Part shown: one piece after another, positions 1 to 64,000 of the stretch
Position numbering within the stretch: the first letter of the stretch is position 1
How the letters are laid out: each line of letters begins with the position of its first letter
NCBI RefSeq assembly: GCF_003284725.1
Contig: NZ_PGTO01000002.1
Location: 1 to 64,000, forward strand
DNA: 64,000 bases
Direction: 5' to 3'
Origin: Paramagnetospirillum kuznetsovii
Lineage (GTDB): Bacteria > Pseudomonadota > Alphaproteobacteria > Rhodospirillales > Magnetospirillaceae
Position numbers and translations under genes: made by a program
The notes under the pieces: model-generated
The model's database searches: none
What the model saw: the letters and a program-made list of their open reading frames with translations, nothing else
Told to the model about the DNA's origin: nothing

Positions 1-37
1 GCCGGAGGGCCGCGCCCGGTGAGGGGCAGACATAATG

Positions 38-77
38 CTAGATCATCGTGCGTCATATTTGGCGCACGATGATCTAG
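38..77. repeat. Perfect 15-bp inverted repeat
   Basis: The arms CTAGATCATCGTGCG (38-52) and CGCACGATGATCTAG (63-77) are exact reverse complements around a 10-base AT-rich loop. No T-run follows, so a simple terminator is unlikely. It could be an operator or recombination site, or a structured 3' end of a transcript entering from the left. The flanking gene lies outside the window. Confidence 0.6.
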
Positions 78-95
78 TCGGCATTCGAAACGAAG

Positions 96-130
96 ACGGC
101 GGCATCCGCGAGGGTGCCGCCGTTTTTGTT
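96..130 (+). terminator. Rho-independent terminator
   Basis: A perfect 9-bp stem (ACGGCGGCA at 96-104 and TGCCGCCGT at 115-123) is followed by TTTTTGTT on the plus strand. It would end a plus-strand transcript entering from the left edge. The same hairpin lies just past the stop of the minus-strand transporter gene, so it may act in both directions, though the minus side lacks a clean U-run. Confidence 0.7.
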
Positions 131-170
131 GGGAGGAGGCGATGTCTTGGAGCGCGGGCTGCCTCGCCCG

Positions 171-1409
171 CTACAGCAGAACCCCCACCAGGGCGGCGGT
201 CAGGCAACTGGCCAGGGTGCCCGACACGATGGCCTTGCCGCCCAGCGCCACGATCTCGGAGCGGCGTTCCGGCGCCATCACCGACAGACCGGCGATGAGA
301 ATCCCCAGCGAGCCCAGATTGGCGAAGCCGCACAGGCCATAGGTCATGATCAGGCGCGAGCGCTCGCTCAACGCCCCCGGCGGCAGGCGGGCCAGTTCCA
401 GATAGGCCAGCAGCTCGTTGAGCACGATCTTGGTGCCCATCAGGGCTCCGGCGGTGACCATCTCGTCGGACGGCACCCCCATCAGCCAGGCCACCGGAGC
501 CATGGCCCAGCCCAGCAGGCGCTGCAGGGTCAGGGGCGCGTCGAACACGGCGGGCCCCAGCTTCAGCAGGCCGTTGGCGAGGCTGACCAGGGCCACCAGC
601 ACGATCAGCATGGCCACGATGCCCACCAACAGCCGCACCCCGTCCAGGGTGCCCTTGACCACCGCGTCCATGGCGCCTTCGTAGGAATGGGCGGCGCTCA
701 GGGAATGGGCGCCGGTGCGCGACTCGTCGGGAATCATGATCTTGCCGATCATCAGGGCGGCGGGCACCGAGATCAGCGAGGCCGTCAGCAGATGGCCGAT
801 GGGATCGGGCACCACGCCAGCCAGGAAGGTGGCGTACAGCACCATGACGGTTCCGGCGATGGTGGCCATGCCGGTGGTCATCACCAGGAACAGCTCGCCC
901 CGCGACAGCTTGGCCAGATAGGGCCTAACCAGCAGCGGCGCCTCGATCATTCCGATGAAGGCGGTGGCCGACGCCGAGATGCCGACGGCGCCGCCCACCC
1001 CCATGCTGCGTTCCAACAGGCGCGACGCCGCCTTGACCACCACCGGCAGGATGCGCCAGTGATACAGCAGGGCGGAAACCGCGCTGATCAGCAGCACCAT
1101 GGGCAGCGCCTGGAAGGCCAGCACGAAACCGGCCGCCGGGTCGTTCACGGTCCAGGGCGCAGGGCCGCCGCCCACATAGCCGAACACGAAGGAGGTTCCC
1201 GCCCGCGTCGCCGATTGCAGGGCCTCGACGGCGTGGTTGAGCGCCAGGAACAGGGTCTTGGCGGCGGGAACCTTCAGCAGCAGCAGGGCCAGCAGGATCT
1301 GGACGCCCAGACCGGCGGCGACCACCCGCCAAGAAACGCGGCGTCGATCCTCGGACAGGGCGATGGCGACCGCGACCAAGGCGATGATACCCAAGAGACT
1401 TTGGAGCAT
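171..1409 (-). CDS. Concentrative nucleoside transporter, NupC/CNT family
   Basis: A 412-residue, very hydrophobic inner-membrane protein matching the CNT family, which imports nucleosides by cation symport. Family-like segments include the GAVG and SATAFIGM stretches in the middle and the GVPSDEMV and YGLCGFANLGSLGI blocks towards the C-terminus. The start at MLQSLLGI is chosen because upstream in-frame codons run through a GC-rich palindromic repeat. It lies downstream of thiC on the same strand with 141 bases between them, so the two may or may not be co-transcribed. The exact substrate cannot be read from sequence. Confidence 0.9.
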   Translation of the reverse strand: MLQSLLGIIALVAVAIALSEDRRRVSWRVVAAGLGVQILLALLLLKVPAAKTLFLALNHAVEALQSATRAGTSFVFGYVGGGPAPWTVNDPAAGFVLAFQALPMVLLISAVSALLYHWRILPVVVKAASRLLERSMGVGGAVGISASATAFIGMIEAPLLVRPYLAKLSRGELFLVMTTGMATIAGTVMVLYATFLAGVVPDPIGHLLTASLISVPAALMIGKIMIPDESRTGAHSLSAAHSYEGAMDAVVKGTLDGVRLLVGIVAMLIVLVALVSLANGLLKLGPAVFDAPLTLQRLLGWAMAPVAWLMGVPSDEMVTAGALMGTKIVLNELLAYLELARLPPGALSERSRLIMTYGLCGFANLGSLGILIAGLSVMAPERRSEIVALGGKAIVSGTLASCLTAALVGVLL

Positions 1410-1439
1410 GTTCTTCCCCCCCCCATCAGCAACAAAAAG

Positions 1440-1538
1440 CCCCTCCCCTTTGATGGGGAGGGGTTGGGGTGGGGTGATCGTGTCGGCGGACGTTCGTTCG
1501 GTGGCCCCCACCCCGGCCCTCCCCGCGAGGGGGAGGGG
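1440..1538. repeat. Two GC-rich palindromes between thiC and the transporter
   Basis: CCCCTCCCC (1440-1448) pairs with GGGGAGGGG (1455-1463). About 60 bases later CCCTCCCC (1517-1524) pairs with GGGGAGGG (1530-1537). They look like a paired repetitive extragenic palindrome. They could form hairpins in a thiC-transporter transcript and reduce read-through. Confidence 0.6.
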
Positions 1539-1550
1539 GAATGTCGGTTT

Positions 1551-3525
<1,975 letters not shown>

Positions 3526-3580
3526 GTGAAACAGTGGGACGCTTGGCCCGTGAAAGTCAAGCTTTGCAAGACCTTACTTT

Positions 3581-4033
3581 TCAGTCGTCTTCGTAGATGC
3601 CCTTTTCCGCCGCCGGGTGGCAGGCGACGCAGTTGGACTTGGTCACCACGCCGGGGCGCTTCCACACCCGCTCGGGCAGATCGTGCTTGCGCTGAAACCA
3701 TGCTGTTTCGGTGATACGCAGCGGCGTGGCGCCCGCCGCTTGGCGCTTCATCACCTTCGATCCCATTCGGCCACCATTGGTATCGGCGGCGCCGTCCATC
3801 AGCACCTTGCGGATCTGGGCCGCCTTGTCGGGCGCCATGGTGGCGTTGTCGCCGAAATGGTCTGCCGGATTGGCCATCATCTTGTCCCAGGATCGGGCGG
3901 GCAGGAAGGAGGGCTGGAAGGCCATATGGCATTCGCCGCAGGCCTTCAGCGTCACGGGATCGGTGATGGGCGGAGCGAAATCGGCCAGGGCGGGCGAAGC
4001 GGCAAGGCAGAAGGCGAGGGCGAACTTCTTCAT
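3581..4033 (-). CDS. Diheme cytochrome c, DHC family
   Basis: A 150-residue exported protein with a Sec signal peptide (MKKFALAFCLAASPALA) and two heme-binding CxxCH motifs: CGECH near residue 33 and CVACH near residue 137. The segment after the first motif (FQPSFLPARSWDKMM, then DHFGDNA) resembles the periplasmic diheme cytochrome DHC that accompanies SHP cytochromes. It sits 11 bases after the b561-SHP gene on the same strand, so it is probably its redox partner. Periplasmic electron transfer is inferred; the terminal acceptor is unknown. Confidence 0.88.
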   Translation of the reverse strand: MKKFALAFCLAASPALADFAPPITDPVTLKACGECHMAFQPSFLPARSWDKMMANPADHFGDNATMAPDKAAQIRKVLMDGAADTNGGRMGSKVMKRQAAGATPLRITETAWFQRKHDLPERVWKRPGVVTKSNCVACHPAAEKGIYEDD

Positions 4034-4044
4034 GATGGCGTTCC

Positions 4045-4863
4045 TTACTTCGCGGCCAGGAAGGTCACGTAATCGCCCTTTTCCAGGGCGGAGCAGGCGC
4101 GTCCCAGCACCGTCTGGCAGTCGCGGGTAAAGCGTTCCTCCACCTTGGCCGCATCGGTGAAGCGCTTGGGATTGGCCGAGACCGCCACCGGCTCGATCAC
4201 CCGTCCGGTCTTGGCGTGCTGGCCGCGCGCGGCGGGGTCGTTGGTGTGGCAGGTGGCGCAGGATGCGAAATCGGGGCTGGCGGTGTTCTTGGACCGATAC
4301 AGAGCCTCGCCCCGCGCCGCCGAGAACGGCTGGCCCGCTTCCTTGGCGTATGCGGCCAGGATGGCGTCGCGGGCGGGGTCGCCCGCCTGGGCCGGTCCCG
4401 CCGCCAGCACGGCGGCGATCAGGGCGGCTCCGCTCAGGAATTCGCGGATGCGCCTGCCCTGGAAGATCCAGGCGATGGTGGCGGCATGGGCGATCACCAG
4501 CCACAGCCCAGCCTGGGCCAGGCCTTCGTGCAGATCCTCGGCCTTGGGGATGCCGTCGGCGATGATGCCCGAAACGGCGCCCAGCGCCAGGGCGGGCAGC
4601 AGCAGCGCCGCCATCCAGGCGAACAGCGGGTTGCGGCCGGGTTTCCCGAACGACAGGCTGGGGCGGCGCAGCCGCAGCGGTCCGGCCTCCGAACCGGCCA
4701 GCGCCAGCAGCAGCCGCGAGGCCAGGGCGCCCAGCACCCAATAGCCCGCGAAGACATGCATGCGGTAGGTATCCTCGTCGGCGGTCACATAGGCCACCAC
4801 GAAGCCGCCCGCCAGGGCCGCGTGCCACAGGCGCAGCAGGGTGAATTCCAGCTTCGGGCTCAT
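4045..4863 (-). CDS. Cytochrome b561-type membrane domain fused to SHP/DUF1924 cytochrome c
   Basis: A 272-residue fusion. Residues about 1-145 form a four-helix b-type cytochrome domain with helix histidines (LWHAALAG, YRMHVFAGYW, EDLHEGLA, VIAHAATIAW). A further hydrophobic stretch ending in GPAQAG follows. The remaining ~115 residues are a DUF1924/SHP domain with CATCH, HTNDP, an Asn in SANPKRF that could be the distal heme ligand known from Rhodobacter SHP, and a two-cysteine loop (RDCQTVLGRAC). SHP, DHC and b561 are usually separate adjacent genes, as I recall; here two are one polypeptide. The start overlaps the stop of the 41-residue gene (ATGA), suggesting coupled translation. Confidence 0.85.
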   Translation of the reverse strand: MSPKLEFTLLRLWHAALAGGFVVAYVTADEDTYRMHVFAGYWVLGALASRLLLALAGSEAGPLRLRRPSLSFGKPGRNPLFAWMAALLLPALALGAVSGIIADGIPKAEDLHEGLAQAGLWLVIAHAATIAWIFQGRRIREFLSGAALIAAVLAAGPAQAGDPARDAILAAYAKEAGQPFSAARGEALYRSKNTASPDFASCATCHTNDPAARGQHAKTGRVIEPVAVSANPKRFTDAAKVEERFTRDCQTVLGRACSALEKGDYVTFLAAK

Positions 4864-4985
4864 GATGCGGCCTCCGAATGGGTGGAGGCCGGGACCGGCG
4901 TCTTGGCGGAAGCGGCATAGCCGAAGGCGAGCACCGCGACGATCACCGTCGCCGCCAGACCCTGTAGTATCATCTTGCCGATCAT
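4860..4985 (-). CDS. 41-residue single-span membrane protein
   Basis: A small gene opening with MIGKMILQGL and ending at TGA, where ATGA overlaps the b561-SHP start. A GGAG ribosome site lies 8 bases before its ATG. Residues about 6-27 form one hydrophobic helix; the tail is short and polar (KTPVPASTHSEAAS). It is the first gene of the cytochrome operon. No family is recognised. It could be a small accessory subunit of the b561 complex or a leader peptide that couples translation. Confidence 0.65.
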   Translation of the reverse strand: MIGKMILQGLAATVIVAVLAFGYAASAKTPVPASTHSEAAS

Positions 4986-5057
4986 GGCAAATCACTCCTT
5001 TGCTCGATCATCTGGGGCAACCATAGGCGAGGACGCCTGAACCGACGGTGACGCAGC

Positions 5058-5076
5058 GGTTCATGGACGGTTCATG
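5058..5076. promoter_or_regulatory. Direct repeat, probable OmpR-type regulator site
   Basis: GGTTCATG occurs at 5058-5065 and again at 5069-5076, 11 bases apart, one helical turn. Tandem half-sites at 11-bp spacing are typical of OmpR/PhoB-family regulators, and such a regulator is encoded at 5383. The repeat lies between the divergent cytochrome operon (start 4985) and the PepSY/two-component operon (start 5099). Binding is an inference. Confidence 0.5.
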
Positions 5077-5098
5077 AAAACAGGATCAAGCTGGCGCC

Positions 5099-5386
5099 AT
5101 GAAATACGCCCTTCTCCTTCTGATGCTGGTTGTCGGCCTGCCCGCCCGGGCGCACGACCATGACGACGCCCGCCGGGCGGTGCAGGCGGGCGAGATATTG
5201 CCGCTGTCGGCCATTCTGGAACGGGTCAATGCCGAGTATTCCGGCGATCTGATCGAGGCGGAGCTGGAACGCAAGCACGGACGGCCGGTCTACGAGATCA
5301 AGCTGCTGAGCAAGGACGGCAAGCTGTTGAAGCTGCATTACGACGCTCGTGACGGCAGCGCCCTGCCGGGCAAGGGGCGGCCATGA
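5099..5386 (+). CDS. PepSY-domain periplasmic protein
   Basis: A 95-residue protein with a signal peptide (KYALLLLMLVVGLPARA) and a single PepSY-like fold: a helix around ILPLSAILERVNAEYSGDLIEAELE followed by YEIKLLSKDGKLLKLHYDARDGS. It is the first gene of an operon; its stop overlaps the regulator start (ATGA). PepSY proteins often sit beside OmpR-type two-component systems and may act as periplasmic modulators. Its role here is inferred from context only. Confidence 0.85.
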   Translation: MKYALLLLMLVVGLPARAHDHDDARRAVQAGEILPLSAILERVNAEYSGDLIEAELERKHGRPVYEIKLLSKDGKLLKLHYDARDGSALPGKGRP

Positions 5387-6054
5387 GGCTCCTGGTGGTG
5401 GAGGACGAGCCGCAACTGACCCTGCGTCTGCAACAGGCGCTGGAAGCGGTGGGTTTCGCGGTCGACGTGGCCTATGACGGCGAGGAAGGCCTCTATCTCG
5501 GCGAGACCGAGGCCTATGACGCGGTGGTGCTGGATCTGGGCCTGCCCAAGCTGGACGGCGTCAGCGTGCTGGGCCGCTGGCGCGAAATGGGGCGCGCCAT
5601 GCCGGTGCTGGTGCTGACGGCGCGCAACCGCTGGGCCGACAAATCCGCCGCCTTCGCCGCCGGGGCCGACGACTACGTCACCAAGCCGTTCGAGATGGAC
5701 GAGGTGGTGACCCGCATCCGCGCCCTGATCCGCCGCGCCGCCGGTCACGCCTCGCCGGAGATCACCTGCGGCCCGCTGCGGCTCGACACCATCGGCGGCC
5801 GGGTCAGCCTGGACGGCATGCCGGTGCAATTGACCGCCCAGGAATTCCGCATCCTGTCCTATCTGGCCCATCACCAGGGCCGGGTGGTGGGGCGCGGCGA
5901 GTTGGTGGAGCATGTCTACGACCGCAACGCCGATCCCGATTCCAACGTGCTGGACGTGCTGGTGGCCCGCATCCGCCGCAAGCTGAAGGCGGACCTCATC
6001 CATACGATGCGCGGCCAGGGCTGGCGCATGGAGCCGCCGAATAATGCCGGCTAG
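5383..6054 (+). CDS. OmpR/PhoB-family response regulator
   Basis: A 223-residue two-domain regulator. The N-terminal receiver has the acidic pair in VVEDEP, the phospho-acceptor Asp in VVLDLGLPKLDG and the conserved Lys in VTKPFEMDE. The C-terminal winged helix (LTAQEFRILSYL through VLVARIRRKL and MRGQGWRM) binds DNA. It overlaps both the PepSY gene upstream and the kinase downstream, so the three are one operon. The likely target is the shared intergenic region with the divergent cytochrome operon. Confidence 0.95.
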   Translation: MRLLVVEDEPQLTLRLQQALEAVGFAVDVAYDGEEGLYLGETEAYDAVVLDLGLPKLDGVSVLGRWREMGRAMPVLVLTARNRWADKSAAFAAGADDYVTKPFEMDEVVTRIRALIRRAAGHASPEITCGPLRLDTIGGRVSLDGMPVQLTAQEFRILSYLAHHQGRVVGRGELVEHVYDRNADPDSNVLDVLVARIRRKLKADLIHTMRGQGWRMEPPNNAG

Positions 6055-7378
6055 ATCGCTCCGGCAGCGCCTGATCCTCGGAGCCGGATTGTGGCTGGCC
6101 CTGGCGCTTGGCGTCGGCGGGGTGGTGCTTGGACTGGCCTTCCGCGACGCGGCCGAACACGGCTTCCACGAACGGCTGGATGCCTATTTGCGCGCATTGT
6201 CGGCGGTGGTCGAGATCAATGCCGACGGTTCGGTCGCCGTGGGCAAGCCGGTGGGCGACCCCCGGTTCGAACAGGCCTATTCCGGTTGGTACTGGCAGGT
6301 GTCCGATGGGGCGGAGGTCCGGGCGCGGTCCCGCTCGCTGTGGGATTTCGCCCTGCCGGTGGGCGGGCCCGTCGCCGCCGGGCAGATGCATGCCCGCCGC
6401 GACACGGGGCCGCGTGGCGAAAGCCTCGCGGTGGTGGAGCGCGACCTGCTGTTTCCCGACGGCATCCGGCCGCTGCATCTGAGCGTCGCCGCCAATCGGC
6501 GCGAGGTGGAGGCCGAGGTGGCCCGCTTCGATCTGCTGCTGGCGCTGGCCCTGGGTGGGCTGGGCCTGGGGCTGATCATCGCCATCGCGCTACAGGTGGG
6601 CTATGGCTTGCGGCCGCTGGCGCGTTTGACCGGCGAGTTGGAAGAGGTGCGGGTCTCGGGCGGGCGCATCGGCGAGGCCTATCCCGGCGAGGTGGCGCCA
6701 TTGGTGCTGGCCATGAATCAGGTGCTCGACCATGACGCCCGGCTGATCGAACGGGCCCGTGCCCATGTGGGCAATCTTGCCCATGGGCTGAAGACGCCGC
6801 TGGCGGTGCTGGAAGCGGAACTGGCGAGCCCAAGTCCCGATCATGGGGTGCTGGGCGATCAGCTGGACCGCCTGAACCGGCTGGTGGACATCCATTTGGG
6901 TCGCGCCCGCGCCGAGGCGGTCTCCGCCGAACCGGCCAGGGCCAAGGTCGCGGTGGGCGAGGTGGCCAATGACATCGCCGCCGCGCTTCGGAAAATCTAT
7001 GCCGAGCGGGGGCTGAGCCTTTCGGTGGATTGCGCCCCTGGGGCGCGCTTTCCCGGCAATGGCGACGATCTGGCGGAAATCCTCGGCAATCTGATGGACA
7101 ATGCCTGCAAATGGGCGTCCTCCCAAGTGCGGATCACCGCCGATACCGTCTCCCTCACGGTGGAGGACGACGGCCCCGGCCTGACGCCCGCCCAGGCGGA
7201 AACCGCCACCAGGCGCGGCTTGCGGCTGGATGAATCGGCGCCCGGCTCCGGCCTCGGCCTCGCCATCGTCGCCGATCTGGCGGGAATGATGGGGCTCGAT
7301 GTGCGGTTCGGCCGTTCCGACCTGGGCGGTCTGTGCGTGCGCGTCGCCTTTCCGGCTGCTAGACTCCCCCCGACATAA
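6044..7378 (+). CDS. Sensor histidine kinase, partner of the upstream regulator
   Basis: A 444-residue inner-membrane kinase with two transmembrane helices (about residues 8-30 and 165-188) flanking a ~130-residue periplasmic sensor, then HAMP-like and catalytic domains. The H-box is NLAHGLKTPLAVLE, the N-box EILGNLMDNACKW, and the G-boxes VEDDGPGL and GSGLGLAIV. It starts 11 bases inside the regulator gene with GGAG before the ATG. The architecture resembles PhoQ/QseC-type kinases. The signal is unknown; the neighbouring cytochromes suggest a redox or metal cue. Confidence 0.93.
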   Translation: MPARSLRQRLILGAGLWLALALGVGGVVLGLAFRDAAEHGFHERLDAYLRALSAVVEINADGSVAVGKPVGDPRFEQAYSGWYWQVSDGAEVRARSRSLWDFALPVGGPVAAGQMHARRDTGPRGESLAVVERDLLFPDGIRPLHLSVAANRREVEAEVARFDLLLALALGGLGLGLIIAIALQVGYGLRPLARLTGELEEVRVSGGRIGEAYPGEVAPLVLAMNQVLDHDARLIERARAHVGNLAHGLKTPLAVLEAELASPSPDHGVLGDQLDRLNRLVDIHLGRARAEAVSAEPARAKVAVGEVANDIAAALRKIYAERGLSLSVDCAPGARFPGNGDDLAEILGNLMDNACKWASSQVRITADTVSLTVEDDGPGLTPAQAETATRRGLRLDESAPGSGLGLAIVADLAGMMGLDVRFGRSDLGGLCVRVAFPAARLPPT

Positions 7379-7391
7379 CGGAGCGACGGAT

Positions 7392-7679
7392 ATGGCCGCG
7401 AAGACGGTGATGCTGGTTCTCGACGACGAGCTTGCCCAACGGTTCGAACGCTTCGCCAGGGAGCACGGCCATGACGAGGCCGGGGCGCTGGACCATGCCC
7501 TGCGCGCCTTCCTCGACGCCGAGGACAAGGCGCGGAATGCCACGGAGGTCATGCTGGCGGCGGCCCAGGAGGGCGAGGCCACATCCGGTTTCGGGCTGGC
7601 GTCCCATCACGACGATATCCGCCGCTGGCTGCTGAGCTGGGGGTCGGAAGCCGAACGCAAGCGGCCGCGCTCGTGCTGA
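7392..7679 (+). CDS. Antitoxin-like ribbon-helix-helix protein
   Basis: A 95-residue protein whose first ~45 residues (TVMLVLDDELAQRFERFAREHGHDEAGALDHALRAFL) look like a ribbon-helix-helix DNA-binding module. The C-terminal half is polar and would wrap the toxin. Its stop overlaps the start of a ParE/RelE-like gene by 7 bases, the usual antitoxin-first order. It probably neutralises that toxin and represses the pair; this is inferred from layout. Confidence 0.7.
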   Translation: MAAKTVMLVLDDELAQRFERFAREHGHDEAGALDHALRAFLDAEDKARNATEVMLAAAQEGEATSGFGLASHHDDIRRWLLSWGSEAERKRPRSC

Positions 7680-7921
7680 GCTGGGCCGATTCCGCCCTGG
7701 ACGATCTCCACCTGATCCGCGCCGGTCTGGCCACGGAGGCGGCGGCGCGGGTGGGACGCATCATCGCCGAGGCCAGCGACGTGCTGACGGAATTTCCCGA
7801 TCGCGGCCGGGTGGGAAAGGTGCCCGACACCCGCGAACTTCCGCTGCCGGGATTGCCGTGGCGGCTGGTCTATCGGATCGGGGGCAAGGGACGGCTGACG
7901 GTGCTGCGGGTGCTGGCCTAG
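7673..7921 (+). CDS. ParE/RelE-family toxin
   Basis: An 82-residue protein of normal length for the family, beginning with a GTG codon inside the antitoxin gene. It shows the ParE pattern: LSWADSALDDLHLI at the N-terminus, a middle helix ending DVLTEFPDRGRVGKV, then TRELPLPGLPWRLVYRI and LTVLRVL strands. ParE-like proteins act on gyrase and RelE-like proteins on ribosome-bound mRNA; the sequence does not settle which. Confidence 0.82.
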   Translation: MLSWADSALDDLHLIRAGLATEAAARVGRIIAEASDVLTEFPDRGRVGKVPDTRELPLPGLPWRLVYRIGGKGRLTVLRVLA

Positions 7922-8121
7922 GCCTTGTCCGCGGCCTTCTTCTCGGCCTCGGCGGCGGCGGCGTCCTGCTTGGCCTTGCGGATGGCGCGCGGCACCGCCA
8001 TGCCGGCGGCGAGGGCCGGGCTCAGATAGGGGCTGCGGCCTTCGGGCAGGCGCACGGGCTGTAGTCCCGCATCGGACAAGGCGGAGATGATTTCCCGAAA
8101 TTCTGCCGGTCCCAGCATCAT
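7918..8121 (-). CDS. Hypothetical 67-residue protein
   Basis: Starts at MMLGPAEFREIISAL with GAGG 5 bases before the ATG; a TTG 39 bases upstream is an alternative. The N-terminal half is a short amphipathic domain (REIISALSDAGLQPVRLPEGRSPYLSPALAAGM). The tail is Ala/Lys/Glu-rich and probably helical. The stop overlaps the toxin stop by 4 bases, tail to tail. No family recognised. Confidence 0.6.
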   Translation of the reverse strand: MMLGPAEFREIISALSDAGLQPVRLPEGRSPYLSPALAAGMAVPRAIRKAKQDAAAAEAEKKAADKA

Positions 8122-8291
8122 TGGCCTCGGTTCATTGACGACGGCTTCAGTCTGCACCAATTCGGGCAGCGGAAGCGAGATGATTTTGTGCGCTGCAACA
8201 TTGTCATGGCGACATAGCCGCCACGAGGGATGACTCTAGCAGAAATCCGGGCTAACTTCCCGCTCTTCTCTTGCATGGAAAGCATGTTGCC

Positions 8292-9875
8292 ATGACCGAC
8301 CTCGCCCAATTCGCCCGTACCGCTTCCGCCTGGCCGTTCCAGGAGGCCCGTTCCCTGCTGGACGATCGGCTGAAGGGCGCGAAACCGGAAAAGGGCTATG
8401 TGCTGTTCGAGACCGGCTATGGCCCGTCGGGCCTGCCCCATATCGGCACCTTCGGCGAGGTGGCGCGCACCACCATGGTGCGGCGCGCCTTTTCCATCCT
8501 GGCGCCCGAGATTCCCACCCGCCTGTTCGCCTTTTCCGACGACATGGACGGGCTGCGCAAAGTGCCCGACAACATCCCCAACAAGGAGATGGTGGCGAAG
8601 CATCTGGGCAAGCCGCTGACCCGCATTCCCGATCCCTTCGGCACCCATGAAAGCTTCGGCCATCACAACAACGCCCGGCTGCGGTCGTTCCTCGACACCT
8701 TCGGGTTCGAGTACGAGTTCCAGTCGGCCACCGACTGGTACACCTCGGGCCGTTTCGATCAGGCCCTGCTCGGGGTGCTGCGCCACTATGACGAGGTCAT
8801 CAACGTGGTGCTGCCGACGCTCGGCGACGAGCGCCGCGCCACCTATTCCCCTTTCCTGCCAGTCTGTCCCAAGACCGGAGTGGTGCTGCAGGTGCCGGTC
8901 GTCGAGCGCGATGCGGACGCGGGCACCATCGTCTACAGGAACGAGGACGGCACCCTGGTGGAGACGCCGGTCACCGGCGGCGCCTGCAAACTGCAATGGA
9001 AGGCCGATTGGGGCATGCGCTGGGTGGCGCTGGGCGTCGATTACGAGATGAGCGGCAAGGATCTGATTCCGTCGGTGCAACTGTCCACCCGTATCGCCAC
9101 CATCCTGGGCGGCCGCCCGCCCATGAACCTGACCTACGAGCTGTTCCTGGACGATCAGGGCCAGAAGATCTCAAAGTCCAAGGGCAATGGGCTGGCCGTC
9201 GAGGATTGGCTGAAATACGCCCCGGCCGAAAGTCTTGCCCTGTTCATGTACCAAAAGCCCAAGACCGCCAAGCGGCTGTATTTCGACGCCATCCCCCGGG
9301 TGGTGGACGACTACCTGACCTTCCTCGGCAAGTTCCCCGCCGAGGAGCCCGCCAAGCAGTTGGACAATCCGGTCTGGCACATCCACGGCGGCAAGCCGCC
9401 CGCCGAGGACGCCCATCTGTCCTTCAACATCCTGATGAATCTGGTGGGCGTCTGCCATTCGGAAGACCCGGCGGTGATCTGGGGCTTCATCCAGCGCTAC
9501 GCGCCGGGCGCGGCGCCCGCGACGGCGCCGATCCTGGGCGGGCTGGTGGGCTATGCCATCGCCTATTATCGCGACTTCGTGAAGCCCAACATGAAGTATC
9601 GCAAGGCGAGCCCCGACGAGGCCGCCGCCTTCGCCGACCTCAAGGCGGGCCTGGAAAAGCTGGGCGCCGATGCCAGCGGCGAGGATCTGCAGAATCTGGT
9701 CTACGAGATCGGCAAGCGCGACTGCTTCGCCGATCTCAAATCCTGGTTCAAGGCCTGCTACGAGGTGCTGCTGGGCAGCGACCAGGGGCCACGCATGGGC
9801 AGCTTCATCAAGCTGTACGGAATCACGGAGACCATCGCCCTGCTGGACAAGGCCATCGCCGGCGAGGACATGTAG
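8292..9875 (+). CDS. lysS: Lysyl-tRNA synthetase, class I
   Basis: A 527-residue class I LysRS, the archaeal-type enzyme found in many alphaproteobacteria, which charges tRNA-Lys. The HIGH-type motif is GLPHIG (about residues 48-52) and the KMSKS-type motif is KISKSKG (about 292-298). The start at [10 protein letters not shown] is chosen over an upstream in-frame ATG at 8271. It lies between two toxin-antitoxin pairs but is itself a normal full-length housekeeping gene. Confidence 0.96.
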
Positions 9876-9941
9876 GGTACGTTCATTGATCGTTTCGGCT
9901 TCGGCGCGTATAGTCAACGTAGATACGCGCGGGAGGCCGGT

Positions 9942-10178
9942 ATGCGAACGCAGATTTCTCGCTGGGGCAACAGCCTTGCCGTCCGTCTGCCCCGGCAGGT
10001 GGCCGAGGGGGCTGGCCTGGGCGAGGGTACCACCGTGGAATTGGATGTGGTCGATGGCGTTGTCCGGCTGACGCCCACGCGCCCGAGCTATACCCTGGCG
10101 GACTTGCTGGTCGGCGTTACCGCCGAAAACGTTCCCGACAGCTTCGACGATTCACCGCATGGGGCAGAACTTCTGTAA
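9942..10178 (+). CDS. mazE: MazE-like AbrB-fold antitoxin
   Basis: A 78-residue protein with the swapped-hairpin AbrB fold at its N-terminus (MRTQISRWGNSLAVRLPRQV, then LGEGTTVELDVVDGVVRLTP), followed by a flexible acidic tail. The last base of its stop is the first base of the mazF ATG, so the two are translationally coupled. The protein should bind MazF and repress its own promoter. Confidence 0.88.
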   Translation: MRTQISRWGNSLAVRLPRQVAEGAGLGEGTTVELDVVDGVVRLTPTRPSYTLADLLVGVTAENVPDSFDDSPHGAELL

Positions 10179-10510
10179 TGGCGGCGCCTGATCGCGGCGA
10201 TCTGGTTTGGATCGACTTCGATCCTCAGTCCGGGCGCGAACAAGCCGGGCGACGTCCGGCATTGGTGCTCTCGCCTCGGGCCTATCATCAAGTGACCCGC
10301 TATGCGGTGGTCTGCCCGATCACCAGCACCCGCAAGGGCTATCCGTTCGAGGTGGACTTGCCCGACGGACTGCCGGTGTCCGGCGTGGTTCTGGCCGATC
10401 AGGTTAAGAGCATCGATCGTCACGCCCGCCGGATCGAGCGGATCGGCAGTGTTCCCAAGAGCGTCATGGATGAGGTGGTGGCCCGGCTAAGGCCACTGTT
10501 CCTGGACTGA
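10178..10510 (+). CDS. mazF: MazF/PemK-family endoribonuclease toxin
   Basis: A 110-residue toxin with family signatures: GDLVWIDFDPQSGREQAGRRPALVLS, then VVCPITS and FEVDLP, and VVLADQVKSID near residue 70. MazF proteins cut mRNA at short sequence-specific sites. It directly follows its antitoxin and ends at a perfect 13-bp inverted repeat. The length is complete and no disabling change is seen. Confidence 0.93.
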   Translation: MAAPDRGDLVWIDFDPQSGREQAGRRPALVLSPRAYHQVTRYAVVCPITSTRKGYPFEVDLPDGLPVSGVVLADQVKSIDRHARRIERIGSVPKSVMDEVVARLRPLFLD

Positions 10511-10536
10511 TCCCCTCGTCCAAGGACGAGGGGATC
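10509..10536. terminator. 13-bp perfect palindrome between convergent genes
   Basis: GATCCCCTCGTCC (10509-10521) and GGACGAGGGGATC (10524-10536) are exact inverted copies with two bases between. It sits between the convergent mazF and NMO-family genes and could terminate or protect both transcripts. No U-run follows on either strand, so intrinsic termination is uncertain. Confidence 0.5.
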
Positions 10537-10543
10537 GCGCGTC

Positions 10544-11953
10544 CTATTCACCGCTGGCGATGCGGTCCACCAGTTGCTTCACCGTCGGGATGAAGCCGTT
10601 GGCATAGAAGGGGTCCGAGCCGAAGCGATAGGCGTTGTGGCCGGCGAACATCAGTTCGTGCTCCACGTCGCCGCCATGGCCGATATTCTGTAGGGTCTTC
10701 TGGATGCAGAAGCTGCGCGGGTCGGCCTTCTTGCCGTTGGTGCCCGCCTCGTTCTGCGCCCAGTTGGAGAACATGCACTGGGACAGGCAGCCCATGCAGT
10801 TGACCTGATCGACGCGGATTTCCTCGGCCTTGTCGGGATCGACGAAGATCAGGGTCGAATCCGGGGTGCGCAGCGCCTCGGTGAAGCCTTGCGCCATCCA
10901 GCCCAGGGCGCGGTCGCGGTCATGGGGGGTGACCCAGACGATGCGCTTACGCGCGCCGATGGGCAGTTCCGCCTCGTGATCGCCGACGCATTCGCTGGAA
11001 TAGGGGATCTGGTGTTCCAGGCGCTGGCACAGTTCCTCGATGAAGCCGTTCTTCACCGCCGATGAATAGAAGCCGGTGGGGCTGAAATGGTGCAGCAGCA
11101 CATCGCCCGGCTTCAAGGTCAACAGTCGGTGCTTCCAGGCGTCGGAAATGGGGCTTTCCTTGGTCAGCAGCGGCCTTGTGCCGTATTGGAAGGCGATGGG
11201 GCCCAGTTCGGGATTGCCGATCCAGTCGTCCCATTCCTTCAGCCACCACACGCCGCCCGCCATGAAGATGGGGGTCTGGTTCAGGCCGCATTCGTTCATG
11301 ACGTTGCGCAGTTCGCGCACCCGGCCATAGGGGGGTTCCGGCTTCCTGGGGTCTTCGCTGTTGGACAGGCCGTTATGGCCGCCCGCCAGCCAGGGGTCTT
11401 CGTAGACAACGCCGCCCAGCAGTTGGCCGTATTTGTGGTAGGCACGCTTCCACAGGGCGCGGAAGGCGCGGGCCGAGGACACGATGGGATAGTAGTAGAC
11501 GCCGTAATGGGCGGCGATCTCGGCCACCTTGTAGGGCATGCCCGCGCCGCAGGTGACGCCGTGGATCAGGCCCTTGGCGCCGTCCAGCACGCCTTCCAGG
11601 ATGGCCTCGGCACCGCCCATCTCCCACAGCACGTTCATGTGGATGCGGCCCTTGCCGCCGGAGATGTCATGGGCGATGCGGGCCTGGGCGATGCCGCCCT
11701 TGATGCCGTAGGCGATCAGCTCGTGATGTTTTTCGGTCCGCGTCTTGCCGTGATAGACCATGTCGATGCGGTTGCCGTTCTCGTCATAGAGGTCGGCATT
11801 GACGCCCGAGAAGGTGGCGACGCCCCCGGCGGCAGCCCAGGCGCCGGAGCTTTCTCCGTTGGAGACGTTGATGCCCTTGCCGCCCTCGACGATGGGCAGG
11901 ACTTCACGACCGGAAATGAGAATGGGATCGAGCGGTTTCAAGGCGACGATCAC
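10544..11953 (-). CDS. Nitronate monooxygenase/2-nitropropane dioxygenase-family flavoprotein
   Basis: A 469-residue TIM-barrel flavoprotein. NMO-like elements are GGIAQARIAHDISGGKG, GLIHGVTCGAGMPYKVAEIA, PIVSSARAFRALW, GGVVYEDPWLAGGHNGLSN and TPIFMAGGVWW, which suit FMN binding. It is longer than typical NMOs (about 320-380 residues). The C-terminal extension holds CMGCLSQC (Cys 386, 389, 393) plus Cys416, a CxxCxxxC-x22-C pattern that could bind an iron-sulfur cluster. The start is uncertain: GTG at 11953 abuts AAGGA, and a TTG four codons later is possible. Substrate unknown. Confidence 0.75.
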   Translation of the reverse strand: MIVALKPLDPILISGREVLPIVEGGKGINVSNGESSGAWAAAGGVATFSGVNADLYDENGNRIDMVYHGKTRTEKHHELIAYGIKGGIAQARIAHDISGGKGRIHMNVLWEMGGAEAILEGVLDGAKGLIHGVTCGAGMPYKVAEIAAHYGVYYYPIVSSARAFRALWKRAYHKYGQLLGGVVYEDPWLAGGHNGLSNSEDPRKPEPPYGRVRELRNVMNECGLNQTPIFMAGGVWWLKEWDDWIGNPELGPIAFQYGTRPLLTKESPISDAWKHRLLTLKPGDVLLHHFSPTGFYSSAVKNGFIEELCQRLEHQIPYSSECVGDHEAELPIGARKRIVWVTPHDRDRALGWMAQGFTEALRTPDSTLIFVDPDKAEEIRVDQVNCMGCLSQCMFSNWAQNEAGTNGKKADPRSFCIQKTLQNIGHGGDVEHELMFAGHNAYRFGSDPFYANGFIPTVKQLVDRIASGE

Positions 11954-11984
11954 TCCTTAAGGCAGGCGGCTATCCGAGACGGGA

Positions 11985-12013
11985 CTTATATAGTGCCAGA
12001 CGGAAGCCGTCAC
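11985..12013 (-). promoter_or_regulatory. Candidate sigma70 promoter for the NMO-family gene
   Basis: On the minus strand GTGACG (-35) and TATAAG (-10) are separated by 17 bases, and the -10 ends about 30 bases before the coding start. The -35 is one arm of the palindrome CGTCAC-CA-GTGACG (12008-12021), a possible operator. Read by eye. Confidence 0.4.
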
Positions 12014-12029
12014 CAGTGACGTTACGGAA

Positions 12030-12746
12030 TCATGACGAATGAGGAAAATCGGTGAATACGGAGGAAACGCCCATTCCCCGCAACGCTTCTTCCCGTCGGG
12101 CGTCATTGACCGTGTAGGCCAGTACACATAGCCCGGAAGACGTGACCTCGGCAACCCGTCCCGCATCAAGATCGCGATGATCGGCATGGATGGCTTTGCA
12201 GCCGTAGCGTTCGGCATGGCTTCGCCAGTCGGCGGGAATGGCGCCCACCAACAGTCCGCGCGGCCATTCCGGCGCCGTCGCGCGGGCCACCTCCAGGCAA
12301 TCCCAGGCGAAACTTGAAATCAGCGGCAAGGGCCGATTGTCCGGCCACAGGGCCAAGGCATGGTCCAGGGCGACGCGGCCGGTTTCCCCCTCGCGCCCGG
12401 CATCGGGCTTGATCTCCATATTGATGCCCAGGCCAAGGTCCAGGCACAGGCGCAGCACCTCGTCCAGGGTGGGAACGCTCTCGCCCGCGAAGTCGGGGCC
12501 GAACCATGATCCGGCGTCCAGCGTCTTGATCCGGTCCAGCCCTTGGGCCGCCACCGGTCCCGTGCCGGTGCTGGTGCGGTCCAGATCGTCGTCATGAAAG
12601 ACCACCGGATGGCCATCGGCGCTCAGGCGGACGTCGAATTCCACCATGGCGGCGCCCAGGGCGGCGGCCCGGCGAAACGAGGCGAGGGTATTTTCCGGGG
12701 CCACGCCGCAGGCGCCGCGATGGCCGATAACCGGCGGTAGGATCAC
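12030..12746 (-). CDS. Glycerophosphodiester phosphodiesterase
   Basis: A 238-residue single-domain GDPD that hydrolyses glycerophosphodiesters to glycerol-3-phosphate and an alcohol. Catalytic signatures are IGHRGACGVAPENTLASF near the N-terminus and VEFDVRLSADGHPVVFHDDDLDRTS. The metal-binding region NMEIKPD and the C-terminal AYTVND are also present. It begins with GTG overlapping the stop of the glycosyltransferase (GTGA), so the pair is coupled. No signal peptide, so a cytoplasmic role in phospholipid turnover is likely. Confidence 0.9.
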   Translation of the reverse strand: MILPPVIGHRGACGVAPENTLASFRRAAALGAAMVEFDVRLSADGHPVVFHDDDLDRTSTGTGPVAAQGLDRIKTLDAGSWFGPDFAGESVPTLDEVLRLCLDLGLGINMEIKPDAGREGETGRVALDHALALWPDNRPLPLISSFAWDCLEVARATAPEWPRGLLVGAIPADWRSHAERYGCKAIHADHRDLDAGRVAEVTSSGLCVLAYTVNDARREEALRGMGVSSVFTDFPHSS

Positions 12747-13960
12747 GGCTGGGCGAGCATGGCCCGCACCCGCTCCGTCACCGTATCCACCGAAATGGCG
12801 GTCATGCAGCGCGCCTCGGTGCAGGCGGATTTGCGGTGGTTGAAGGCCGAAACGCAGGGCGAGCACGCCAAGCCGGCCGTGATGAATTGGGCATTGGGAT
12901 TCAAGGCGCCGTACAGCGCCGGGGTCTCGGGGCCGAACAGCACGATGGTCTTCAGGCCGGTGGGGGCGGCGAAGTGGGCGGGGCCGCTGTCGTTGGTCAC
13001 CATCAAGGAGCACAGCGTATAGAGCGGCACCAGATCGTCCATGCCGGTGAAACCGGCCAGATTGGCGACACGGTCGCTGCCCGCCGCCGCGCACAGGCGC
13101 TTGGCCTCGTCGTGCTCTGACCGCACGCCGGAAATCAGGATGGCGAGGTCGGGATCTTCCAGCAGGCGCCGGGCCAGTTCGGTATAGCGCTCCACCGGCC
13201 AGCGGCGCAGCGGCATCAGCTCGCTGGCATTGGGGTTGAGCAGCACCCACTTGCTCGCCTTGGCCAGCGCCGGGAAGGCGGCCGCCAAGCGGGCGCGGAA
13301 TGTGTCCACCGACGCGGTCGACGGCGAAAGCGGCGCCAGCCGGATTTCCTCGTCGGAAAAGGCGATCTTGGTGTGGGGGATGGTCCCGGCGGGCTCGGTC
13401 AGGCAATGGACCAGCGCCAGGAAGCTCTTGGCCACGTGGTGATGCGGGTTGAACAGCACCCGGTGGGTCAGCAGCTCGCCGCGATACAGACCCTCGCAAT
13501 GGAAGCGGTGAAAGCCCACCCGATTGCGGGCGCCGCTGAAAAACGTCAGCAGGGCGGTAAAGCGCGAGAACATTTCCATGTCGATGGCGGCGAACAGGTC
13601 GAGGCGGCGCATGGCGATGATGGCGCGCACGGTATCGACCACCAGGGTGACCAGATTGTCGGCGCGGATGGTCAGGGTGTTCTCGGGCCGGATGGTGCCG
13701 ATGATGTCCAGGCTGGGACGGTTCTTGGCGAAGATCAGGAAATACAGGCGGGCATCGGGGAACAGGGTCTGGGCGCGGCGAAAGGCGGAATCGGCGATGA
13801 CGGTGCTGCCCATCTCGGACAGTTCGATGAATAGGATGTCGCGACCATTGCCGGGTTTCTCAGGGCTGAACAGGCGCCACAGGCGATGGCAGAGGGACAC
13901 GACGGCGCAGAGCGGAACCCCCACCCAGTAATCGATCTGGCGCATCCTATCGACGTTCAC
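12743..13960 (-). CDS. Glycosyltransferase family 9 (heptosyltransferase-like)
   Basis: A 405-residue protein of the GT9 fold, the family of LPS heptosyltransferases. Typical elements are DILFIELSEMGSTVIADSAFRRA at the N-terminus, WVLLNPNASELMPLRRWPVERYTELAR in the middle, and TNDSGPAHFAAPTGLKTIVLFGPETP for nucleotide-sugar binding. A C-terminal Cys-rich stretch (CSPCVSAFNHRKSACTEARCM) matches what is seen in several GT9 proteins. It begins with GTG; an internal ATG five codons on is possible. Neighbouring envelope glycosyltransferases support a cell-surface polysaccharide role. Confidence 0.85.
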   Translation of the reverse strand: MNVDRMRQIDYWVGVPLCAVVSLCHRLWRLFSPEKPGNGRDILFIELSEMGSTVIADSAFRRAQTLFPDARLYFLIFAKNRPSLDIIGTIRPENTLTIRADNLVTLVVDTVRAIIAMRRLDLFAAIDMEMFSRFTALLTFFSGARNRVGFHRFHCEGLYRGELLTHRVLFNPHHHVAKSFLALVHCLTEPAGTIPHTKIAFSDEEIRLAPLSPSTASVDTFRARLAAAFPALAKASKWVLLNPNASELMPLRRWPVERYTELARRLLEDPDLAILISGVRSEHDEAKRLCAAAGSDRVANLAGFTGMDDLVPLYTLCSLMVTNDSGPAHFAAPTGLKTIVLFGPETPALYGALNPNAQFITAGLACSPCVSAFNHRKSACTEARCMTAISVDTVTERVRAMLAQP

Positions 13961-13977
13961 TTCGGCCCCCGTCCTTG

Positions 13978-15489
13978 TTACTGCTCGAGTTCCTTGAAGG
14001 TTCCCTGGCGATAGCCCTCGCCCAGCCAGATCTCGTAGTGGTCGATCACCCGCCCCCCCCAGGCACGATCCAGGCTGCCGACCAGTGTCATCCTGTCGAA
14101 AAAGCGTCCCGCGTCTTCCACCCCTCGGTGGCTGGCGCGGCTGACGAACAGGCCGTTCCGGCCCTTCAGGCCATCCACGTCCCTGGCATCATACGAAGGA
14201 ATTCTGGGAATGCCAGCCGAACCGGTCAGGAACACCTTGGGATGATCGGGAAGGTAATAGCTGAGAATGCCGCTCAGCTCATGCTTCTGGACGAAGACGA
14301 AGGCGTCCGGATGAAGCCTGCGCTGGGCATCGACCGCCTCGGCCACCTTGTCCCAGCCGCCCAGCCGACCGAGAGGATCGGCCTTGCCCGGAATGGGAAG
14401 GATGGCGCTTGCCATCTGGACATAGACCGCCACCACCATGACACCGCCCAGGATGGGGGCGGCGAGGAACAGGCGGCGCAGCCACGGGCGGCGGGCCGCC
14501 AGACGGAAACCGCCCACCGCCGCCATGGTGGCGCCCAGATAGGCCGGTCCCGACCAATGGGGCTGAACCAGCCCGCCCAGGCTGTGCTTGATGAAGAAGA
14601 TCAATACCGGCGCCGAGGTGGCCCCCAGCAGGAACCATTCCGGCCGCTTGCTCCGCCAACCGCGCCACAGAGCCCAACCCATGCCCCACAGCACGAAGCC
14701 AAGCAGCAGCGGCGTCATCACGCCGATTTGGGTGGCGAGGAAGGTCGCCAAGCTCTTCAGCGGGCTGGTCACCGGGGTGTCGAAGGAGTGGGCCAACTGC
14801 TTCTTGAACGACATCCAGTCATTCATCAGGTTCCACAGCAGGACCGGCGCGGTGCAGGCCAATGCAAGGGCGATGGCCAGATAGAAGTGGCGGCTGCGCA
14901 GCCAGACGCGCCCTTGCGGAAACAGAACGAAGACGGCCAGCACGCCGGGCGCGATCAGCACCATGGTGTATTTGCTGATAAATCCCAACCCCAGGGCCGC
15001 CCCCAGGGCATAGATCCAGATGGGATGGCCGCTCTTCAGCAAGCGGATCATCGCCCACAGGGCGGTGGTCCAGAACACCAGAAGCGGGGCGTCGGGGGTG
15101 GCGGTGACGGAGGCGGCGCCGAACAGGATGGTGGCGTTGAGCCACAGCGCCGCCAAAAGCCCGGTCCAGGCGTCGTCGAAGGCGGTCCTGGCCGCGTCGA
15201 ACACCAGCCAGCTGACGACGGCGCCCGAGATGACGGTGGGCAGGCGCACCGCCAGCTCCGAGTCGCCGAAGACCCAGTTGGAGGCGGCCATTCCCCAAGC
15301 CATCATGCCGGGATGGTCGAAATAGGATAGCTGCAAGCGGCGCGACCACAGCCAGTAATAGGCTTCGTCTCCCGACAGCAGGGACGCCCCCGCGACGCCG
15401 AGGCGCATCGCCGTAATGGCCGCGATCGCCGCCAACAGAAAGACGGCGGGATCGAGCGGCTTGGGCGTCGGGCTCGACGCGGTTGTCAA
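13978..15489 (-). CDS. GT39/ArnT-like membrane glycosyltransferase
   Basis: A 503-residue polytopic membrane protein of the PMT/ArnT class, which moves sugars from polyprenyl-phosphate carriers onto lipid A or other acceptors. The N-terminal loop GDEAYYWLWSRRLQLSYFDHPGM contains the family's acidic motif, and many hydrophobic helices follow before a ~110-residue soluble tail. A TTG start at 15489 is chosen because GGAGG precedes it and longer versions would overlap the divergent lipoprotein at 15622. Its stop is 17 bases upstream of the GT9 start. Confidence 0.85.
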   Translation of the reverse strand: MTTASSPTPKPLDPAVFLLAAIAAITAMRLGVAGASLLSGDEAYYWLWSRRLQLSYFDHPGMMAWGMAASNWVFGDSELAVRLPTVISGAVVSWLVFDAARTAFDDAWTGLLAALWLNATILFGAASVTATPDAPLLVFWTTALWAMIRLLKSGHPIWIYALGAALGLGFISKYTMVLIAPGVLAVFVLFPQGRVWLRSRHFYLAIALALACTAPVLLWNLMNDWMSFKKQLAHSFDTPVTSPLKSLATFLATQIGVMTPLLLGFVLWGMGWALWRGWRSKRPEWFLLGATSAPVLIFFIKHSLGGLVQPHWSGPAYLGATMAAVGGFRLAARRPWLRRLFLAAPILGGVMVVAVYVQMASAILPIPGKADPLGRLGGWDKVAEAVDAQRRLHPDAFVFVQKHELSGILSYYLPDHPKVFLTGSAGIPRIPSYDARDVDGLKGRNGLFVSRASHRGVEDAGRFFDRMTLVGSLDRAWGGRVIDHYEIWLGEGYRQGTFKELEQ

Positions 15490-15621
15490 GAACCTGCCTC
15501 CGGTGCACGGGATATCGCGGCGCCCGGCAATAGCACGAAACCCCTTGCCAATCCAGATGGCTCGGTTGTCGAACCGCCGACATCCCTCTATATGAGATGA
15601 CGCATCAAGGGAGGGTCGATC

Positions 15622-15966
15622 ATGATTGGAATTCATCGCGCGGGAACGCTGTCCCTGGTTCTCGCCGCCTGTGCCGCGCTTGCCGCCTGCGACGGCGATC
15701 CGTCGGATGCGGATATGAAGGCGGCGGTGGAGCAGACCTATGGCTCCATCAACAAGGAGCTGGGAAGCGTCGGCAAGATGATCGGCAAGGATCTGACCAC
15801 CACCATCAAGGCCTTCAAGAAGCTGGGCTGCGCCAAGGCCGAGGGCAATCCCGGCTATCGCTGCGACTTCGAGATGACGCTGAACGGCCCCTTGGGGGAA
15901 AAGACCGAAAAGGCCTCGGGCCGCTTCGTCAAGGGCGACAAGGGCTGGGCCGTCATGGAAAAGTGA
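15622..15966 (+). CDS. Small predicted lipoprotein
   Basis: A 114-residue protein with a lipoprotein signal (LSLVLAACAALAAC, lipidated Cys at about residue 23). The mature part is Lys-rich, with one pair of cysteines (LGCAKAEGNPGYRCDF) that could form a disulfide, and it ends in a strand-rich segment. ATG is preceded by GGGAGG. It lies alone between oppositely oriented genes. No family recognised. Confidence 0.75.
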   Translation: MIGIHRAGTLSLVLAACAALAACDGDPSDADMKAAVEQTYGSINKELGSVGKMIGKDLTTTIKAFKKLGCAKAEGNPGYRCDFEMTLNGPLGEKTEKASGRFVKGDKGWAVMEK

Positions 15967-16197
15967 TCAGGCCCGCTGCGCCTTGCGGGTGACCTGAATG
16001 CGCAGCTCCCCCGGCAATTGCTCCAGCAGGCGCAGCAGGGCGCCGACCCCGATGGGAACGCGCGATCGCCCGTCGGCCCAGCGCCAGACGGTGGTGGGGG
16101 CCGGTTGCTGCTCGCCAAGGTCGTCGAGAAGCCGGGCCAGGGCCGCCTGGGACAGGCCAAGACGCTGTAAAGTTTCGGTGAATTCTTCTTCGGTCAT
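15967..16197 (-). CDS. Small helix-turn-helix regulator
   Basis: A 76-residue protein containing an XRE-like helix-turn-helix: LQRLGLSQAALARLLDD followed by TVWRWADGRSRVP and VGALLRLLEQLPGELR. The start at MTEEEFTETL is preceded by GAGAGTGAA. It has no effector domain. Its stop is directly against the lipoprotein stop (tail to tail). Target unknown. Confidence 0.75.
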   Translation of the reverse strand: MTEEEFTETLQRLGLSQAALARLLDDLGEQQPAPTTVWRWADGRSRVPIGVGALLRLLEQLPGELRIQVTRKAQRA

Positions 16198-16362
16198 TTC
16201 ACTCTCATCCCGGCGATGCCGTGTGCGTGGCGCAAACGAGTCTCGGCATGAGTGAAAAATGCATAGGTAAGTCAGCGGTGTCAATCTCCGGCATAGGCCA
16301 TAAGTAATAATTCTTATCGACCAATAGCCTGCCGAGAGACAATTGAGGATCGTCCCGTAGCC

Positions 16363-17286
16363 CTATTCTTCTTTTAGGATATTCCCCTTCTCGCGGATTG
16401 CCAGTTCGGCGAGGGGGTGGTGCCGCTGGACCAGCCGGATGCGGCTTGCGTCGAGCACATGGGTATAGATCTCGGTGGTGGCGATGTCGGCATGGCCCAG
16501 CATCTGCTGGACGCTACGAAGATCGGCGCCGCCCGCCAGCAGATGGCTGGCGAAGGAATGGCGCAGCACATGCGGCGACACCCGCGCCGGCTCGAGCCCG
16601 GCGGCCAGGGCGACGCGCGCCAGCATCTTGGCGAAGCCGGACCGGGTCAGGTGCCCGCTGCCGCCATGGGAGGGAAACAGCCAGCGGGACGAATTGCCCT
16701 TGGGCAGGGCCGCGTCGCGTACCGAGCACCATGCGGCCAAGGCGGCGCGGGCAGGGTCCGACAGCGGCACCATGCGCTCCTTATCGCCCTTGCCGCGCAC
16801 GATCAGCACGCTGGGATCGCGGGCGACGGCGCTGACGGGCAGCGTCATCAGTTCGGAAACCCGCATGCCGGTGGCGTAAAGGGTTTCCAGCAAGGCGCCC
16901 ATCAGCACGCCCGCTTCGCCGTCCAGGGCCTTGGCCGCCGCCAGCATGGCCTCGACCTCTGCCTCGCTCAGATATTTGGGCAGCGGCCGACCCAGGCGGG
17001 GGGAATCGATATTGGCGGTGGGGTCGTCGGTCCGCAGGCCCTCGGCGAACAGGAAGCGGTAGAACTGGCGAATGCAGGACAGCCTGCGGGCCTGGGTGCG
17101 GGGCGCCATGCCCAGGGCCGCCTGACGGCCCAGCCAGGCCTTGATGGCCTTGGCGTCGGCGGCCATTGGATCGCCGACGCATTCTTGCAGGTCGTCGAGA
17201 TCGCGGCGATAGGCGTCAAGGGTGTTGGCCGCCGCGCCGCGCTCGGCGGCCAACATTTCCAGGAAGGACTCGGTGTGTCGGGTCAT
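16363..17286 (-). CDS. xerD: Tyrosine recombinase XerD
   Basis: A 307-residue site-specific recombinase that resolves chromosome dimers at dif together with XerC. Catalytic residues are visible in order: Arg in ATGMRVSEL, Lys in RGKGDKER, His and Arg in HVLRHSFASHLL, His in LGHADIATTEIYTH and the Tyr in the same motif. The N-terminal SAM-like core-binding domain is complete. The start at MTRHTESF is chosen because upstream codons run through a dispersed palindrome. XerC cannot be excluded, but the length and LGHADIATTEIYTHV favour XerD. Confidence 0.92.
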   Translation of the reverse strand: MTRHTESFLEMLAAERGAAANTLDAYRRDLDDLQECVGDPMAADAKAIKAWLGRQAALGMAPRTQARRLSCIRQFYRFLFAEGLRTDDPTANIDSPRLGRPLPKYLSEAEVEAMLAAAKALDGEAGVLMGALLETLYATGMRVSELMTLPVSAVARDPSVLIVRGKGDKERMVPLSDPARAALAAWCSVRDAALPKGNSSRWLFPSHGGSGHLTRSGFAKMLARVALAAGLEPARVSPHVLRHSFASHLLAGGADLRSVQQMLGHADIATTEIYTHVLDASRIRLVQRHHPLAELAIREKGNILKEE

Positions 17287-17310
17287 GATGCGGCCCGTCC
17301 TCTTTCGCCG

Positions 17311-17378
17311 GAATGCGGCTGGGACGGCCGCGCTCCAAGCATGACGCCACTCCGGGAGCGCGGGCTTCCAGCCCGCAA
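17311..17378. repeat. Dispersed palindromic repeat, family A copy 1
   Basis: A GGCCGCGCTCC arm and a GGAGCGCGGGC arm about 20 bases apart, flanked by outer palindromic bases (GCGGCTGGGACGGCCGC; GGGCTTCCAGCCCGC). Related copies lie at 32139, 44644, 50076 and 57127. It sits just upstream of xerD. Confidence 0.75.
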
Positions 17379-17395
17379 GTGTCACGCCTATGGGC

Positions 17396-18232
17396 CTACT
17401 TCTCCCGGCCGGATGCTCCGCAATCGCTGATGGCCTTACCCAGTTCATGGCAGATCCGTTTGCCCGCGGCCTCGTCGGCGGCGGGGGCGAACAGGCGGAT
17501 GAACTTGCCCTTGCCCTTGAGATCGACGGCATGGGTCACCGGTTGCAGCGCTTTCAGACTGGCCGATTGAGCGGCGAGGATGCCCCAGCCCTTCTTGGCC
17601 CAGGCCTCGGTCTTGTAGGAGGCGAGATAGACCAGTTTGGGCGGGGCGGCGGGCGCCGCCGGAGGGTCCATGGCGATGGCGGGCGCCGCTATTGCCATGT
17701 GCGCTACCGGGGCCATGTGCGCTTCCGGGGCCATGGACGGTTCCGGCGCCATGGGGGCAGGCCGGGCCGCCAGCTTCTCGCCGTGCTCCAGACGCAGAAG
17801 CCATGGCCCATGGCGGGTCAGCATGCTGCCGTCGGCCAGCACCGCATAGGTGGCGAAGCGCTGTCCGGCGCAGGTCACCTCCAAGACGCCGACCGGGGAC
17901 TCCAAGGATTGCGGCAGCGGCGAGGTGATTGCCCCCACCACGGAGCCGAGAACCCCCTTGGAATCGCCATAGCTGGGCCAGGGACAGGCGCGCCCGGCCA
18001 CGTCACCCGCCATGGCGGCGTCCATGCGGACCATCTGTCCCAAGGGGGACGACCCCATATCGGTGACACCGCCCGCCGGGAAGGAATCGGTGACGACCCA
18101 GGTGCCCCCGAAGGCGGTGGCGGGACTGTCCATGGTCGTCGGTCCGGAGGAGCAGGCGGCCAGCAGCAGCGCCACCGGCGCCGCCGCTGTCCAATGCCGA
18201 GGAAGACTGGGCCAGAGAAGACGGGGCTTCAT
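17396..18232 (-). CDS. SPOR-domain lipoprotein
   Basis: A 278-residue envelope protein with a lipoprotein signal (PVALLLAAC). A ~125-residue N-terminal domain contains TWVVTDSF, CPWPSYGD and VTCAGQ. A Pro/Ala/Met-rich spacer with repeated MAPE/HMAP units follows, then a C-terminal SPOR-like domain (KLVYLASYKTEAWAKKGW through KFIRLFAPAADEAAGKRIC). SPOR domains bind denuded peptidoglycan at division sites. ATG at 18232 has GAGG upstream; a GTG at 18244 would overlap the carbonic anhydrase stop. The two genes probably form an operon. Confidence 0.75.
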   Translation of the reverse strand: MKPRLLWPSLPRHWTAAAPVALLLAACSSGPTTMDSPATAFGGTWVVTDSFPAGGVTDMGSSPLGQMVRMDAAMAGDVAGRACPWPSYGDSKGVLGSVVGAITSPLPQSLESPVGVLEVTCAGQRFATYAVLADGSMLTRHGPWLLRLEHGEKLAARPAPMAPEPSMAPEAHMAPVAHMAIAAPAIAMDPPAAPAAPPKLVYLASYKTEAWAKKGWGILAAQSASLKALQPVTHAVDLKGKGKFIRLFAPAADEAAGKRICHELGKAISDCGASGREK

Positions 18233-18240
18233 CGGCGACC

Positions 18241-19011
18241 TCACATCACGTCAAGCAGAAGTTTGCGGCGGTTCAGCGGCATCACCGGCCGCGCATTCAT
18301 GGGGAACAGCTTGGCGAAGCGGGCGATCTGGTCGGCCGAGGCGGTGATGGCCTGGCGGAACACCACCCACTGCACCACCTCCGAACAGGGCGGCGTGGTC
18401 AGGGAACCGGCATAGCGGAATGACAAGGTTTCCTTGGGCAGCAGCATGGAGGCATCCAGCATGCCCGGCGCGTTGACCGATTCACCACCCTTGGTCGGCA
18501 TCACCTGCCAGATGGCTTCCAGGGCCGGATTGGCGGCGCCCTTGGCGATCATCACGCCTAGCACGGCAAGACCGCCGTCGGCCGCCTTATGGACGAAATG
18601 GCATTCCATGTCGAAGGCGGCGCCGTCGACGGTGTGTTCGCTGGGGGTATGAAAATGGAATTGCAGCAGGTCGTAGGACTTGCCGTCCAGCGCCAGATTG
18701 CCGCCACCGGCGCAATCCACCTGAATGGTGTGTCCGTTGTTCTGCACCTTCAGCGGCATCGGCCGCCACGACGGCACCGGGTCGCCCATGATGGCGGCGA
18801 CGGGCTTGGTCAGATCGATGGGAGACTGTTCCTTGCCCATGGAGCAGGCGGCGTATTCGGGGGCCAGCGAGCCCCATTCCTTGGGACCGCCATGGCCTTC
18901 ATAGGCCCAATGGGCGCCTTCCGCCGCGACGGCGTTGGCGATGCTTCCACCACAAGCGCCGCACAGGCAGGCGGCTCCGGTGGCGTGACGCAGAAACGAA
19001 CGACGGTCCAT
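18241..19011 (-). CDS. Exported alpha-type carbonic anhydrase
   Basis: A 256-residue enzyme interconverting CO2 and bicarbonate. The family core is visible: EQSPIDLT, GHTIQVDC, the zinc ligands in LLQFHFHTPSEHTV and the third His in MECHFVHK, then SLTTPPCSEVVQW. The N-terminus carries a twin-arginine-type leader (MDRRSFLRHATGAACLCGACGG), so Tat export to the periplasm is likely. GGAGG precedes the ATG. It is followed, with probable coupling, by the SPOR lipoprotein gene. Confidence 0.93.
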   Translation of the reverse strand: MDRRSFLRHATGAACLCGACGGSIANAVAAEGAHWAYEGHGGPKEWGSLAPEYAACSMGKEQSPIDLTKPVAAIMGDPVPSWRPMPLKVQNNGHTIQVDCAGGGNLALDGKSYDLLQFHFHTPSEHTVDGAAFDMECHFVHKAADGGLAVLGVMIAKGAANPALEAIWQVMPTKGGESVNAPGMLDASMLLPKETLSFRYAGSLTTPPCSEVVQWVVFRQAITASADQIARFAKLFPMNARPVMPLNRRKLLLDVM

Positions 19012-19106
19012 GGGCAATCCTCCCGAGATTAAGCCGAATTCATGATCAGCCTATCTCGGAAGGTGGGGGGCGTCCATCCTCGTTGCGACGACGCAATTGC
19101 CCTGGG

Positions 19107-22100
19107 CTACTCCGCCGCGACGATCCGATCGCGGCCGACCGGGTGTTCCAGCCGGGCCAGCATCTCCTTGGGCGCCACCTGCCAGAACTTCGGCAACTCG
19201 CGGTCCCAGTCGGTCAGGATGGCCTCGGCCCAGGCCGATTGGGTGGCCTCGGCATGTTCGCGCACCAGATCCTTCAGCACGCCCTGCCAGTATTCGGTCT
19301 CGGGCCGCAGCCAGATCACCGATTCCGGATTGGCCCGCTTGGGGAAGCTGGCGTCGGCATCGTAGACGAAGGCCATGCCGCCGGTCATGCCAGCGGCGAA
19401 ATTGGCCCCGACGGCGCCCAGGATCACCACGGTGCCGCCGGTCATGTATTCGCAGCCATTGGAGCCGCAGCCCTCGATCACCGTCACCGCGCCGGAATTG
19501 CGCACGGCGAAGCGCTCGCCCGCCTGACCGGCGGCGAACAGCTTGCCCGCCGTGGCGCCGTACAGAACGGTGTTGCCGATGATGGTGTTCTCGTTGCTCT
19601 TCAGCCTGGCGGCCACGGGCGGGCGCACGATGATGGTGCCGCCCGACAATCCCTTGCCCACATAGTCGTTGGAATCGCCGAACACCTCCAAGGTCAGGCC
19701 CTGGACGGCGAAGGCGCCCAGGCTTTGCCCGGCCGAACCGCGCAGCCGCACGGTGACATGGCCGGGGGCCAGTCCGGTCATGCCGTGCTTCTTGAAGATC
19801 TTGTGGGACAGCTTGGTTCCCACCGCGCGTTCCACATTGCGGACATTGTAGTCCAACTGCATCTTCTCGCTGCCTTCCAGGGCGGGCTTGGCGTCCTGGA
19901 TCATGCGGGCGTCCAGGGTCTCGGGCACCGCGTTGGCGGTCTCCTCGACGCAATAGCGCGGGAAGCCGCCGGTATCGGCCTGGGCCAGCAGCGGGTTCAG
20001 ATCCAGATCGTCCAGATGCGACGCGCCACGGCTGACCTGGGACAGCAGGTCAGAGCGGCCGATCACCTCGGCCAGCGACTTGGCGCCCAGCGAGGCCAGG
20101 ATTTCGCGGACCTCCTCGGCGATGAAGCTGAACAGGTTGACCACCTTTTCCGGGCTGCCGGTGAACTTGCCGCGTAGCGCCAGATCCTGGGTGCACACGC
20201 CCACCGGGCAGGTGTTGGAATGGCACTGGCGCACCATGATGCAGCCCATGGCCACCAGGGACGAGGTGCCGATGCCGAATTCCTCGGCCCCCAGCATGGC
20301 GGCGATGACGATGTCGCGCCCGGTTTTCAGACCGCCGTCGGTGCGCAGGCGGACCCGGTGGCGCAGGCGGTTGAGCGTCAACACCTGATGGGCTTCGCTC
20401 AGGCCCAGCTCCCACGGCAGACCGGCGAACTTGATGGAGGTCTGGGGCGAGGCGCCGGTTCCCCCCACATGGCCGGAGACCAGGATGGTGTCGGCCTTGG
20501 CCTTGGCGACGCCCGCCGCGATGGTGCCGATGCCCGAGCGCGAGACCAGCTTGACGGTGACGCGGGCCTCCGGGTTGATCTGCTTCAGGTCGTAGATGAG
20601 CTGGGCCAGATCCTCGATGGAATAGATGTCGTGATGGGGCGGCGGGCTGATGAGCATGACGCCGGGGGTGGCGTGACGCAGCTTGGCGATCTCCACCGTC
20701 ACCTTGAAGCCGGGCAACTGGCCGCCCTCGCCGGGCTTGGCGCCCTGGGCGACCTTGATCTCGATCTCGCGGCACATGTTGAGGTATTCGGCGGTGACGC
20801 CGAACCGGCCCGAGGCGATCTGCTTGACCGCCGAATTGGCGTTGTCGCCGTTGGGACGGGGGCGATAGCGTTCGCGGTCCTCGCCGCCTTCGCCCGACAC
20901 GCTTTTGGCGCCGATGCGGTTCATGGCGATGTTCAGGGTGCCGTGGGCCTCGGGGCTCAGCGCGCCCAGGCTCATGCCCGGGGTCAGGAAGCGCTTGCGG
21001 ATCTCGGTGATGCTTTCCACCTCGTCCAGACGGACCGGCTGGGCCAGGGGCTTCAGGTCCAGCAGGTCGCGGATGGTGATGGGCGGCAGCCTGCGCATGC
21101 CGTCGGAATACTTCTTGTAGAGCGCGTAGGAATCGTCGGACACCGCCATTTGCAGCATATGGATCAGGGGGCCGTCGAAGGAATGGGCCTCGCCGCCGCG
21201 CCGCACGCGGTAGAAGCCGCCGATGGGCAGCACCGGGGCGGCGCCGCCGAAACCGACGGCGTGCTGTTCGATGCTCTTCTTCTGGATGCCGGTCAGGCCG
21301 ATGCCGGAAATGCGGGACGTCATGCCGGGGAAGAACTCGGCCACCAGGGTGCGCGACAGGCCCACCGCCTCGAAATTATAGCCGCCGCGATAGGAGCTGA
21401 CCACCGAGATGCCCATCTTGGCCATGATCTTCAGCAGGCCCTGATCCAGGGCGTATTTGTAGCGCCGGACGCATTCTTCCAGCGACATGGCGCCGAACAA
21501 TCCGCGCCGCTGGCGGTCCGCGATGGCTTCCTGGGCCAGATAGGCGTTGACGGTGGTGGCGCCGACGCCGATCAGGACCGCGAAGTAATGCACGTCCAGG
21601 CACTCGCCCGAGCGGACATTGAGCGAGGTCCAGGTGCGCAGATGCTCGCGCACCAGATGGGAATGCACCCCGCCCGCCGCCAGGATCATGGGGATGGCGG
21701 CGCGGTCGGGACCGGCGCCTTCGTCGGTGAGGATCAGATGGGTGCAGCCGCCGCGAACCCGGTCCTCGGATTCACGCCGCACCCGCGCCAGGGCGTCCTT
21801 CAGGGCGTTGTCGCCGCCCTTGGGGTCGAAGGTGCAGTCGATGACGGCGGCCGCCGCGCCCATGTATTTGCGCATGGCGACGAGTTCGGCGTTGGACAGC
21901 ACCGGGCTTTCCAACTGCAACAGGTCGCACTGGCTTTCATCCTCGTCGAGGATGTTGCCCAGATTGCCCAGCCGGGTCCGCAGGCTCATGACGCGGGACT
22001 CGCGCAAGCTGTCGATGGGCGGATTGGTGACTTGGCTGAAATTCTGCTTGAAGAAATGGTGCAGGCCGCGATAGCCCTCGGACAGCACCGCCAGCGGCGT

Positions 22101-23621
22101 GTCGTCGCCCATGGAGCCGATGGCTTCCTTGGCGTCTTCCACCATGGGGTGCAGGATCAGCTCCATGTCCTCCATGGTCAGCCCATAGGTGGATTGGCGG
22201 CGCTTCAGCGCCTCGGCCGACAGCTCGGCCGGTTCCGGCGCCCCGGTGCGCACCAGGGAATCCAGTTCGGTGATGCGCTTGATCCAGGCGGAGTAGTTGC
22301 GCCGCGCCGACAGCAGATCCTTTAATTCGCCGTCGCGATAGAAGCGTCCGGCTTCCAGGTCGATGGCGATGCTCTGGCCGGGGCCGACGCGGCCCTTTTC
22401 CACCACATCGGCATCGGCCACCTTCACCATGCCGGTCTCGGAGCCCAGGATCAGCAATCCGTCCCGCGTGATGGTGAAACGCATGGGCCGAAGGCCGTTG
22501 CGATCCACGCCCGCCACCACCCAGGCGCCGTCGGTGGCGCAGATGGCCGCCGGGCCGTCCCACGGCTCGATCACCGAATTGCAATAGCCGAAGAAGGTGC
22601 GATGGGCCTCGGGCATCAGGGCGTTGGAACCCAGGCTTTCCGGGATCAGCATCTGCTTGACCAGCGGCGCCGGGCGACCGGCGCGGCACATGACCTCGAA
22701 CACGTTGTCGAGCGCCGCCGAGTCGGAGCCGCCGGGCTGGACGATGGGCTTTAGATCCTCCATGGCGGTGCCGAAGCTCTCGTGCTCCATGCGGGGCTCG
22801 TGGGCCTTCATCCAGTTGATATTGCCGGTCAGCGTGTTGATCTCGCCGTTATGGGCCAGCATGCGGAACGGCTGGGCCAGGCGCCAGGTGGGGAAGGTGT
22901 TGGTGGAATAGCGTTGGTGATAGATGGCGAAGCGCGACGCGAAGCGTTCGTCCAGCAGATCGGGATAGAAGGTGGTCAACTGCTCGGCCAGGAACATGCC
23001 CTTATAGATTACCGAGCGGCAGGACAGCGAGCAGATGTAGAAGTCGGTCACATGCTCGGCCAGCACCCGCTTCTCGATGCGGCGGCGGATGATGAACAGG
23101 TCGCTTTCGAAGCGGTCCTCGGGCGTGCCCAGCGTGTTGGCCACCATGATCTGTTCGATCTCGGGGCGGGTCGCGTTGGCCTTTTCGCCGATGATGGAGA
23201 CATCCACCGGCACCTGACGCCAGCCATAGATGGCATAGCCGAAATTCAGGATCTCGGTCTCGACGATGCAGCGGCAGGTCTCCTGCGCGCCCAGATCGGT
23301 CTTGGGCAGGAACACCATGCCCACCGCCAGATGACCGGGCTTGGGCTCGTGGCCCTGATGGCGGATGTGATCCTTGAAGAAGTCCTGGGGGATTTCCACA
23401 TGGATGCCCGCGCCGTCGCCGGTCTTGCCGTCGGCATCCACCGCGCCGCGATGGAACAGAACCTTCAGCGCCTCGATACCGGCGACCACCACGTCGCGCC
23501 TTGCCTTGCCGTCCAGGGCCGCCACCATGCCGACGCCGCAGGCGTCATGCGGGCTGGTGTCGATGCCGGCCGCTTCCAGGATTGCCTGGTTGGCGCGGTA
23601 TTGGGAGACGAAATCGGACAT
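19107..23621 (-). CDS. gltB: Glutamate synthase (NADPH) large subunit
   Basis: A 1504-residue enzyme of normal length. A 27-residue propeptide would be removed to expose Cys28 (HDACGVGMV) as the amidotransferase nucleophile. The central and FMN-synthase domains follow, with the cluster-binding segment CIMVRQCHSNTCPVGVC, and the C-terminal beta-helix (GGTIIVRPP, GNTVLYGATAGKLF). With GltD it converts 2-oxoglutarate plus glutamine into two glutamates. It lies downstream of gltD, 149 bases away, with a strong palindrome between them. Confidence 0.98.
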   Translation of the reverse strand: MSDFVSQYRANQAILEAAGIDTSPHDACGVGMVAALDGKARRDVVVAGIEALKVLFHRGAVDADGKTGDGAGIHVEIPQDFFKDHIRHQGHEPKPGHLAVGMVFLPKTDLGAQETCRCIVETEILNFGYAIYGWRQVPVDVSIIGEKANATRPEIEQIMVANTLGTPEDRFESDLFIIRRRIEKRVLAEHVTDFYICSLSCRSVIYKGMFLAEQLTTFYPDLLDERFASRFAIYHQRYSTNTFPTWRLAQPFRMLAHNGEINTLTGNINWMKAHEPRMEHESFGTAMEDLKPIVQPGGSDSAALDNVFEVMCRAGRPAPLVKQMLIPESLGSNALMPEAHRTFFGYCNSVIEPWDGPAAICATDGAWVVAGVDRNGLRPMRFTITRDGLLILGSETGMVKVADADVVEKGRVGPGQSIAIDLEAGRFYRDGELKDLLSARRNYSAWIKRITELDSLVRTGAPEPAELSAEALKRRQSTYGLTMEDMELILHPMVEDAKEAIGSMGDDTPLAVLSEGYRGLHHFFKQNFSQVTNPPIDSLRESRVMSLRTRLGNLGNILDEDESQCDLLQLESPVLSNAELVAMRKYMGAAAAVIDCTFDPKGGDNALKDALARVRRESEDRVRGGCTHLILTDEGAGPDRAAIPMILAAGGVHSHLVREHLRTWTSLNVRSGECLDVHYFAVLIGVGATTVNAYLAQEAIADRQRRGLFGAMSLEECVRRYKYALDQGLLKIMAKMGISVVSSYRGGYNFEAVGLSRTLVAEFFPGMTSRISGIGLTGIQKKSIEQHAVGFGGAAPVLPIGGFYRVRRGGEAHSFDGPLIHMLQMAVSDDSYALYKKYSDGMRRLPPITIRDLLDLKPLAQPVRLDEVESITEIRKRFLTPGMSLGALSPEAHGTLNIAMNRIGAKSVSGEGGEDRERYRPRPNGDNANSAVKQIASGRFGVTAEYLNMCREIEIKVAQGAKPGEGGQLPGFKVTVEIAKLRHATPGVMLISPPPHHDIYSIEDLAQLIYDLKQINPEARVTVKLVSRSGIGTIAAGVAKAKADTILVSGHVGGTGASPQTSIKFAGLPWELGLSEAHQVLTLNRLRHRVRLRTDGGLKTGRDIVIAAMLGAEEFGIGTSSLVAMGCIMVRQCHSNTCPVGVCTQDLALRGKFTGSPEKVVNLFSFIAEEVREILASLGAKSLAEVIGRSDLLSQVSRGASHLDDLDLNPLLAQADTGGFPRYCVEETANAVPETLDARMIQDAKPALEGSEKMQLDYNVRNVERAVGTKLSHKIFKKHGMTGLAPGHVTVRLRGSAGQSLGAFAVQGLTLEVFGDSNDYVGKGLSGGTIIVRPPVAARLKSNENTIIGNTVLYGATAGKLFAAGQAGERFAVRNSGAVTVIEGCGSNGCEYMTGGTVVILGAVGANFAAGMTGGMAFVYDADASFPKRANPESVIWLRPETEYWQGVLKDLVREHAEATQSAWAEAILTDWDRELPKFWQVAPKEMLARLEHPVGRDRIVAAE

Positions 23622-23647
23622 AATGCTCTCCTCGACCCTTGGGGCCA

Positions 23648-23763
23648 GACCCTGACGGGGGTATTCACCACGAAGGCGCGAAGGCACGAAGAAAAGGGGA
23701 AGGATGACTTTCTTCTGTTCTCTTCTCTTCTCTTCTCTTCGTGTCTTCGTGCCTTCGTGGTTA
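23648..23763. repeat. Long palindrome between gltD and gltB
   Basis: CCACGAAGGCGCGAAGGCACGAAG on one side (23648-23671) is complementary to CTTCGTGTCTTCGTGCCTTCGTGG on the other (23738-23761), with a pyrimidine tract of repeated TCTCT units in between. It resembles a widespread extragenic repeat and could form a hairpin of over 20 bp in the gltDB transcript, changing the ratio of the two subunits. Confidence 0.75.
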
Positions 23764-23770
23764 ATTTAAT

Positions 23771-25180
23771 TTATTCAGCGGCCTGAGCGATCTTCGCCGA
23801 CACGTAACGGTGAATGGCGTCGGCGGCGTCGCGGCCGTCCTTGATGGCCCAGACCACCAGCGAGGCGCCGCGCATGATGTCGCCCGCGGCGAAGACGCCG
23901 TCCAGGCTGGTCATCAGGCTTTCGTCGGTCTCGACGGTGCCCCATTTGGAGACCTTGAGATCGGGGGCGCCGAACAGGGCGGGCACGTCCTCGGGGTCGA
24001 AGCCCAGGGCGGCGATCACCATGTCGGCGGGCAGGCTGAAGGTGGAGCCCTCGATCACCACCGGGCTTTGGCGACCCGAGGAATCGGGCATGCCCAGATG
24101 CATGCGGTTGGCCTTGACCCCCTCGGCGCTGACGGATTCGGGGGCGGCCATCCAGACGAAGTCGACGCCTTCCTCCTCGGCATGGGCGACCTCGCGCTTG
24201 GAGCCGGGCATATTGGCGCGGTCACGGCGATAGAGGCATTTCACCGACTTGGCGCCCTGGCGGATGGCGGTGCGCACGCAGTCCATGGCGGTGTCGCCGC
24301 CGCCGATCACCACCACCGACTTGCCCCTGGCATCCAGTTCCGCCGGGGTTCCGGAATCGCCAAGCCCCTTGCGGTTCTGGGCGATCAGGTAGTCCAGGGC
24401 GGCATGCACATGGGGAAGCCCGGCGCCGGGAATGCCCAGCGGCTTGGCCTTGTAGACGCCGGTGGCGATGAGGATGGCGTCGTGACGGGCGCGCAGCTCG
24501 TCGAACCCGACGGTCTTGCCGATTTCGGTATTGGGGGCAAAGGCGATTCCGGCTTCGGCCAGCAGGCGGATGCGGCGTTCCACCACCTCCTTTTCCAGCT
24601 TGAAGCCGGGAATGCCGTAGATCAGCAGGCCGCCCATGCGGTCGTGGCGGTCATAGACGGTGACGCCGTAGCCCCGGCGGCGCAGCGCCTCGGCCGCCGC
24701 CAGACCGGCGGGGCCGCCGCCGATGATGCCGATGGTGCGGCCCAATTCGGCGGTGGGCAGCACCGGCTTGACCCAGCCCTGGGCGAAGGCATGTTCGGTG
24801 ATGTGCTTTTCCACCGCGCCGATGGTGACATTGCCGTGCCTGGACTGTTCCAGCACGCAAGACCCCTCGCACAGGCGATCCTGCGGGCAGATGCGGCCGC
24901 AGATTTCCGGGAAGGTATTGGTGGCGGAGGAGACGGCATAGGCCTCTTCCAGGCGGCCCTGGGCCGACAGCATCAGCCAGTCGGGGATATTGTTGCCCAG
25001 TGGACAGTGGATGGAGCAAAACGGGATGCCGCACTGTTCGCAGCGGGACGACTGGTCGCCCGCCGTGGCGGGGGCGAAGGCCTCGCTGATCTCGCCGAAA
25101 TCGCCGCGCCGCTCGGCCGCTCCACGCTTTTCGGGCATGCGCTGATGAAGATGGGTGAATTGCAGCATCTTGCGGGTCAT
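23771..25180 (-). CDS. gltD: Glutamate synthase (NADPH) small subunit
   Basis: A 469-residue flavoprotein that passes electrons from NADPH to GltB. The N-terminal cysteine clusters (RCEQCGIPFCSIHCPLGNNIPDW and CGRICPQDRLCEGSC) bind [4Fe-4S] centres. Two Rossmann motifs follow: IGIIGGGPAGLAAAEAL for FAD and VVVIGGGDTAMDC for NADPH. Upstream of the ATG lie a candidate promoter and the divergent UppP-like gene. Confidence 0.97.
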   Translation of the reverse strand: MTRKMLQFTHLHQRMPEKRGAAERRGDFGEISEAFAPATAGDQSSRCEQCGIPFCSIHCPLGNNIPDWLMLSAQGRLEEAYAVSSATNTFPEICGRICPQDRLCEGSCVLEQSRHGNVTIGAVEKHITEHAFAQGWVKPVLPTAELGRTIGIIGGGPAGLAAAEALRRRGYGVTVYDRHDRMGGLLIYGIPGFKLEKEVVERRIRLLAEAGIAFAPNTEIGKTVGFDELRARHDAILIATGVYKAKPLGIPGAGLPHVHAALDYLIAQNRKGLGDSGTPAELDARGKSVVVIGGGDTAMDCVRTAIRQGAKSVKCLYRRDRANMPGSKREVAHAEEEGVDFVWMAAPESVSAEGVKANRMHLGMPDSSGRQSPVVIEGSTFSLPADMVIAALGFDPEDVPALFGAPDLKVSKWGTVETDESLMTSLDGVFAAGDIMRGASLVVWAIKDGRDAADAIHRYVSAKIAQAAE

Positions 25181-25209
25181 GGCGGGATCCTTCGCACCGA
25201 AACGGCGGA

Positions 25210-25238
25210 AATTTACGTCAGAAGCGCTGGCTGTTCAA
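25210..25238 (-). promoter_or_regulatory. Candidate promoter of gltD-gltB
   Basis: On the minus strand TTGAAC (-35) and TAAATT (-10) are 17 bases apart, with the -10 about 30 bases before the gltD ATG. Just upstream, GACAGC-TTT-GCTGTC (25257-25271) is a perfect inverted repeat that could be an operator. No sigma54 -24/-12 element was found by eye. Confidence 0.4.
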
Positions 25239-25427
25239 TGGAAAAGGAGATTATTGGACAGCTTTGCTGTCATTAAACTGCGGCTATTTCAGCATGGCCG
25301 CCATGCGCTCTCCGTGCAAAGCGGAGCTTCTGACGAAATTAGTCCCATATCGGACCTATCAAGACTCTCTTTCGAGCCGTGCCGTGGGAGTGATATAAGG
25401 GCTTGGGCGTATAGGGGGGATACCCTG

Positions 25428-26228
25428 GTGACCTTGCTTGATGTTCTGGTCGTTGCCCTAATCCAAGGGCTGGGGGAAGTGCTGCCGCTGGGCGCCTCGG
25501 GCGTGCTGGCGGCGCTGCCCATGCTCGCGGGCGGTCCGGAAGCCCGCGCCGCCCTCTCGGTCGCGGCCCATCTCGGCATTCTGCTGGCGTTGATGCTCTA
25601 TTTCTGGCGCGAAGTGGCGGCCATGACCGTCGGCATCTGGCGCTTGGGCAAGGGCAAGCCGGACGGGGGCTCTTATTTGTTCCTGCATGTGGCTGTGGGG
25701 ACCGTTCCGGCGGCACTGGCCGGATGGTTTCTGTTCGACCTCGTCTTTGGACTTTATGGTCCGCTGACGGTGGGCGTGGTGATCGTGGTCGGCGGCTTGC
25801 TGCTGCTCGCCTGCGACAAGCTGGGCGTGACGGTCCGCCGTATCGAGCATGTGGGATTCATCGGCTCGCTCTTCCTGGGCGCCTTGCAGGTTCTGGCGCT
25901 GCTGCCCGGCGTCTCGCGCACCGGCATCACCATCACGATCGCGCGGCTGCTGGGTTGGGAGCGTCAGTCGGCGGCGCGGTTCTCGCTGCTGCTGGCCATA
26001 CCGCTGATCGCGGGCCATGCGGGCAGGACTTTCTGGGGGGTGTCGCAGCGGGCGGAGCTGATCTTGTCCGCCGATCTGGGCATTGCCGCCGCCGCCGCCT
26101 TCCTTGCCGCCCTGCTGGCGGCGGCCTTCATGATGGCATGGGTCGAACGCCGCACCTTCCTGCCCTTCGCGGTGGCGCGGGTGGCGATCGGTGTCGGCGC
26201 CCTGACCCTGGCGTTGTGGATGAAATAG
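25428..26228 (+). CDS. UppP/BacA-like membrane protein with altered catalytic motif
   Basis: A 266-residue polytopic membrane protein related to undecaprenyl-diphosphatase UppP. The second signature is intact (LPGVSRTGITITIARLLGW, with the catalytic Arg). The first reads IQGLGEVLPLGASGVL, whereas Escherichia coli has VEGLTEFLPVSSTGHM. E21 is kept, but E17 becomes Gln, S27 becomes Ala and H30 becomes Val. A GTG start with AGGGGGGA 8 bases upstream is chosen. It may be a transporter-like or inactive paralogue, so phosphatase activity is doubtful. Confidence 0.78.
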   Translation: MTLLDVLVVALIQGLGEVLPLGASGVLAALPMLAGGPEARAALSVAAHLGILLALMLYFWREVAAMTVGIWRLGKGKPDGGSYLFLHVAVGTVPAALAGWFLFDLVFGLYGPLTVGVVIVVGGLLLLACDKLGVTVRRIEHVGFIGSLFLGALQVLALLPGVSRTGITITIARLLGWERQSAARFSLLLAIPLIAGHAGRTFWGVSQRAELILSADLGIAAAAAFLAALLAAAFMMAWVERRTFLPFAVARVAIGVGALTLALWMK

Positions 26229-26271
26229 CCCTCAAGCGCCGGGCGTTCGCGCCACGAGGCGCGTCGACCCG
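26229..26271. repeat. Palindromic repeat, family B, short copy
   Basis: The sequence CCCTCAAGCGCCGGGCG followed by TTCGCGCCACGAGGCGCG matches two parts of the longer family B element at 39281, with the middle missing. It fills the gap between the convergent UppP-like and NDUFA9-like genes. Confidence 0.55.
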
Positions 26272-27279
26272 TTACGCCGCCGCGTCGGCGTCCGGCTGGT
26301 TGTGCTTGCCGTAGCGCTTCATATAGAGCGGCAGCACGGTTTCGGCCGCCACCGGCGTGATGCCGAGATCGGCGAGGCCCGGCTTGCCGCCGCGCACCAC
26401 GTTGTCCACCTTCATCAGGCGAACCTGATCCTTGGTCAGCATGGGCTTGGGCAGCATCTGCAGGAAGGTGGCCTGAAGCATGCCGAGGCCAAACGGCACC
26501 GGGACCAGATGGCTGCGCTGTCCGGTGGTGGCCAGCACAAGCTCCATGATCTCCTTCATGGAGTAGCGGCGCGGGCCGCCCAATTCATAGACCTTGCCCG
26601 CCAGCCGGGAATCGTCGAGCACCTTGGCGATGGCGCCCGAGACGTCGCCCACATGGATGGGCTGGAAGGTGGGGCCGCCCGAGCCGAACAGGTCGATGGA
26701 GCAGCCATGCTCGGTGCAGACCGGCTTGAAGCCGTCACCGGTGAAAACGGGAAGCACCGGCGAGATCATGGCCATCTTGCCGAAGCGGTTGAAGAAATCG
26801 TCATCGGGGCCGAACACCACCGAGGGCCGGAAGATGGTGGCGCCGGGGAAGGCGGCCAGCACCGCTTCCTCGCCCGCCGCCTTGCTTTGGGCGTACAAGG
26901 ATTCCGAATTCTTGTCGGCGCCCAGGGCGGACATATGGACCAGCCTGGCGACGCCTGCCGCCTTGGCGGCGGCGGCCACGTTGGCGGCGCCCTTGACGTG
27001 GACGGCATCAAAGCTGCGACGCCCGCTCTCGTAAAGGATGCCCACCAGATTGACCACCGCGTCGGCCCCGGCCACGGCGGCGGCCACCGCCTTGGGGTCG
27101 GTGATATCGGCGCGCAGCGGCGTCACTTGCCCCACATCGCCCATGGGCTTGAGGAATTCCGCGGCGATAGGGTCGCGCACCGCGGCGCGGACGACCCATC
27201 CTTGCGCGGCGAGCCGACGCACCAACGTCCTGCCGATGAAACCCGAACCGCCGAACACCGTGACAACGCGTCGAGCCAT
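26272..27279 (-). CDS. NDUFA9-like NAD(P)-binding epimerase
   Basis: A 335-residue atypical short-chain dehydrogenase related to the complex I accessory subunit NDUFA9. The N-terminal Rossmann motif is VVTVFGGSGFIGRTLVRRL; further on are VVNLVGILYESG, VHMSALGAD and IFRPSVVFGPDDDFFNRF. The C-terminal region KPMLTKDQVRLMKVDNV is typical of the subgroup. In alphaproteobacteria this protein is thought to act in respiratory-chain assembly or quinone-linked metabolism; no catalytic Tyr-x3-Lys is evident beyond YAQSK. Confidence 0.85.
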   Translation of the reverse strand: MARRVVTVFGGSGFIGRTLVRRLAAQGWVVRAAVRDPIAAEFLKPMGDVGQVTPLRADITDPKAVAAAVAGADAVVNLVGILYESGRRSFDAVHVKGAANVAAAAKAAGVARLVHMSALGADKNSESLYAQSKAAGEEAVLAAFPGATIFRPSVVFGPDDDFFNRFGKMAMISPVLPVFTGDGFKPVCTEHGCSIDLFGSGGPTFQPIHVGDVSGAIAKVLDDSRLAGKVYELGGPRRYSMKEIMELVLATTGQRSHLVPVPFGLGMLQATFLQMLPKPMLTKDQVRLMKVDNVVRGGKPGLADLGITPVAAETVLPLYMKRYGKHNQPDADAAA

Positions 27280-27410
27280 CTTGAACCCCCCTCTATCGCC
27301 AAGGGACCGGCACCCGCCGCCCCGCTAGATTCGAAGTGGAAGCTAGCCCATAAATCCGAATTGTGTAAAGTGCGGGCGCGATGAAAAAGAATCGGGCGGA
27401 CAAAACATCG

Positions 27411-27439
27411 TTGACAGTCCGGGCCGGGTCGCCTATTTC
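27411..27439 (+). promoter_or_regulatory. Promoter of tRNA-Leu
   Basis: A perfect TTGACA -35 (27411-27416), a 17-base spacer and TATTTC (27434-27439) lie 40 bases before the tRNA 5' end. A GC-rich discriminator follows, as is common for stable-RNA promoters. Confidence 0.65.
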
Positions 27440-27478
27440 TTCGCGCCTCGGACGGCTTGGCTGGTTCGAGAGCTACCT

Positions 27479-27565
27479 GCCCAGGTGGCGGAATTGGTAG
27501 ACGCGCACGGTTCAGGTCCGTGTGGCAGTGATGTCGTGGAAGTTCGAGTCTTCTCCTGGGCACCA
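27479..27565 (+). tRNA. tRNA-Leu (CAG)
   Basis: An 87-base class II tRNA. The acceptor stem GCCCAGG pairs with CCTGGGC, followed by an A discriminator and an encoded CCA. The anticodon stem CACGG/CCGTG holds loop TTCAGGT, giving anticodon CAG at 27513-27515. The D-arm has GGTAGAC and the T-arm GTTCGAGTC. The long variable arm between anticodon and T arms is as expected for leucine. Confidence 0.95.
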
Positions 27566-27651
27566 TCTCCTCTCCCCGTTCGCGGGGGTGGATGATGGGA
27601 TGACGGACGCGGAGCCGCCCGCCCCAGCTGGGGAAACAAAGGAGCCGCCCC

Positions 27652-28263
27652 GTGACCGTTTTCTATCATCAGAACGATCTCCCCGCCGATGTGGACCTTG
27701 GCTCCGTCATCGCCATCGATTCCGAGACCATGGGTCTTAAGATCCATCGCGACCGGCTGTGCGTGATCCAGCTGTCGTCGGGCGACGGCAACGCCCATGT
27801 GGTGCACTACCCCGAGCCCAAGTGGCACTCGCCCAATCTGGTGCGTCAGCTCTCCGATCCCAAGCGGGTCAAGCTGTTCCACTTCGCCCGCTTCGATCTC
27901 GCCATGATCCGCCATCACCTGGGGGTGCGCTGCGCCCCGGTGTTCTGCACCAAGATCGCCTCGCGGCTGACCCGGACCAATACCGATAGCCACAGCCTCA
28001 AGACCCTGTGCAAGGAATATCTGGGGGTCGATCTGTCCAAGCTGCAGCAAAGCTCCGACTGGGGCGCGCCCGTGCTGAATCAGGACCAACTGGCCTATGC
28101 CGCCTCGGACGTTCTGTATCTGCACCAGTTGAAGGCCAAGTTCGACGAACTGCTGGACCGCGACGGCCGCCGCGCCCTGGCGGAAGCCTGCTTCAACTTC
28201 CTGCCCGACCGCGCCGAACTGGACATCGCGGGCTGGCCGGAAGAAGACATCTTCTCCCACTAA
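27652..28263 (+). CDS. RNase D-like 3'-5' exonuclease
   Basis: A 203-residue single DEDDy exonuclease domain without the HRDC domains of full RNase D. Active-site residues are D and E in AIDSETMGL, D in HFARFDLAMI, and Y and D in YAASDVLYLHQL. It begins with GTG, with AAGGAG about 9 bases upstream. Short RNase D-like proteins in alphaproteobacteria are believed to trim structured RNAs. It follows tRNA-Leu by 86 bases. Confidence 0.88.
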   Translation: MTVFYHQNDLPADVDLGSVIAIDSETMGLKIHRDRLCVIQLSSGDGNAHVVHYPEPKWHSPNLVRQLSDPKRVKLFHFARFDLAMIRHHLGVRCAPVFCTKIASRLTRTNTDSHSLKTLCKEYLGVDLSKLQQSSDWGAPVLNQDQLAYAASDVLYLHQLKAKFDELLDRDGRRALAEACFNFLPDRAELDIAGWPEEDIFSH

Positions 28264-28269
28264 GTTTTG

Positions 28270-28376
28270 TCCGTCATTCCCGCGAAGGCGGGAATCCATG
28301 TGTCGCTAGGTTCGGTTTCCGGCCCACAAATCTCATCTTGCCAACCATGGATCCCCGCTTTCGCGGGGATGATGAT
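28270..28376. repeat. Pair of palindromes of the CCGCGAA-GGCGGGAATCCA type
   Basis: GTCATTCCCGCGAAGGCGGGAATCCA-like sequence at 28272-28298 and its inverted relative ATGGATCCCCGCTTTCGCGGGGATGA near 28345-28372 flank about 45 bases of unique sequence. It is a common proteobacterial intergenic repeat with the arrangement of a small miniature inverted-repeat element. It separates the exonuclease gene from the hldD operon. Confidence 0.65.
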
Positions 28377-28458
28377 GGCAATAGGTTGCCCACCCCTCCT
28401 TGCGGCTTGGCTTCGGGCGGCCTATAACCGACGCGGTTCACACCTCTCGGAGAGTGAG

Positions 28459-29445
28459 ATGATCCTCGTCACCGGCGGCGCCGGCTTCATCGGGTCCAAT
28501 ATCCTCGCAGCCCTGGAAGATCGCGGCGTCGGCAAGCTGGTGGTCTGCGACCGGCTGCGCAGCGGCACCAAATGGCGCAATATCGCCAAGCGCGAACTGG
28601 CCGACGTGGTCCATCCCGAGCAGATCTTCCAGTTCCTGGAAGCCAATCACAAGCGCATGGAAGTGGTCATCCACATGGGCGCCATCTCGGCCACCACCGA
28701 GACCGACGCCGACAAGATCCTGACCAACAATTTCGCGCTGTCCCAGGCGCTGTGGAAGTGGTGCGCCATGCACAATGTGCGCTTCATCTACGCGTCCTCG
28801 GCCGCCACCTATGGCGACGGCGCCCAAGGGTTCGACGACGATGCCTCGGTCAAGCATCTGGCCAAGCTGCATCCGCTCAACGCCTATGGCTGGTCCAAGC
28901 ATCTGTTCGACCGCCGGGTGGCGCGCAAGGTCACGGCGGGCTCGCGCACGCCGCCGCAATGGGCGGGGCTCAAATTCTTCAACGTCTACGGCCCCAACGA
29001 GTACCACAAGGGCAGCCAGCAAAGCGTGGTGGCCCAGGTCTATCCCCATGCCGAGAAGAACGCCGCCTATCAGCTGTTCAAGTCGCACAATCCCAAATAC
29101 GCCGATGGCGGCCAGTTGCGCGATTTCATCTGGGTCGGCGACGTGGTCGACGTGGTGATGTGGCTGCTGGAAAATCCCAAGGTCAGCGGGTTGTTCAACG
29201 TGGGCACCGGCCAGGCGCGGTCCTTCCTCGATCTGGCGAATGCGGTCTATCGGGCGGTGGGACGCGAGCCGCAGATCAAGTTCCGCGACACCCCCATCGA
29301 GATCCGCGACAAGTACCAGTACTTCACCCAGGCCAGGATGGAGCGTCTGCGCGAGGCGGGTTATTCCAAGCCCTTCACCAGCCTGGAGGAGGGCGTCGAG
29401 GATTATGTGAAGCGCTTCCTCGCCGCCGCCGATCAGTATCGCTGA
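28459..29445 (+). CDS. hldD: ADP-L-glycero-D-manno-heptose 6-epimerase
   Basis: A 328-residue extended short-chain dehydrogenase that makes the ADP-L-glycero-D-manno-heptose used for the LPS inner core. The NADP-binding motif is VTGGAGFIGSNI; HMGAISATTETD, YASSAATYG and the catalytic Tyr-x3-Lys in YGWSKHLFD follow, with FNVYGPNEYHKG characteristic of HldD. The ATG at 28459 follows GAGAGTGAG. It opens the hldD-lgt-midA-pgeF operon, whose genes overlap or abut; the stop TGA shares its A with the lgt ATG. Confidence 0.95.
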   Translation: MILVTGGAGFIGSNILAALEDRGVGKLVVCDRLRSGTKWRNIAKRELADVVHPEQIFQFLEANHKRMEVVIHMGAISATTETDADKILTNNFALSQALWKWCAMHNVRFIYASSAATYGDGAQGFDDDASVKHLAKLHPLNAYGWSKHLFDRRVARKVTAGSRTPPQWAGLKFFNVYGPNEYHKGSQQSVVAQVYPHAEKNAAYQLFKSHNPKYADGGQLRDFIWVGDVVDVVMWLLENPKVSGLFNVGTGQARSFLDLANAVYRAVGREPQIKFRDTPIEIRDKYQYFTQARMERLREAGYSKPFTSLEEGVEDYVKRFLAAADQYR

Positions 29446-30248
29446 TGCTGACCTTCCCCCAGATCGACCCCATCGCCGTGCAACTGGGGCCGTTCGGCAT
29501 CCGGTGGTACGCCCTGGCCTATATCACCGGCCTGATGATGGGCTGGCGCGTCGTCAAGTTCCTGGTGGCGCGGCCGCCCTTCGCCATGAGCCAGGAACAG
29601 GTGGACGACTTCCTGGTCTGGGCCACCATGGGTGTGGTCCTCGGCGGGCGCCTGGGCTATGTCATCTTCTACAAGCCGCTGCATTATCTGGCCAATCCGC
29701 TGGAAATCCCCATGCTGTGGCAAGGCGGCATGTCGTTCCACGGCGGGGCGCTGGGGGTGATTTTCGCCATCATCCTGTATTCCAGGATGCGGGGGCGGAA
29801 TCTGTTCCAGGTGGGCGACGTCATCTGCTGCGTGGTGCCCATCGGCCTGTTCTTCGGCCGCATCGCCAATTTCATCAATGGCGAGCTGTTCGGCCGCATC
29901 GCCCTCGATGCCACCCTGGCCATGGTCTTTCCCCATGGCGGTCCGTTTCCGCGCCATCCCAGCCAGTTGTACGAGGCCGGGCTGGAAGGCGCCGCCCTGT
30001 TCACCGTCATGATGCTGCTGTGGCGCTTTACCGATATCCGCAACCGCTTCGGCGCCCTGTCGGGGGTGTTCCTGGCCGGTTACGGGCTGGCCCGCATTGT
30101 CTGCGAATTCTTCCGTCAGCCCGACGCCCATCTGGGATTCCTGTGGGGTGGCGCCACCATGGGCCAATTGCTGTCCATGCCGCAGGTGGTGGTCGGACTG
30201 GTGATGCTGGCTTGGGCGTGGCGGCGCAACGCGCCCAAGGCTGAATAA
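29445..30248 (+). CDS. lgt: Prolipoprotein diacylglyceryl transferase
   Basis: A 267-residue inner-membrane enzyme that adds diacylglycerol to the lipobox cysteine of prolipoproteins. The signature GRIANFINGELFGR is present, along with HGGALGV and HPSQLYEAGLEG, and the expected seven or so membrane helices. Its ATG overlaps the hldD stop and its stop overlaps the next ATG (TAATG). Several lipoproteins in the window are likely substrates. Confidence 0.96.
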   Translation: MLTFPQIDPIAVQLGPFGIRWYALAYITGLMMGWRVVKFLVARPPFAMSQEQVDDFLVWATMGVVLGGRLGYVIFYKPLHYLANPLEIPMLWQGGMSFHGGALGVIFAIILYSRMRGRNLFQVGDVICCVVPIGLFFGRIANFINGELFGRIALDATLAMVFPHGGPFPRHPSQLYEAGLEGAALFTVMMLLWRFTDIRNRFGALSGVFLAGYGLARIVCEFFRQPDAHLGFLWGGATMGQLLSMPQVVVGLVMLAWAWRRNAPKAE

Positions 30249-31360
30249 TGGCCCTGGCCGAGATCCTGGCCGAGCGCATCCGTGCCGACGGCCCGATCCC
30301 GGTGTCGGACTTCATGGCCCAGGCGCTGGGCCATCCCCAGCACGGCTACTACATGCACCGCGACCCGTTCGGGACCGGCGGCGATTTCACCACGGCGCCC
30401 GAGATCAGCCAGATGTTCGGCGAATTGATCGGGTTGTGGTGCGCCATCGTCTGGCAAGGCATGGGCTCGCCGTCGAGGGTGGTGCTGGCCGAGATCGGGC
30501 CGGGACGCGGCACCCTGATGGCCGATCTGCTGCGCGCCGCGCGCACGTTGCCCGCCTTCGCCTCGGCGGTGGAGACTTGGCTGGTGGAGACCAGCCCGGC
30601 TCTTCGCAATCGCCAGGCCCAGACCCTGGCGGCGGAAAAGGTCCAATGGGTCGAACGCTTCGAGCAATTGCCCGACGGGCCGCTGCTGCTGGTGGCCAAC
30701 GAATTGTTCGACGCCCTGCCCATCCGCCAGTTGGAGAAACAGGCGGGGGTGTGGCGCGAACGGCTGGTGGGCTTGGACAAGGGCGGTAAATTCGTCTTTC
30801 GGCTCGGCGATGCGGTGGACTCTCCCCAGGTTGCCCCCGCCCCCCAGGTTGCCCCCGCCCCCCAGGTTGCCCCCGCCCCCCAGGTTGCCCCTGACGGCGC
30901 GGTGGCGGAGATTTGCCAGCCCGGCCGCGACTTGGCCGCCGCCATCGGTCGCCGGGTGGTCAAGGGCGGCGGCGCGGCGCTGATCATCGATTACGGCGCG
31001 CCGGTCAGCGGCACCGGCGACACCTTGCAGGCGGTCAAGGGACATGCCTATCACCCGGCCCTGGCCGATCCCGGACAAGTGGACCTGACCGCCCATGTGG
31101 ATTTCCAGGCCCTGGCCGAAGCGGCGACGGCGGCGGGCGCCAAGGTGCATGGGCCGGTCTCCCAGGGGCGCTTCCTGCTGCGGCTGGGGATCGAGGAACG
31201 AACCGTCATGCTGATGCGCCATGCGAATCCGGAACAGGCGGCCGACATGGCGGGTCGCGCGCGGCGCTTGATCGATCCCGCCGAAATGGGCACCCTGTTC
31301 CAGGTACTCGCCCTGGCGAATCCGCTTCTTTCCCTGCCTCCCGGTCTGGATCCAGCATGA
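30248..31360 (+). CDS. MidA/NDUFAF7-family SAM-dependent methyltransferase
   Basis: A 370-residue protein of the DUF185 family, whose mitochondrial member NDUFAF7 methylates an arginine of a complex I subunit. Family hallmarks: YYMHRDPFGTGGDFTTAPEISQMFGELIG near residue 40, EIGPGRGTLMADLLRAA, and LLVANELFDALPIRQ. A Pro/Ala/Gln/Val insert (about residues 193-215) is encoded by an 18-base tandem repeat. The TAATG overlap with lgt and the ATGA overlap with pgeF show tight operon packing. Confidence 0.9.
   Translation: MALAEILAERIRADGPIPVSDFMAQALGHPQHGYYMHRDPFGTGGDFTTAPEISQMFGELIGLWCAIVWQGMGSPSRVVLAEIGPGRGTLMADLLRAARTLPAFASAVETWLVETSPALRNRQAQTLAAEKVQWVERFEQLPDGPLLLVANELFDALPIRQLEKQAGVWRERLVGLDKGGKFVFRLGDAVDSPQVAPAPQVAPAPQVAPAPQVAPDGAVAEICQPGRDLAAAIGRRVVKGGGAALIIDYGAPVSGTGDTLQAVKGHAYHPALADPGQVDLTAHVDFQALAEAATAAGAKVHGPVSQGRFLLRLGIEERTVMLMRHANPEQAADMAGRARRLIDPAEMGTLFQVLALANPLLSLPPGLDPA
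30827..30892 (+). repeat. In-frame 18-base tandem repeat
   Basis: About 3.6 near-perfect copies of GTTGCCCCCGCCCCCCAG encode a repeated VAPAPQ unit within the MidA-family protein. The copies are almost identical, so the array is likely recent and prone to copy-number change. Because 18 is a multiple of three, changes keep the reading frame. Confidence 0.85.
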
Positions 31361-32124
31361 TCACCCTGTCGGCCTTGAATGATTTCACGCGTATCCGCCA
31401 CGGGTTCTTCACCCGCGAGGGCGGCGTGTCCGAGGGGATATACGCCTCGCTCAACTGCGGGGCGGGCTCCAAGGATGATCCCAAGGCGGTGGTGGAGAAT
31501 CGTCGCCGCGCCATGGCTCTGCTGGACCTGCCGGTCGAGGCGCTCTGCACCGTCTACCAGACCCATAGCAGCGACGTGGTGGTGGTGACGGAGCCTTTGG
31601 CGGCGGGGCAGCCTGCCCGCGCCGATGCCATGGTGACCAACCGGCCGGGCATCGCGCTGGGCATCCTGACCGCCGATTGCGCGCCGGTGCTGCTGGCCGA
31701 TGGCAAGGCGGGCATCGTCGGTGCCGCCCATGCCGGGTGGAAGGGCGCCCTGGGCGGCGTGCTGGACAACACGGTCAAGGCCATGGTGGCGCTGGGCGCC
31801 AAGCCCGCCAATATCGTCGCCGCCATGGGGCCGTGCATCGGCCATCGCTCCTATGAGGTGGGGCCGGAATTCCCGGCGCCCTTCCTGGCCGAGGATAAGG
31901 CCAATCTGGACTTCTTCGCCCCGTCGCCCCGCGAGCGTCACGCCCTGTTCGACCTGCCCGGTTACATTTCGCGCAAGCTGGCGGGGCTGGGGGTGATCGA
32001 GGTCACCCGCGTGCCCGCCGACACCTTGCGCGACGGCTCCCGCTTCTTCAGCTACCGCCGGGCGACCCTGAACGGAGAGCCGGACTACGGTCGCCAATTG
32101 TCGGCCATCGTCCTTGAACGATGA
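31357..32124 (+). CDS. pgeF: PgeF-like polyphenol oxidase/purine nucleosidase-type protein
   Basis: A 255-residue member of the YfiH/laccase-domain family, linked to peptidoglycan editing and to purine nucleoside cleavage. Metal ligands are visible: His in VYQTHSSDV, Cys in TADCAPVLLAD, and His in AAHAGWKGALGG, then GPCIGHRSYEVG. The N-terminal RHGFFTREGGVSEG is typical. The start overlaps the stop of the methyltransferase gene (ATGA). Confidence 0.92.
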   Translation: MITLSALNDFTRIRHGFFTREGGVSEGIYASLNCGAGSKDDPKAVVENRRRAMALLDLPVEALCTVYQTHSSDVVVVTEPLAAGQPARADAMVTNRPGIALGILTADCAPVLLADGKAGIVGAAHAGWKGALGGVLDNTVKAMVALGAKPANIVAAMGPCIGHRSYEVGPEFPAPFLAEDKANLDFFAPSPRERHALFDLPGYISRKLAGLGVIEVTRVPADTLRDGSRFFSYRRATLNGEPDYGRQLSAIVLER

Positions 32125-32138
32125 TTGGGCGCGTTAAC

Positions 32139-32202
32139 GGCGGGCGGGACGCCCGCGCTCCACGCATGGCGCGAATCTGGGAGCGCGGGCGTCTCGCCCG
32201 CC
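32139..32202. repeat. Dispersed palindromic repeat, family A copy 2
   Basis: GGCGGGCGGGACGCCCGCGC and GCGCGGGCGTCTCGCCCGCC form long inverted arms around about 20 bases. It lies immediately after pgeF and its open frame joins the lipoprotein gene that follows. Confidence 0.8.
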
Positions 32203-32213
32203 CCCTCGTCGCC

Positions 32214-33020
32214 ATGGTGGCGGCATTCTTTCTGCTGACCGCCTGCGGCGACATTCCGCAGCCGTTTCGCCATGAAGGCTTGAACCATGCCGTCGCCCCC
32301 TCGGCGGGGCGGGGCATCGTGGTGCGGCCGCTGGACGATTCGGCGCGGTCCGTCCAATTGGCCGAAGCGGTGGTGCGCAAGCTGCTGGAGGTGGAAATTC
32401 CCGCCTCCACCCGGCCGGTGGTGGCCGGTGCCTGGGTGATCGCCGCCCAGGCTGAACCCGGCCCCACCGCCACCGCCCTTCACTGGACGCTGACCCGATC
32501 GGACGGCGAGGAATTGGGGGGCGTGGACCAATCCATCCCCGCCGGGCCCTGGGGGCGGGCGACACCCCGGACTCTCGATCTCATCGCCGCCGAGGTGGTG
32601 GACAAGCTGTCGGGCGCGCTGACCGGCGGAGCCATGGGCAAGGCCGAGGCCGCTCCGGTGACGGCTGGCCCCACGGTCCAACTGCTGGCCTTGGGCGGCT
32701 TGCCGGGAGACGGCGACAAGGCGCTGTGGGCCGCCATGCGCAGGATGCTGGACTCCGGCGGGCTGAGGCTTGTGGAGGGTGAGGCGGACTTTCGGGTGCG
32801 CGGCCAGGTGACCGTTTCCCCCGGCACGCCGGGCGAGGAGATTCTGGCAGTGGCCTGGACGGTGATGGGCCGGGATGGTCAAGCGCTGGGGACCGCCGCC
32901 CAGCAAGGCGGTGTTCCCAAGGGGCGCCTGTCGGGCGCTTGGGGGGGGCTTGCCTCCGACATCGCGGCGGGGGGCGCGGATGGCGTGATGGAGATCATTC
33001 GCGCCGCATTCGGCAAATGA
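32214..33020 (+). CDS. Predicted lipoprotein of unknown function
   Basis: A 268-residue protein when started at [15 protein letters not shown], which gives a short lipoprotein signal with lipobox LLTAC. The mature protein has two similar halves, each with helix and strand segments ([10 protein letters not shown] to [26 protein letters not shown] to the end). No family recognised. An in-frame ATG at 32121 overlaps the pgeF stop (ATGA), but it would read through the family A repeat and add 31 Arg-rich residues. No clear ribosome site precedes 32214, so the start is uncertain. Confidence 0.65.
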
Positions 33021-33044
33021 AATCTTTTTTACAAGGCAAGCCCG

Positions 33045-33074
33045 TTTACAGAAGAGGGTTCCGACTGGTATACG
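33045..33074 (+). promoter_or_regulatory. Candidate sigma70 promoter of prs
   Basis: TTTACA (33045-33050) and TATACG (33069-33074) are separated by 18 bases, 53 bases before the prs ATG. An AT-rich stretch lies upstream. Confidence 0.5.
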
Positions 33075-33126
33075 GGTGCCGATTTTTCGGAGCGCTTCGG
33101 CGCGTGCCAACCCGGTGGCGTCAACC

Positions 33127-34059
33127 ATGAAAATCCTTGCCTGCAACAGCAATCGGCCCCTCGCGGAAGCGATCGCTGAATACCTCACCATGTCCATCAC
33201 CAAGGCGGTCATCCGCCGGTTCTCGGACATGGAGGTGTTCGTCGAGATCCACGAGAACGTCCGTGGCGAGGATGTCTTCGTCATCCAATCCACCTGCTAT
33301 CCCGCCAACGACAATCTGATGGAACTGCTGGTGACGCTGGACGCGCTGCGTCGCGGCTCGGCCCGGCGCATCACGGCGGTGATCCCCTATTTCGGCTATG
33401 CCCGCCAGGATCGCAAGTCCAGCCCGCGCTCGCCCATCTCGGCCAAGCTGGTCGCCAATCTGATCACCACCGCAGGCGCCGACCGGGTGGTGACGCTGGA
33501 CCTCCATTCCGGCCAGATCCAGGGCTTCTTCGATATTCCGCTGGATAATCTCTATGCCGCCCCGGTGTTCACCAACGACATCCGCGCCCGCTATCAGGGC
33601 GACGACGTCATGGTGGTTTCGCCCGATGTGGGCGGCGTGGTTCGCGCCCGCGCCATCGCGCGCCGCATCGATGCCGATCTGGCCATCATCGACAAGCGCC
33701 GCGAAAAGGCGGGCGTGTCCGAGGTCATGAACATCATCGGCGACGTCCGCGGTCGGCGCTGCATCATGGTCGACGACATCGTCGATTCCGCTGGAACGCT
33801 CTGCAATGCGGCCGAGGCCCTGATGAAGGCCGGCGCCGTCTCGGTGGCGGCGTTCGTGACCCACGGCGTCCTGTCGGGCGGCGCGGTCGCCCGCGTCACC
33901 GCTTCGCCCCTGGAGGAATTGGTGATCACCGATTCCATTCCGGCCACCGAGGCGGTGAAACTGGCCCACAATATCCGCCAGGTCACCATCGCGCCGCTGA
34001 TGGCGGAATCCATCCAGCGCATCAGCGAGGAACGTTCGGTTTCCAGCCTGTTCGATTGA
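33127..34059 (+). CDS. prs: Ribose-phosphate pyrophosphokinase
   Basis: A 310-residue enzyme making PRPP from ribose-5-phosphate and ATP. Signatures include [51 protein letters not shown] and the PRPP-binding loop [17 protein letters not shown]. Start at MKILACNSN. It appears to be transcribed from its own promoter after the hldD operon. Confidence 0.97.
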
Positions 34060-34081
34060 ACGGCGGACACGGACACGAAAT

Positions 34082-34106
34082 CTTTATGTTGCAATGCAGC
34101 ATAAAG
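34082..34106. terminator. Hairpin after prs
   Basis: CTTTATGTTGC and GCAGCATAAAG form an 11-bp stem with one G-T pair around AAT. It lies 22 bases after the prs stop. No U-run follows, so it could be a weak terminator or an operator for the next gene. Confidence 0.4.
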
Positions 34107-34146
34107 CTCCTATGTCTTGGGCATGGCTCCAACCAGGAGGTCCGCC

Positions 34147-34725
34147 ATGCTGGTCCGTAAGCTTTATGCGCACGAACGATCGCTCTATGCCGACCATCTG
34201 AAGCGGTTGCCGGACAATGACCGGCGGCTGCGGTTCGCCAGCGCCGCCGTCTCGGAAACCTGGATCGACCGCTATGTGGACGGCATCAGGGACGATGATC
34301 TTATTCTCGCCGCCGTCGAATCCGACAAGGTGGTGGGAGCCGTCCATGTGGCCGTCAACGGCGCCGTGGCCGAAATCGGCATCAGCGTCGATGCCGACCA
34401 CCGTGCCACGGGCATGGGCTCGGAACTGCTGACCCAGGCGGTGGCCTTCGCCCGCAACCGCCGGGCCGAGAAGCTTTATACCCTGTGCCTGTCGGAAAAC
34501 CGGTCCATGGTGGCGCTGGCCAAGCGCAGCGGCATGGAACTGCATTGCGATTCGGGCGAGGCCGAGGCCTTTCTCGACCTGCCGCCGCCCGATCCGCTGA
34601 CGGTCTCGCAAGAGGTTCAGACCGGCCTGTTCGCCATGTTCCACAGTTGGGCGGAAATGGTCGATGCCTATGGCGAGGCCGTGGTGAACGGCCTGCTGCC
34701 CAAGGATCAGGTGTCCAAGGGATAG
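34147..34725 (+). CDS. GNAT-family N-acetyltransferase
   Basis: A 192-residue protein with a GNAT core: LRFASAAVSETWIDRYVDGI, the strand VVGAVHVAVNGAVAEIGISVDADHRATGMGSELL (acetyl-CoA loop in RATGMGSELL), and AEKLYTLCLSENRSMVALAKRSGM. The start follows AGGAGG by 5 bases. The C-terminal ~45 residues extend beyond the domain. Its substrate is unknown. The 3' end overlaps the diguanylate cyclase gene tail to tail by 19 bases. Confidence 0.88.
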   Translation: MLVRKLYAHERSLYADHLKRLPDNDRRLRFASAAVSETWIDRYVDGIRDDDLILAAVESDKVVGAVHVAVNGAVAEIGISVDADHRATGMGSELLTQAVAFARNRRAEKLYTLCLSENRSMVALAKRSGMELHCDSGEAEAFLDLPPPDPLTVSQEVQTGLFAMFHSWAEMVDAYGEAVVNGLLPKDQVSKG

Positions 34726-35981
34726 ACCAGCCGTTCCGGAATCTGGTGAAAGGCGAAGTTGTTCTTGCCCGCGCCCTTGACCGTGTACATGGCGCGGTCG
34801 GCCAGGCGGATCAGCATGGCGGCGTCGTCGGCGTCATCGGGGAACATGGCGATCCCGATACTGGCCTGGACATTGGCCTGATGCCCGTCGAGATCAAAGG
34901 TCTCGGCCAGCCGATTGACCATCTTCGAGGCCACCAGGGCGACTTCGTCGCGGCCTTCGATATCATGCAGGATGACGATGAATTCGTCGCCCGACAGCCG
35001 CGCCACCGTGTCCGATGAGCGCACCGCCAACAAAAGTCGGGTCGCCGTGGCCTGCAAGAGCAGGTCGCCGACGGCGTGGCCAAAGCTGTCGTTGATGGCC
35101 TTGAACCCGTCCAGATCGATGAACATCAGGGCGAAGCGGGTGCGGTCGCGCCGCGCCGCCTTGACCGCTTGGCCCAGGCGGTCAAGGAACAGCGAGCGGT
35201 TGGGAAGACCGGTCAGGGCGTCGAAATTGGCCTGACGCCAGACCTTTTCCTCATCTTCCTTGCGCGCCGTGATATCGGAAAACACCCCCAGGATATGGGA
35301 AACGTTGCCCGTGGCGTCGCGCACGGTGGCGATGGACAGCCACTCGATGAAAACCTCGCCGGTCTGCCGACGATTCCACACCTCGCCTTGCCACTGGCCG
35401 TTATCGAGCAGCGAGCGCCACATGTCGCGATAGAAGTCCTGGTCGTGGCGGCCAGACTTCAAGATGCTGGGCTTCTTGCCGACCGCCTCGTCGGGGGAAT
35501 ATCCGGTGATGCGGGTGAAGGCGGTATTGACCGCCTCGATGGTCCCGTCCGCACCGGTGATCATGATGCCTTCGTTGGCGGTCTCGACCACCTTGGCGGC
35601 CAGTTGCAGCCGCTCTTCCGAGGTCTTGCGCTCGGTGATGTCGTAGATCCAGGCCAGATTGACCGGCTCGCCCCCATAGGTGTTCTCGCGGATGGTCAGC
35701 AGCGACCAGAACGGCGTGCCGTCGGCCCGACGGAACTGCACCTCGGCGTGATCGACGCTGCCATGGCGGCGCAGATGCTTGATCACCACCGCGCGCTGAT
35801 CGTCATCCACATAATAGTCGCGGGCCTTGGTCCCCAGCAGCGATTGGCGGGGCACGCCGATCAGTTCGGTGAAGGTGTGATTGGCGAAGACGATGACCCC
35901 GTCCCGGCGCCGCGATATGGATACGCCGATCGGACTGTCTTCGAGAACGCCGGCCAGACCGCTGAGGTCAAGCTCGATCAT
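34707..35981 (-). CDS. PAS-PAS-GGDEF protein, probable diguanylate cyclase
   Basis: A 424-residue cytoplasmic signalling protein with two PAS domains (about 8-130 and 131-255; VFANHTFTELIG, VNTAFTRITGYSPDEAVGK) followed by a GGDEF domain. The active-site loop is RLSGDEF rather than GGDEF; Ser in the first position occurs in active enzymes. A matching substrate helix (FDALTGLPNRSLFLDRL) and the Asp in FIDLDGFKAINDSFGH are intact. No EAL domain. Likely makes c-di-GMP in response to a PAS-sensed signal. Confidence 0.92.
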   Translation of the reverse strand: MIELDLSGLAGVLEDSPIGVSISRRRDGVIVFANHTFTELIGVPRQSLLGTKARDYYVDDDQRAVVIKHLRRHGSVDHAEVQFRRADGTPFWSLLTIRENTYGGEPVNLAWIYDITERKTSEERLQLAAKVVETANEGIMITGADGTIEAVNTAFTRITGYSPDEAVGKKPSILKSGRHDQDFYRDMWRSLLDNGQWQGEVWNRRQTGEVFIEWLSIATVRDATGNVSHILGVFSDITARKEDEEKVWRQANFDALTGLPNRSLFLDRLGQAVKAARRDRTRFALMFIDLDGFKAINDSFGHAVGDLLLQATATRLLLAVRSSDTVARLSGDEFIVILHDIEGRDEVALVASKMVNRLAETFDLDGHQANVQASIGIAMFPDDADDAAMLIRLADRAMYTVKGAGKNNFAFHQIPERLVYPLDT

Positions 35982-36300
35982 GCTGAGCGTCCCGCATGCG
36001 CGAGAGTCATGGTTCCCCCCTTTGCGGCTTATTGCCCGAGCGTCGGCCTCATCCCTCCGACCTTCGGAATACCGCTTCCGTCTGTATACCAGAGGTGGAG
36101 CGTCGGGGGCAATCGCGCCAAAAGTCGGTCGAGGCAACCGTGAATTAGGCACTAAAGCACTCAATGGTAGGCGTCGATGCGGCGGTTATCCCAATGCCCA
36201 GAATTCATTCTTAAAGTGGCAACGTCATAGGGTGGCTGGACCATCCCAAGACATAGGTATAGTGTTTATGGCTCGTCGCAGGCCTGCTGGGGTATGGCCC

Positions 36301-38334
36301 ATGAAAAAGATCCTGATCGCGGTTGCCGCTCTGATGGTTTTGATCGTCGGGGCGTTGGTGGTGCTTCCCATGATGGTACCCGCCGATAAGATCAAGGACG
36401 AGGTGGTGGCCGGAGTGAAGGGCGCCACCGGCCGTGATCTGTCCATTCAGGGCAAGGTTTCCGTGTCCGCCTTTCCGTCGCTTTCGGTGCAGGTGGGCAA
36501 TGTCGCCTTGTCCAATCCCCAGGGCTATTCCAGCAAGGATCTGATTCGTCTGGGCGCGGTGGATGTGCGCCTGAAACTATTGCCGCTGCTGGGTGGCAAG
36601 GTGGAGGTGGACAGCTTCGTCCTGGTGGACCCGGTGATCACGCTGGAAACCGACCGGCAGGGCAAGGGCAATTGGGTCTTCGATACGCCCGCCGCCAAGG
36701 ACGACGGGAAGCCCGCCGCCAAACCAGCCGATAAACCCGCCGCCGCTCCGGCCGCATCCGGGGGTGGCCTTCCCGATATCCGCCTGGGCGACGTGCGCAT
36801 CAGCAACGGCCGTCTGACCCAGATCGACGGCAAGACCGGCGCCAAGCAGGAGATCGGCGACATCAACCTTCAGGTCGGGCTGAAAAGCCTGGATTCGCCG
36901 TTCACCGCCAAGGGCTCCCTGGTGTGGAACGCCAAGAAGGTGGAAATCACCGTCGATGTCGCCAGCTTGAAGGCGGTCATGGCGGGCGAGGCCTCGGCCA
37001 CCAATCTGGCCATCACCTCGGAACCGGTGAAGCTTGGCTTCAAGGGAACCGCCAAGGGCGGTTCGGCGGCCGGCCTTGTCGGTGATCTCGATTTCGGCGT
37101 GCCGTCCATCCGCGCCTTGGCCGCCTGGGCGGGTTCGCCCATCACCATGGCGGGCAGCGGCCTGGGGCCGATTGCCATCAAGGGCAAGCTGGCGGCGGGT
37201 GCCACCCAGATCGCCTTCACCCAGGCCAGCATCGACATCGACGCCATCAAGAGCAAGGGCGAGGTCACCGTCAATACCGGCGGCGCCAAACCGGCCGTCA
37301 AGGGCCGCCTCGACGTGGAGATGCTCGACCTTAACCCCTATCTGCCGCCCGACGGCGCGCCGCAAACGGCCAAAGCGGGCGGCGGCGAGGCTAAGCCCGC
37401 GCCGACAGGGCAAGCGGCGGCCAAAAGCGGCTGGAGCGACGATCCCATCGATGCGTCGGGGCTCAAATCCGCCGAGGTGGATTTCCAGCTCACCTGTGGC
37501 GGCATCCTGGTCAAGAAGATCAAGGTGGGCAAAAGCGCCCTGAAGCTGGCGCTGCATGACGGCAAGATGGTGGCCGATCTGACCGAACTGGCCCTGTACC
37601 AGGGCAGCGGCAAGGGCCGGGTGGCGCTGGACGGCTCCCAGCCCGGCGTCGGGCTCGACGCCAATTTCCTGCTCAAGGGCCTGCAGGCGGAACCCTTCCT
37701 GACCGATGCCGCCGATAGCGACAGGCTGTCGGGCACCGGCAATTTCGACATCAACGTGACCGGGCGCGGCAAGAGCCAGCGCCAGATCGTCTCCTCGCTG
37801 GACGGCAAGGGGGCGCTGTCCTTCCTCAACGGCGCCATCAAGGGCATCAATCTGGCCGCCATGGCGCGCAACGTGACCTCGGCCTTCACCGGTGGCGCCG
37901 CCTCGGAGAAGACCGATTTCGCGGAACTGGGCGGCACCTACTCCATCGCCAAGGGTATTGTGACCAACACCGATCTGGCCATGAAGTCGCCGCTGCTGCG
38001 GGTGGAGGGCAAGGGGACCGTCGATCTGCCCAGCCGCAGCGTCAATTATCGCATCGACCCCAAGCTCGTCGCCTCGTTGCAGGGACAAGGGGGAAGCGAT
38101 GCCGCCGGGCTCGCCGTTCCGATCCTGGTCAGCGGACCGTGGGACAATCTCAGCTACCGTCCCGATCTGGAAGCGCTGGTCAAGCAGAACGCCCAGAATA
38201 TCGGCAAGGCCGTGGGCGGCGCCGTTGGCGGCGCTGTCGGCGGTCTGCTGGGCGGCGGCAAGAACGACCAGGGCGGGGGCAAGCCGAGCGATCCCGCCGG
38301 GGGCCTTAATCCCATGAAACTCTTCGGCCGTTAA
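36301..38334 (+). CDS. AsmA-family protein
   Basis: A 677-residue envelope protein anchored by one N-terminal helix (ILIAVAALMVLIVGALVVLPMMV) with a long periplasmic beta-rich body. The AsmA N-terminal pattern (GRDLSIQGKVSVSAFPSLSVQVGNVALSNP, then LKLLPLLGGKVEVDSFVL) and the C-terminal DUF3971-like region (LSFLNGAIKGINLAAMARNV) are clear. AsmA-like proteins are thought to carry phospholipid between membranes. The C-terminus ends in a Gly-rich GGAVGGAVGGLLGGG tail. Confidence 0.9.
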   Translation: MKKILIAVAALMVLIVGALVVLPMMVPADKIKDEVVAGVKGATGRDLSIQGKVSVSAFPSLSVQVGNVALSNPQGYSSKDLIRLGAVDVRLKLLPLLGGKVEVDSFVLVDPVITLETDRQGKGNWVFDTPAAKDDGKPAAKPADKPAAAPAASGGGLPDIRLGDVRISNGRLTQIDGKTGAKQEIGDINLQVGLKSLDSPFTAKGSLVWNAKKVEITVDVASLKAVMAGEASATNLAITSEPVKLGFKGTAKGGSAAGLVGDLDFGVPSIRALAAWAGSPITMAGSGLGPIAIKGKLAAGATQIAFTQASIDIDAIKSKGEVTVNTGGAKPAVKGRLDVEMLDLNPYLPPDGAPQTAKAGGGEAKPAPTGQAAAKSGWSDDPIDASGLKSAEVDFQLTCGGILVKKIKVGKSALKLALHDGKMVADLTELALYQGSGKGRVALDGSQPGVGLDANFLLKGLQAEPFLTDAADSDRLSGTGNFDINVTGRGKSQRQIVSSLDGKGALSFLNGAIKGINLAAMARNVTSAFTGGAASEKTDFAELGGTYSIAKGIVTNTDLAMKSPLLRVEGKGTVDLPSRSVNYRIDPKLVASLQGQGGSDAAGLAVPILVSGPWDNLSYRPDLEALVKQNAQNIGKAVGGAVGGAVGGLLGGGKNDQGGGKPSDPAGGLNPMKLFGR

Positions 38335-38372
38335 CCTCTTTCAACCCAAAAGACAATCTGGAGACATCGCAC

Positions 38373-39218
38373 ATGAAAAGCCTGCGTCTTGCGACCATCA
38401 TCGGCATGACCGCCCTCGCCACCGCCTGCGCCACCCCCTGGGACGTCGCCGAGGTGAACGAGATCACGGCGGCCCCGGCCCCCACCGTCGGCAGCGCCTT
38501 CACCAAGGCCCTGTTCGCCGAGTACAAGGCCTATGCCATTCACGAGGCCAAGGACGAGTTCGAGTGGGACGACGCCGCCATCTTCGCTCGCAAGGGTCTG
38601 AGGGCCGCCACCGGCGAAATGGTCGCCCCCGAGGAATTCGCCAACTGGGACGTCCCCGCCGCTCGCGTCAAGGAATTGACCGATGCCCGCGCCCGTCTGG
38701 TGGGCTATTTCGGTAACGGCGCGCGTGAGCGCGTTCCCGCCGCCGCCGCCAAGGCCCAGGTCATGTTCGACTGCTGGGTCGAGGAAGAGCACGAGGGCGA
38801 CACCACTTCCGATTGCCGCGCCGCCTTCTTGAAGGTCGAGCCGGAACTGATGGTCAAGCCGGCTCCGGTGGCCGCCGCCCCGAAGATCGTCAAGACCTTC
38901 ATCGTCTATTTCGACTTCAACAAGGCGACCTTGACCAAGCAGGCCATGAAGACCCTGAAGGAAGTCGCCGTCGCCAGTGGTGAAGTCAAGCCGACCAGCA
39001 TCTATGTGGCCGGTCATACCGACACCGTCGGCAACAACGCCTATAACGACAAGCTGTCGGCCAAGCGGGCCAAGGCCGTCGGCGATGCCCTGGCGAAGAT
39101 GAAGGTCGTCACCAAGCTGGACCAGAAGTCCTTCGGCGAGGCCAAGCTGGCCGTGCCGACCAAGGACAACATGAAGGAAGGCAAGAACCGCCGCGTCGAG
39201 ATCTCGTTCGAGAAGTAA
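38373..39218 (+). CDS. OmpA-family lipoprotein
   Basis: A 281-residue outer-membrane lipoprotein with signal MKSLRLATIIGMTALATAC. A 140-residue N-terminal domain has one Cys pair (DCWVEEE, DCRAAF). A C-terminal OmpA/MotB peptidoglycan-binding domain follows (YFDFNKATLT, VAGHTDTVGNNAYNDKLSAKRAKAV, NRRVEISF). GGAG precedes the ATG, and it ends at a strong terminator. The type resembles Pal-like anchors but is longer at the N-terminus. Confidence 0.9.
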   Translation: MKSLRLATIIGMTALATACATPWDVAEVNEITAAPAPTVGSAFTKALFAEYKAYAIHEAKDEFEWDDAAIFARKGLRAATGEMVAPEEFANWDVPAARVKELTDARARLVGYFGNGARERVPAAAAKAQVMFDCWVEEEHEGDTTSDCRAAFLKVEPELMVKPAPVAAAPKIVKTFIVYFDFNKATLTKQAMKTLKEVAVASGEVKPTSIYVAGHTDTVGNNAYNDKLSAKRAKAVGDALAKMKVVTKLDQKSFGEAKLAVPTKDNMKEGKNRRVEISFEK

Positions 39219-39238
39219 GGCGCGCTCGGTTTGACGAT

Positions 39239-39272
39239 GGGCCCGCGTCCTTACGGATGCGGGCCTTTTCGT
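39239..39272 (+). terminator. Rho-independent terminator after the OmpA-like gene
   Basis: GGCCCGCGTCC pairs with GGATGCGGGCC (one G-T pair) around TTAC, followed by TTTTCGTT. It begins 21 bases after the OmpA-like stop codon. Confidence 0.85.
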
Positions 39273-39280
39273 TAGGTGAG

Positions 39281-39385
39281 TCCCTCATTCGCCGGGCGCA
39301 CGCCTCCGCGTGCTTGGCTCCCGCGCCACGAGGCGCGCCGGGCTTTGCCCGCAACTCCTCGCCAATGAAGATATTCATTGGCTCG
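39281..39385. repeat. Palindromic repeat, family B copy
   Basis: TCCCTCATTCGCCGGGCGCA, CGCCTCCGCGTGCTTGGCT, CGCGCCACGAGGCGCG and GCCCGCAACTCCTCGCC follow in order. The same modules recur at 44497 and, inverted, at 43602. Several small hairpins are nested in it. It fills the space between the terminator and the methyltransferase gene. Confidence 0.75.
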
Positions 39386-39391
39386 CTGGGC

Positions 39392-40072
39392 TTATTTCAC
39401 CCCGCAGATCACCGCGAAGCTGGCATTCTTGTAGCGGCATTCCACTTCGCGCAGACCGGCCTCCCGCAGCCAGGCCAATTGCGGCTCTAGGGGCGCGCGG
39501 CGGTCCAGCTTCTGCCGTTCGATGGCGGCGTCGATGGAGGATTTGGAGAGGCCGCTGGCCGAGATGGAACGGAACCAGTGTTGCCAATAGCGGCCTTCCA
39601 TGGCGGGGGTATCGCCCGACACCTGATCGGCATTGACGAACAGCCCGCCGGGTCTCAGGGCGCGGACGCTGGCGGCGTATAGGGCGCGCTTGCCGTCGTC
39701 TTCAAGATGGTGGATGGACAGGCCCGACATGACGACGTCGAATGCTCCGGTATCCGCCAGCGCCAGATGATCCATCACGCGGATCGACGCTTGGGTCGCG
39801 GTTCCGGCGAATCGCTCCCGTGCATGGGCCAGCATGCCCTCCGACAGATCCGATAGGGTAAAGGCGGCATCCGGTAACGCCTGGGCCACCAAGGCGCTCA
39901 GCAGGCCGGTGCCCGCCCCCAGGTCGAGAATGCGGGCGTCGGCGGGGGCGAATTCCGCCACCAGACCGACCGCCGCGCCGTAAAAGTCGGTGAAGCAGGG
40001 GATCAACTGGCGCCGCTCGCCGTCATAGGAGCGGGCGGCGCTATCGAAGGCGGTTTGAATGTCCAGCGTCAT
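39392..40072 (-). CDS. SAM-dependent class I methyltransferase
   Basis: A 226-residue methyltransferase. Motif I is ILDLGAGTGLLSALVA, motif II includes FTLSDLSEGMLAHAR, and the post-motif is FDVVMSGLSIHHLEDDGKRALYA with LRPGGLFVNAD. This resembles small-molecule methyltransferases of the UbiE/Tam type. The start at MTLDIQTAF is chosen; an ATG eight codons upstream is possible. Substrate unknown. Confidence 0.85.
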   Translation of the reverse strand: MTLDIQTAFDSAARSYDGERRQLIPCFTDFYGAAVGLVAEFAPADARILDLGAGTGLLSALVAQALPDAAFTLSDLSEGMLAHARERFAGTATQASIRVMDHLALADTGAFDVVMSGLSIHHLEDDGKRALYAASVRALRPGGLFVNADQVSGDTPAMEGRYWQHWFRSISASGLSKSSIDAAIERQKLDRRAPLEPQLAWLREAGLREVECRYKNASFAVICGVK

Positions 40073-40163
40073 ATTATGGAGTCCTGAAATAAGCATCTTT
40101 CCAATGCCAGGGTATCTTCGACTATCATGCGCGTCACCCATCGCATAGACGCAGAGGCAGACC

Positions 40164-41165
40164 GTGACCCAGGAACATCCCTTCGCCCCATTCGTGCGCA
40201 TTCTCGGCAAGGGGCCGCGCCTGTCGCGGCCGCTGACCTTCGAGGAGGCCCGCGACGGCTTCGGCATGGTCATGCGCGGCGAGGTGGAGCCGGTGCAACT
40301 GGGCGCCTTCCTCTGCCTGCTCCGCGTCAAGACCGAAACGCCCGAGGAAGCCGCCGGTCTGGCCGCCGCCATCCGCCAAAGCGTGGCGCCGCCCAAGGGC
40401 TCGCCCAAGGTGGACCTGGACTGGTCGTCCTATGCGGGAAAGACCCGGCAACTGCCCTATTACATCCTTGCGGCGCTGATGCTGGCCGGTCACGGCATCC
40501 GGGTGTTCATGCACGGATCGGAGCATCACACCGCGGGTCGGGTGTGGACATCGGAAGCCCTGGCGGCGCTGGGCATTCCCGTCTCCACCTCTTCCGCCGA
40601 CGCCGTGAAGCGTTTGGAATCGGCCAATTTCGCCTATATGACGCTGGAACACCTGTCGCCGGAACTGCACGGCATCATGGAACTGCGCCATCTGCTGGGC
40701 CTGCGCTCTCCCATTCATACGGTTGCGCGGCTGATCAATCCGTTCCGCGCCGATTGCTCCATCAACTCCGTCTCGCATCCGCCCTATGCCCCGGTGCATC
40801 AACTGGCCGCCCGCATGCTGGGCGAGTCCCGCATGGCGGTGTTCAAGGGCGAGGGCGGCGAGGTGGAGCGGCGGCCGGAAAAGTCCTGCGAGGTGCTGTC
40901 CCTGGTGGATGGCGAACCCGTGACCGAGGACTGGCCCGCCCTGATCTCCGGCACCCGTGCCCATGAGGAAAGCCTCGACCTCAATCGTCTGAAGGCGTTG
41001 TGGAGCGGCGCGGAAAGCGACGAGGCCGCCACCGCCGTCATCACCGGCACCGCCGCCATCGCGCTCCGCGCCATGGGCCGGGCCGTCTCCGTCGACGAGG
41101 CCGAGGGCATGGCGCTGGCCATGTGGCATGACCGGGCCAAGGCCAAGGTTCCGGGGGCGGCTTGA
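40164..41165 (+). CDS. TrpD2/YbiB-like glycosyltransferase-family protein
   Basis: A 333-residue homologue of the anthranilate phosphoribosyltransferase fold, of the YbiB (TrpD2) group. The all-helical N-terminal domain (LTFEEARDGFGMVMRGEVEPVQLGAFL) and MHGSEHHTAGRVWTSEALAALGI are typical. The usual PRPP loop is changed, as in YbiB, which binds nucleic acid rather than making tryptophan. A GTG start is used. The stop overlaps the cobB start. Confidence 0.8.
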   Translation: MTQEHPFAPFVRILGKGPRLSRPLTFEEARDGFGMVMRGEVEPVQLGAFLCLLRVKTETPEEAAGLAAAIRQSVAPPKGSPKVDLDWSSYAGKTRQLPYYILAALMLAGHGIRVFMHGSEHHTAGRVWTSEALAALGIPVSTSSADAVKRLESANFAYMTLEHLSPELHGIMELRHLLGLRSPIHTVARLINPFRADCSINSVSHPPYAPVHQLAARMLGESRMAVFKGEGGEVERRPEKSCEVLSLVDGEPVTEDWPALISGTRAHEESLDLNRLKALWSGAESDEAATAVITGTAAIALRAMGRAVSVDEAEGMALAMWHDRAKAKVPGAA

Positions 41166-42559
41166 ACACCCGTCCAGCCCCCCGCCTGCTGATCTCGGCC
41201 GCCCATAAGTCGTCGGGCAAGACCACGGTGACGGTCGGGCTTGCCGCCGCCCTGACGGCGCGCGGGCTGGCGGTGCAGCCGTTCAAGAAGGGGCCGGATT
41301 ATATCGACCCGCTGTGGCTGTCCGCCGCCACCGGCCGGGCCTGCCGCAACCTGGACTTCCATACCCAGCCGCCCCGCCTGATCCGCGAGACCTTCGAACG
41401 GGATTCGCGGGGCGCCGATATCAGCCTGATCGAGGGCAACAAGGGCCTGTTCGACGGCGTCGATCTGGAAGGGGCGAATTCGTCCGCCATGCTGGCCAAT
41501 TGGCTGGAAGCGCCGGTGCTGCTGGTGGTGGATTGCGCCGGAATGACGCGGGGCATCGCGCCGCTGCTGATCGGCTATCAGGCCTTCGACCCCACGCTGC
41601 GCATCGCGGGCGTCATCCTCAACAAGGTCAGCGGCCCCCGCCACGAAAAGAAGCTTCGCGAGGTGGTCGCGCACTACACCCGCATCCCGGTGCTGGGCGC
41701 GGTGCATCGCCGCCCCGCCATGGAGATCATGGAACGCCATCTGGGACTGGTGCCCGCCAACGAGGCCGAGGCCGCCGCCGAGGCCATCGGACGCCTGGCC
41801 GAGGCGGTGGCCTCCCAGGTGGATCTCGACGTCCTGCTGGACTTGGCCCGGCAAGCGCCACCGACCGAGGTGTTCGACGATTCTCTGCAAGCCCTGCCCA
41901 AGCCCGATCTGCGGATCGGCGTGGCGCGCGATGCCGCCTTCGGCTTCTACTATCCCGACGACATGGAGGCCTTGCGCCGCGCCGGGGCGGAACTGGTGGC
42001 CTTCGACGCGTTGCGCGATCCGTGTCTGCCGCCCGATCTCGACGGGCTGTTCATCGGCGGCGGCTTCCCCGAGACGCAGGCCGAGGCGCTGGAGGCCAAT
42101 CGCGGCCTGCGCGCCGAAATCCGGGCCAAGGGCGAGGCGGGGCTGCCCATCTACGCCGAATGCGGCGGGCTGATGTATCTGTCGCGGGCCATTGTGTGGA
42201 ACGGCCAGCGGCGCGACATGGTCGGGCTGATCCCCGGCGACGCGGTCATGCACAAGGCGCCCCAGGGGCGCGGCTATGTGCGGCTGCGCGAGACCGGGGA
42301 CTTTCCCTGGCCCCGGCTGGAAGACGGCCCCGGCGTGATGCCCGCCCACGAATTCCATCACTCGCGGCTGGAAAACATCGAGGGTCGGCCCCGCTTCGCC
42401 TATGAGGTGGTGCGCGGCGCAGGCATCGCAGAAAAGCAAGACGGCATCATCATCGGCAACACGCTGGCCACCTATGCCCATATGCGCAGCGTCGGCGCCA
42501 ATCCCTGGGCGCCGCGCTTCGTGGCGTTCGTGAGGGCTGTTCGCGCAATGAAGTCTTGA
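41162..42559 (+). CDS. cobB: Cobyrinate a,c-diamide synthase
   Basis: A 465-residue two-domain amidotransferase. The N-terminal P-loop domain (ISAAHKSSGKTTVTVGLAAAL, FKKGPDYIDP, IEGNKGLFDG) activates the corrin carboxylates. The C-terminal class I glutaminase-like domain has the nucleophile in YAECGGLMYL. It amidates positions a and c of the cobalamin ring. A TTG start inside the preceding gene is used; GGGGGCGGC lies upstream. No other cobalamin gene or cobalamin riboswitch is seen in the window. Confidence 0.9.
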   Translation: MNTRPAPRLLISAAHKSSGKTTVTVGLAAALTARGLAVQPFKKGPDYIDPLWLSAATGRACRNLDFHTQPPRLIRETFERDSRGADISLIEGNKGLFDGVDLEGANSSAMLANWLEAPVLLVVDCAGMTRGIAPLLIGYQAFDPTLRIAGVILNKVSGPRHEKKLREVVAHYTRIPVLGAVHRRPAMEIMERHLGLVPANEAEAAAEAIGRLAEAVASQVDLDVLLDLARQAPPTEVFDDSLQALPKPDLRIGVARDAAFGFYYPDDMEALRRAGAELVAFDALRDPCLPPDLDGLFIGGGFPETQAEALEANRGLRAEIRAKGEAGLPIYAECGGLMYLSRAIVWNGQRRDMVGLIPGDAVMHKAPQGRGYVRLRETGDFPWPRLEDGPGVMPAHEFHHSRLENIEGRPRFAYEVVRGAGIAEKQDGIIIGNTLATYAHMRSVGANPWAPRFVAFVRAVRAMKS

Positions 42560-42628
42560 GAAATTTTAATGTAGCTCTCCGTCGGTAGGTCTTTACCCTG
42601 TGGGCGGGCTGTGAAAGAGTGCCCGGCC

Positions 42629-43603
42629 ATGATCACCATCGAAAATCTGACCCACGTCTATCCCGGCACGCGCAAGCTTGCGCCGCGTACCGCCATCTCC
42701 GATCTGACGCTGGAGGTCAAGGACGGCGAGTTCGCCATCCTGTCCGGTCCCAACGGCAGCGGCAAATCCACCTTGTTCCGCATCCTGTGCGGTCTGGCCC
42801 TGCCCAGTTCGGGCAAGGTCAGCGTCGCCGGTTTCGACCTCTTCGCCCAACCGGCCAAGGTCCGCGAAGTGATGGGCGTGGTGTTCCAAAGCCCGGCGGT
42901 GGACAAGCATTTGTCCGTGGCGGAAAACCTGAAGATTCACGCCGACCTTTACGGCCTGGGTGGGGCCGGGTTCACCCGTCGCCGCGACGAGGCGCTGTCC
43001 TGGACCGATCTGGTCGATCGCCTGGACCAGCAGGTCGCCACCCTGTCGGGCGGTCTGGCCCGCCAGGTGGAACTGGCCAAGGTGCTGATGACCGATCCCA
43101 AGGTGCTGCTGCTGGACGAGCCCACCACCGGGCTGGACCCGGTGTCGCGCCGCAATTTCCTCGACGCCCTGCACAAGTTGCAGAAGCAGCGCGGCATGAC
43201 CGTGCTGATGACCAGCCACGTCTTCGCCGAGGCCGACGACGTGGACCGGGTCGCCATCATGCGTGAAGGCAAGCTTTTGGCCCATGACACGCCGACCGCG
43301 CTGAAGGCCATGATCGGCACCGAGATGGTGGTGATCCAGGCCAAGGACACCGAGGGTCTGGCCGCCAAGCTGCGCGCCGAGATGGGCCTTGCGGTGCGCT
43401 GCATCGGCGACGAGGTCCGCCTGGAGGAGACCGAGAACGGCGAAAGCCTGCCGCTGCTGGAAAAGATCCTGGAACGCTACCGCCCCGAGGTGCAATCCAT
43501 CTCCATCAAGCAGCCGGGCCTGGACGACGTCTTCGTCCATGTCACCAGCAAGGCGGTGCCCGATCACGCCCTGGCGATCGATCTGAAGAGGACCGGCACA
43601 TGA
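42629..43603 (+). CDS. ABC-2 exporter ATP-binding protein
   Basis: A 324-residue ATPase of the DrrA/NodI type. Walker A is GPNGSGKST, the signature LSGGLARQVELAK, Walker B VLLLDEPTTGLDP, and the switch His is in MTSHVF. A ~90-residue C-terminal extension follows, as in DrrA-like proteins. The start at MITIENLTHVY is preferred over an upstream GTG. It pairs with the permease gene 97 bases downstream, beyond a family B repeat. Substrate not predictable. Confidence 0.93.
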   Translation: MITIENLTHVYPGTRKLAPRTAISDLTLEVKDGEFAILSGPNGSGKSTLFRILCGLALPSSGKVSVAGFDLFAQPAKVREVMGVVFQSPAVDKHLSVAENLKIHADLYGLGGAGFTRRRDEALSWTDLVDRLDQQVATLSGGLARQVELAKVLMTDPKVLLLDEPTTGLDPVSRRNFLDALHKLQKQRGMTVLMTSHVFAEADDVDRVAIMREGKLLAHDTPTALKAMIGTEMVVIQAKDTEGLAAKLRAEMGLAVRCIGDEVRLEETENGESLPLLEKILERYRPEVQSISIKQPGLDDVFVHVTSKAVPDHALAIDLKRTGT

Positions 43604-43700
43604 GCGAGCCGAAGGTGAGCGCGGGCGCATTGAGCGCCCCGGAGCGCAGCGAAGGAGCCAAGCCCACGGACGTGGGCGCCCGGCGTCTGAGGGACATTCA
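43602..43700. repeat. Palindromic repeat, family B copy, inverted
   Basis: Read on the minus strand it begins TCCCTCAGACGCCGGGCGCC, then CACGTCCGTGGGCTTGGCT, matching the first modules of the copies at 39281 and 44497. It lies between the two genes of the ABC exporter, so it is transcribed with them. Confidence 0.7.
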
Positions 43701-44489
43701 ATGAGCGCCCTGATCCGCGTCGCCGCCGCCCTGGCCAAGCGGGAATTCACCCGCTTCATCCGCCAGCCCCAGCGGGTGATCGGCACGGTGGCGCAGCCGC
43801 TGCTGTTCTGGCTGTTCCTGGGCGCCGGTTTCGGCGGCTCGTTCCGCCCGGCGGGCATGGAAAACGTCAGCTATCTCGAATATTTCTATCCCGGCGTCAT
43901 GCTGATGATGATGCTGTTCGCCTCCATCTTCTCGTCCATCACCATCATCGAGGACCGCGACGCCGGTTTCCTCCAGGGTGTGCTGGTGGCGCCGGTCTCG
44001 CGGCTGGCCATCGTGCTGGGCAAGGTGGTGGGCTGCACCTCCATCGCCATGGTCCAGACCCTGATCTTCACCATCGCCGCGCCGTTCCTGGGGCTGCATC
44101 TGGGCTTCGGCAGCCTGATTCTGCTGCTGATGGGCTTCGTGCTGACCGGCATCGGCTTTTCGGCGCTGGGCTTCCTGCTGGCCTGGGGGATGAAGTCCAC
44201 CTCGGCCTTCCACGCGGTGATGATGGTCTTCCTGATGCCGCTGTGGATGCTGTCGGGCGCCCTGTTCCCGCTGGGCAACGTGCCCCAGGCCCTGAAATTC
44301 GTCATGCTGGCCAATCCGGTCAGCCACGCCCTGATCATCATCCGCGCCCCGTTCTATTACGGACCGGAAGCGCTGTTCGGCGACGGTCATTACCTGACCT
44401 CGCTGGCCGTCACTATCACCTGGGCGGTGCTGTGCCTGGGCCTGTCCATGGCCCGCGTCAACAAGCGGGAAAAGGGCGTGGCGGCCTAG
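43701..44489 (+). CDS. ABC-2 exporter permease
   Basis: A 262-residue inner-membrane protein with about six transmembrane helices and the ABC-2 signature (YLEYFYPGVMLMMMLFASIFSS, EDRDAGFLQGVLVAPVSR, MPLWMLSGALFPLGNVP). It resembles DrrB/NodJ-type permeases and forms the transporter with the ATPase gene just upstream. It ends at a family B repeat. Confidence 0.92.
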   Translation: MSALIRVAAALAKREFTRFIRQPQRVIGTVAQPLLFWLFLGAGFGGSFRPAGMENVSYLEYFYPGVMLMMMLFASIFSSITIIEDRDAGFLQGVLVAPVSRLAIVLGKVVGCTSIAMVQTLIFTIAAPFLGLHLGFGSLILLLMGFVLTGIGFSALGFLLAWGMKSTSAFHAVMMVFLMPLWMLSGALFPLGNVPQALKFVMLANPVSHALIIIRAPFYYGPEALFGDGHYLTSLAVTITWAVLCLGLSMARVNKREKGVAA

Positions 44490-44496
44490 TTTATTG

Positions 44497-44630
44497 TCCC
44501 TCAGTCGCCGGGCGCGCGCCTCCGCGCGCTTGGCTTTCGCGGCAGGAGCCGCGCCGGGCCTTCCCTTAGGTCTCGCAGGGCCACTGGCCCTGCTGAGGGC
44601 CCGCAACTCCTCGCCTTTGGCTCGTCGGGG
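44497..44630. repeat. Palindromic repeat, family B, longest copy
   Basis: Begins TCCCTCAGTCGCCGGGCGCG, continues CGCCTCCGCGCGCTTGGCT, then GCGGCAGGAGCCGCGCCGGG, and ends with GGGCCCGCAACTCCTCGCC. It holds the same modules as the copy at 39281 plus an extra hairpin (AGGGCCACTGGCCCT). It lies between convergent genes. Confidence 0.75.
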
Positions 44631-44643
44631 GAGCGCCCTCCCT

Positions 44644-44670
44644 GGCAGGAGCGCGGCCGTCCCGGCCGCA
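44644..44670. repeat. Partial family A repeat
   Basis: GGCAGGAGCGCGGCCGTCCC and GGCCGCA represent one arm of the family A element. It sits directly behind a family B copy and just downstream of the Atm1-like ABC gene. Confidence 0.55.
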
Positions 44671-44673
44671 ATC

Positions 44674-46515
44674 TCACGCCAGTTCCGTCGCCAGCCGTTC
44701 CTGCAACTGGGCGGCTTCCTGCTGTTTCTTCCACATTCCGGCATAGGCGCCGCCTGCGGCCAGCAACTGGTCGTGGCGGCCGCGCTCGACGATGCGGCCG
44801 TGGTCGAGCACCAGGATCTCGTCGGCATCCACCACGGTGGACAGGCGGTGCGCCACGATCAGGGTGGTGCGGTCGCGCGAGACCTCGCGCAAGCTGACCT
44901 GGATTTCCTTCTCGGTATGGGTGTCGAGCGCGCTGGTGGCTTCGTCGAAGATCAGGATACCGGGCGCCTTCAGGATGGTCCGGGCGATGGCGACCCGCTG
45001 CTTCTCGCCGCCCGACAGCTTCAGTCCGCGCTCGCCGACGCGGGTGTCATAGCCCTGGGGCAGGCCGGTCACGAAGTCGTGGATGCGGGCCAGCCGGGCG
45101 GCCTGCTCGATCTCCTCCTGGGATGCGCCCGGTTTGCCGTAGGCGATGTTGTAGCGGATGGAATCGTTGAACAGCACGGTGTCTTGGGGGACGATGCCGA
45201 TGGCGCGGCGCAAGCTGGCCTGGGTCACGTCGCGGATGTCCTGGCCGTCGATGCGCACGGCGCCGCCATGGACATCGTAGAAGCGGAACAACAGGCGCGA
45301 GATGGTGCTTTTGCCCGCCCCCGACGGGCCGACGATGGCGACGGTGCGCCCGGCGGGAACGGTGAAGCCGACGCCGCCCAGGATCTCACGGTCGGAATCA
45401 TAGCCGAAATGGACATCGTCGAAGCTGACCGCGCCACCCTTTAAATCCAGCGGTCGCGCATGGGCGGAATCCTCGATCTCGGCGTTTTCCCGCAGCAGCC
45501 GGAACATGCTTTCCATGTCGGTCAGCGACTGCTTGATCTCGCGGTAGACGAAGCCCAGGAAATTCAGCGGCATGTAGAGCTGAACCAGATAGGCATTGAC
45601 CAGCACGAAGTCGCCCAGGGTCATGGTCCCGGCGGCGACGCCCTTGGCGGCCTGGATCATCACCAGGGTCAGGCCGATGGCGATGACGGCGCCCTGGCCC
45701 ATATTGAGCATGGACAGGGTGACCTTGCTCTTGGTCGCCGCGCCCTCGTAACGGGCCAGGGCCTTGTCGTAGCGGCCCGATTCATGGTCCTCGTTGCAGA
45801 AATATTTGACCGTCTCGAAGTTCAGCAGGGAATCGATGGCCTTGGTGGAGGCTTCGGAATCCATTTCGTTCATGGTGCGGCGGTACTTGGTCCGCCACTC
45901 GGTCACCCCCAGGGTGAAGCCCACATAGCAAGCGATGGTCGCCGCCGTGATCAGGGCGAAGCTGATGTCGTAGAGCGCCCACAGCACCGCCGTCACCAGG
46001 GCGATCTCCAACAGGGTGGGGATGATGTTGAACAGCATGAACTGCAACAGGAATTCGATGCCCTTGGTGCCGCGCTCGATGGCGCGGGACACGCCGCCGG
46101 TCTGGCGGTCGAGATGAAAGCGCAGCCCCAGGCGGTGCAGATGCTTGAACACCTTCAGCCCCACCGCACGGATGGCGCGCTGCGCCACCTTGGCGAAGAC
46201 GATGTCGCGCAATTCCCCGAAGGCGCCGCCCAGGATGCGGGCCACGCCATAGGCCAGCAGCATGGCGATGGGCACCACCACGATCATGTCGGGCTTGGCG
46301 GTCAAGGCGTCCACCGCCTGCTTGTAGATCAGCGGCACCACCACGCCGACCGCCTTGGCCGCCACCAGGAAGGCCATGGCCACCACCACGCGAAGGCGCA
46401 GGCGAGCCTCGCCCGGCGGCCACAGATAGGGCAGCAGCGAGCGGATGGTTGTCCAATCGGCGGAGGGGCCAAGGCCCCGCGCCTTGTCGTAGGTGGAGGG
46501 GGTGCGAATTCTCAT
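44674..46515 (-). CDS. Atm1/HMT1-type ABC exporter
   Basis: A 613-residue half-transporter with six transmembrane helices then a nucleotide-binding domain. The ATP site is complete: GPSGAGKST, LSGGEKQRVAIARTI, FDEATSALD and the switch His in VAHRLST. The membrane-domain segment FHLDRQTGGVSRAIERGTKGIEFL is typical of the Atm1/heavy-metal group that exports glutathione-linked sulfur or metal compounds. Monocistronic on the minus strand. Confidence 0.92.
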   Translation of the reverse strand: MRIRTPSTYDKARGLGPSADWTTIRSLLPYLWPPGEARLRLRVVVAMAFLVAAKAVGVVVPLIYKQAVDALTAKPDMIVVVPIAMLLAYGVARILGGAFGELRDIVFAKVAQRAIRAVGLKVFKHLHRLGLRFHLDRQTGGVSRAIERGTKGIEFLLQFMLFNIIPTLLEIALVTAVLWALYDISFALITAATIACYVGFTLGVTEWRTKYRRTMNEMDSEASTKAIDSLLNFETVKYFCNEDHESGRYDKALARYEGAATKSKVTLSMLNMGQGAVIAIGLTLVMIQAAKGVAAGTMTLGDFVLVNAYLVQLYMPLNFLGFVYREIKQSLTDMESMFRLLRENAEIEDSAHARPLDLKGGAVSFDDVHFGYDSDREILGGVGFTVPAGRTVAIVGPSGAGKSTISRLLFRFYDVHGGAVRIDGQDIRDVTQASLRRAIGIVPQDTVLFNDSIRYNIAYGKPGASQEEIEQAARLARIHDFVTGLPQGYDTRVGERGLKLSGGEKQRVAIARTILKAPGILIFDEATSALDTHTEKEIQVSLREVSRDRTTLIVAHRLSTVVDADEILVLDHGRIVERGRHDQLLAAGGAYAGMWKKQQEAAQLQERLATELA

Positions 46516-46655
46516 GAATGTAACATGAGGCTCGTCACGCCTCGACGCAACCCGACACGGCTCGGCAATTGCTCTTGCCGATGGGCTTCACTATGGTGGG
46601 GGGAGGGGAAGGCCATGGCGGGAACCATGGCGGAAGACACGAGGGCACTGGATTT

Positions 46656-48299
46656 ATGCGTCATCCGACCGTCGGCAGTCATGACACGGACTGGAAGAAT
46701 GTCCGTATTCTGGTGTTCGGCCAGGATGACCAGTTCCGCTTCCTGGCGCGTCAGACCTTTCGCAAATTGATGGTGCGCGACGTCACCGCCTTCAGCGAGA
46801 TCGGCGACATTCCCCTGCTGCTGGGCCGGGGCGTCGATCTGTTGCTGGTGGATCTGGGCGGCAAGGCGGCCGACGGACTGGCGGTGATCGAAAAGCTGCG
46901 CCTGCCCAAGGACAATCCCCATGGGGCGGTTCCGGTCCTGGTCGTGGTGCCGCCGTCCCAGAAGGACGATGCCGAACGCGCCAAGATGCTGGGCATCGAA
47001 GGCGTCATCCCCAAGCCGGTCTCGGGCCATGAATTGGCCCATCGCGCCGCCGATACCCTGGCCAATCCCCAGCGCATGGCGCCGCCCGCCGTGGCGCCGC
47101 CCAAGCCCAAGCTGAACGCCATCAAGACCCCCGATCCGCTGCCCGATCTCGGCGTCAAGCCCGGCCAGACCCCGGTGGTGGTGGTTCCCGATCAGCCCAA
47201 GGAGGCTATCCCCGAGGTGGCCGCCCTGGCCGAACGGCTGGCGGCGCGTGCCGCAGGGTCGCCGCCGTCGCCTGCCAATCCCGATCGTGCGGAACGCACC
47301 GGCCCGTGGAGCGGCATGGTCAAGCCGGAAGCGCCCGCCACGGTCTCGGCCGCGCCCTCTCCCGCCAAACCGGCGCAACCCGCCGCCCCGCGTCCGGCGG
47401 CACCCGCCGCTCCACGTCCCGCCGCCCCACATCCGGTCGCCACCACGGCCGCCACCACGGCCGCTCCGGCACCGTCACCCCGTCCCGCCACGGGTGGCGG
47501 TTTTGCCGGGGGTGATCTCGCCCAGGCCGCCAAGCGGCCATCGGGCGGTAGCCTGGATCTGGACGATCTCGCCCCAATCGCCAAGAAACCGGGCGGCGGC
47601 AAGCTGGAGCTGGACGATCTTGCTCCGCTCAAAGCCAGCGGCGGCAAGCTGAGCGATGCCGACATGGCGCCGGTGAAGCCCGACCTCGAGGCCGAAGCCA
47701 AGCGCCGCGCCGCTGAAAAGCGCCGCCAGCAGTGGAAGGACGCCATGGAGGCGTCCGGTCACAAGGCCCGCAAAGGCGGCGACGTGGCGACGCTGGATCT
47801 CTCCGCCGTGGTGGCCGAGCATGCCCAGTGGCTGCAGACCAGCGGCGCCGAGGGCAAGCGCGCCACTTTCGTCGGCATGGATCTGGCGGGCGCCGATCTG
47901 TCGGGGGCCTTGCTGCCCAACGCCACCTTCAAGGAAGTGGATCTGTCGGACGCCTGTCTGGCCGATGCCCGCCTCGACGGCTCCGACTTCCGCTACGCCA
48001 AGATGGAAGCCACCGATCTGGGCGGCGCCAATCTGGGGGTGGCGGCGCTGCGCCATGCCAAGCTGCGTCTGTGCAATCTGGAAGGCGCCGTGCTGCGCGG
48101 CACCGATCTGTCGGGCGCCACCCTGACGGGGGCGCGCATGGCGGGGGCCGATTTCAAGGGCGCCATCCTGATCGGCGCCGACCTGCGCGAGGCGGATCTG
48201 TCCAAGGTCGAGGGACTGACGCAGGGCCAGGTGGAAAAGTCGCTGTGCGACCTGGCCACCCGCATGCCCCCGGGCATATCGCGACCCGCCAGGGATTAA
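46656..48299 (+). CDS. Receiver-domain protein fused to pentapeptide repeats
   Basis: A 547-residue three-part protein. Residues about 15-135 are a response-regulator receiver with acidic pair D24-D25, phospho-acceptor D66 (LLLVDLGG) and K120 (IPKPVS). A long Pro/Ala-rich linker (about 140-385) follows, including repeated LDLDDLAP/LELDDLAP units. The last ~140 residues hold pentapeptide repeats (A[D/N]LxG type: LAGADLSGALL through ADLREADL), which fold as a right-handed beta-helix. No DNA-binding or enzymatic output domain. I know of no described protein with exactly this layout; the function is unknown. Confidence 0.85.
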   Translation: MRHPTVGSHDTDWKNVRILVFGQDDQFRFLARQTFRKLMVRDVTAFSEIGDIPLLLGRGVDLLLVDLGGKAADGLAVIEKLRLPKDNPHGAVPVLVVVPPSQKDDAERAKMLGIEGVIPKPVSGHELAHRAADTLANPQRMAPPAVAPPKPKLNAIKTPDPLPDLGVKPGQTPVVVVPDQPKEAIPEVAALAERLAARAAGSPPSPANPDRAERTGPWSGMVKPEAPATVSAAPSPAKPAQPAAPRPAAPAAPRPAAPHPVATTAATTAAPAPSPRPATGGGFAGGDLAQAAKRPSGGSLDLDDLAPIAKKPGGGKLELDDLAPLKASGGKLSDADMAPVKPDLEAEAKRRAAEKRRQQWKDAMEASGHKARKGGDVATLDLSAVVAEHAQWLQTSGAEGKRATFVGMDLAGADLSGALLPNATFKEVDLSDACLADARLDGSDFRYAKMEATDLGGANLGVAALRHAKLRLCNLEGAVLRGTDLSGATLTGARMAGADFKGAILIGADLREADLSKVEGLTQGQVEKSLCDLATRMPPGISRPARD

Positions 48300-48739
48300 T
48301 CCTTGCAGACGGCCTTGCCGTCCTTGGCGACGCAATCGGCGCGCAGGCGCAGGGTCATGTCGTCGCCGCCGTCATAGCTGCACACCACCCGGGTCATGGA
48401 ACCGATCTTGCCCACCCCCAGCTGGACCAGCTTGGCCGATTTGTGCTGCTCGACCGGGCGCGAGCAATGCAGATAGCCGTGGAACTCCCCGGCCTCCCAC
48501 AGGGCCACGTCCTTCAGCTTGCGGTAATTGTCCATGCTGACGCAGGTGTCGCCGTCGGGATTGGACTTGTCGTAGAGCCGGGCGTTGTCGCCGCAATAGC
48601 CGTCATAGCCCCATTTCAGTTCCTGCTCGCTGGGGCATTGCCCCACCTGGACGGCGGAAGACATGTCGGGACAGGAGATTTCACCGCCCAGGGCGGGAAA
48701 GGCGAATAGGCAGGTGAGCATGGCGAGACGGCGGATCAT
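48296..48739 (-). CDS. Secreted cysteine-rich hypothetical protein
   Basis: A 147-residue protein with a signal peptide (MIRRLAMLTCLFAFPALGG). The mature part has eight cysteines (SCPDM, QCPSE, YCGD, TCVS, HCSR, VCSY, DCVA, VCKD), probably forming disulfides in the periplasm. The stop overlaps the preceding convergent gene by 4 bases. No family recognised. A similar secreted small protein, also ending in VCK, occurs at 50154. Confidence 0.75.
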   Translation of the reverse strand: MIRRLAMLTCLFAFPALGGEISCPDMSSAVQVGQCPSEQELKWGYDGYCGDNARLYDKSNPDGDTCVSMDNYRKLKDVALWEAGEFHGYLHCSRPVEQHKSAKLVQLGVGKIGSMTRVVCSYDGGDDMTLRLRADCVAKDGKAVCKD

Positions 48740-48803
48740 GGATCATTCCCCCAGAGTATCCGGCAATTTAAGCCGATCCCTTCGGGGTATGATCTGACAA
48801 AGG

Positions 48804-49274
48804 TCAAGTGATCGAGCGGGCGGCGCTGTCCAGCAACCCCTGCAGGATGTAGGCGGCGGCCATCTTGTCCACCACCTCGGCCCGGCGGGCACGCGACGAA
48901 TCCGCTTCCAGCAAAGTGCGGGTGACGGCGGCCGTGGACAGGCGTTCGTCCCAGAAGGCGATGGGCAGATCGCGCAGCTTCATCAGATTGGCGGCGAAGG
49001 CGCGTGCCGACTGGCAGCGGGCGCCCTCGACGCCGTCCATCTCCACCGGCAAGCCCAGAACCAACCCGCCGATTCCGTGCTTGTCCACCAGGGCCAGCAG
49101 ATCGGTGGCGTCCTTGGTGAACTTGGCGCGGCGGATGGTCTCGAACGGGGTGGCGATGGTGCGGCTGACATCGGACAGCGCCAGCCCGATGGTCTTGGTG
49201 CCGAGATCAAGCCCCATCAGCCGCTGGTCGCGGGTGAGAAGGCTTAGCAGCTCGGCGGGGGCAAAGATGGGCAT
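48804..49274 (-). CDS. ruvX: Holliday junction resolvase-like nuclease RuvX/YqgF
   Basis: A 156-residue RNase H-fold protein, usually assigned to 16S rRNA 5' maturation or junction cleavage. The active-site strand is [17 protein letters not shown], and the C-terminal pair lies in FWDERLST and [12 protein letters not shown]. It also has [14 protein letters not shown] precedes the ATG. Oriented divergently to the DTW gene. Confidence 0.92.
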
Positions 49275-49352
49275 GCACAGTTCCTTGCACCCGACGGCGG
49301 TAAAAATCAAGGGGGCGTTGCCCTGGCCCGCCGCAGCGGCTACAAGTCGGCC

Positions 49353-50075
49353 ATGACCGAGACAATTCCGCCGCCCGAGGCCGAGACTCCCGCCGATTGC
49401 CCGTCGTGTTGCAAGCCTGCGGCGCTGTGCGTCTGCGACGGCGTGGTTCCCATCGAGAACCGCATTGCGCTCCTGGTGCTGCAACACCCGCAGGAGCAGG
49501 ACAAGACCCTGGGCACCGCCCGGCTGCTGACGCTGCATTTCACCAATGCGGTGATGAAGGTGGGCCTGTCCTGGCCCAGCCTCGCCAAGGCGCTGGGCCG
49601 CCCGGCCGATCCCCTGCGTTGGGCGGTGCTCTATCTGGGTTCGGCCAATGCGGCCGCCCTGGCGCCTGAGCAGGAGGTGGTGGCGCTGACCGCCAAGGGC
49701 GCGCTTTGTCCCGATCAGGCCAAGGCGCTGGCCGGTATCGAGGGCGTCATCGTGCTGGACGGCACCTGGAGTCAGGCCAAGGCGCTGTGGTGGCGCAATC
49801 CCTGGGTGCTGAAATGCAAGCGGGTGATCCTGGGGCCGAAGCATCCGTCCCGCTATGGCAGGGTGCGCACCGAGCCCCGCGCCGACAGCCTGTCCACCAT
49901 CGAGGCGGCCGGGCTGTTGCTGTCGCGGCTGGAAGCCCGCCCCGAAATCGAAAGCCGGTTGGACGAGACCTTCCAGCGCATGCTGGACGCCTTCAAGGCC
50001 GCCAAGGCCAGACTGCCCAAACCACCCGCCGCCGACCGCAGGCGGTTCCATCCCCGGGGACGGGGGAAGCGGTAG
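49353..50075 (+). CDS. DTW-domain protein, probable tRNA-uridine aminocarboxypropyltransferase
   Basis: A 240-residue protein with the DTW domain. N-terminal cysteines ([13 protein letters not shown]) match the zinc-binding start of the family, and the name-giving motif is [13 protein letters not shown] near residue 137. Members (TapT, DTWD1/2) add the acp group to uridine in tRNA. The C-terminus is basic. The stop codon is followed directly by a family A repeat. Confidence 0.88.
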
Positions 50076-50140
50076 GGGCGGGCGAGACGCCCGCGCTCCG
50101 GTTGGTGCCGTCACGAGGAGCGCGGGCGTCTCGCCCGCCT
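50076..50140. repeat. Dispersed palindromic repeat, family A copy 3
   Basis: GGCGGGCGAGACGCCCGCGC and GCGCGGGCGTCTCGCCCGCC are inverted arms around about 24 bases. This is the cleanest copy. It begins at the base after the DTW stop and lies between convergent genes. Confidence 0.85.
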
Positions 50141-50153
50141 ACTTGCAGCCCGC

Positions 50154-51610
<1,457 letters not shown>

Positions 51611-51646
51611 ACACATTATTTTCCACAGGTAGTATTTGGCCGCCCT

Positions 51647-52252
51647 CTAAAGCGGCATATATTGCGCCACCGGGGCGAAGGAGCGGCGGTGATGGGGCGT
51701 CGGACCGAGGCGTTTCAGGGCGTCCAGATGCTCCGCCGTGCCGTATCCGGCATTCCTTTCCCAGCCATAGCCGGGATAGGCCAGGGCCAGCTCCGCCATC
51801 ATGGCGTCTCGGCGCACCTTGGCCACCACCGAGGCCGCCGCGATGGACAGCGAGAGCGAATCGCCCTTGACGACGCAGCGTACCGGGCAGGGCAGATCGG
51901 GCGGGCGGTTGCCGTCCACCAGGGCGTGGTCGGCGGCGCGACCCATGGCGTCATAGGCGCGCCGCATGGCCAGCAGGGTGGCCTTCAGGATATTGAGCCG
52001 GTCGATTTCCGCGACCGAGCATTCGCCGAATCCCACCACGGCGGTCTGGGGAACCAAGTCCGCCAGTTCTTCCCGCAGCCGCTTGGACAGCGCCTTGGAA
52101 TCGTCGAGCCGTTCCAGCAGCCGCCGGGGCAGCCGGGCGGGGTCGAGGATCACGGCGGCGGCCACCACCGGCCCGCATAATGGACCGCGTCCCACTTCGT
52201 CGATGCCGCAGACGATTCCACCCAATTGGATTTCGAGGGAAAGATCGGGCAT
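51647..52252 (-). CDS. rnhB: Ribonuclease HII
   Basis: A 201-residue RNase HII that removes ribonucleotides from DNA. Active-site residues are in GIDEVGRGPLCGPVV (Asp and Glu) and ALVDGN. SIAAASVVAKVRRDAMM and GYGWERNAGYGTAEHLDAL are typical. The start at MPDLSLEI follows GGAG by 8 bases and is preferred over an upstream TTG. Confidence 0.95.
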   Translation of the reverse strand: MPDLSLEIQLGGIVCGIDEVGRGPLCGPVVAAAVILDPARLPRRLLERLDDSKALSKRLREELADLVPQTAVVGFGECSVAEIDRLNILKATLLAMRRAYDAMGRAADHALVDGNRPPDLPCPVRCVVKGDSLSLSIAAASVVAKVRRDAMMAELALAYPGYGWERNAGYGTAEHLDALKRLGPTPHHRRSFAPVAQYMPL

Positions 52253-52265
52253 GGGAGACTCCAAT

Positions 52266-52334
52266 TAAGATCAGCATCTTGATCTTAGCTGTTGGGCGGG
52301 CTATCTTCGAATAAGATCATCACATTGATCCTAG
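52266..52334. promoter_or_regulatory. Two copies of a 23-bp imperfect palindrome
   Basis: Copy 1 (52266-52288) and copy 2 (52312-52334) both run TAAGATCA, 6 variable bases, TTGATC, then TTAG or CTAG; 19 of 23 bases agree. Each is close to palindromic (TAAGATCA against TGATCTTA). Their centres are 46 bases apart. The pair lies between rnhB and the divergent ATPase gene and may be an operator for the latter. Confidence 0.65.
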
Positions 52335-52343
52335 GCATCGATC

Positions 52344-53750
52344 ATGCGCGACATTACCGATATCCAAATCAAGAGGCGTCTGCAATTCGATAATCCGTGG
52401 TGGGGCGATCCAGCCGTTCTCGATCGCATCCTGGGAGATCGGCCGGAGCGGGCCTATCTGTCCCCCTTCCACGATCTGGTGACCAATCGGGGAGTCAATC
52501 GGGCGGTGGTGCTGATGGGGCCGCGCCGGGTCGGCAAGACGGTGATGCTGCAGCAAAGCATCAAACGTCTGCTGGTCAGCGGGGTCGAACGGACCCGCGT
52601 CTTCTTCGTCGATCTCCAGAACCCGGTCTATGTCGGACTCGGACTGCAACGGCTGTTGGATATGTTCCTGGAGATGTTCGGTCACGACCGCTTCAGCGAT
52701 CTCTATGTCCTGTTCGACGAGATTCAGTATCTGAAGGAATGGGAGGTTCACCTCAAGGTGCTGGTGGATTCCTATCCCAGCATGCGCTTTGTCGTCTCTG
52801 GCTCGGCAGCCGCGGCCTTGAAGATGAAGAGTCGCGAATCGGGCGCTGGTCGCTTCACCGACTTCCTGCTGCCACCGCTGACCTTTGCCGAGTTCCTCAA
52901 ATTCAGGGGCATCCCCGATGACGAGAGGGATATCGAGAGACTGAACGGCGAATTGCTGGCCTATGTGGAATTCGGCGGCTTTCCCGAAGCGGTGCTGGTG
53001 GATCAGGTCCGCGCCGATTTTCAGCGATTCGTCTCCTCCGACATCATCGAGAAGGTGCTTCTCAAGGATATTCCAAGCCTCTACGGCATCGACGATCCCC
53101 AGGAGCTCAACCGCTTCTTCACCATGCTGGCCTTCAACACCGGCAATGAAATCAGTCTGGACGAGTTGTCGAAGAAGTCGGGTGCGGCCAAGAACACCAT
53201 CAAGAAGTACCTGGATTATCTCGAGGCCGCCTTCCTGATCCACCGGCTTTATCGGGTGGACCTCAATGCCCGCCACTTCCGCCGCGCCACCACCTTCAAG
53301 GTCTATCTGACCAATCCCTGCCTGCGGTCCGCCCTGTTCGGCATGCCCGAGGAGAAGGACATGCTGGGCCACTTGATCGAGACGGCGGTGGTGGCGCAGT
53401 TCATTCATCATGCTGGCGTCGGAAACCTGCACTATGCCCGATGGAAGGATGGCGAGGTTGATCTCGTCGCGTTGAATGCGGGGACACAAAAGCCGGTTTG
53501 GGCCTACGAGGTAAAATGGCGAGACAAACTGGCAACAGACGATTTCAATTCGATAATTAAGTTCTGTCATAATAACGGCATCACAAATTGCCTTGTCTCA
53601 TCAGAGACAATTCATTATGCAGGCGAAGTGCATGGCATGCAGGTTCAAATAGCTCCGGTGAGCGACACTTGCCGGGATTTCGGGCTATGGCTGAACCAAG
53701 AATATATGAGCAAGGGCATCCATCCGCGCCGCCTGTTGCCAGAAGAATAG
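52344..53750 (+). CDS. AAA-type ATPase with DUF4143 domain
   Basis: A 468-residue ATPase. Walker A is MGPRRVGKTVML (about residue 58-66), Walker B LYVLFDEIQYLKEWE, and sensor-1 RFVVSGSAAAALK. A winged-helix-like segment (ISLDELSKKSGAAKNTIKKYLDYLEAAFLI) and the DUF4143 C-terminal part (GHLIETAVVAQFIHH, GEVDLVA, YEVKWRDK) follow. The C-terminal part resembles a PD-(D/E)xK nuclease core (E, D-x, E-x-K). The last ~250 bases are AT-richer than the neighbours, suggesting acquisition. Function unknown; these families are mobile and linked to stress or defence in some genomes. Confidence 0.85.
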   Translation: MRDITDIQIKRRLQFDNPWWGDPAVLDRILGDRPERAYLSPFHDLVTNRGVNRAVVLMGPRRVGKTVMLQQSIKRLLVSGVERTRVFFVDLQNPVYVGLGLQRLLDMFLEMFGHDRFSDLYVLFDEIQYLKEWEVHLKVLVDSYPSMRFVVSGSAAAALKMKSRESGAGRFTDFLLPPLTFAEFLKFRGIPDDERDIERLNGELLAYVEFGGFPEAVLVDQVRADFQRFVSSDIIEKVLLKDIPSLYGIDDPQELNRFFTMLAFNTGNEISLDELSKKSGAAKNTIKKYLDYLEAAFLIHRLYRVDLNARHFRRATTFKVYLTNPCLRSALFGMPEEKDMLGHLIETAVVAQFIHHAGVGNLHYARWKDGEVDLVALNAGTQKPVWAYEVKWRDKLATDDFNSIIKFCHNNGITNCLVSSETIHYAGEVHGMQVQIAPVSDTCRDFGLWLNQEYMSKGIHPRRLLPEE

Positions 53751-53818
53751 CCCGAACCCCCTTACCAGACTCCCCCACTCGTGCTTAAATCCCTGACGGG
53801 AGAGCAGGGAGAGCGCGT

Positions 53819-54103
53819 TTGAGCGAAGCCGAGACCGTTCGCGTGATCATCGAGGGCCGGGTCCAGGGCGTGTGGTTTCGCGGCTGGACCATCGAGCAGG
53901 CCGCCGCGCGCGGATTGGCCGGTTGGGTCAGGAACCGCTCGGACGGCTCGGTGGAGGCGGTGTTCCACGGGCCCAAGGTCACCGTGGACGACATGGTCAA
54001 GGCCTGCCATCACGGCCCGCCCGGCGCTTCCGTCAGCCGTATTTCGGTCGAACCCTCCGTCGAGGCGGTCGGCCACGATTTTCACCAGCGCCCCACCGCA
54101 TGA
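53819..54103 (+). CDS. acyP: Acylphosphatase
   Basis: A 94-residue enzyme hydrolysing acyl phosphates. Both active-site motifs are present: GRVQGVWFRGWT (catalytic Arg) and GWVRNRSDGSVEAVFHG (catalytic Asn). A TTG start with GGGAGAG upstream is used. The stop overlaps the glucosidase ATG (ATGA). Confidence 0.93.
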   Translation: MSEAETVRVIIEGRVQGVWFRGWTIEQAAARGLAGWVRNRSDGSVEAVFHGPKVTVDDMVKACHHGPPGASVSRISVEPSVEAVGHDFHQRPTA

Positions 54104-55494
54104 TTTCCCGTCGTCAAGTCCTAGCCGGAGCCGCCGCCATGACCATCGCCGCCAAAGCCGACGCCAAGACGCTCGCCCGTCAGTTCCCCACGGATTTCTT
54201 CTGGGGCGCCTCCACCGCCGCCTATCAGATCGAGGGGGCTTACGACACCGACGGGCGCGGCATGACCATCTGGGACACCTTCACCGCTCAGGGCAAGATC
54301 CAGGACGGCAGCAGCGCCAAGGTGGCCTGCGACCACTATCACCGCTACCCGGAAGACATCGCCCTGATGAAGGCGGCGGGCTTTTCCGCCTATCGCTTCT
54401 CGCTGGCCTGGCCGCGCATCATCCCCGCCGGGACCGGGGCGGTGAACCAGAAGGGCCTCGATTTCTACGACCGGCTGGTGGACAAGATCCTGGAAGCGGG
54501 CATCAAGCCCATGGCCTGCCTCTATCACTGGGATCTGCCGCAGCCGCTGGAGGACAAGGGCGGCTGGCAGGGGCGCGAGATCGTCGGCCCCTTCGCCGAA
54601 TACGCCGCCATCGCGTCCAAGCGCCTGGGCGACCGGGTCAAGGACTGGTACATGCTGAACGAGCCGAACGTTGTCGCCATCATCGGCTACGGCATCGGCG
54701 AGCACGCGCCCGGCTACAAGCTGGGCGAGGACGGCATCCTGAAGGCGCTGCACCACCAGAACCTGGCCCAGGGTGCGGCGCTGCGCGCCATTCGGGCCGA
54801 ATATCCCAAGGCGACCCTGGGGACCGTCATCAACCTGCAGCCCTGCCGCTCCCAGGACGACGACCCCAAGAACAAGGCCGCCGCCATCCGCTGGGACGCG
54901 GTGTGGAACCGGGTGCCGCTGGACGGCGTCATGCGCGGCGCCATTCCCGACGTGCTGGCCGACAAGATGAAGCACATCGTCAAGCCGGGCGATCTGGAGG
55001 CCATCAAGTTCCCCATCGACATGCTGGGCATCAACTACTATTCCCGCATGACCATGAAGCACGAGGAAGGCCACCCCTTCGACGTGTTCTGGGGTGACGC
55101 CCATTGCGACCGCTGGACCGCCATGGCCTGGCCGGTGCAGCCCGACGGGCTTTACGACCTGCTGCGCGAGTTCAAGGAGCTGTACGGCAATCCGGCGGTC
55201 TTCATCGCCGAGAACGGCGCCGCCTATGACGACGTGGTCAGCCCCGACGGGCAAATCCATGACGCGGACCGGGTGGCCTTCATCAAGGACCATGTGGCGG
55301 AAGTGGCCCGGGCCTTGAAGGACGGTTGCAACGTCAAGGGCTATCTGGCTTGGTCGCTGCTGGACAATTTCGAATGGGCGTTCGGCCTCTCGAAGCGGTT
55401 CGGCATCGTCAGGGTGGATTACGACACGCTGAAACGCACGCCCAAGGATAGCTATAAATGGTTCGCCGAAACCATACGGACAGGCCGGGTGTAA
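54100..55494 (+). CDS. GH1 family beta-glucosidase with Tat-like leader
   Basis: A 464-residue retaining glycosidase. The acid/base Glu is in YMLNEPN and the nucleophile Glu in VFIAENGAAYDD; PTDFFWGASTAAYQIEGAYDTDGRG, RFSLAWPRI and YLAWSLLDNFEWAFG complete the fold. The N-terminus is a twin-arginine-like leader (MISRRQVLAGAAAMTIAAKADA), whereas most GH1 enzymes are cytoplasmic, so periplasmic location is likely. It is coupled by ATGA overlap to acylphosphatase. Confidence 0.92.
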   Translation: MISRRQVLAGAAAMTIAAKADAKTLARQFPTDFFWGASTAAYQIEGAYDTDGRGMTIWDTFTAQGKIQDGSSAKVACDHYHRYPEDIALMKAAGFSAYRFSLAWPRIIPAGTGAVNQKGLDFYDRLVDKILEAGIKPMACLYHWDLPQPLEDKGGWQGREIVGPFAEYAAIASKRLGDRVKDWYMLNEPNVVAIIGYGIGEHAPGYKLGEDGILKALHHQNLAQGAALRAIRAEYPKATLGTVINLQPCRSQDDDPKNKAAAIRWDAVWNRVPLDGVMRGAIPDVLADKMKHIVKPGDLEAIKFPIDMLGINYYSRMTMKHEEGHPFDVFWGDAHCDRWTAMAWPVQPDGLYDLLREFKELYGNPAVFIAENGAAYDDVVSPDGQIHDADRVAFIKDHVAEVARALKDGCNVKGYLAWSLLDNFEWAFGLSKRFGIVRVDYDTLKRTPKDSYKWFAETIRTGRV

Positions 55495-55545
55495 CGGACC
55501 GAAGGTTTGGGAGTTCGAATCTATTGACTCCTTGGGCCGGTCCGT
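55494..55545. other. Two-part hairpin with a T-loop-like segment
   Basis: ACGGACCG (55494-55501) pairs perfectly with CGGTCCGT (55538-55545). Inside, GGAGT pairs with ACTCC around a loop containing TTCGAATC, which recalls a tRNA T-loop. It begins at the glucosidase stop and could be a terminator or the remnant of a tRNA-derived site. Confidence 0.35.
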
Positions 55546-55619
55546 GCGAACGACACATCCGACCGCATGTGTCTTGAGGGGGTTAGGATCGCAGGCGGGT
55601 TCGGTAGGAGGGTTTTGTG

Positions 55620-56540
55620 ATGGCGCGTGGTCTGGTTTCCGTCGCGGCGGCGGCGGCGGTCGCAATACTGGGCGCTTGCGCCACCCTGCCCGAGGATCCC
55701 GAGGAGCGGGCGGAGGCCGAGGCCGTCAATGATCCGCTGGAACCGACAAATCGCGCCATCTACGATGTGAACGCGTTTCTCGACGAATCCATCATGGAAC
55801 CGGTCGCCCAGGTCTATTCCGACAATTTCCCCGAATGGTTCCGCCAGGCGCTGCATAATTTCCTGAACAATCTCAACGAGCCCTATATCGCGGGCAACGA
55901 CCTGCTTCAGGGCAATCCCAGGGCGGCGGCCGACGCGCTCGGCCGGTTCATGATCAATACCACCTTCGGGCTGCTGGGAACCCAGGACAGCTTGGCCGAT
56001 AGCGGTGGCCCCAAGGGCCACAAGACCGATATCGGCGTGACCTTCGGAGCCTGGGGCTTTTCGGAAGGCCCCTATCTGATGCTGCCCTTCTTCGGTCCGT
56101 CCAATCTGCGCGACGGCCTTGGCAAGGTCGCCGACAACTGGGCTAATCCGGTCGGTTCGGTGATTTCCGCCTATGGCCTCGAAGCGTTCAACAATGCCCA
56201 GATGGGGGCCGATATCGTGGACGGCCGCACCGAGCTTTTGGACCCCATCAAGGAATTGCGCCGGACCTCGCTGGACGAGTATGCCGCCATCCGCAGCCTC
56301 TATCGCCAGAATCGCGATGCGGCCATCGCCGCCTCGCTCAACGGTCAGGTGCGGCCCGGCCATGACGGCCCGCCTTCGGCCGCCGCCAGTGAGGCGAAGC
56401 CGGTTCCCGCCTCGGCGACGGTGCCTGCCGCCGCGCCGGTTTCCGGTCCCGCCTCCCCGAGCATGGAAACCGGAGCCGCCCAGTCACCCGACCCCAAAGC
56501 CGCACCCAGTGCCGTCGAATTCGTCGATCCGTCGAAGTAG
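55620..56540 (+). CDS. mlaA: MlaA/VacJ outer-membrane lipoprotein
   Basis: A 306-residue lipoprotein of the Mla system, which removes misplaced phospholipid from the outer leaflet of the outer membrane. Lipobox ILGAC is followed by DPLEPTNRAIYDVNAFLDE and VPFRQALHNFLNNLNEP-like family sequence (WFRQALHNFLNNL), GRFMINTTFGLLG, and TFGAWGFSEGPYLMLPFFGPS. The ~65-residue Pro/Ala-rich tail is extra. ATG is chosen 8 bases after GGAGG. Other mla genes are not in this window. Confidence 0.93.
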   Translation: MARGLVSVAAAAAVAILGACATLPEDPEERAEAEAVNDPLEPTNRAIYDVNAFLDESIMEPVAQVYSDNFPEWFRQALHNFLNNLNEPYIAGNDLLQGNPRAAADALGRFMINTTFGLLGTQDSLADSGGPKGHKTDIGVTFGAWGFSEGPYLMLPFFGPSNLRDGLGKVADNWANPVGSVISAYGLEAFNNAQMGADIVDGRTELLDPIKELRRTSLDEYAAIRSLYRQNRDAAIAASLNGQVRPGHDGPPSAAASEAKPVPASATVPAAAPVSGPASPSMETGAAQSPDPKAAPSAVEFVDPSK

Positions 56541-56669
56541 GGCCTCGCCGGTGCGATTCGGGCGACGTGCCGATCGGGAGCTCGTCCCGACGGCCAATGT
56601 GCATATACGAATACCCTTGAAAAATTTGTGAGCATTATACAGAGTCGCAATAAGAGTAATTCCAACTCA

Positions 56670-57101
56670 ATGAACGGTGCGATCATGGCGCTTCTGGACC
56701 AACGACAGATGGATTGCGAACGCCTCCGCGGCGCTGGCATCCGGCCGACGACCCAGCGTCTGGGCGTCATGCGGGCGATTCGCGAAGGCGGCCGTCGGCA
56801 TTTGACCCCGGAATCCTTTCACCGCGAACTGGCGGAATCAAAGATCCGCATGTCGCTGGCGACCGTCTACAACACCTTGAACCACTTCGCCGACGCGGGG
56901 TTGCTGCGTCGCGTCGGATTTGGCGAGCGCATCTGGTTCTGCACCAATACCGGCGAGCACTACCATTTCTTCGACGAGACGACCGGCCGCATCGAGGATG
57001 TTCTTGGCGAGCAGCCGCAGGTGCTCGGCGTGCCGGAGCCGCCGCCCGGCATGGAAATCCTGGGGATCGACGTGGTTATCCGGGTCGGCAAGGCCGCCTG
57101 A
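56670..57101 (+). CDS. Irr-like regulator of the Fur family
   Basis: A 143-residue Fur-family DNA-binding protein. The winged helix is GIRPTTQRLGVMRAIREGGRRHLTPESFHREL with recognition helix MSLATVYNTLNHFADAGLL. The dimerisation part has GEHYHFFDETTGRIED. It lacks the CxxC zinc motifs of Fur and Zur and lacks an obvious CP heme motif, which fits the alphaproteobacterial Irr group that responds to heme and iron. A GTG at 56628 or ATG at 56685 are alternative starts. Confidence 0.82.
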   Translation: MNGAIMALLDQRQMDCERLRGAGIRPTTQRLGVMRAIREGGRRHLTPESFHRELAESKIRMSLATVYNTLNHFADAGLLRRVGFGERIWFCTNTGEHYHFFDETTGRIEDVLGEQPQVLGVPEPPPGMEILGIDVVIRVGKAA

Positions 57102-57126
57102 GTCGGCCGACGAAAAGACTCTTCTG

Positions 57127-57193
57127 GAATGCGGCCGAAACGGCCGCGCTCCGAGAATAGGGCGCCGTTGGGAGCGCGGGCGTCCCGCCCGCC
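57127..57193. repeat. Dispersed palindromic repeat, family A copy 4
   Basis: GCGGCCGAAACGGCCGCGCTCC is followed by about 20 bases and GGAGCGCGGGCGTCCCGCCCGCC. The inner GGCCGCGCTCC/GGAGCGCGGGC core matches the other copies. It lies between convergent genes. Confidence 0.8.
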
Positions 57194-57236
57194 TTCGCGG
57201 GTCACATCGGACGATGAACGGTATAAGCATCCGGTT

Positions 57237-57677
57237 CTAGGGCCGAAGCATCGCCTCGGTCAGTCGTTGGCGGATGGCCTCGGTGAGCGGCGTCGACTTC
57301 CGGGTGGTCTCGTCGGCCAGCACGATCACCGATTCCGAGGTGCCGACGCAGGTTCCGTCCACGAACAAGCCATGGACCAGGGTGAAGGAGCTGCGACCGA
57401 TGGTCAGGGTGGCGGTGCCGATCCTGACCTCGCCGGGCCACATGATCTCGCGCAGGAAGTTCAGCACCATGCGGGCGATGACGAAGAAGGTTCCCGGCGG
57501 ATTCAGCTTGTCCTTGGGGTCCAGCAGAAACTTCACTCGTCCGGTCTCGCAAAAGACGGTGAAGGCGACGTTGTTGATGTGCCCCTGCTGGTCGGTGTCG
57601 CAATAGCGCAGCACGTCGGTGGCCCAGTGATGATAGAGATCCGGATTGGTCAGGTCCGGCTTGGTTTCCTCGGTCAT
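57237..57677 (-). CDS. Acyl-CoA thioesterase, hot-dog fold
   Basis: A 146-residue protein of the 4-hydroxybenzoyl-CoA thioesterase type. Signatures are VLRYCDTDQQGHINNVAFTVFCETGRV near the N-terminus and FLREIMWPGEVRIGTATLTIGRSSFTLVHGLF. The catalytic Asp is in CDTDQQGH. The start overlaps the stop of the EamA transporter gene (ATGA), so the two are coupled. Substrate not known. Confidence 0.85.
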   Translation of the reverse strand: MTEETKPDLTNPDLYHHWATDVLRYCDTDQQGHINNVAFTVFCETGRVKFLLDPKDKLNPPGTFFVIARMVLNFLREIMWPGEVRIGTATLTIGRSSFTLVHGLFVDGTCVGTSESVIVLADETTRKSTPLTEAIRQRLTEAMLRP

Positions 57678-58612
57678 GCATTCTCCTCGCATGGTTTGGC
57701 CGCCGCCTGCCGCCGTTCGGGCAGCATGGCATAGGCGACCGCCGCGATCACTACCATCCCTCCCGCCATTTGGCCATGACTGGGCGGGTTGCCGCCCAGG
57801 CTGGCGATGATGGCGGCAAAGACCGGCACCAGATTGAGGAACAGGGCGGTGCGGCCTGCTCCCAGACGGGTGATGGCCATGCTCCAGAACAGATAGGCCA
57901 GTACCGAACCCAGCACCGCCATGGTCAGCAAGGCCGCCCCGGACGCCGGTCCCGGCATGACCGTGGGGCTACCATCGAACAGCGACGCCAATGTCAGGAC
58001 CAAGGCTCCCGCCGCCATTACCACCGTCACATTGGCGAATTGCGGACCGGGCGGCATCAGCTTGCGGGTCAAGACATTATAGGCGGCCCAGATCAGATTG
58101 GCGCCGAGCATTTCCAGATCGCCCCGTCCCGCCTGAAGGCCGCCGACGCTTGCGCCATCCAAGATGGCAGAGGCGCTTGCCCCGCCCAAGATGACGGCGG
58201 CGACCCCGAAAAAGGCGACGGGCAGGGCGGCGAGCTGGCGGCGCGGCAGCCGCTCCCTCAACACCAAGGCGGCCAGCAGCGCCGTCATCAGCGGATTGGT
58301 CGCCATCATCAGCGACCCGTTCACCGCCGAAGTTGTCCGCATGGCATCGAAGAACAGAATATTGAATCCGGCAATGCCGACCACCCCGATCACCGCCAGC
58401 TTCAGGCCGTGTTGGCGGGCGACCACCAGCATGGCCATGCCCTCGCGCCGGACAATGGTGATGGCGAGCATGATAAGCGCCGCCAGGACGAAACGCCCGG
58501 CCGCGCCTTCCATGGGCGGCAGGTCTCGCAGCACGACGCCCGCCAAATTGAAATTGGCACCCCAGAACATGGCGGCCAGGGCGGCAAGACCGTAGACGGA
58601 CATCGCGCCCAT
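57674..58612 (-). CDS. EamA/DMT-family transporter
   Basis: A 312-residue inner-membrane protein with two EamA repeats and about ten helices. Family pieces are FWGANFNLAGVVLRDLPPMEGAAGRFVLAAL, MMATNPLMTALLAALVLRERL and AYLFWSMAITRLGAGRTALFLNLVPVFA. The start at MGAMSVYGLAA follows GGAGG by 7 bases. Such proteins export amino acids or metabolites; the substrate is not evident. Confidence 0.9.
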   Translation of the reverse strand: MGAMSVYGLAALAAMFWGANFNLAGVVLRDLPPMEGAAGRFVLAALIMLAITIVRREGMAMLVVARQHGLKLAVIGVVGIAGFNILFFDAMRTTSAVNGSLMMATNPLMTALLAALVLRERLPRRQLAALPVAFFGVAAVILGGASASAILDGASVGGLQAGRGDLEMLGANLIWAAYNVLTRKLMPPGPQFANVTVVMAAGALVLTLASLFDGSPTVMPGPASGAALLTMAVLGSVLAYLFWSMAITRLGAGRTALFLNLVPVFAAIIASLGGNPPSHGQMAGGMVVIAAVAYAMLPERRQAAAKPCEENA

Positions 58613-58863
58613 GATGGGCCTCCACTGTGCGGGTTTCCGAGCCCTGAACCATAGTCCCGGATCATCCCCGGCGACAAATGAGGTGTTCTGTGCCGATGAT
58701 GAGAAAAACTCACGCAAGATGCCTGCTTGAAACATGAATTGGCCGCGCGAGCCATCTTAAGCATAGGTTCCGTGTTCGAACGGATAGGAAGGGGCGGTGC
58801 GGCTTGTCTCCCCTCCCCGGAGTGCTAGGTTTGCTGTAAGCCGTCCAACCGAGGAGTCTCCCC

Positions 58864-59343
58864 ATGAAGGGCAAGAAGAGCGTGATTTCCCGCCTCAACG
58901 AGTTGCTGGTCGGCGAGCTGGTGGCCGCCGATCAATATTTCGTCCATTCCCGCATGTACAAGGAATGGGGGCTGCACAAGCTCTATGAGCGCATCGAGCA
59001 TGAACGCCAGGACGAGATCGGCCATGCCGATCTGCTGATCAGCCGCATCCTGTTCCTGGAAGGCACGCCCGACATCTCCAAGCGGCCCGCGCCTTCCATC
59101 GGCAAGGACGTGCCCGCCATGCTGCGGTCCGATCTCGATCTGGAACTGTCGGTGATCAAGGAATTGAAGGAAGCCATCGCCCATTGCGAGGATGAGAAGG
59201 ATTACGACAGCCGTCGCATCCTGGCCAAGATCCTGGAAGACACCGAGCAGGACCACACCCTATGGCTGGAACAGCAACTGGGATTGATCGAGCGCATGGG
59301 CCTGCAGAATTACCTGCAATCCGCCGCCGCCGACAATTTCTGA
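58864..59343 (+). CDS. bfr: Bacterioferritin subunit with complete ferroxidase site
   Basis: A 159-residue bacterioferritin subunit. All six di-iron ligands are present: E18, E51, H54, E94, E128 and H131 (one-residue insertion before the last two relative to E. coli). The heme-ligand Met52 is replaced by Ile. GAGGAG lies before the ATG. It pairs with the gene 16 bases downstream, which has the reverse set. Iron storage as a mixed 24-mer with that subunit is likely. Confidence 0.95.
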
Positions 59344-59359
59344 ACGGAAGGGACGCGCT

Positions 59360-59842
59360 ATGAAGGGCGATAAGGACGTCATCCTCCATCTGAATGCCAT
59401 CCTGCGGGTGCAGTTGACCGCCATCAACCAGTACTTCCTGCATGCGCGCATGCTGAAGAACTGGGGCTTCAAGGATCTCGGCAAGGCCATCTACAAAGCC
59501 TCCATCGACGAAATGAAGGAAGCCGACGAGGTCATCGAGCGTATCTTGTTCCTGGAAGGTCTTCCCAACCTTCAGGATCTTGGCAAGTTGATGATCGGAG
59601 AGAATGTACCCGAAATAATAGCGAGCGACCTAAAGATGGCCAGTGCCGGGCATAAGGCGTTGGTCAGCGCGATTGCTCTATGCGAAAGCAAGAAGGACTA
59701 CGTGACTCGCGACGAGTTGTCGGAGATATTGGAAGAACAAGAAGAACATATCGACTGGTTGGAAACGCAAGTGGGCCTGATCTCCTCCATGGGCCTGCCC
59801 AATTATCTCCAGTCGGCGGTGGGTGAGGTCGAGGGGGCTTAG
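59360..59842 (+). CDS. bfr: Bacterioferritin subunit with heme ligand but broken ferroxidase site
   Basis: A 160-residue bacterioferritin subunit with Met52, the heme ligand, in IDEMKEAD. Four of the six di-iron ligands are replaced: E18 by Gln, H54 by Glu, E94 by Ala and E127 by Gln; E51 and H130 remain. It would bind heme between subunits and depend on the neighbouring subunit for iron oxidation. GGAAGGGACGC precedes the ATG. The end overlaps the histidine kinase start. Confidence 0.95.
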
Positions 59843-62303
59843 TCTGGGCATAGATTTGCGATCACGCCACCCGCTGGTTCTGTCGCTGCTGGTGGTCTTG
59901 GGTATCTGGCTGTCCGTCGGCTTGCTGGTGTGGCGCGATCGCGCCGATTCCTTGCGGGCCACCGGGCTGCTGACCGAATCCCTGACCCGGGTGGTGTCCG
60001 AGCGGGTGGACGGCGCCCTGCATGGCGTCGATCTGGTGCTTCAGGAAGTGACGGCGCGGCATCTGGGCCAGGGCGGCCGCGACCGCGCCGCCCTGACCAG
60101 TTTCATGCGCACCCGCTCCGTCGCCTTCTTCGAATTGCGCAATCTCTACATCATCGACGCCGACGGCATCGTGCGGACCAGCACTCTCGACTCCCTGCTG
60201 GGGGTCGATCTGTCCCGCCGACCATATTTCCAGGACATGAAGGCGGGCAACGGCCGCGATCGCATGGTGGTCACCGGCCCGATTCCCAGCGCGGCCACCG
60301 GCCGTATCGGCGTTCTGGCCGCGCGGCCGATCATCGGCCGACTGGGCACGTTCGAAGGCGTGGTCGTCGCGGTTCTCAATCCGGGATTCTTCAACGAGTC
60401 GCTGAGCGGCGTCATGTCGCCCGACGTGGATCGCTCCGTCATCGCCAATGCCGCGGGTGACGTTCTGGCGCGCCTTCCCGAGATGGAGTTCGACGCTGGC
60501 AAGTCCATTCGTTCCGGACCGCTGTTCACCCAGCACCTGCCGAAAAGCCGCTCTGGAACCTTCATCGCGGAAAGCACCTTCGACGGCAAGCCGCGCCTTG
60601 CCTCTTATCAGGCGCTGGACCGCTATCCGGTCGTGGTCTCCATCGGCGTGACGGTAGAGGCGGCGTTGCGGCGCTGGACCTTCAGCGCCATCGTGGTGTC
60701 CGTCGGCGGGGTGATGTTCACCCTGCTGGTCCTCGTCATCGCCGTGCTGCTGGACCGCCGCAATCGCGCCGAGCGCAGGGCGTCCGCCGCCCTGGCCGCC
60801 AGCGAGGAGCGCTACCGCCTGCTGGTCGAAGGCCAGAAGGACATCATTCACCGCTATCTTCCCGATACCACTCTGGTCGCCTTCAACAAAGCCTATGCCG
60901 CGTTCTTCGATACCGACGGCGACGCGCTGATCGGCAAGAAGTGGTTGGACTTCGTGCCCAAAGAGGAGCATGCGGAAATAACGGAGGCCCTGGCCTCCAT
61001 GACCGCGAAGTCCCCGACCAGGGAGGACCGCCGCCGGGTGTTGCGACCAGGAAAGCCCGATTGCTGGATCGAATGGCGGACTACGGCGCAATTCGATGGC
61101 CAGGGCAATCTGGCCGGCTACCAGACCATCGGGCGCGACGTGACCGACGCCTTCCTGGCGCAGCAGGCCACCGCCGAGCGCGAGGAACTCTACAGCCAGA
61201 TCTTCCACCGCAATCCCGCCGTCAAGTTGCTGGTGGACCCCACCACCGGCCTGATCGTCGACGCCAATGAATCGGCGGCCATGTTCTACGGCTATCCGGT
61301 CGATACCCTCAAAGGCATGCGGATCACCGAGATCAACACCTTGTCCCCGGATCAGGTGAAGGTGGAAATGGAGGCGGTGGCGCGCCAGGAGCGGCTGTTC
61401 CTGCGCTTCAAGCACCGGCTTGCCTCGGGCACCATCCGCGATGTGGAGGTCTATTCCTCGCCGTTCCATGTGGGGGGGCGCGCCTATCTCAGCAGCATCG
61501 TGGTCGATGTCACCGAGCGCAATCGCTTCGAGGCGGAACTGGCGTCCAAATCCCAGGAACTGGTCCGTTCCAACGCCGATCTCGAACAGTTCGCCTATGT
61601 GGCGTCCCATGATCTGCGTCAGCCGCTGCGCATGGTCGCCAGTTACGTCACCCTGCTGAGCCGCAGTCTTGCCGGTTCGCTGACCGCCGACCAGGAGGAT
61701 TTCATCGGCTTCGCCGTGGCCGGCGTCAAGCGCATGGATGCCCTGATCCTGGGGGTGCTGGACTATTCCCGCGTCGGGCGCGGCAATGAATCCCGCGAGA
61801 TGGTCGATCTCGGCGAGGCGGCGACGGACGCCGCCGCCAATCTCGGGCTGGATCAGCCCGACGGCGAGGCGCGGATCGAAATCCATGGCCCGTTGCCCGC
61901 CATCATGGGCGTGAAGGTCGAGCTGGTCCGGCTGTTCCAGAACCTCTTGGGCAATGCCGTCAAGTATCGCCATCCGGACCGGCCGCCGCGCCTGTCCGTG
62001 GGCTGTCGGCGCGATGGCGGCGACTGGGTGGTTTGGGTCCAAGACAACGGCATCGGCATCGATCCGCAGTATTTCGACCGCATCTTCATGATGTTCCAGC
62101 GGCTGCACGGCGAGACCGAGTATGAAGGAACCGGTATCGGTCTATCCATCTGTCAAAAGATCGTCCGCACCCATGGCGGCCGCCTCTGGGTGGAATCCGT
62201 CGAGGGTGGGGGCGAAGGTGGGGGCGAGGGCAGTCGCTTCCTCATGGCGTTTCCGGCGGTTGACGGCGTCCCCGGATTGCGCGAGCTTGTCGACTTCTCC
62301 TGA
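59823..62303 (+). CDS. Membrane sensor histidine kinase with extracytoplasmic and two PAS domains
   Basis: An 826-residue kinase. A helix ([19 protein letters not shown]) leads into a periplasmic sensor resembling a double Cache/PDC domain, a second helix lies near residue 300, then PAS domains ([40 protein letters not shown]), an H-box [19 protein letters not shown]-box [13 protein letters not shown], and G-boxes VQDNGIGID and [11 protein letters not shown]. The reading frame begins at GTG 59823 inside the bfr gene; a later start near residue 6 or 12 is possible. No partner regulator adjoins it. Confidence 0.88.
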
Positions 62304-62316
62304 AGGAGTTTGGGGC

Positions 62317-62523
62317 ATGAAGCTCGCGGCCATTTCGTTCAACGACAATCACAGCGTCAGCATGGATGTCGAGGGCGTGACCTATATAGGCACCGGCGCA
62401 CCGCTCGCCCTGGACGACGGCACCTGGTTCCTGGAACTGCTGATCCGCACCAAGAGCGGCACCGTGGCCTTGCAACTGGTGGCCGACACGCCCGAGGAAC
62501 TGGCCATCGGCAGCTATGGCTGA
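62317..62523 (+). CDS. Hypothetical 68-residue protein
   Basis: A small soluble protein with GAAGGAG 8 bases before its ATG. The predicted content is mostly beta strands (KLAAISFNDNHSVSMDVEGVTYIG, TWFLELLIRTKSGTVALQLVAD). It starts 13 bases after the kinase gene and may be co-transcribed. Its end overlaps the oxyR stop by 10 bases. No family recognised. Confidence 0.65.
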   Translation: MKLAAISFNDNHSVSMDVEGVTYIGTGAPLALDDGTWFLELLIRTKSGTVALQLVADTPEELAIGSYG

Positions 62524-63407
62524 AACAAGGCCTTTCCCAGCAGGGTGAATTCCTTGCCACGGGCGCTGGATTTACGCCAAGCCAGCCCGATCAGCCGGGC
62601 GCCGTTCCCCGCCACCGGCCGGGTCACCAGATCGGTCCCGCGCAAGATGCCGCACTCCACCGCCATGCGGGGCAGCAAGGTGACGCCCAATCCCGAGGCC
62701 ACCATCTGAACCAGGGTTCCGAGACTGGTCCCCATCACATCCTCGCCGCGGACCGGTCCGGGCAGGGAACACGCCGCCAGGGCGTGTTCACGCAGGCAAT
62801 GGCCCTCTTCCAGTAAAAGCAGATGGGCCTGGGCCAAGTCTGGTCCCGATATTTCCGTCCGCGACGCCAGCGGATGGTCGGGCGGACAGGCGAGCACGAA
62901 GGGATCTTGCGCCAGAACCACGGTCTCCAACTCCGGCGCGTCATAGGGCAGGGCCAACAGGGCGACATCCAATTCGCCGCGTGACAGCCGGTCCAGCAAT
63001 CGCGCCGTCAGATCCTCGCGCAGCACCAGCTTCAAGTCCGGATAGGCCAGCCGCAGGACCGGCAGCGCCTGGGGCAGCAGGAACGGCGCGATGGTGGGAA
63101 TGACGCCAAGACGCATCTGCCCGCACAACGGCTTACCGGCGGCGCGAACCATGTCGGCGATATCCTCGGCGCCCCGCAACACCTCGCGGGCGCGTTGGAC
63201 GACGGCCTCGCCCAGGGGGGTCATCAGCACCTTGCGCTTGGTGCGCTCCACCAAAACGGCGCCCAGCAGGGATTCCAATTCCTGCAAGCCCGCCGACAAC
63301 GTGCTCTGGGTGGCCAGGCAGGCCTCGGCGGCGCGGCCGAAATGGCGGTGCTCGGCCAGGGCGACCAGATAGCGCAATTGGCGAAGGGTGGGCAGGTGAG
63401 TCTGCAT
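62514..63407 (-). CDS. oxyR: OxyR-type LysR-family peroxide sensor
   Basis: A 297-residue LysR-type regulator. The N-terminal helix-turn-helix is LRYLVALAEHRHFGRAAEACLATQSTLSAGLQELESLLG. The effector domain keeps the OxyR redox pair in EEGHCLREHALAAC: the first Cys corresponds to Cys199 and the second to Cys208. Peroxide would join these and switch on defence genes. Divergent from the M48 protease gene. Confidence 0.92.
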   Translation of the reverse strand: MQTHLPTLRQLRYLVALAEHRHFGRAAEACLATQSTLSAGLQELESLLGAVLVERTKRKVLMTPLGEAVVQRAREVLRGAEDIADMVRAAGKPLCGQMRLGVIPTIAPFLLPQALPVLRLAYPDLKLVLREDLTARLLDRLSRGELDVALLALPYDAPELETVVLAQDPFVLACPPDHPLASRTEISGPDLAQAHLLLLEEGHCLREHALAACSLPGPVRGEDVMGTSLGTLVQMVASGLGVTLLPRMAVECGILRGTDLVTRPVAGNGARLIGLAWRKSSARGKEFTLLGKALFQP

Positions 63408-63489
63408 GGTTGAAGTCTATCGCCCTCTTGCCCTTGGGACCAGAGTGCCTATCATCAAGAGGAATCACCCATCCGCCACCGAGGCCTTC

Positions 63490-64000
63490 ATGCGCCAACC
63501 CTCCACCGCCCTCGCCGCCCTGCTGTCGCTGTCCTTGCTGACCTCGTGTCAGGTTGCCCCCGGGACAGGCCAGTCCAACTTCAACATCATGTCGGCGGAG
63601 GAAGAGGCCAAGCTGGGTGCCGATGAACACCCCAAGATCCTCGGCCAGTTCGGCGGCGTCTATGACGATCCCAAGGTTCAGGCCTATGTGGCGGGCATCG
63701 GCCAGCGTCTGGTGAAGAACACCGAGACGCCAGGCGCCACCTTCCATTTCACGGTGGTCAACAGCCCCATCGTCAACGCCTTCGCCCTGCCCGGCGGCTA
63801 TGTCTATGTCAGCCGGGGCCTGCTGGCCCTGGCCGATGACGAGGCCGAACTGGCCGGTGTGGTGGGCCACGAGATCGGCCATGTCACCGGCCGCCACACG
63901 GCGCAGCGTTACAGCCAAGCCGTGGCGGCCAATCTGGCCACCGGCATTCTGGGCGCCGTGGTCGGCGTGGTGACCGGCGTCAACGGGCTTGGCGATCTGG
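63490..64000 (+). CDS. M48-family zinc metalloprotease lipoprotein (5' part)
   Basis: The first 170 residues of a lipoprotein protease cut by the window edge. Signal and lipobox are ALLSLSLLTSC. The M48 core begins GADEHPKILGQFGGVYDDPKVQAYVAGIG and includes the zinc motif VVGHEIGHVTGRHTAQRYS. BepA/LoiP-type envelope quality control is the likely role. The missing 3' half prevents subgroup assignment. Confidence 0.9.
   Translation, partial: MRQPSTALAALLSLSLLTSCQVAPGTGQSNFNIMSAEEEAKLGADEHPKILGQFGGVYDDPKVQAYVAGIGQRLVKNTETPGATFHFTVVNSPIVNAFALPGGYVYVSRGLLALADDEAELAGVVGHEIGHVTGRHTAQRYSQAVAANLATGILGAVVGVVTGVNGLGDL

Follow-up and report, generated by a model that had tools for sequence, protein, structure and literature searches.

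We analyzed a 64,000-nucleotide stretch of DNA from Paramagnetospirillum kuznetsovii (the window), in which one gene joins a b561-like membrane cytochrome (CytB) to the DUF1924 cytochrome SHP. CytB/SHP chimeras are already known from close relatives, and this one most likely encodes a precursor polyprotein that signal peptidase would cut into a membrane-bound CytB and a periplasmic SHP. Judging from the DNA, the gene has both domains, it lies in an SHP-DHC-CytB operon, and it has kept, under constraint, the signal peptide of SHP at the joint.

A membrane cytochrome and SHP in one reading frame

The fusion gene (4045-4863, minus strand) runs from an ATG at 4863 to a stop at 4045 as a single uninterrupted frame of 272 aa, and the original prediction was right to place a fusion of a b-type cytochrome and a DUF1924/SHP domain here. 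The SHP domain (4045-4383, minus strand; aa 161-272) is matched by PF09086 (DUF1924) at aa 177-269 with 126.9 bits, above the curated cut-off of 22.5. As a reference for numbering we used the SHP of R. sphaeroides (1dw0), in which N88, W84, C89, and C97 were checked. Its heme-binding CxxCH (C43, C46, and H47) and its disulfide cysteines (C89 and C97) are all aligned with their counterparts in the fusion, which are the CATCH motif at aa 202-206 and C249 and C257.

The membrane part (4447-4863, minus strand; aa ~1-139) matches PF01292 (prokaryotic b561) at aa 9-132 with 22 bits, which is under the curated cut-off of 30.1, so we call it b561-like. PF01292 is found at E <= 0.01 in 18 of the 22 fused proteins that were scanned, including this one (the best E value is 2.9e-8). 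Four histidines (H14, H36, H112, and H126) are invariant across the 22 fusions that we aligned, and the predicted structure of this part has four long helices (3-26, 30-56, 79-104, and 106-143). Four helices with four conserved histidines are as expected for two b hemes, and the predicted b561-like part appears to fit this description. A structure prediction had been proposed as a check on the fusion, and it gave the four-helix membrane part followed by the SHP fold in one model (mean pLDDT 83.9, pTM 0.54). With this model, Foldseek found 1dw0 (SHP, E 1e-6), cytochrome c'', and then E. coli CybB (5oc0), which is the nearest membrane fold (the Foldseek probability is 0.99, but E is 0.37). No family for the CytB/SHP fusion was found in NCBIfam.

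The expected diheme cytochrome is indeed the neighbor. The gene for DHC (diheme cytochrome c; 3581-4033, minus strand; 150 aa) starts 11 nt past the stop of the fusion, and its product matches PF09626 with 129.6 bits as well as 2fwt, 2fw5, and 3u99. The genome has one place that matches PF09086 and one that matches PF09626. The first gene of the cytochrome operon is a 41-aa ORF (4860-4985, minus strand) with a hydrophobic, signal-like N-terminus, and its TGA and the start codon of the fusion overlap in ATGA. A profile search found no PepSY match in this ORF.

On the other strand lie genes for a divergent PepSY-domain protein (5099-5386, plus strand; PF03413, 34.5 bits), which sits where Meyer et al. 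have their divergent Orf1; a response regulator (5383-6054, plus strand; PF00072 and PF00486); and a sensor histidine kinase (6044-7378, plus strand; PF02518), in which the SK1 motifs named in PMC2909971 occur in variant form (RSRSLWD and SGWYWQ). We scanned the neighborhoods of 26 sources (the window and 25 other fused loci, some of them incomplete). Including the window, the PepSY protein was found in 25, the response regulator in 25, the kinase in 20, and DHC in 24, and a short ORF similar to the 41-aa ORF was present in 18. In several sources, the short ORF upstream of the fusion has a His-rich or acidic tail. Beyond DHC, the window has a TPP riboswitch (RF00059, 76.9 bits; 3414-3527, minus strand) upstream of thiC (3359-1551), and these are unrelated to the fusion.

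A putative signal peptide at the joint

The two domains are separated by a linker (4384-4446, minus strand; aa 140-160, REFLSGAALIAAVLAAGPAQA) that is preceded by GRRI and that looks like a signal peptide. The predicted cut, after Ala160 (AQA|GD), coincides exactly with the mature N-terminus of the R. sphaeroides protein: in the phmmer alignment to 1dw0, residue 161 of the fusion (GD...) stands against residue 1 of the SHP as crystallized.

We scored potential cut sites with a matrix that was trained on homologous signal peptides, namely 100 sites from split SHPs. The best site falls in the linker for 28 of 30 fused proteins. For the other two (L008 and L065), another site outscores the linker site, and the linker site leads the next one by 1 bit or less in L011, L037, and L148. 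The threshold of the matrix was too lax: all 30 linkers passed it, as did 26/30 other regions of the fusions and 120/138 split CytB proteins (in these, the maximum score has a median of 7.3). Because the threshold does not separate the linkers from the controls, we rely on rank and score only. Of the 30 linkers, 25 attain a score of 11, as do 2.3% of 213 CytB windows. With a laxer score, 9.8, the linkers stand out less (27/30 linkers, but also 33% of the CytB windows and 6.7% of shuffled linkers). The observed median score is attained by just 0.1% of shuffled linkers.

Alanine is found at -1 in 30/30 linkers and at -3 in 27/30. In the signal peptides of split SHPs, the corresponding counts are 121/122 and 101/122 (7 of the 129 split frames were dropped). 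Boundaries that are set by the matrix are partly chosen by the -1 and -3 residues themselves, so a second analysis took the first SHP helix, and not AxA, as its anchor. Seven of the 30 fusions could not be anchored; among the other 23, alanine is at -1 in 22 and at -3 in 20. These are the two most conserved columns of the linker, with entropies of 0.26 and 0.68 bits, as compared to 1.2-2.6 bits in the hydrophobic stretch. These columns have alanine in 35/60 and 30/60 split proteins, in which the length of the mature start is more variable. The linkers as a whole have diverged (the median ungapped identity across 29 fusions is 0.25). A few boundaries are less certain: the scorer misplaced that of L008, which by eye is VQA|GEV, and the two ways of placing the boundary picked different sites in L012, L094, and L148.

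These data are consistent with a polyprotein, as the fusions appear to have an internal signal peptide with a conserved -3/-1 site at the mature N-terminus of SHP. The precursor of cytochrome b/c1 in Bradyrhizobium, known as FbcH, is cut by signal peptidase. Since the -3/-1 site is conserved here, we argue that the signal peptide in the fusion is probably cut too. The motif could instead be merely inherited, with its loss still to come.

Regarding the topology of the protein, the cut, and the flow of electrons, we infer the following. The membrane cytochrome would insert with its C-terminus in the cytoplasm. The even number of CytB helices and the charged tail GRRIRE suggest a cytoplasmic end, so SHP would need another membrane crossing to reach the periplasm, which is where heme is attached to c-type cytochromes. 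The former signal peptide of SHP would re-enter the membrane and bring SHP to the periplasm for heme attachment, and signal peptidase I would cut after Ala160. The products would be a separate, quinol-oxidizing CytB and a soluble periplasmic SHP, in a 1:1 ratio, with DHC as the electron shuttle between them. The original prediction was that electrons would pass directly from the membrane to SHP within one polypeptide. Given that a conserved signal peptide carrying a signal-peptidase motif forms the joint, we doubt this, and it is probably wrong.

Alternatively, the fusion might stay whole. The linker would then be a fifth membrane helix that tethers SHP, and electrons would pass from the heme of CytB to that of SHP, either directly or via DHC at the membrane surface. 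The two domains do share one frame, and the linker is hydrophobic: uncharged spans of 16-22 residues are found in 20 of 30 fusions, the span in the window has 19, and such a span could form a fifth membrane helix. Also, the fork of the SHP tree that holds the window is fused in 23 of its 27 rows, and Meyer et al. presumed that a chimeric gene has a chimeric protein as its product (Figure 5 legend, PMC2909971). On the other hand, a tether has no need of alanines at -1 and -3 or of the mature N-terminus of SHP, yet these were kept while other linker residues diverged. Nor is the linker modeled as a full helix: there is a helix at 147-153 only, although low confidence is no proof of this (pLDDT is 59 and 47 in blocks of 141-160, and confidence is lowest, below 50, at 155-159). 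Finally, since DHC is still encoded beside the fusion in most sources, including the window, the separate shuttle has not been replaced. We consider an uncut fusion to be rather unlikely, with perhaps one chance in a handful.

It is much less plausible that SHP is made separately from a start codon within the frame and that the fusion is incidental. In 18 of the 30 fused frames, an ATG lies at -40 to -9 relative to the site (in several of these, the site is off by some residues). However, the linker in the window has no ATG in this range, which makes a separate translation of SHP hardly possible there: the only candidates are GTG codons at -38, which is too far from the site, and at -9, which is too close. 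And even if SHP had its own start, the same signal peptide would still have to be cut.

Recurrence and origin of the fusion

PF09086 is present in 113 of 317 genomes of the order, in 12 of 385 genomes sampled in the class, and in 86 of 398 sampled in the phylum. For the order, there were 118 places, of which part was fetched, and 126 loci yielded 110 distinct SHP frames. From the public records, we kept the best 80 of 343 related loci. In total, we read 216 loci with 159 distinct SHP frames. SHP is fused to CytB in 30 of these frames and is split from it in 129, which agrees with the earlier statement that separate genes are the usual state. We do not interpret 30/159 as a frequency because kinship and likeness to the fused proteins decided which loci were read. 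Of the 30 fused frames, 29 are from the order-level loci, and 21 have a copy among the best 80 of 343 public-record loci.

We counted a frame as fused only if it had a match to the CytB profile in the same frame, because G+C-rich DNA yields long SHP frames without any fusion. A long open frame was rejected as proof of fusion: many SHP frames, of up to 557 aa, have upstream sequence that is out of frame, a start of their own, and a signal peptide of their own. Three of nine further long frames that we examined in the phylum sample are fused, and the CytB score is weak (22-23 bits) in two of these. (This count leaves out G1041, a long frame with a weak match of 22.9 bits.) Outside the order, there are fusions in L239 (676-1794, plus strand), L247 (989-2077, minus strand), and L250 (266-1285, plus strand). 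These have divergent b-type cytochromes, and by eye they end in the AxA-like sites VHA, AWA, and VWA. Another kind of fusion is found in L094 (1649-2791, plus strand), which has a longer b-type cytochrome, a different linker, and an SHP of the W84/N88 class described below.

Split genes overlap by a median of 4 nt, so a single indel could in principle join them, but an error in the reads or the assembly is scarcely credible as the source of the fusion, given 30 distinct fused frames, the copies in public records, and published examples; this also disposes of the frameshift that the original prediction gave as grounds for rejecting the fusion.

The fusion may have arisen more than once. On a tree of SHP, which was built by a quick method from few columns and has many open forks (L194 was dropped because it lacks CxxCH), the fused label needs seven changes, of which three are forced by starred branches. 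L094 lies far from the other fusions. As the count of changes is blind to joining versus splitting, the three changes may be one gain and two losses, and so the fusion may after all have a single origin. Still, it should be easy to join CytB and SHP because the split genes typically overlap by 4 nt: CytB is directly upstream of SHP at 118 of the 129 split loci (none was found at the other 11), and the median spacing is -4 nt. A change of frame by which the stop is lost would nearly be enough to join them, and it would leave the signal peptide of SHP in the middle of the chain.

On the same tree, the SHP of L160, from a record titled Stygiobacter (Ignavibacteriota), groups with Magnetospirillum. 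This is probably due to contamination of that metagenome-assembled genome.

Two classes of SHP

The asparagine of SANPKRF had been proposed as the distal heme ligand, but it aligns with Thr71 of R. sphaeroides SHP, and we rejected it. In the alignment to 1dw0, the SHP in the window has aspartate at position 88, the ligand position (Asp248), and arginine at position 84. An asparagine is not strictly required: Meyer et al. reported a distal asparagine in 33 of 42 SHPs, aspartate in five, and histidine in four (PMC2909971). They also saw a correlation between positions 84 and 88, and they argued that the substitutions may preclude the binding of O2 (PMC2909971).

Across 158 rows of our alignment, the two positions are paired without exception: W84 goes with N88 (68/68), and R, Q, or H84 goes with D88 (90/90). 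The aspartate class, which makes up 90 of the 158 rows here, is a minority in PMC2909971; our sample is centered on this order. Among the 30 fused rows, 29 have D88 and one has N88, while among the 128 split rows, 61 have D88 and 67 have N88. So aspartate is a trait of a wider group of SHPs and not a consequence of the fusion. The pairing marks two classes of SHP that could be tested for O2 binding. Also, in L194 (4354-4932, plus strand), from a record for Roseomonas genomospecies 6, the first heme cysteine of SHP is replaced (RASCH). This is perhaps a single-cysteine heme protein or a dead copy.

Comparison with known systems

The fusion is not new. Many known fusions of this layout had been named as grounds for rejecting the original prediction, and such fusions exist: besides the 30 fused frames that we found, Meyer, Kyndt and Cusanovich described in 2010 a CytB/SHP chimera with a separate DHC in Rhodospirillum rubrum and Magnetospirillum magnetotacticum, as well as CytB/mDHC chimeras (PMC2909971). 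The window gene adds one more case to those already in print. Like those chimeras, it has SHP fused to CytB, a separate DHC, and a divergent Orf1-RR-SK1 cluster, and it shares N88D and W84R with the chimera of R. rubrum. It differs from the operon of Meyer et al. in that the cytochrome operon opens with the 41-aa ORF, which lacks a PepSY match, and not with a second Orf1. Meyer et al. also proposed that electrons flow from quinol to CytB, DHC, and then SHP (PMC2909971). The fusion fits this pathway and adds no new kind of protein to it.

Instead, the value of our result lies in the conservation of the predicted cut site at the joint. According to the Figure 2 legend of PMC2909971, an alignment with R. 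rubrum among its sequences shows signal peptides in bold, and the text of the paper contains no word beginning with "cleav" or "processed". Fused frames in such operons need not equal tethered redox partners, and any claim of intramolecular electron transfer should wait until the joint has been inspected for signal-peptidase sites.

Among proteins of known structure, the SHP of R. sphaeroides (1dw0) shares with the fusion the SHP fold, the heme cysteines, and the disulfide cysteines, but it is encoded by a separate gene and has Asn88 and Trp84 where the window has aspartate and arginine. The DHC of R. sphaeroides (2fwt) is a homolog of the DHC in the window. E. coli cytochrome b561 CybB, or superoxide oxidase (5oc0), is likewise a four-helix membrane cytochrome, but it is just 16% identical and has no c-type cytochrome fused to it, and we do not mean to imply that the window protein has superoxide oxidase activity.

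As for when such operons are expressed, the available text of PMC11267869 reports that in Allochromatium vinosum, genes for DUF1924, diheme cytochrome c, cytochrome B561, and a two-component regulator, which are neighbors by locus number, are among those most induced on pyrite, beside a gene for a ferrous-iron efflux pump. This hints at a metal or sulfide signal.

The closest parallel to a cut fusion is cytochrome b/c1 of Bradyrhizobium, where one frame encodes both a cytochrome b of the membrane and a c-type cytochrome of the periplasm, according to the available text of PMC4013037. It belongs to the bc1 complex, and its proteins are unrelated to CytB and SHP. Our literature search on its processing found no statement of the cut: the portions available give the fusion only (PMC4013037) or contain nothing on a cut (PMC8156433). 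On balance, we favor the view that CytB and SHP were fused, probably several times, from operons with ATGA overlaps; that the former signal peptide of SHP is under selection as an internal, cleavable one; and that, with cytochrome b/c1 as the first, these fusions would be the second family whose membrane cytochrome b is synthesized in a single chain with a periplasmic c-type cytochrome and then separated from it by a cut.
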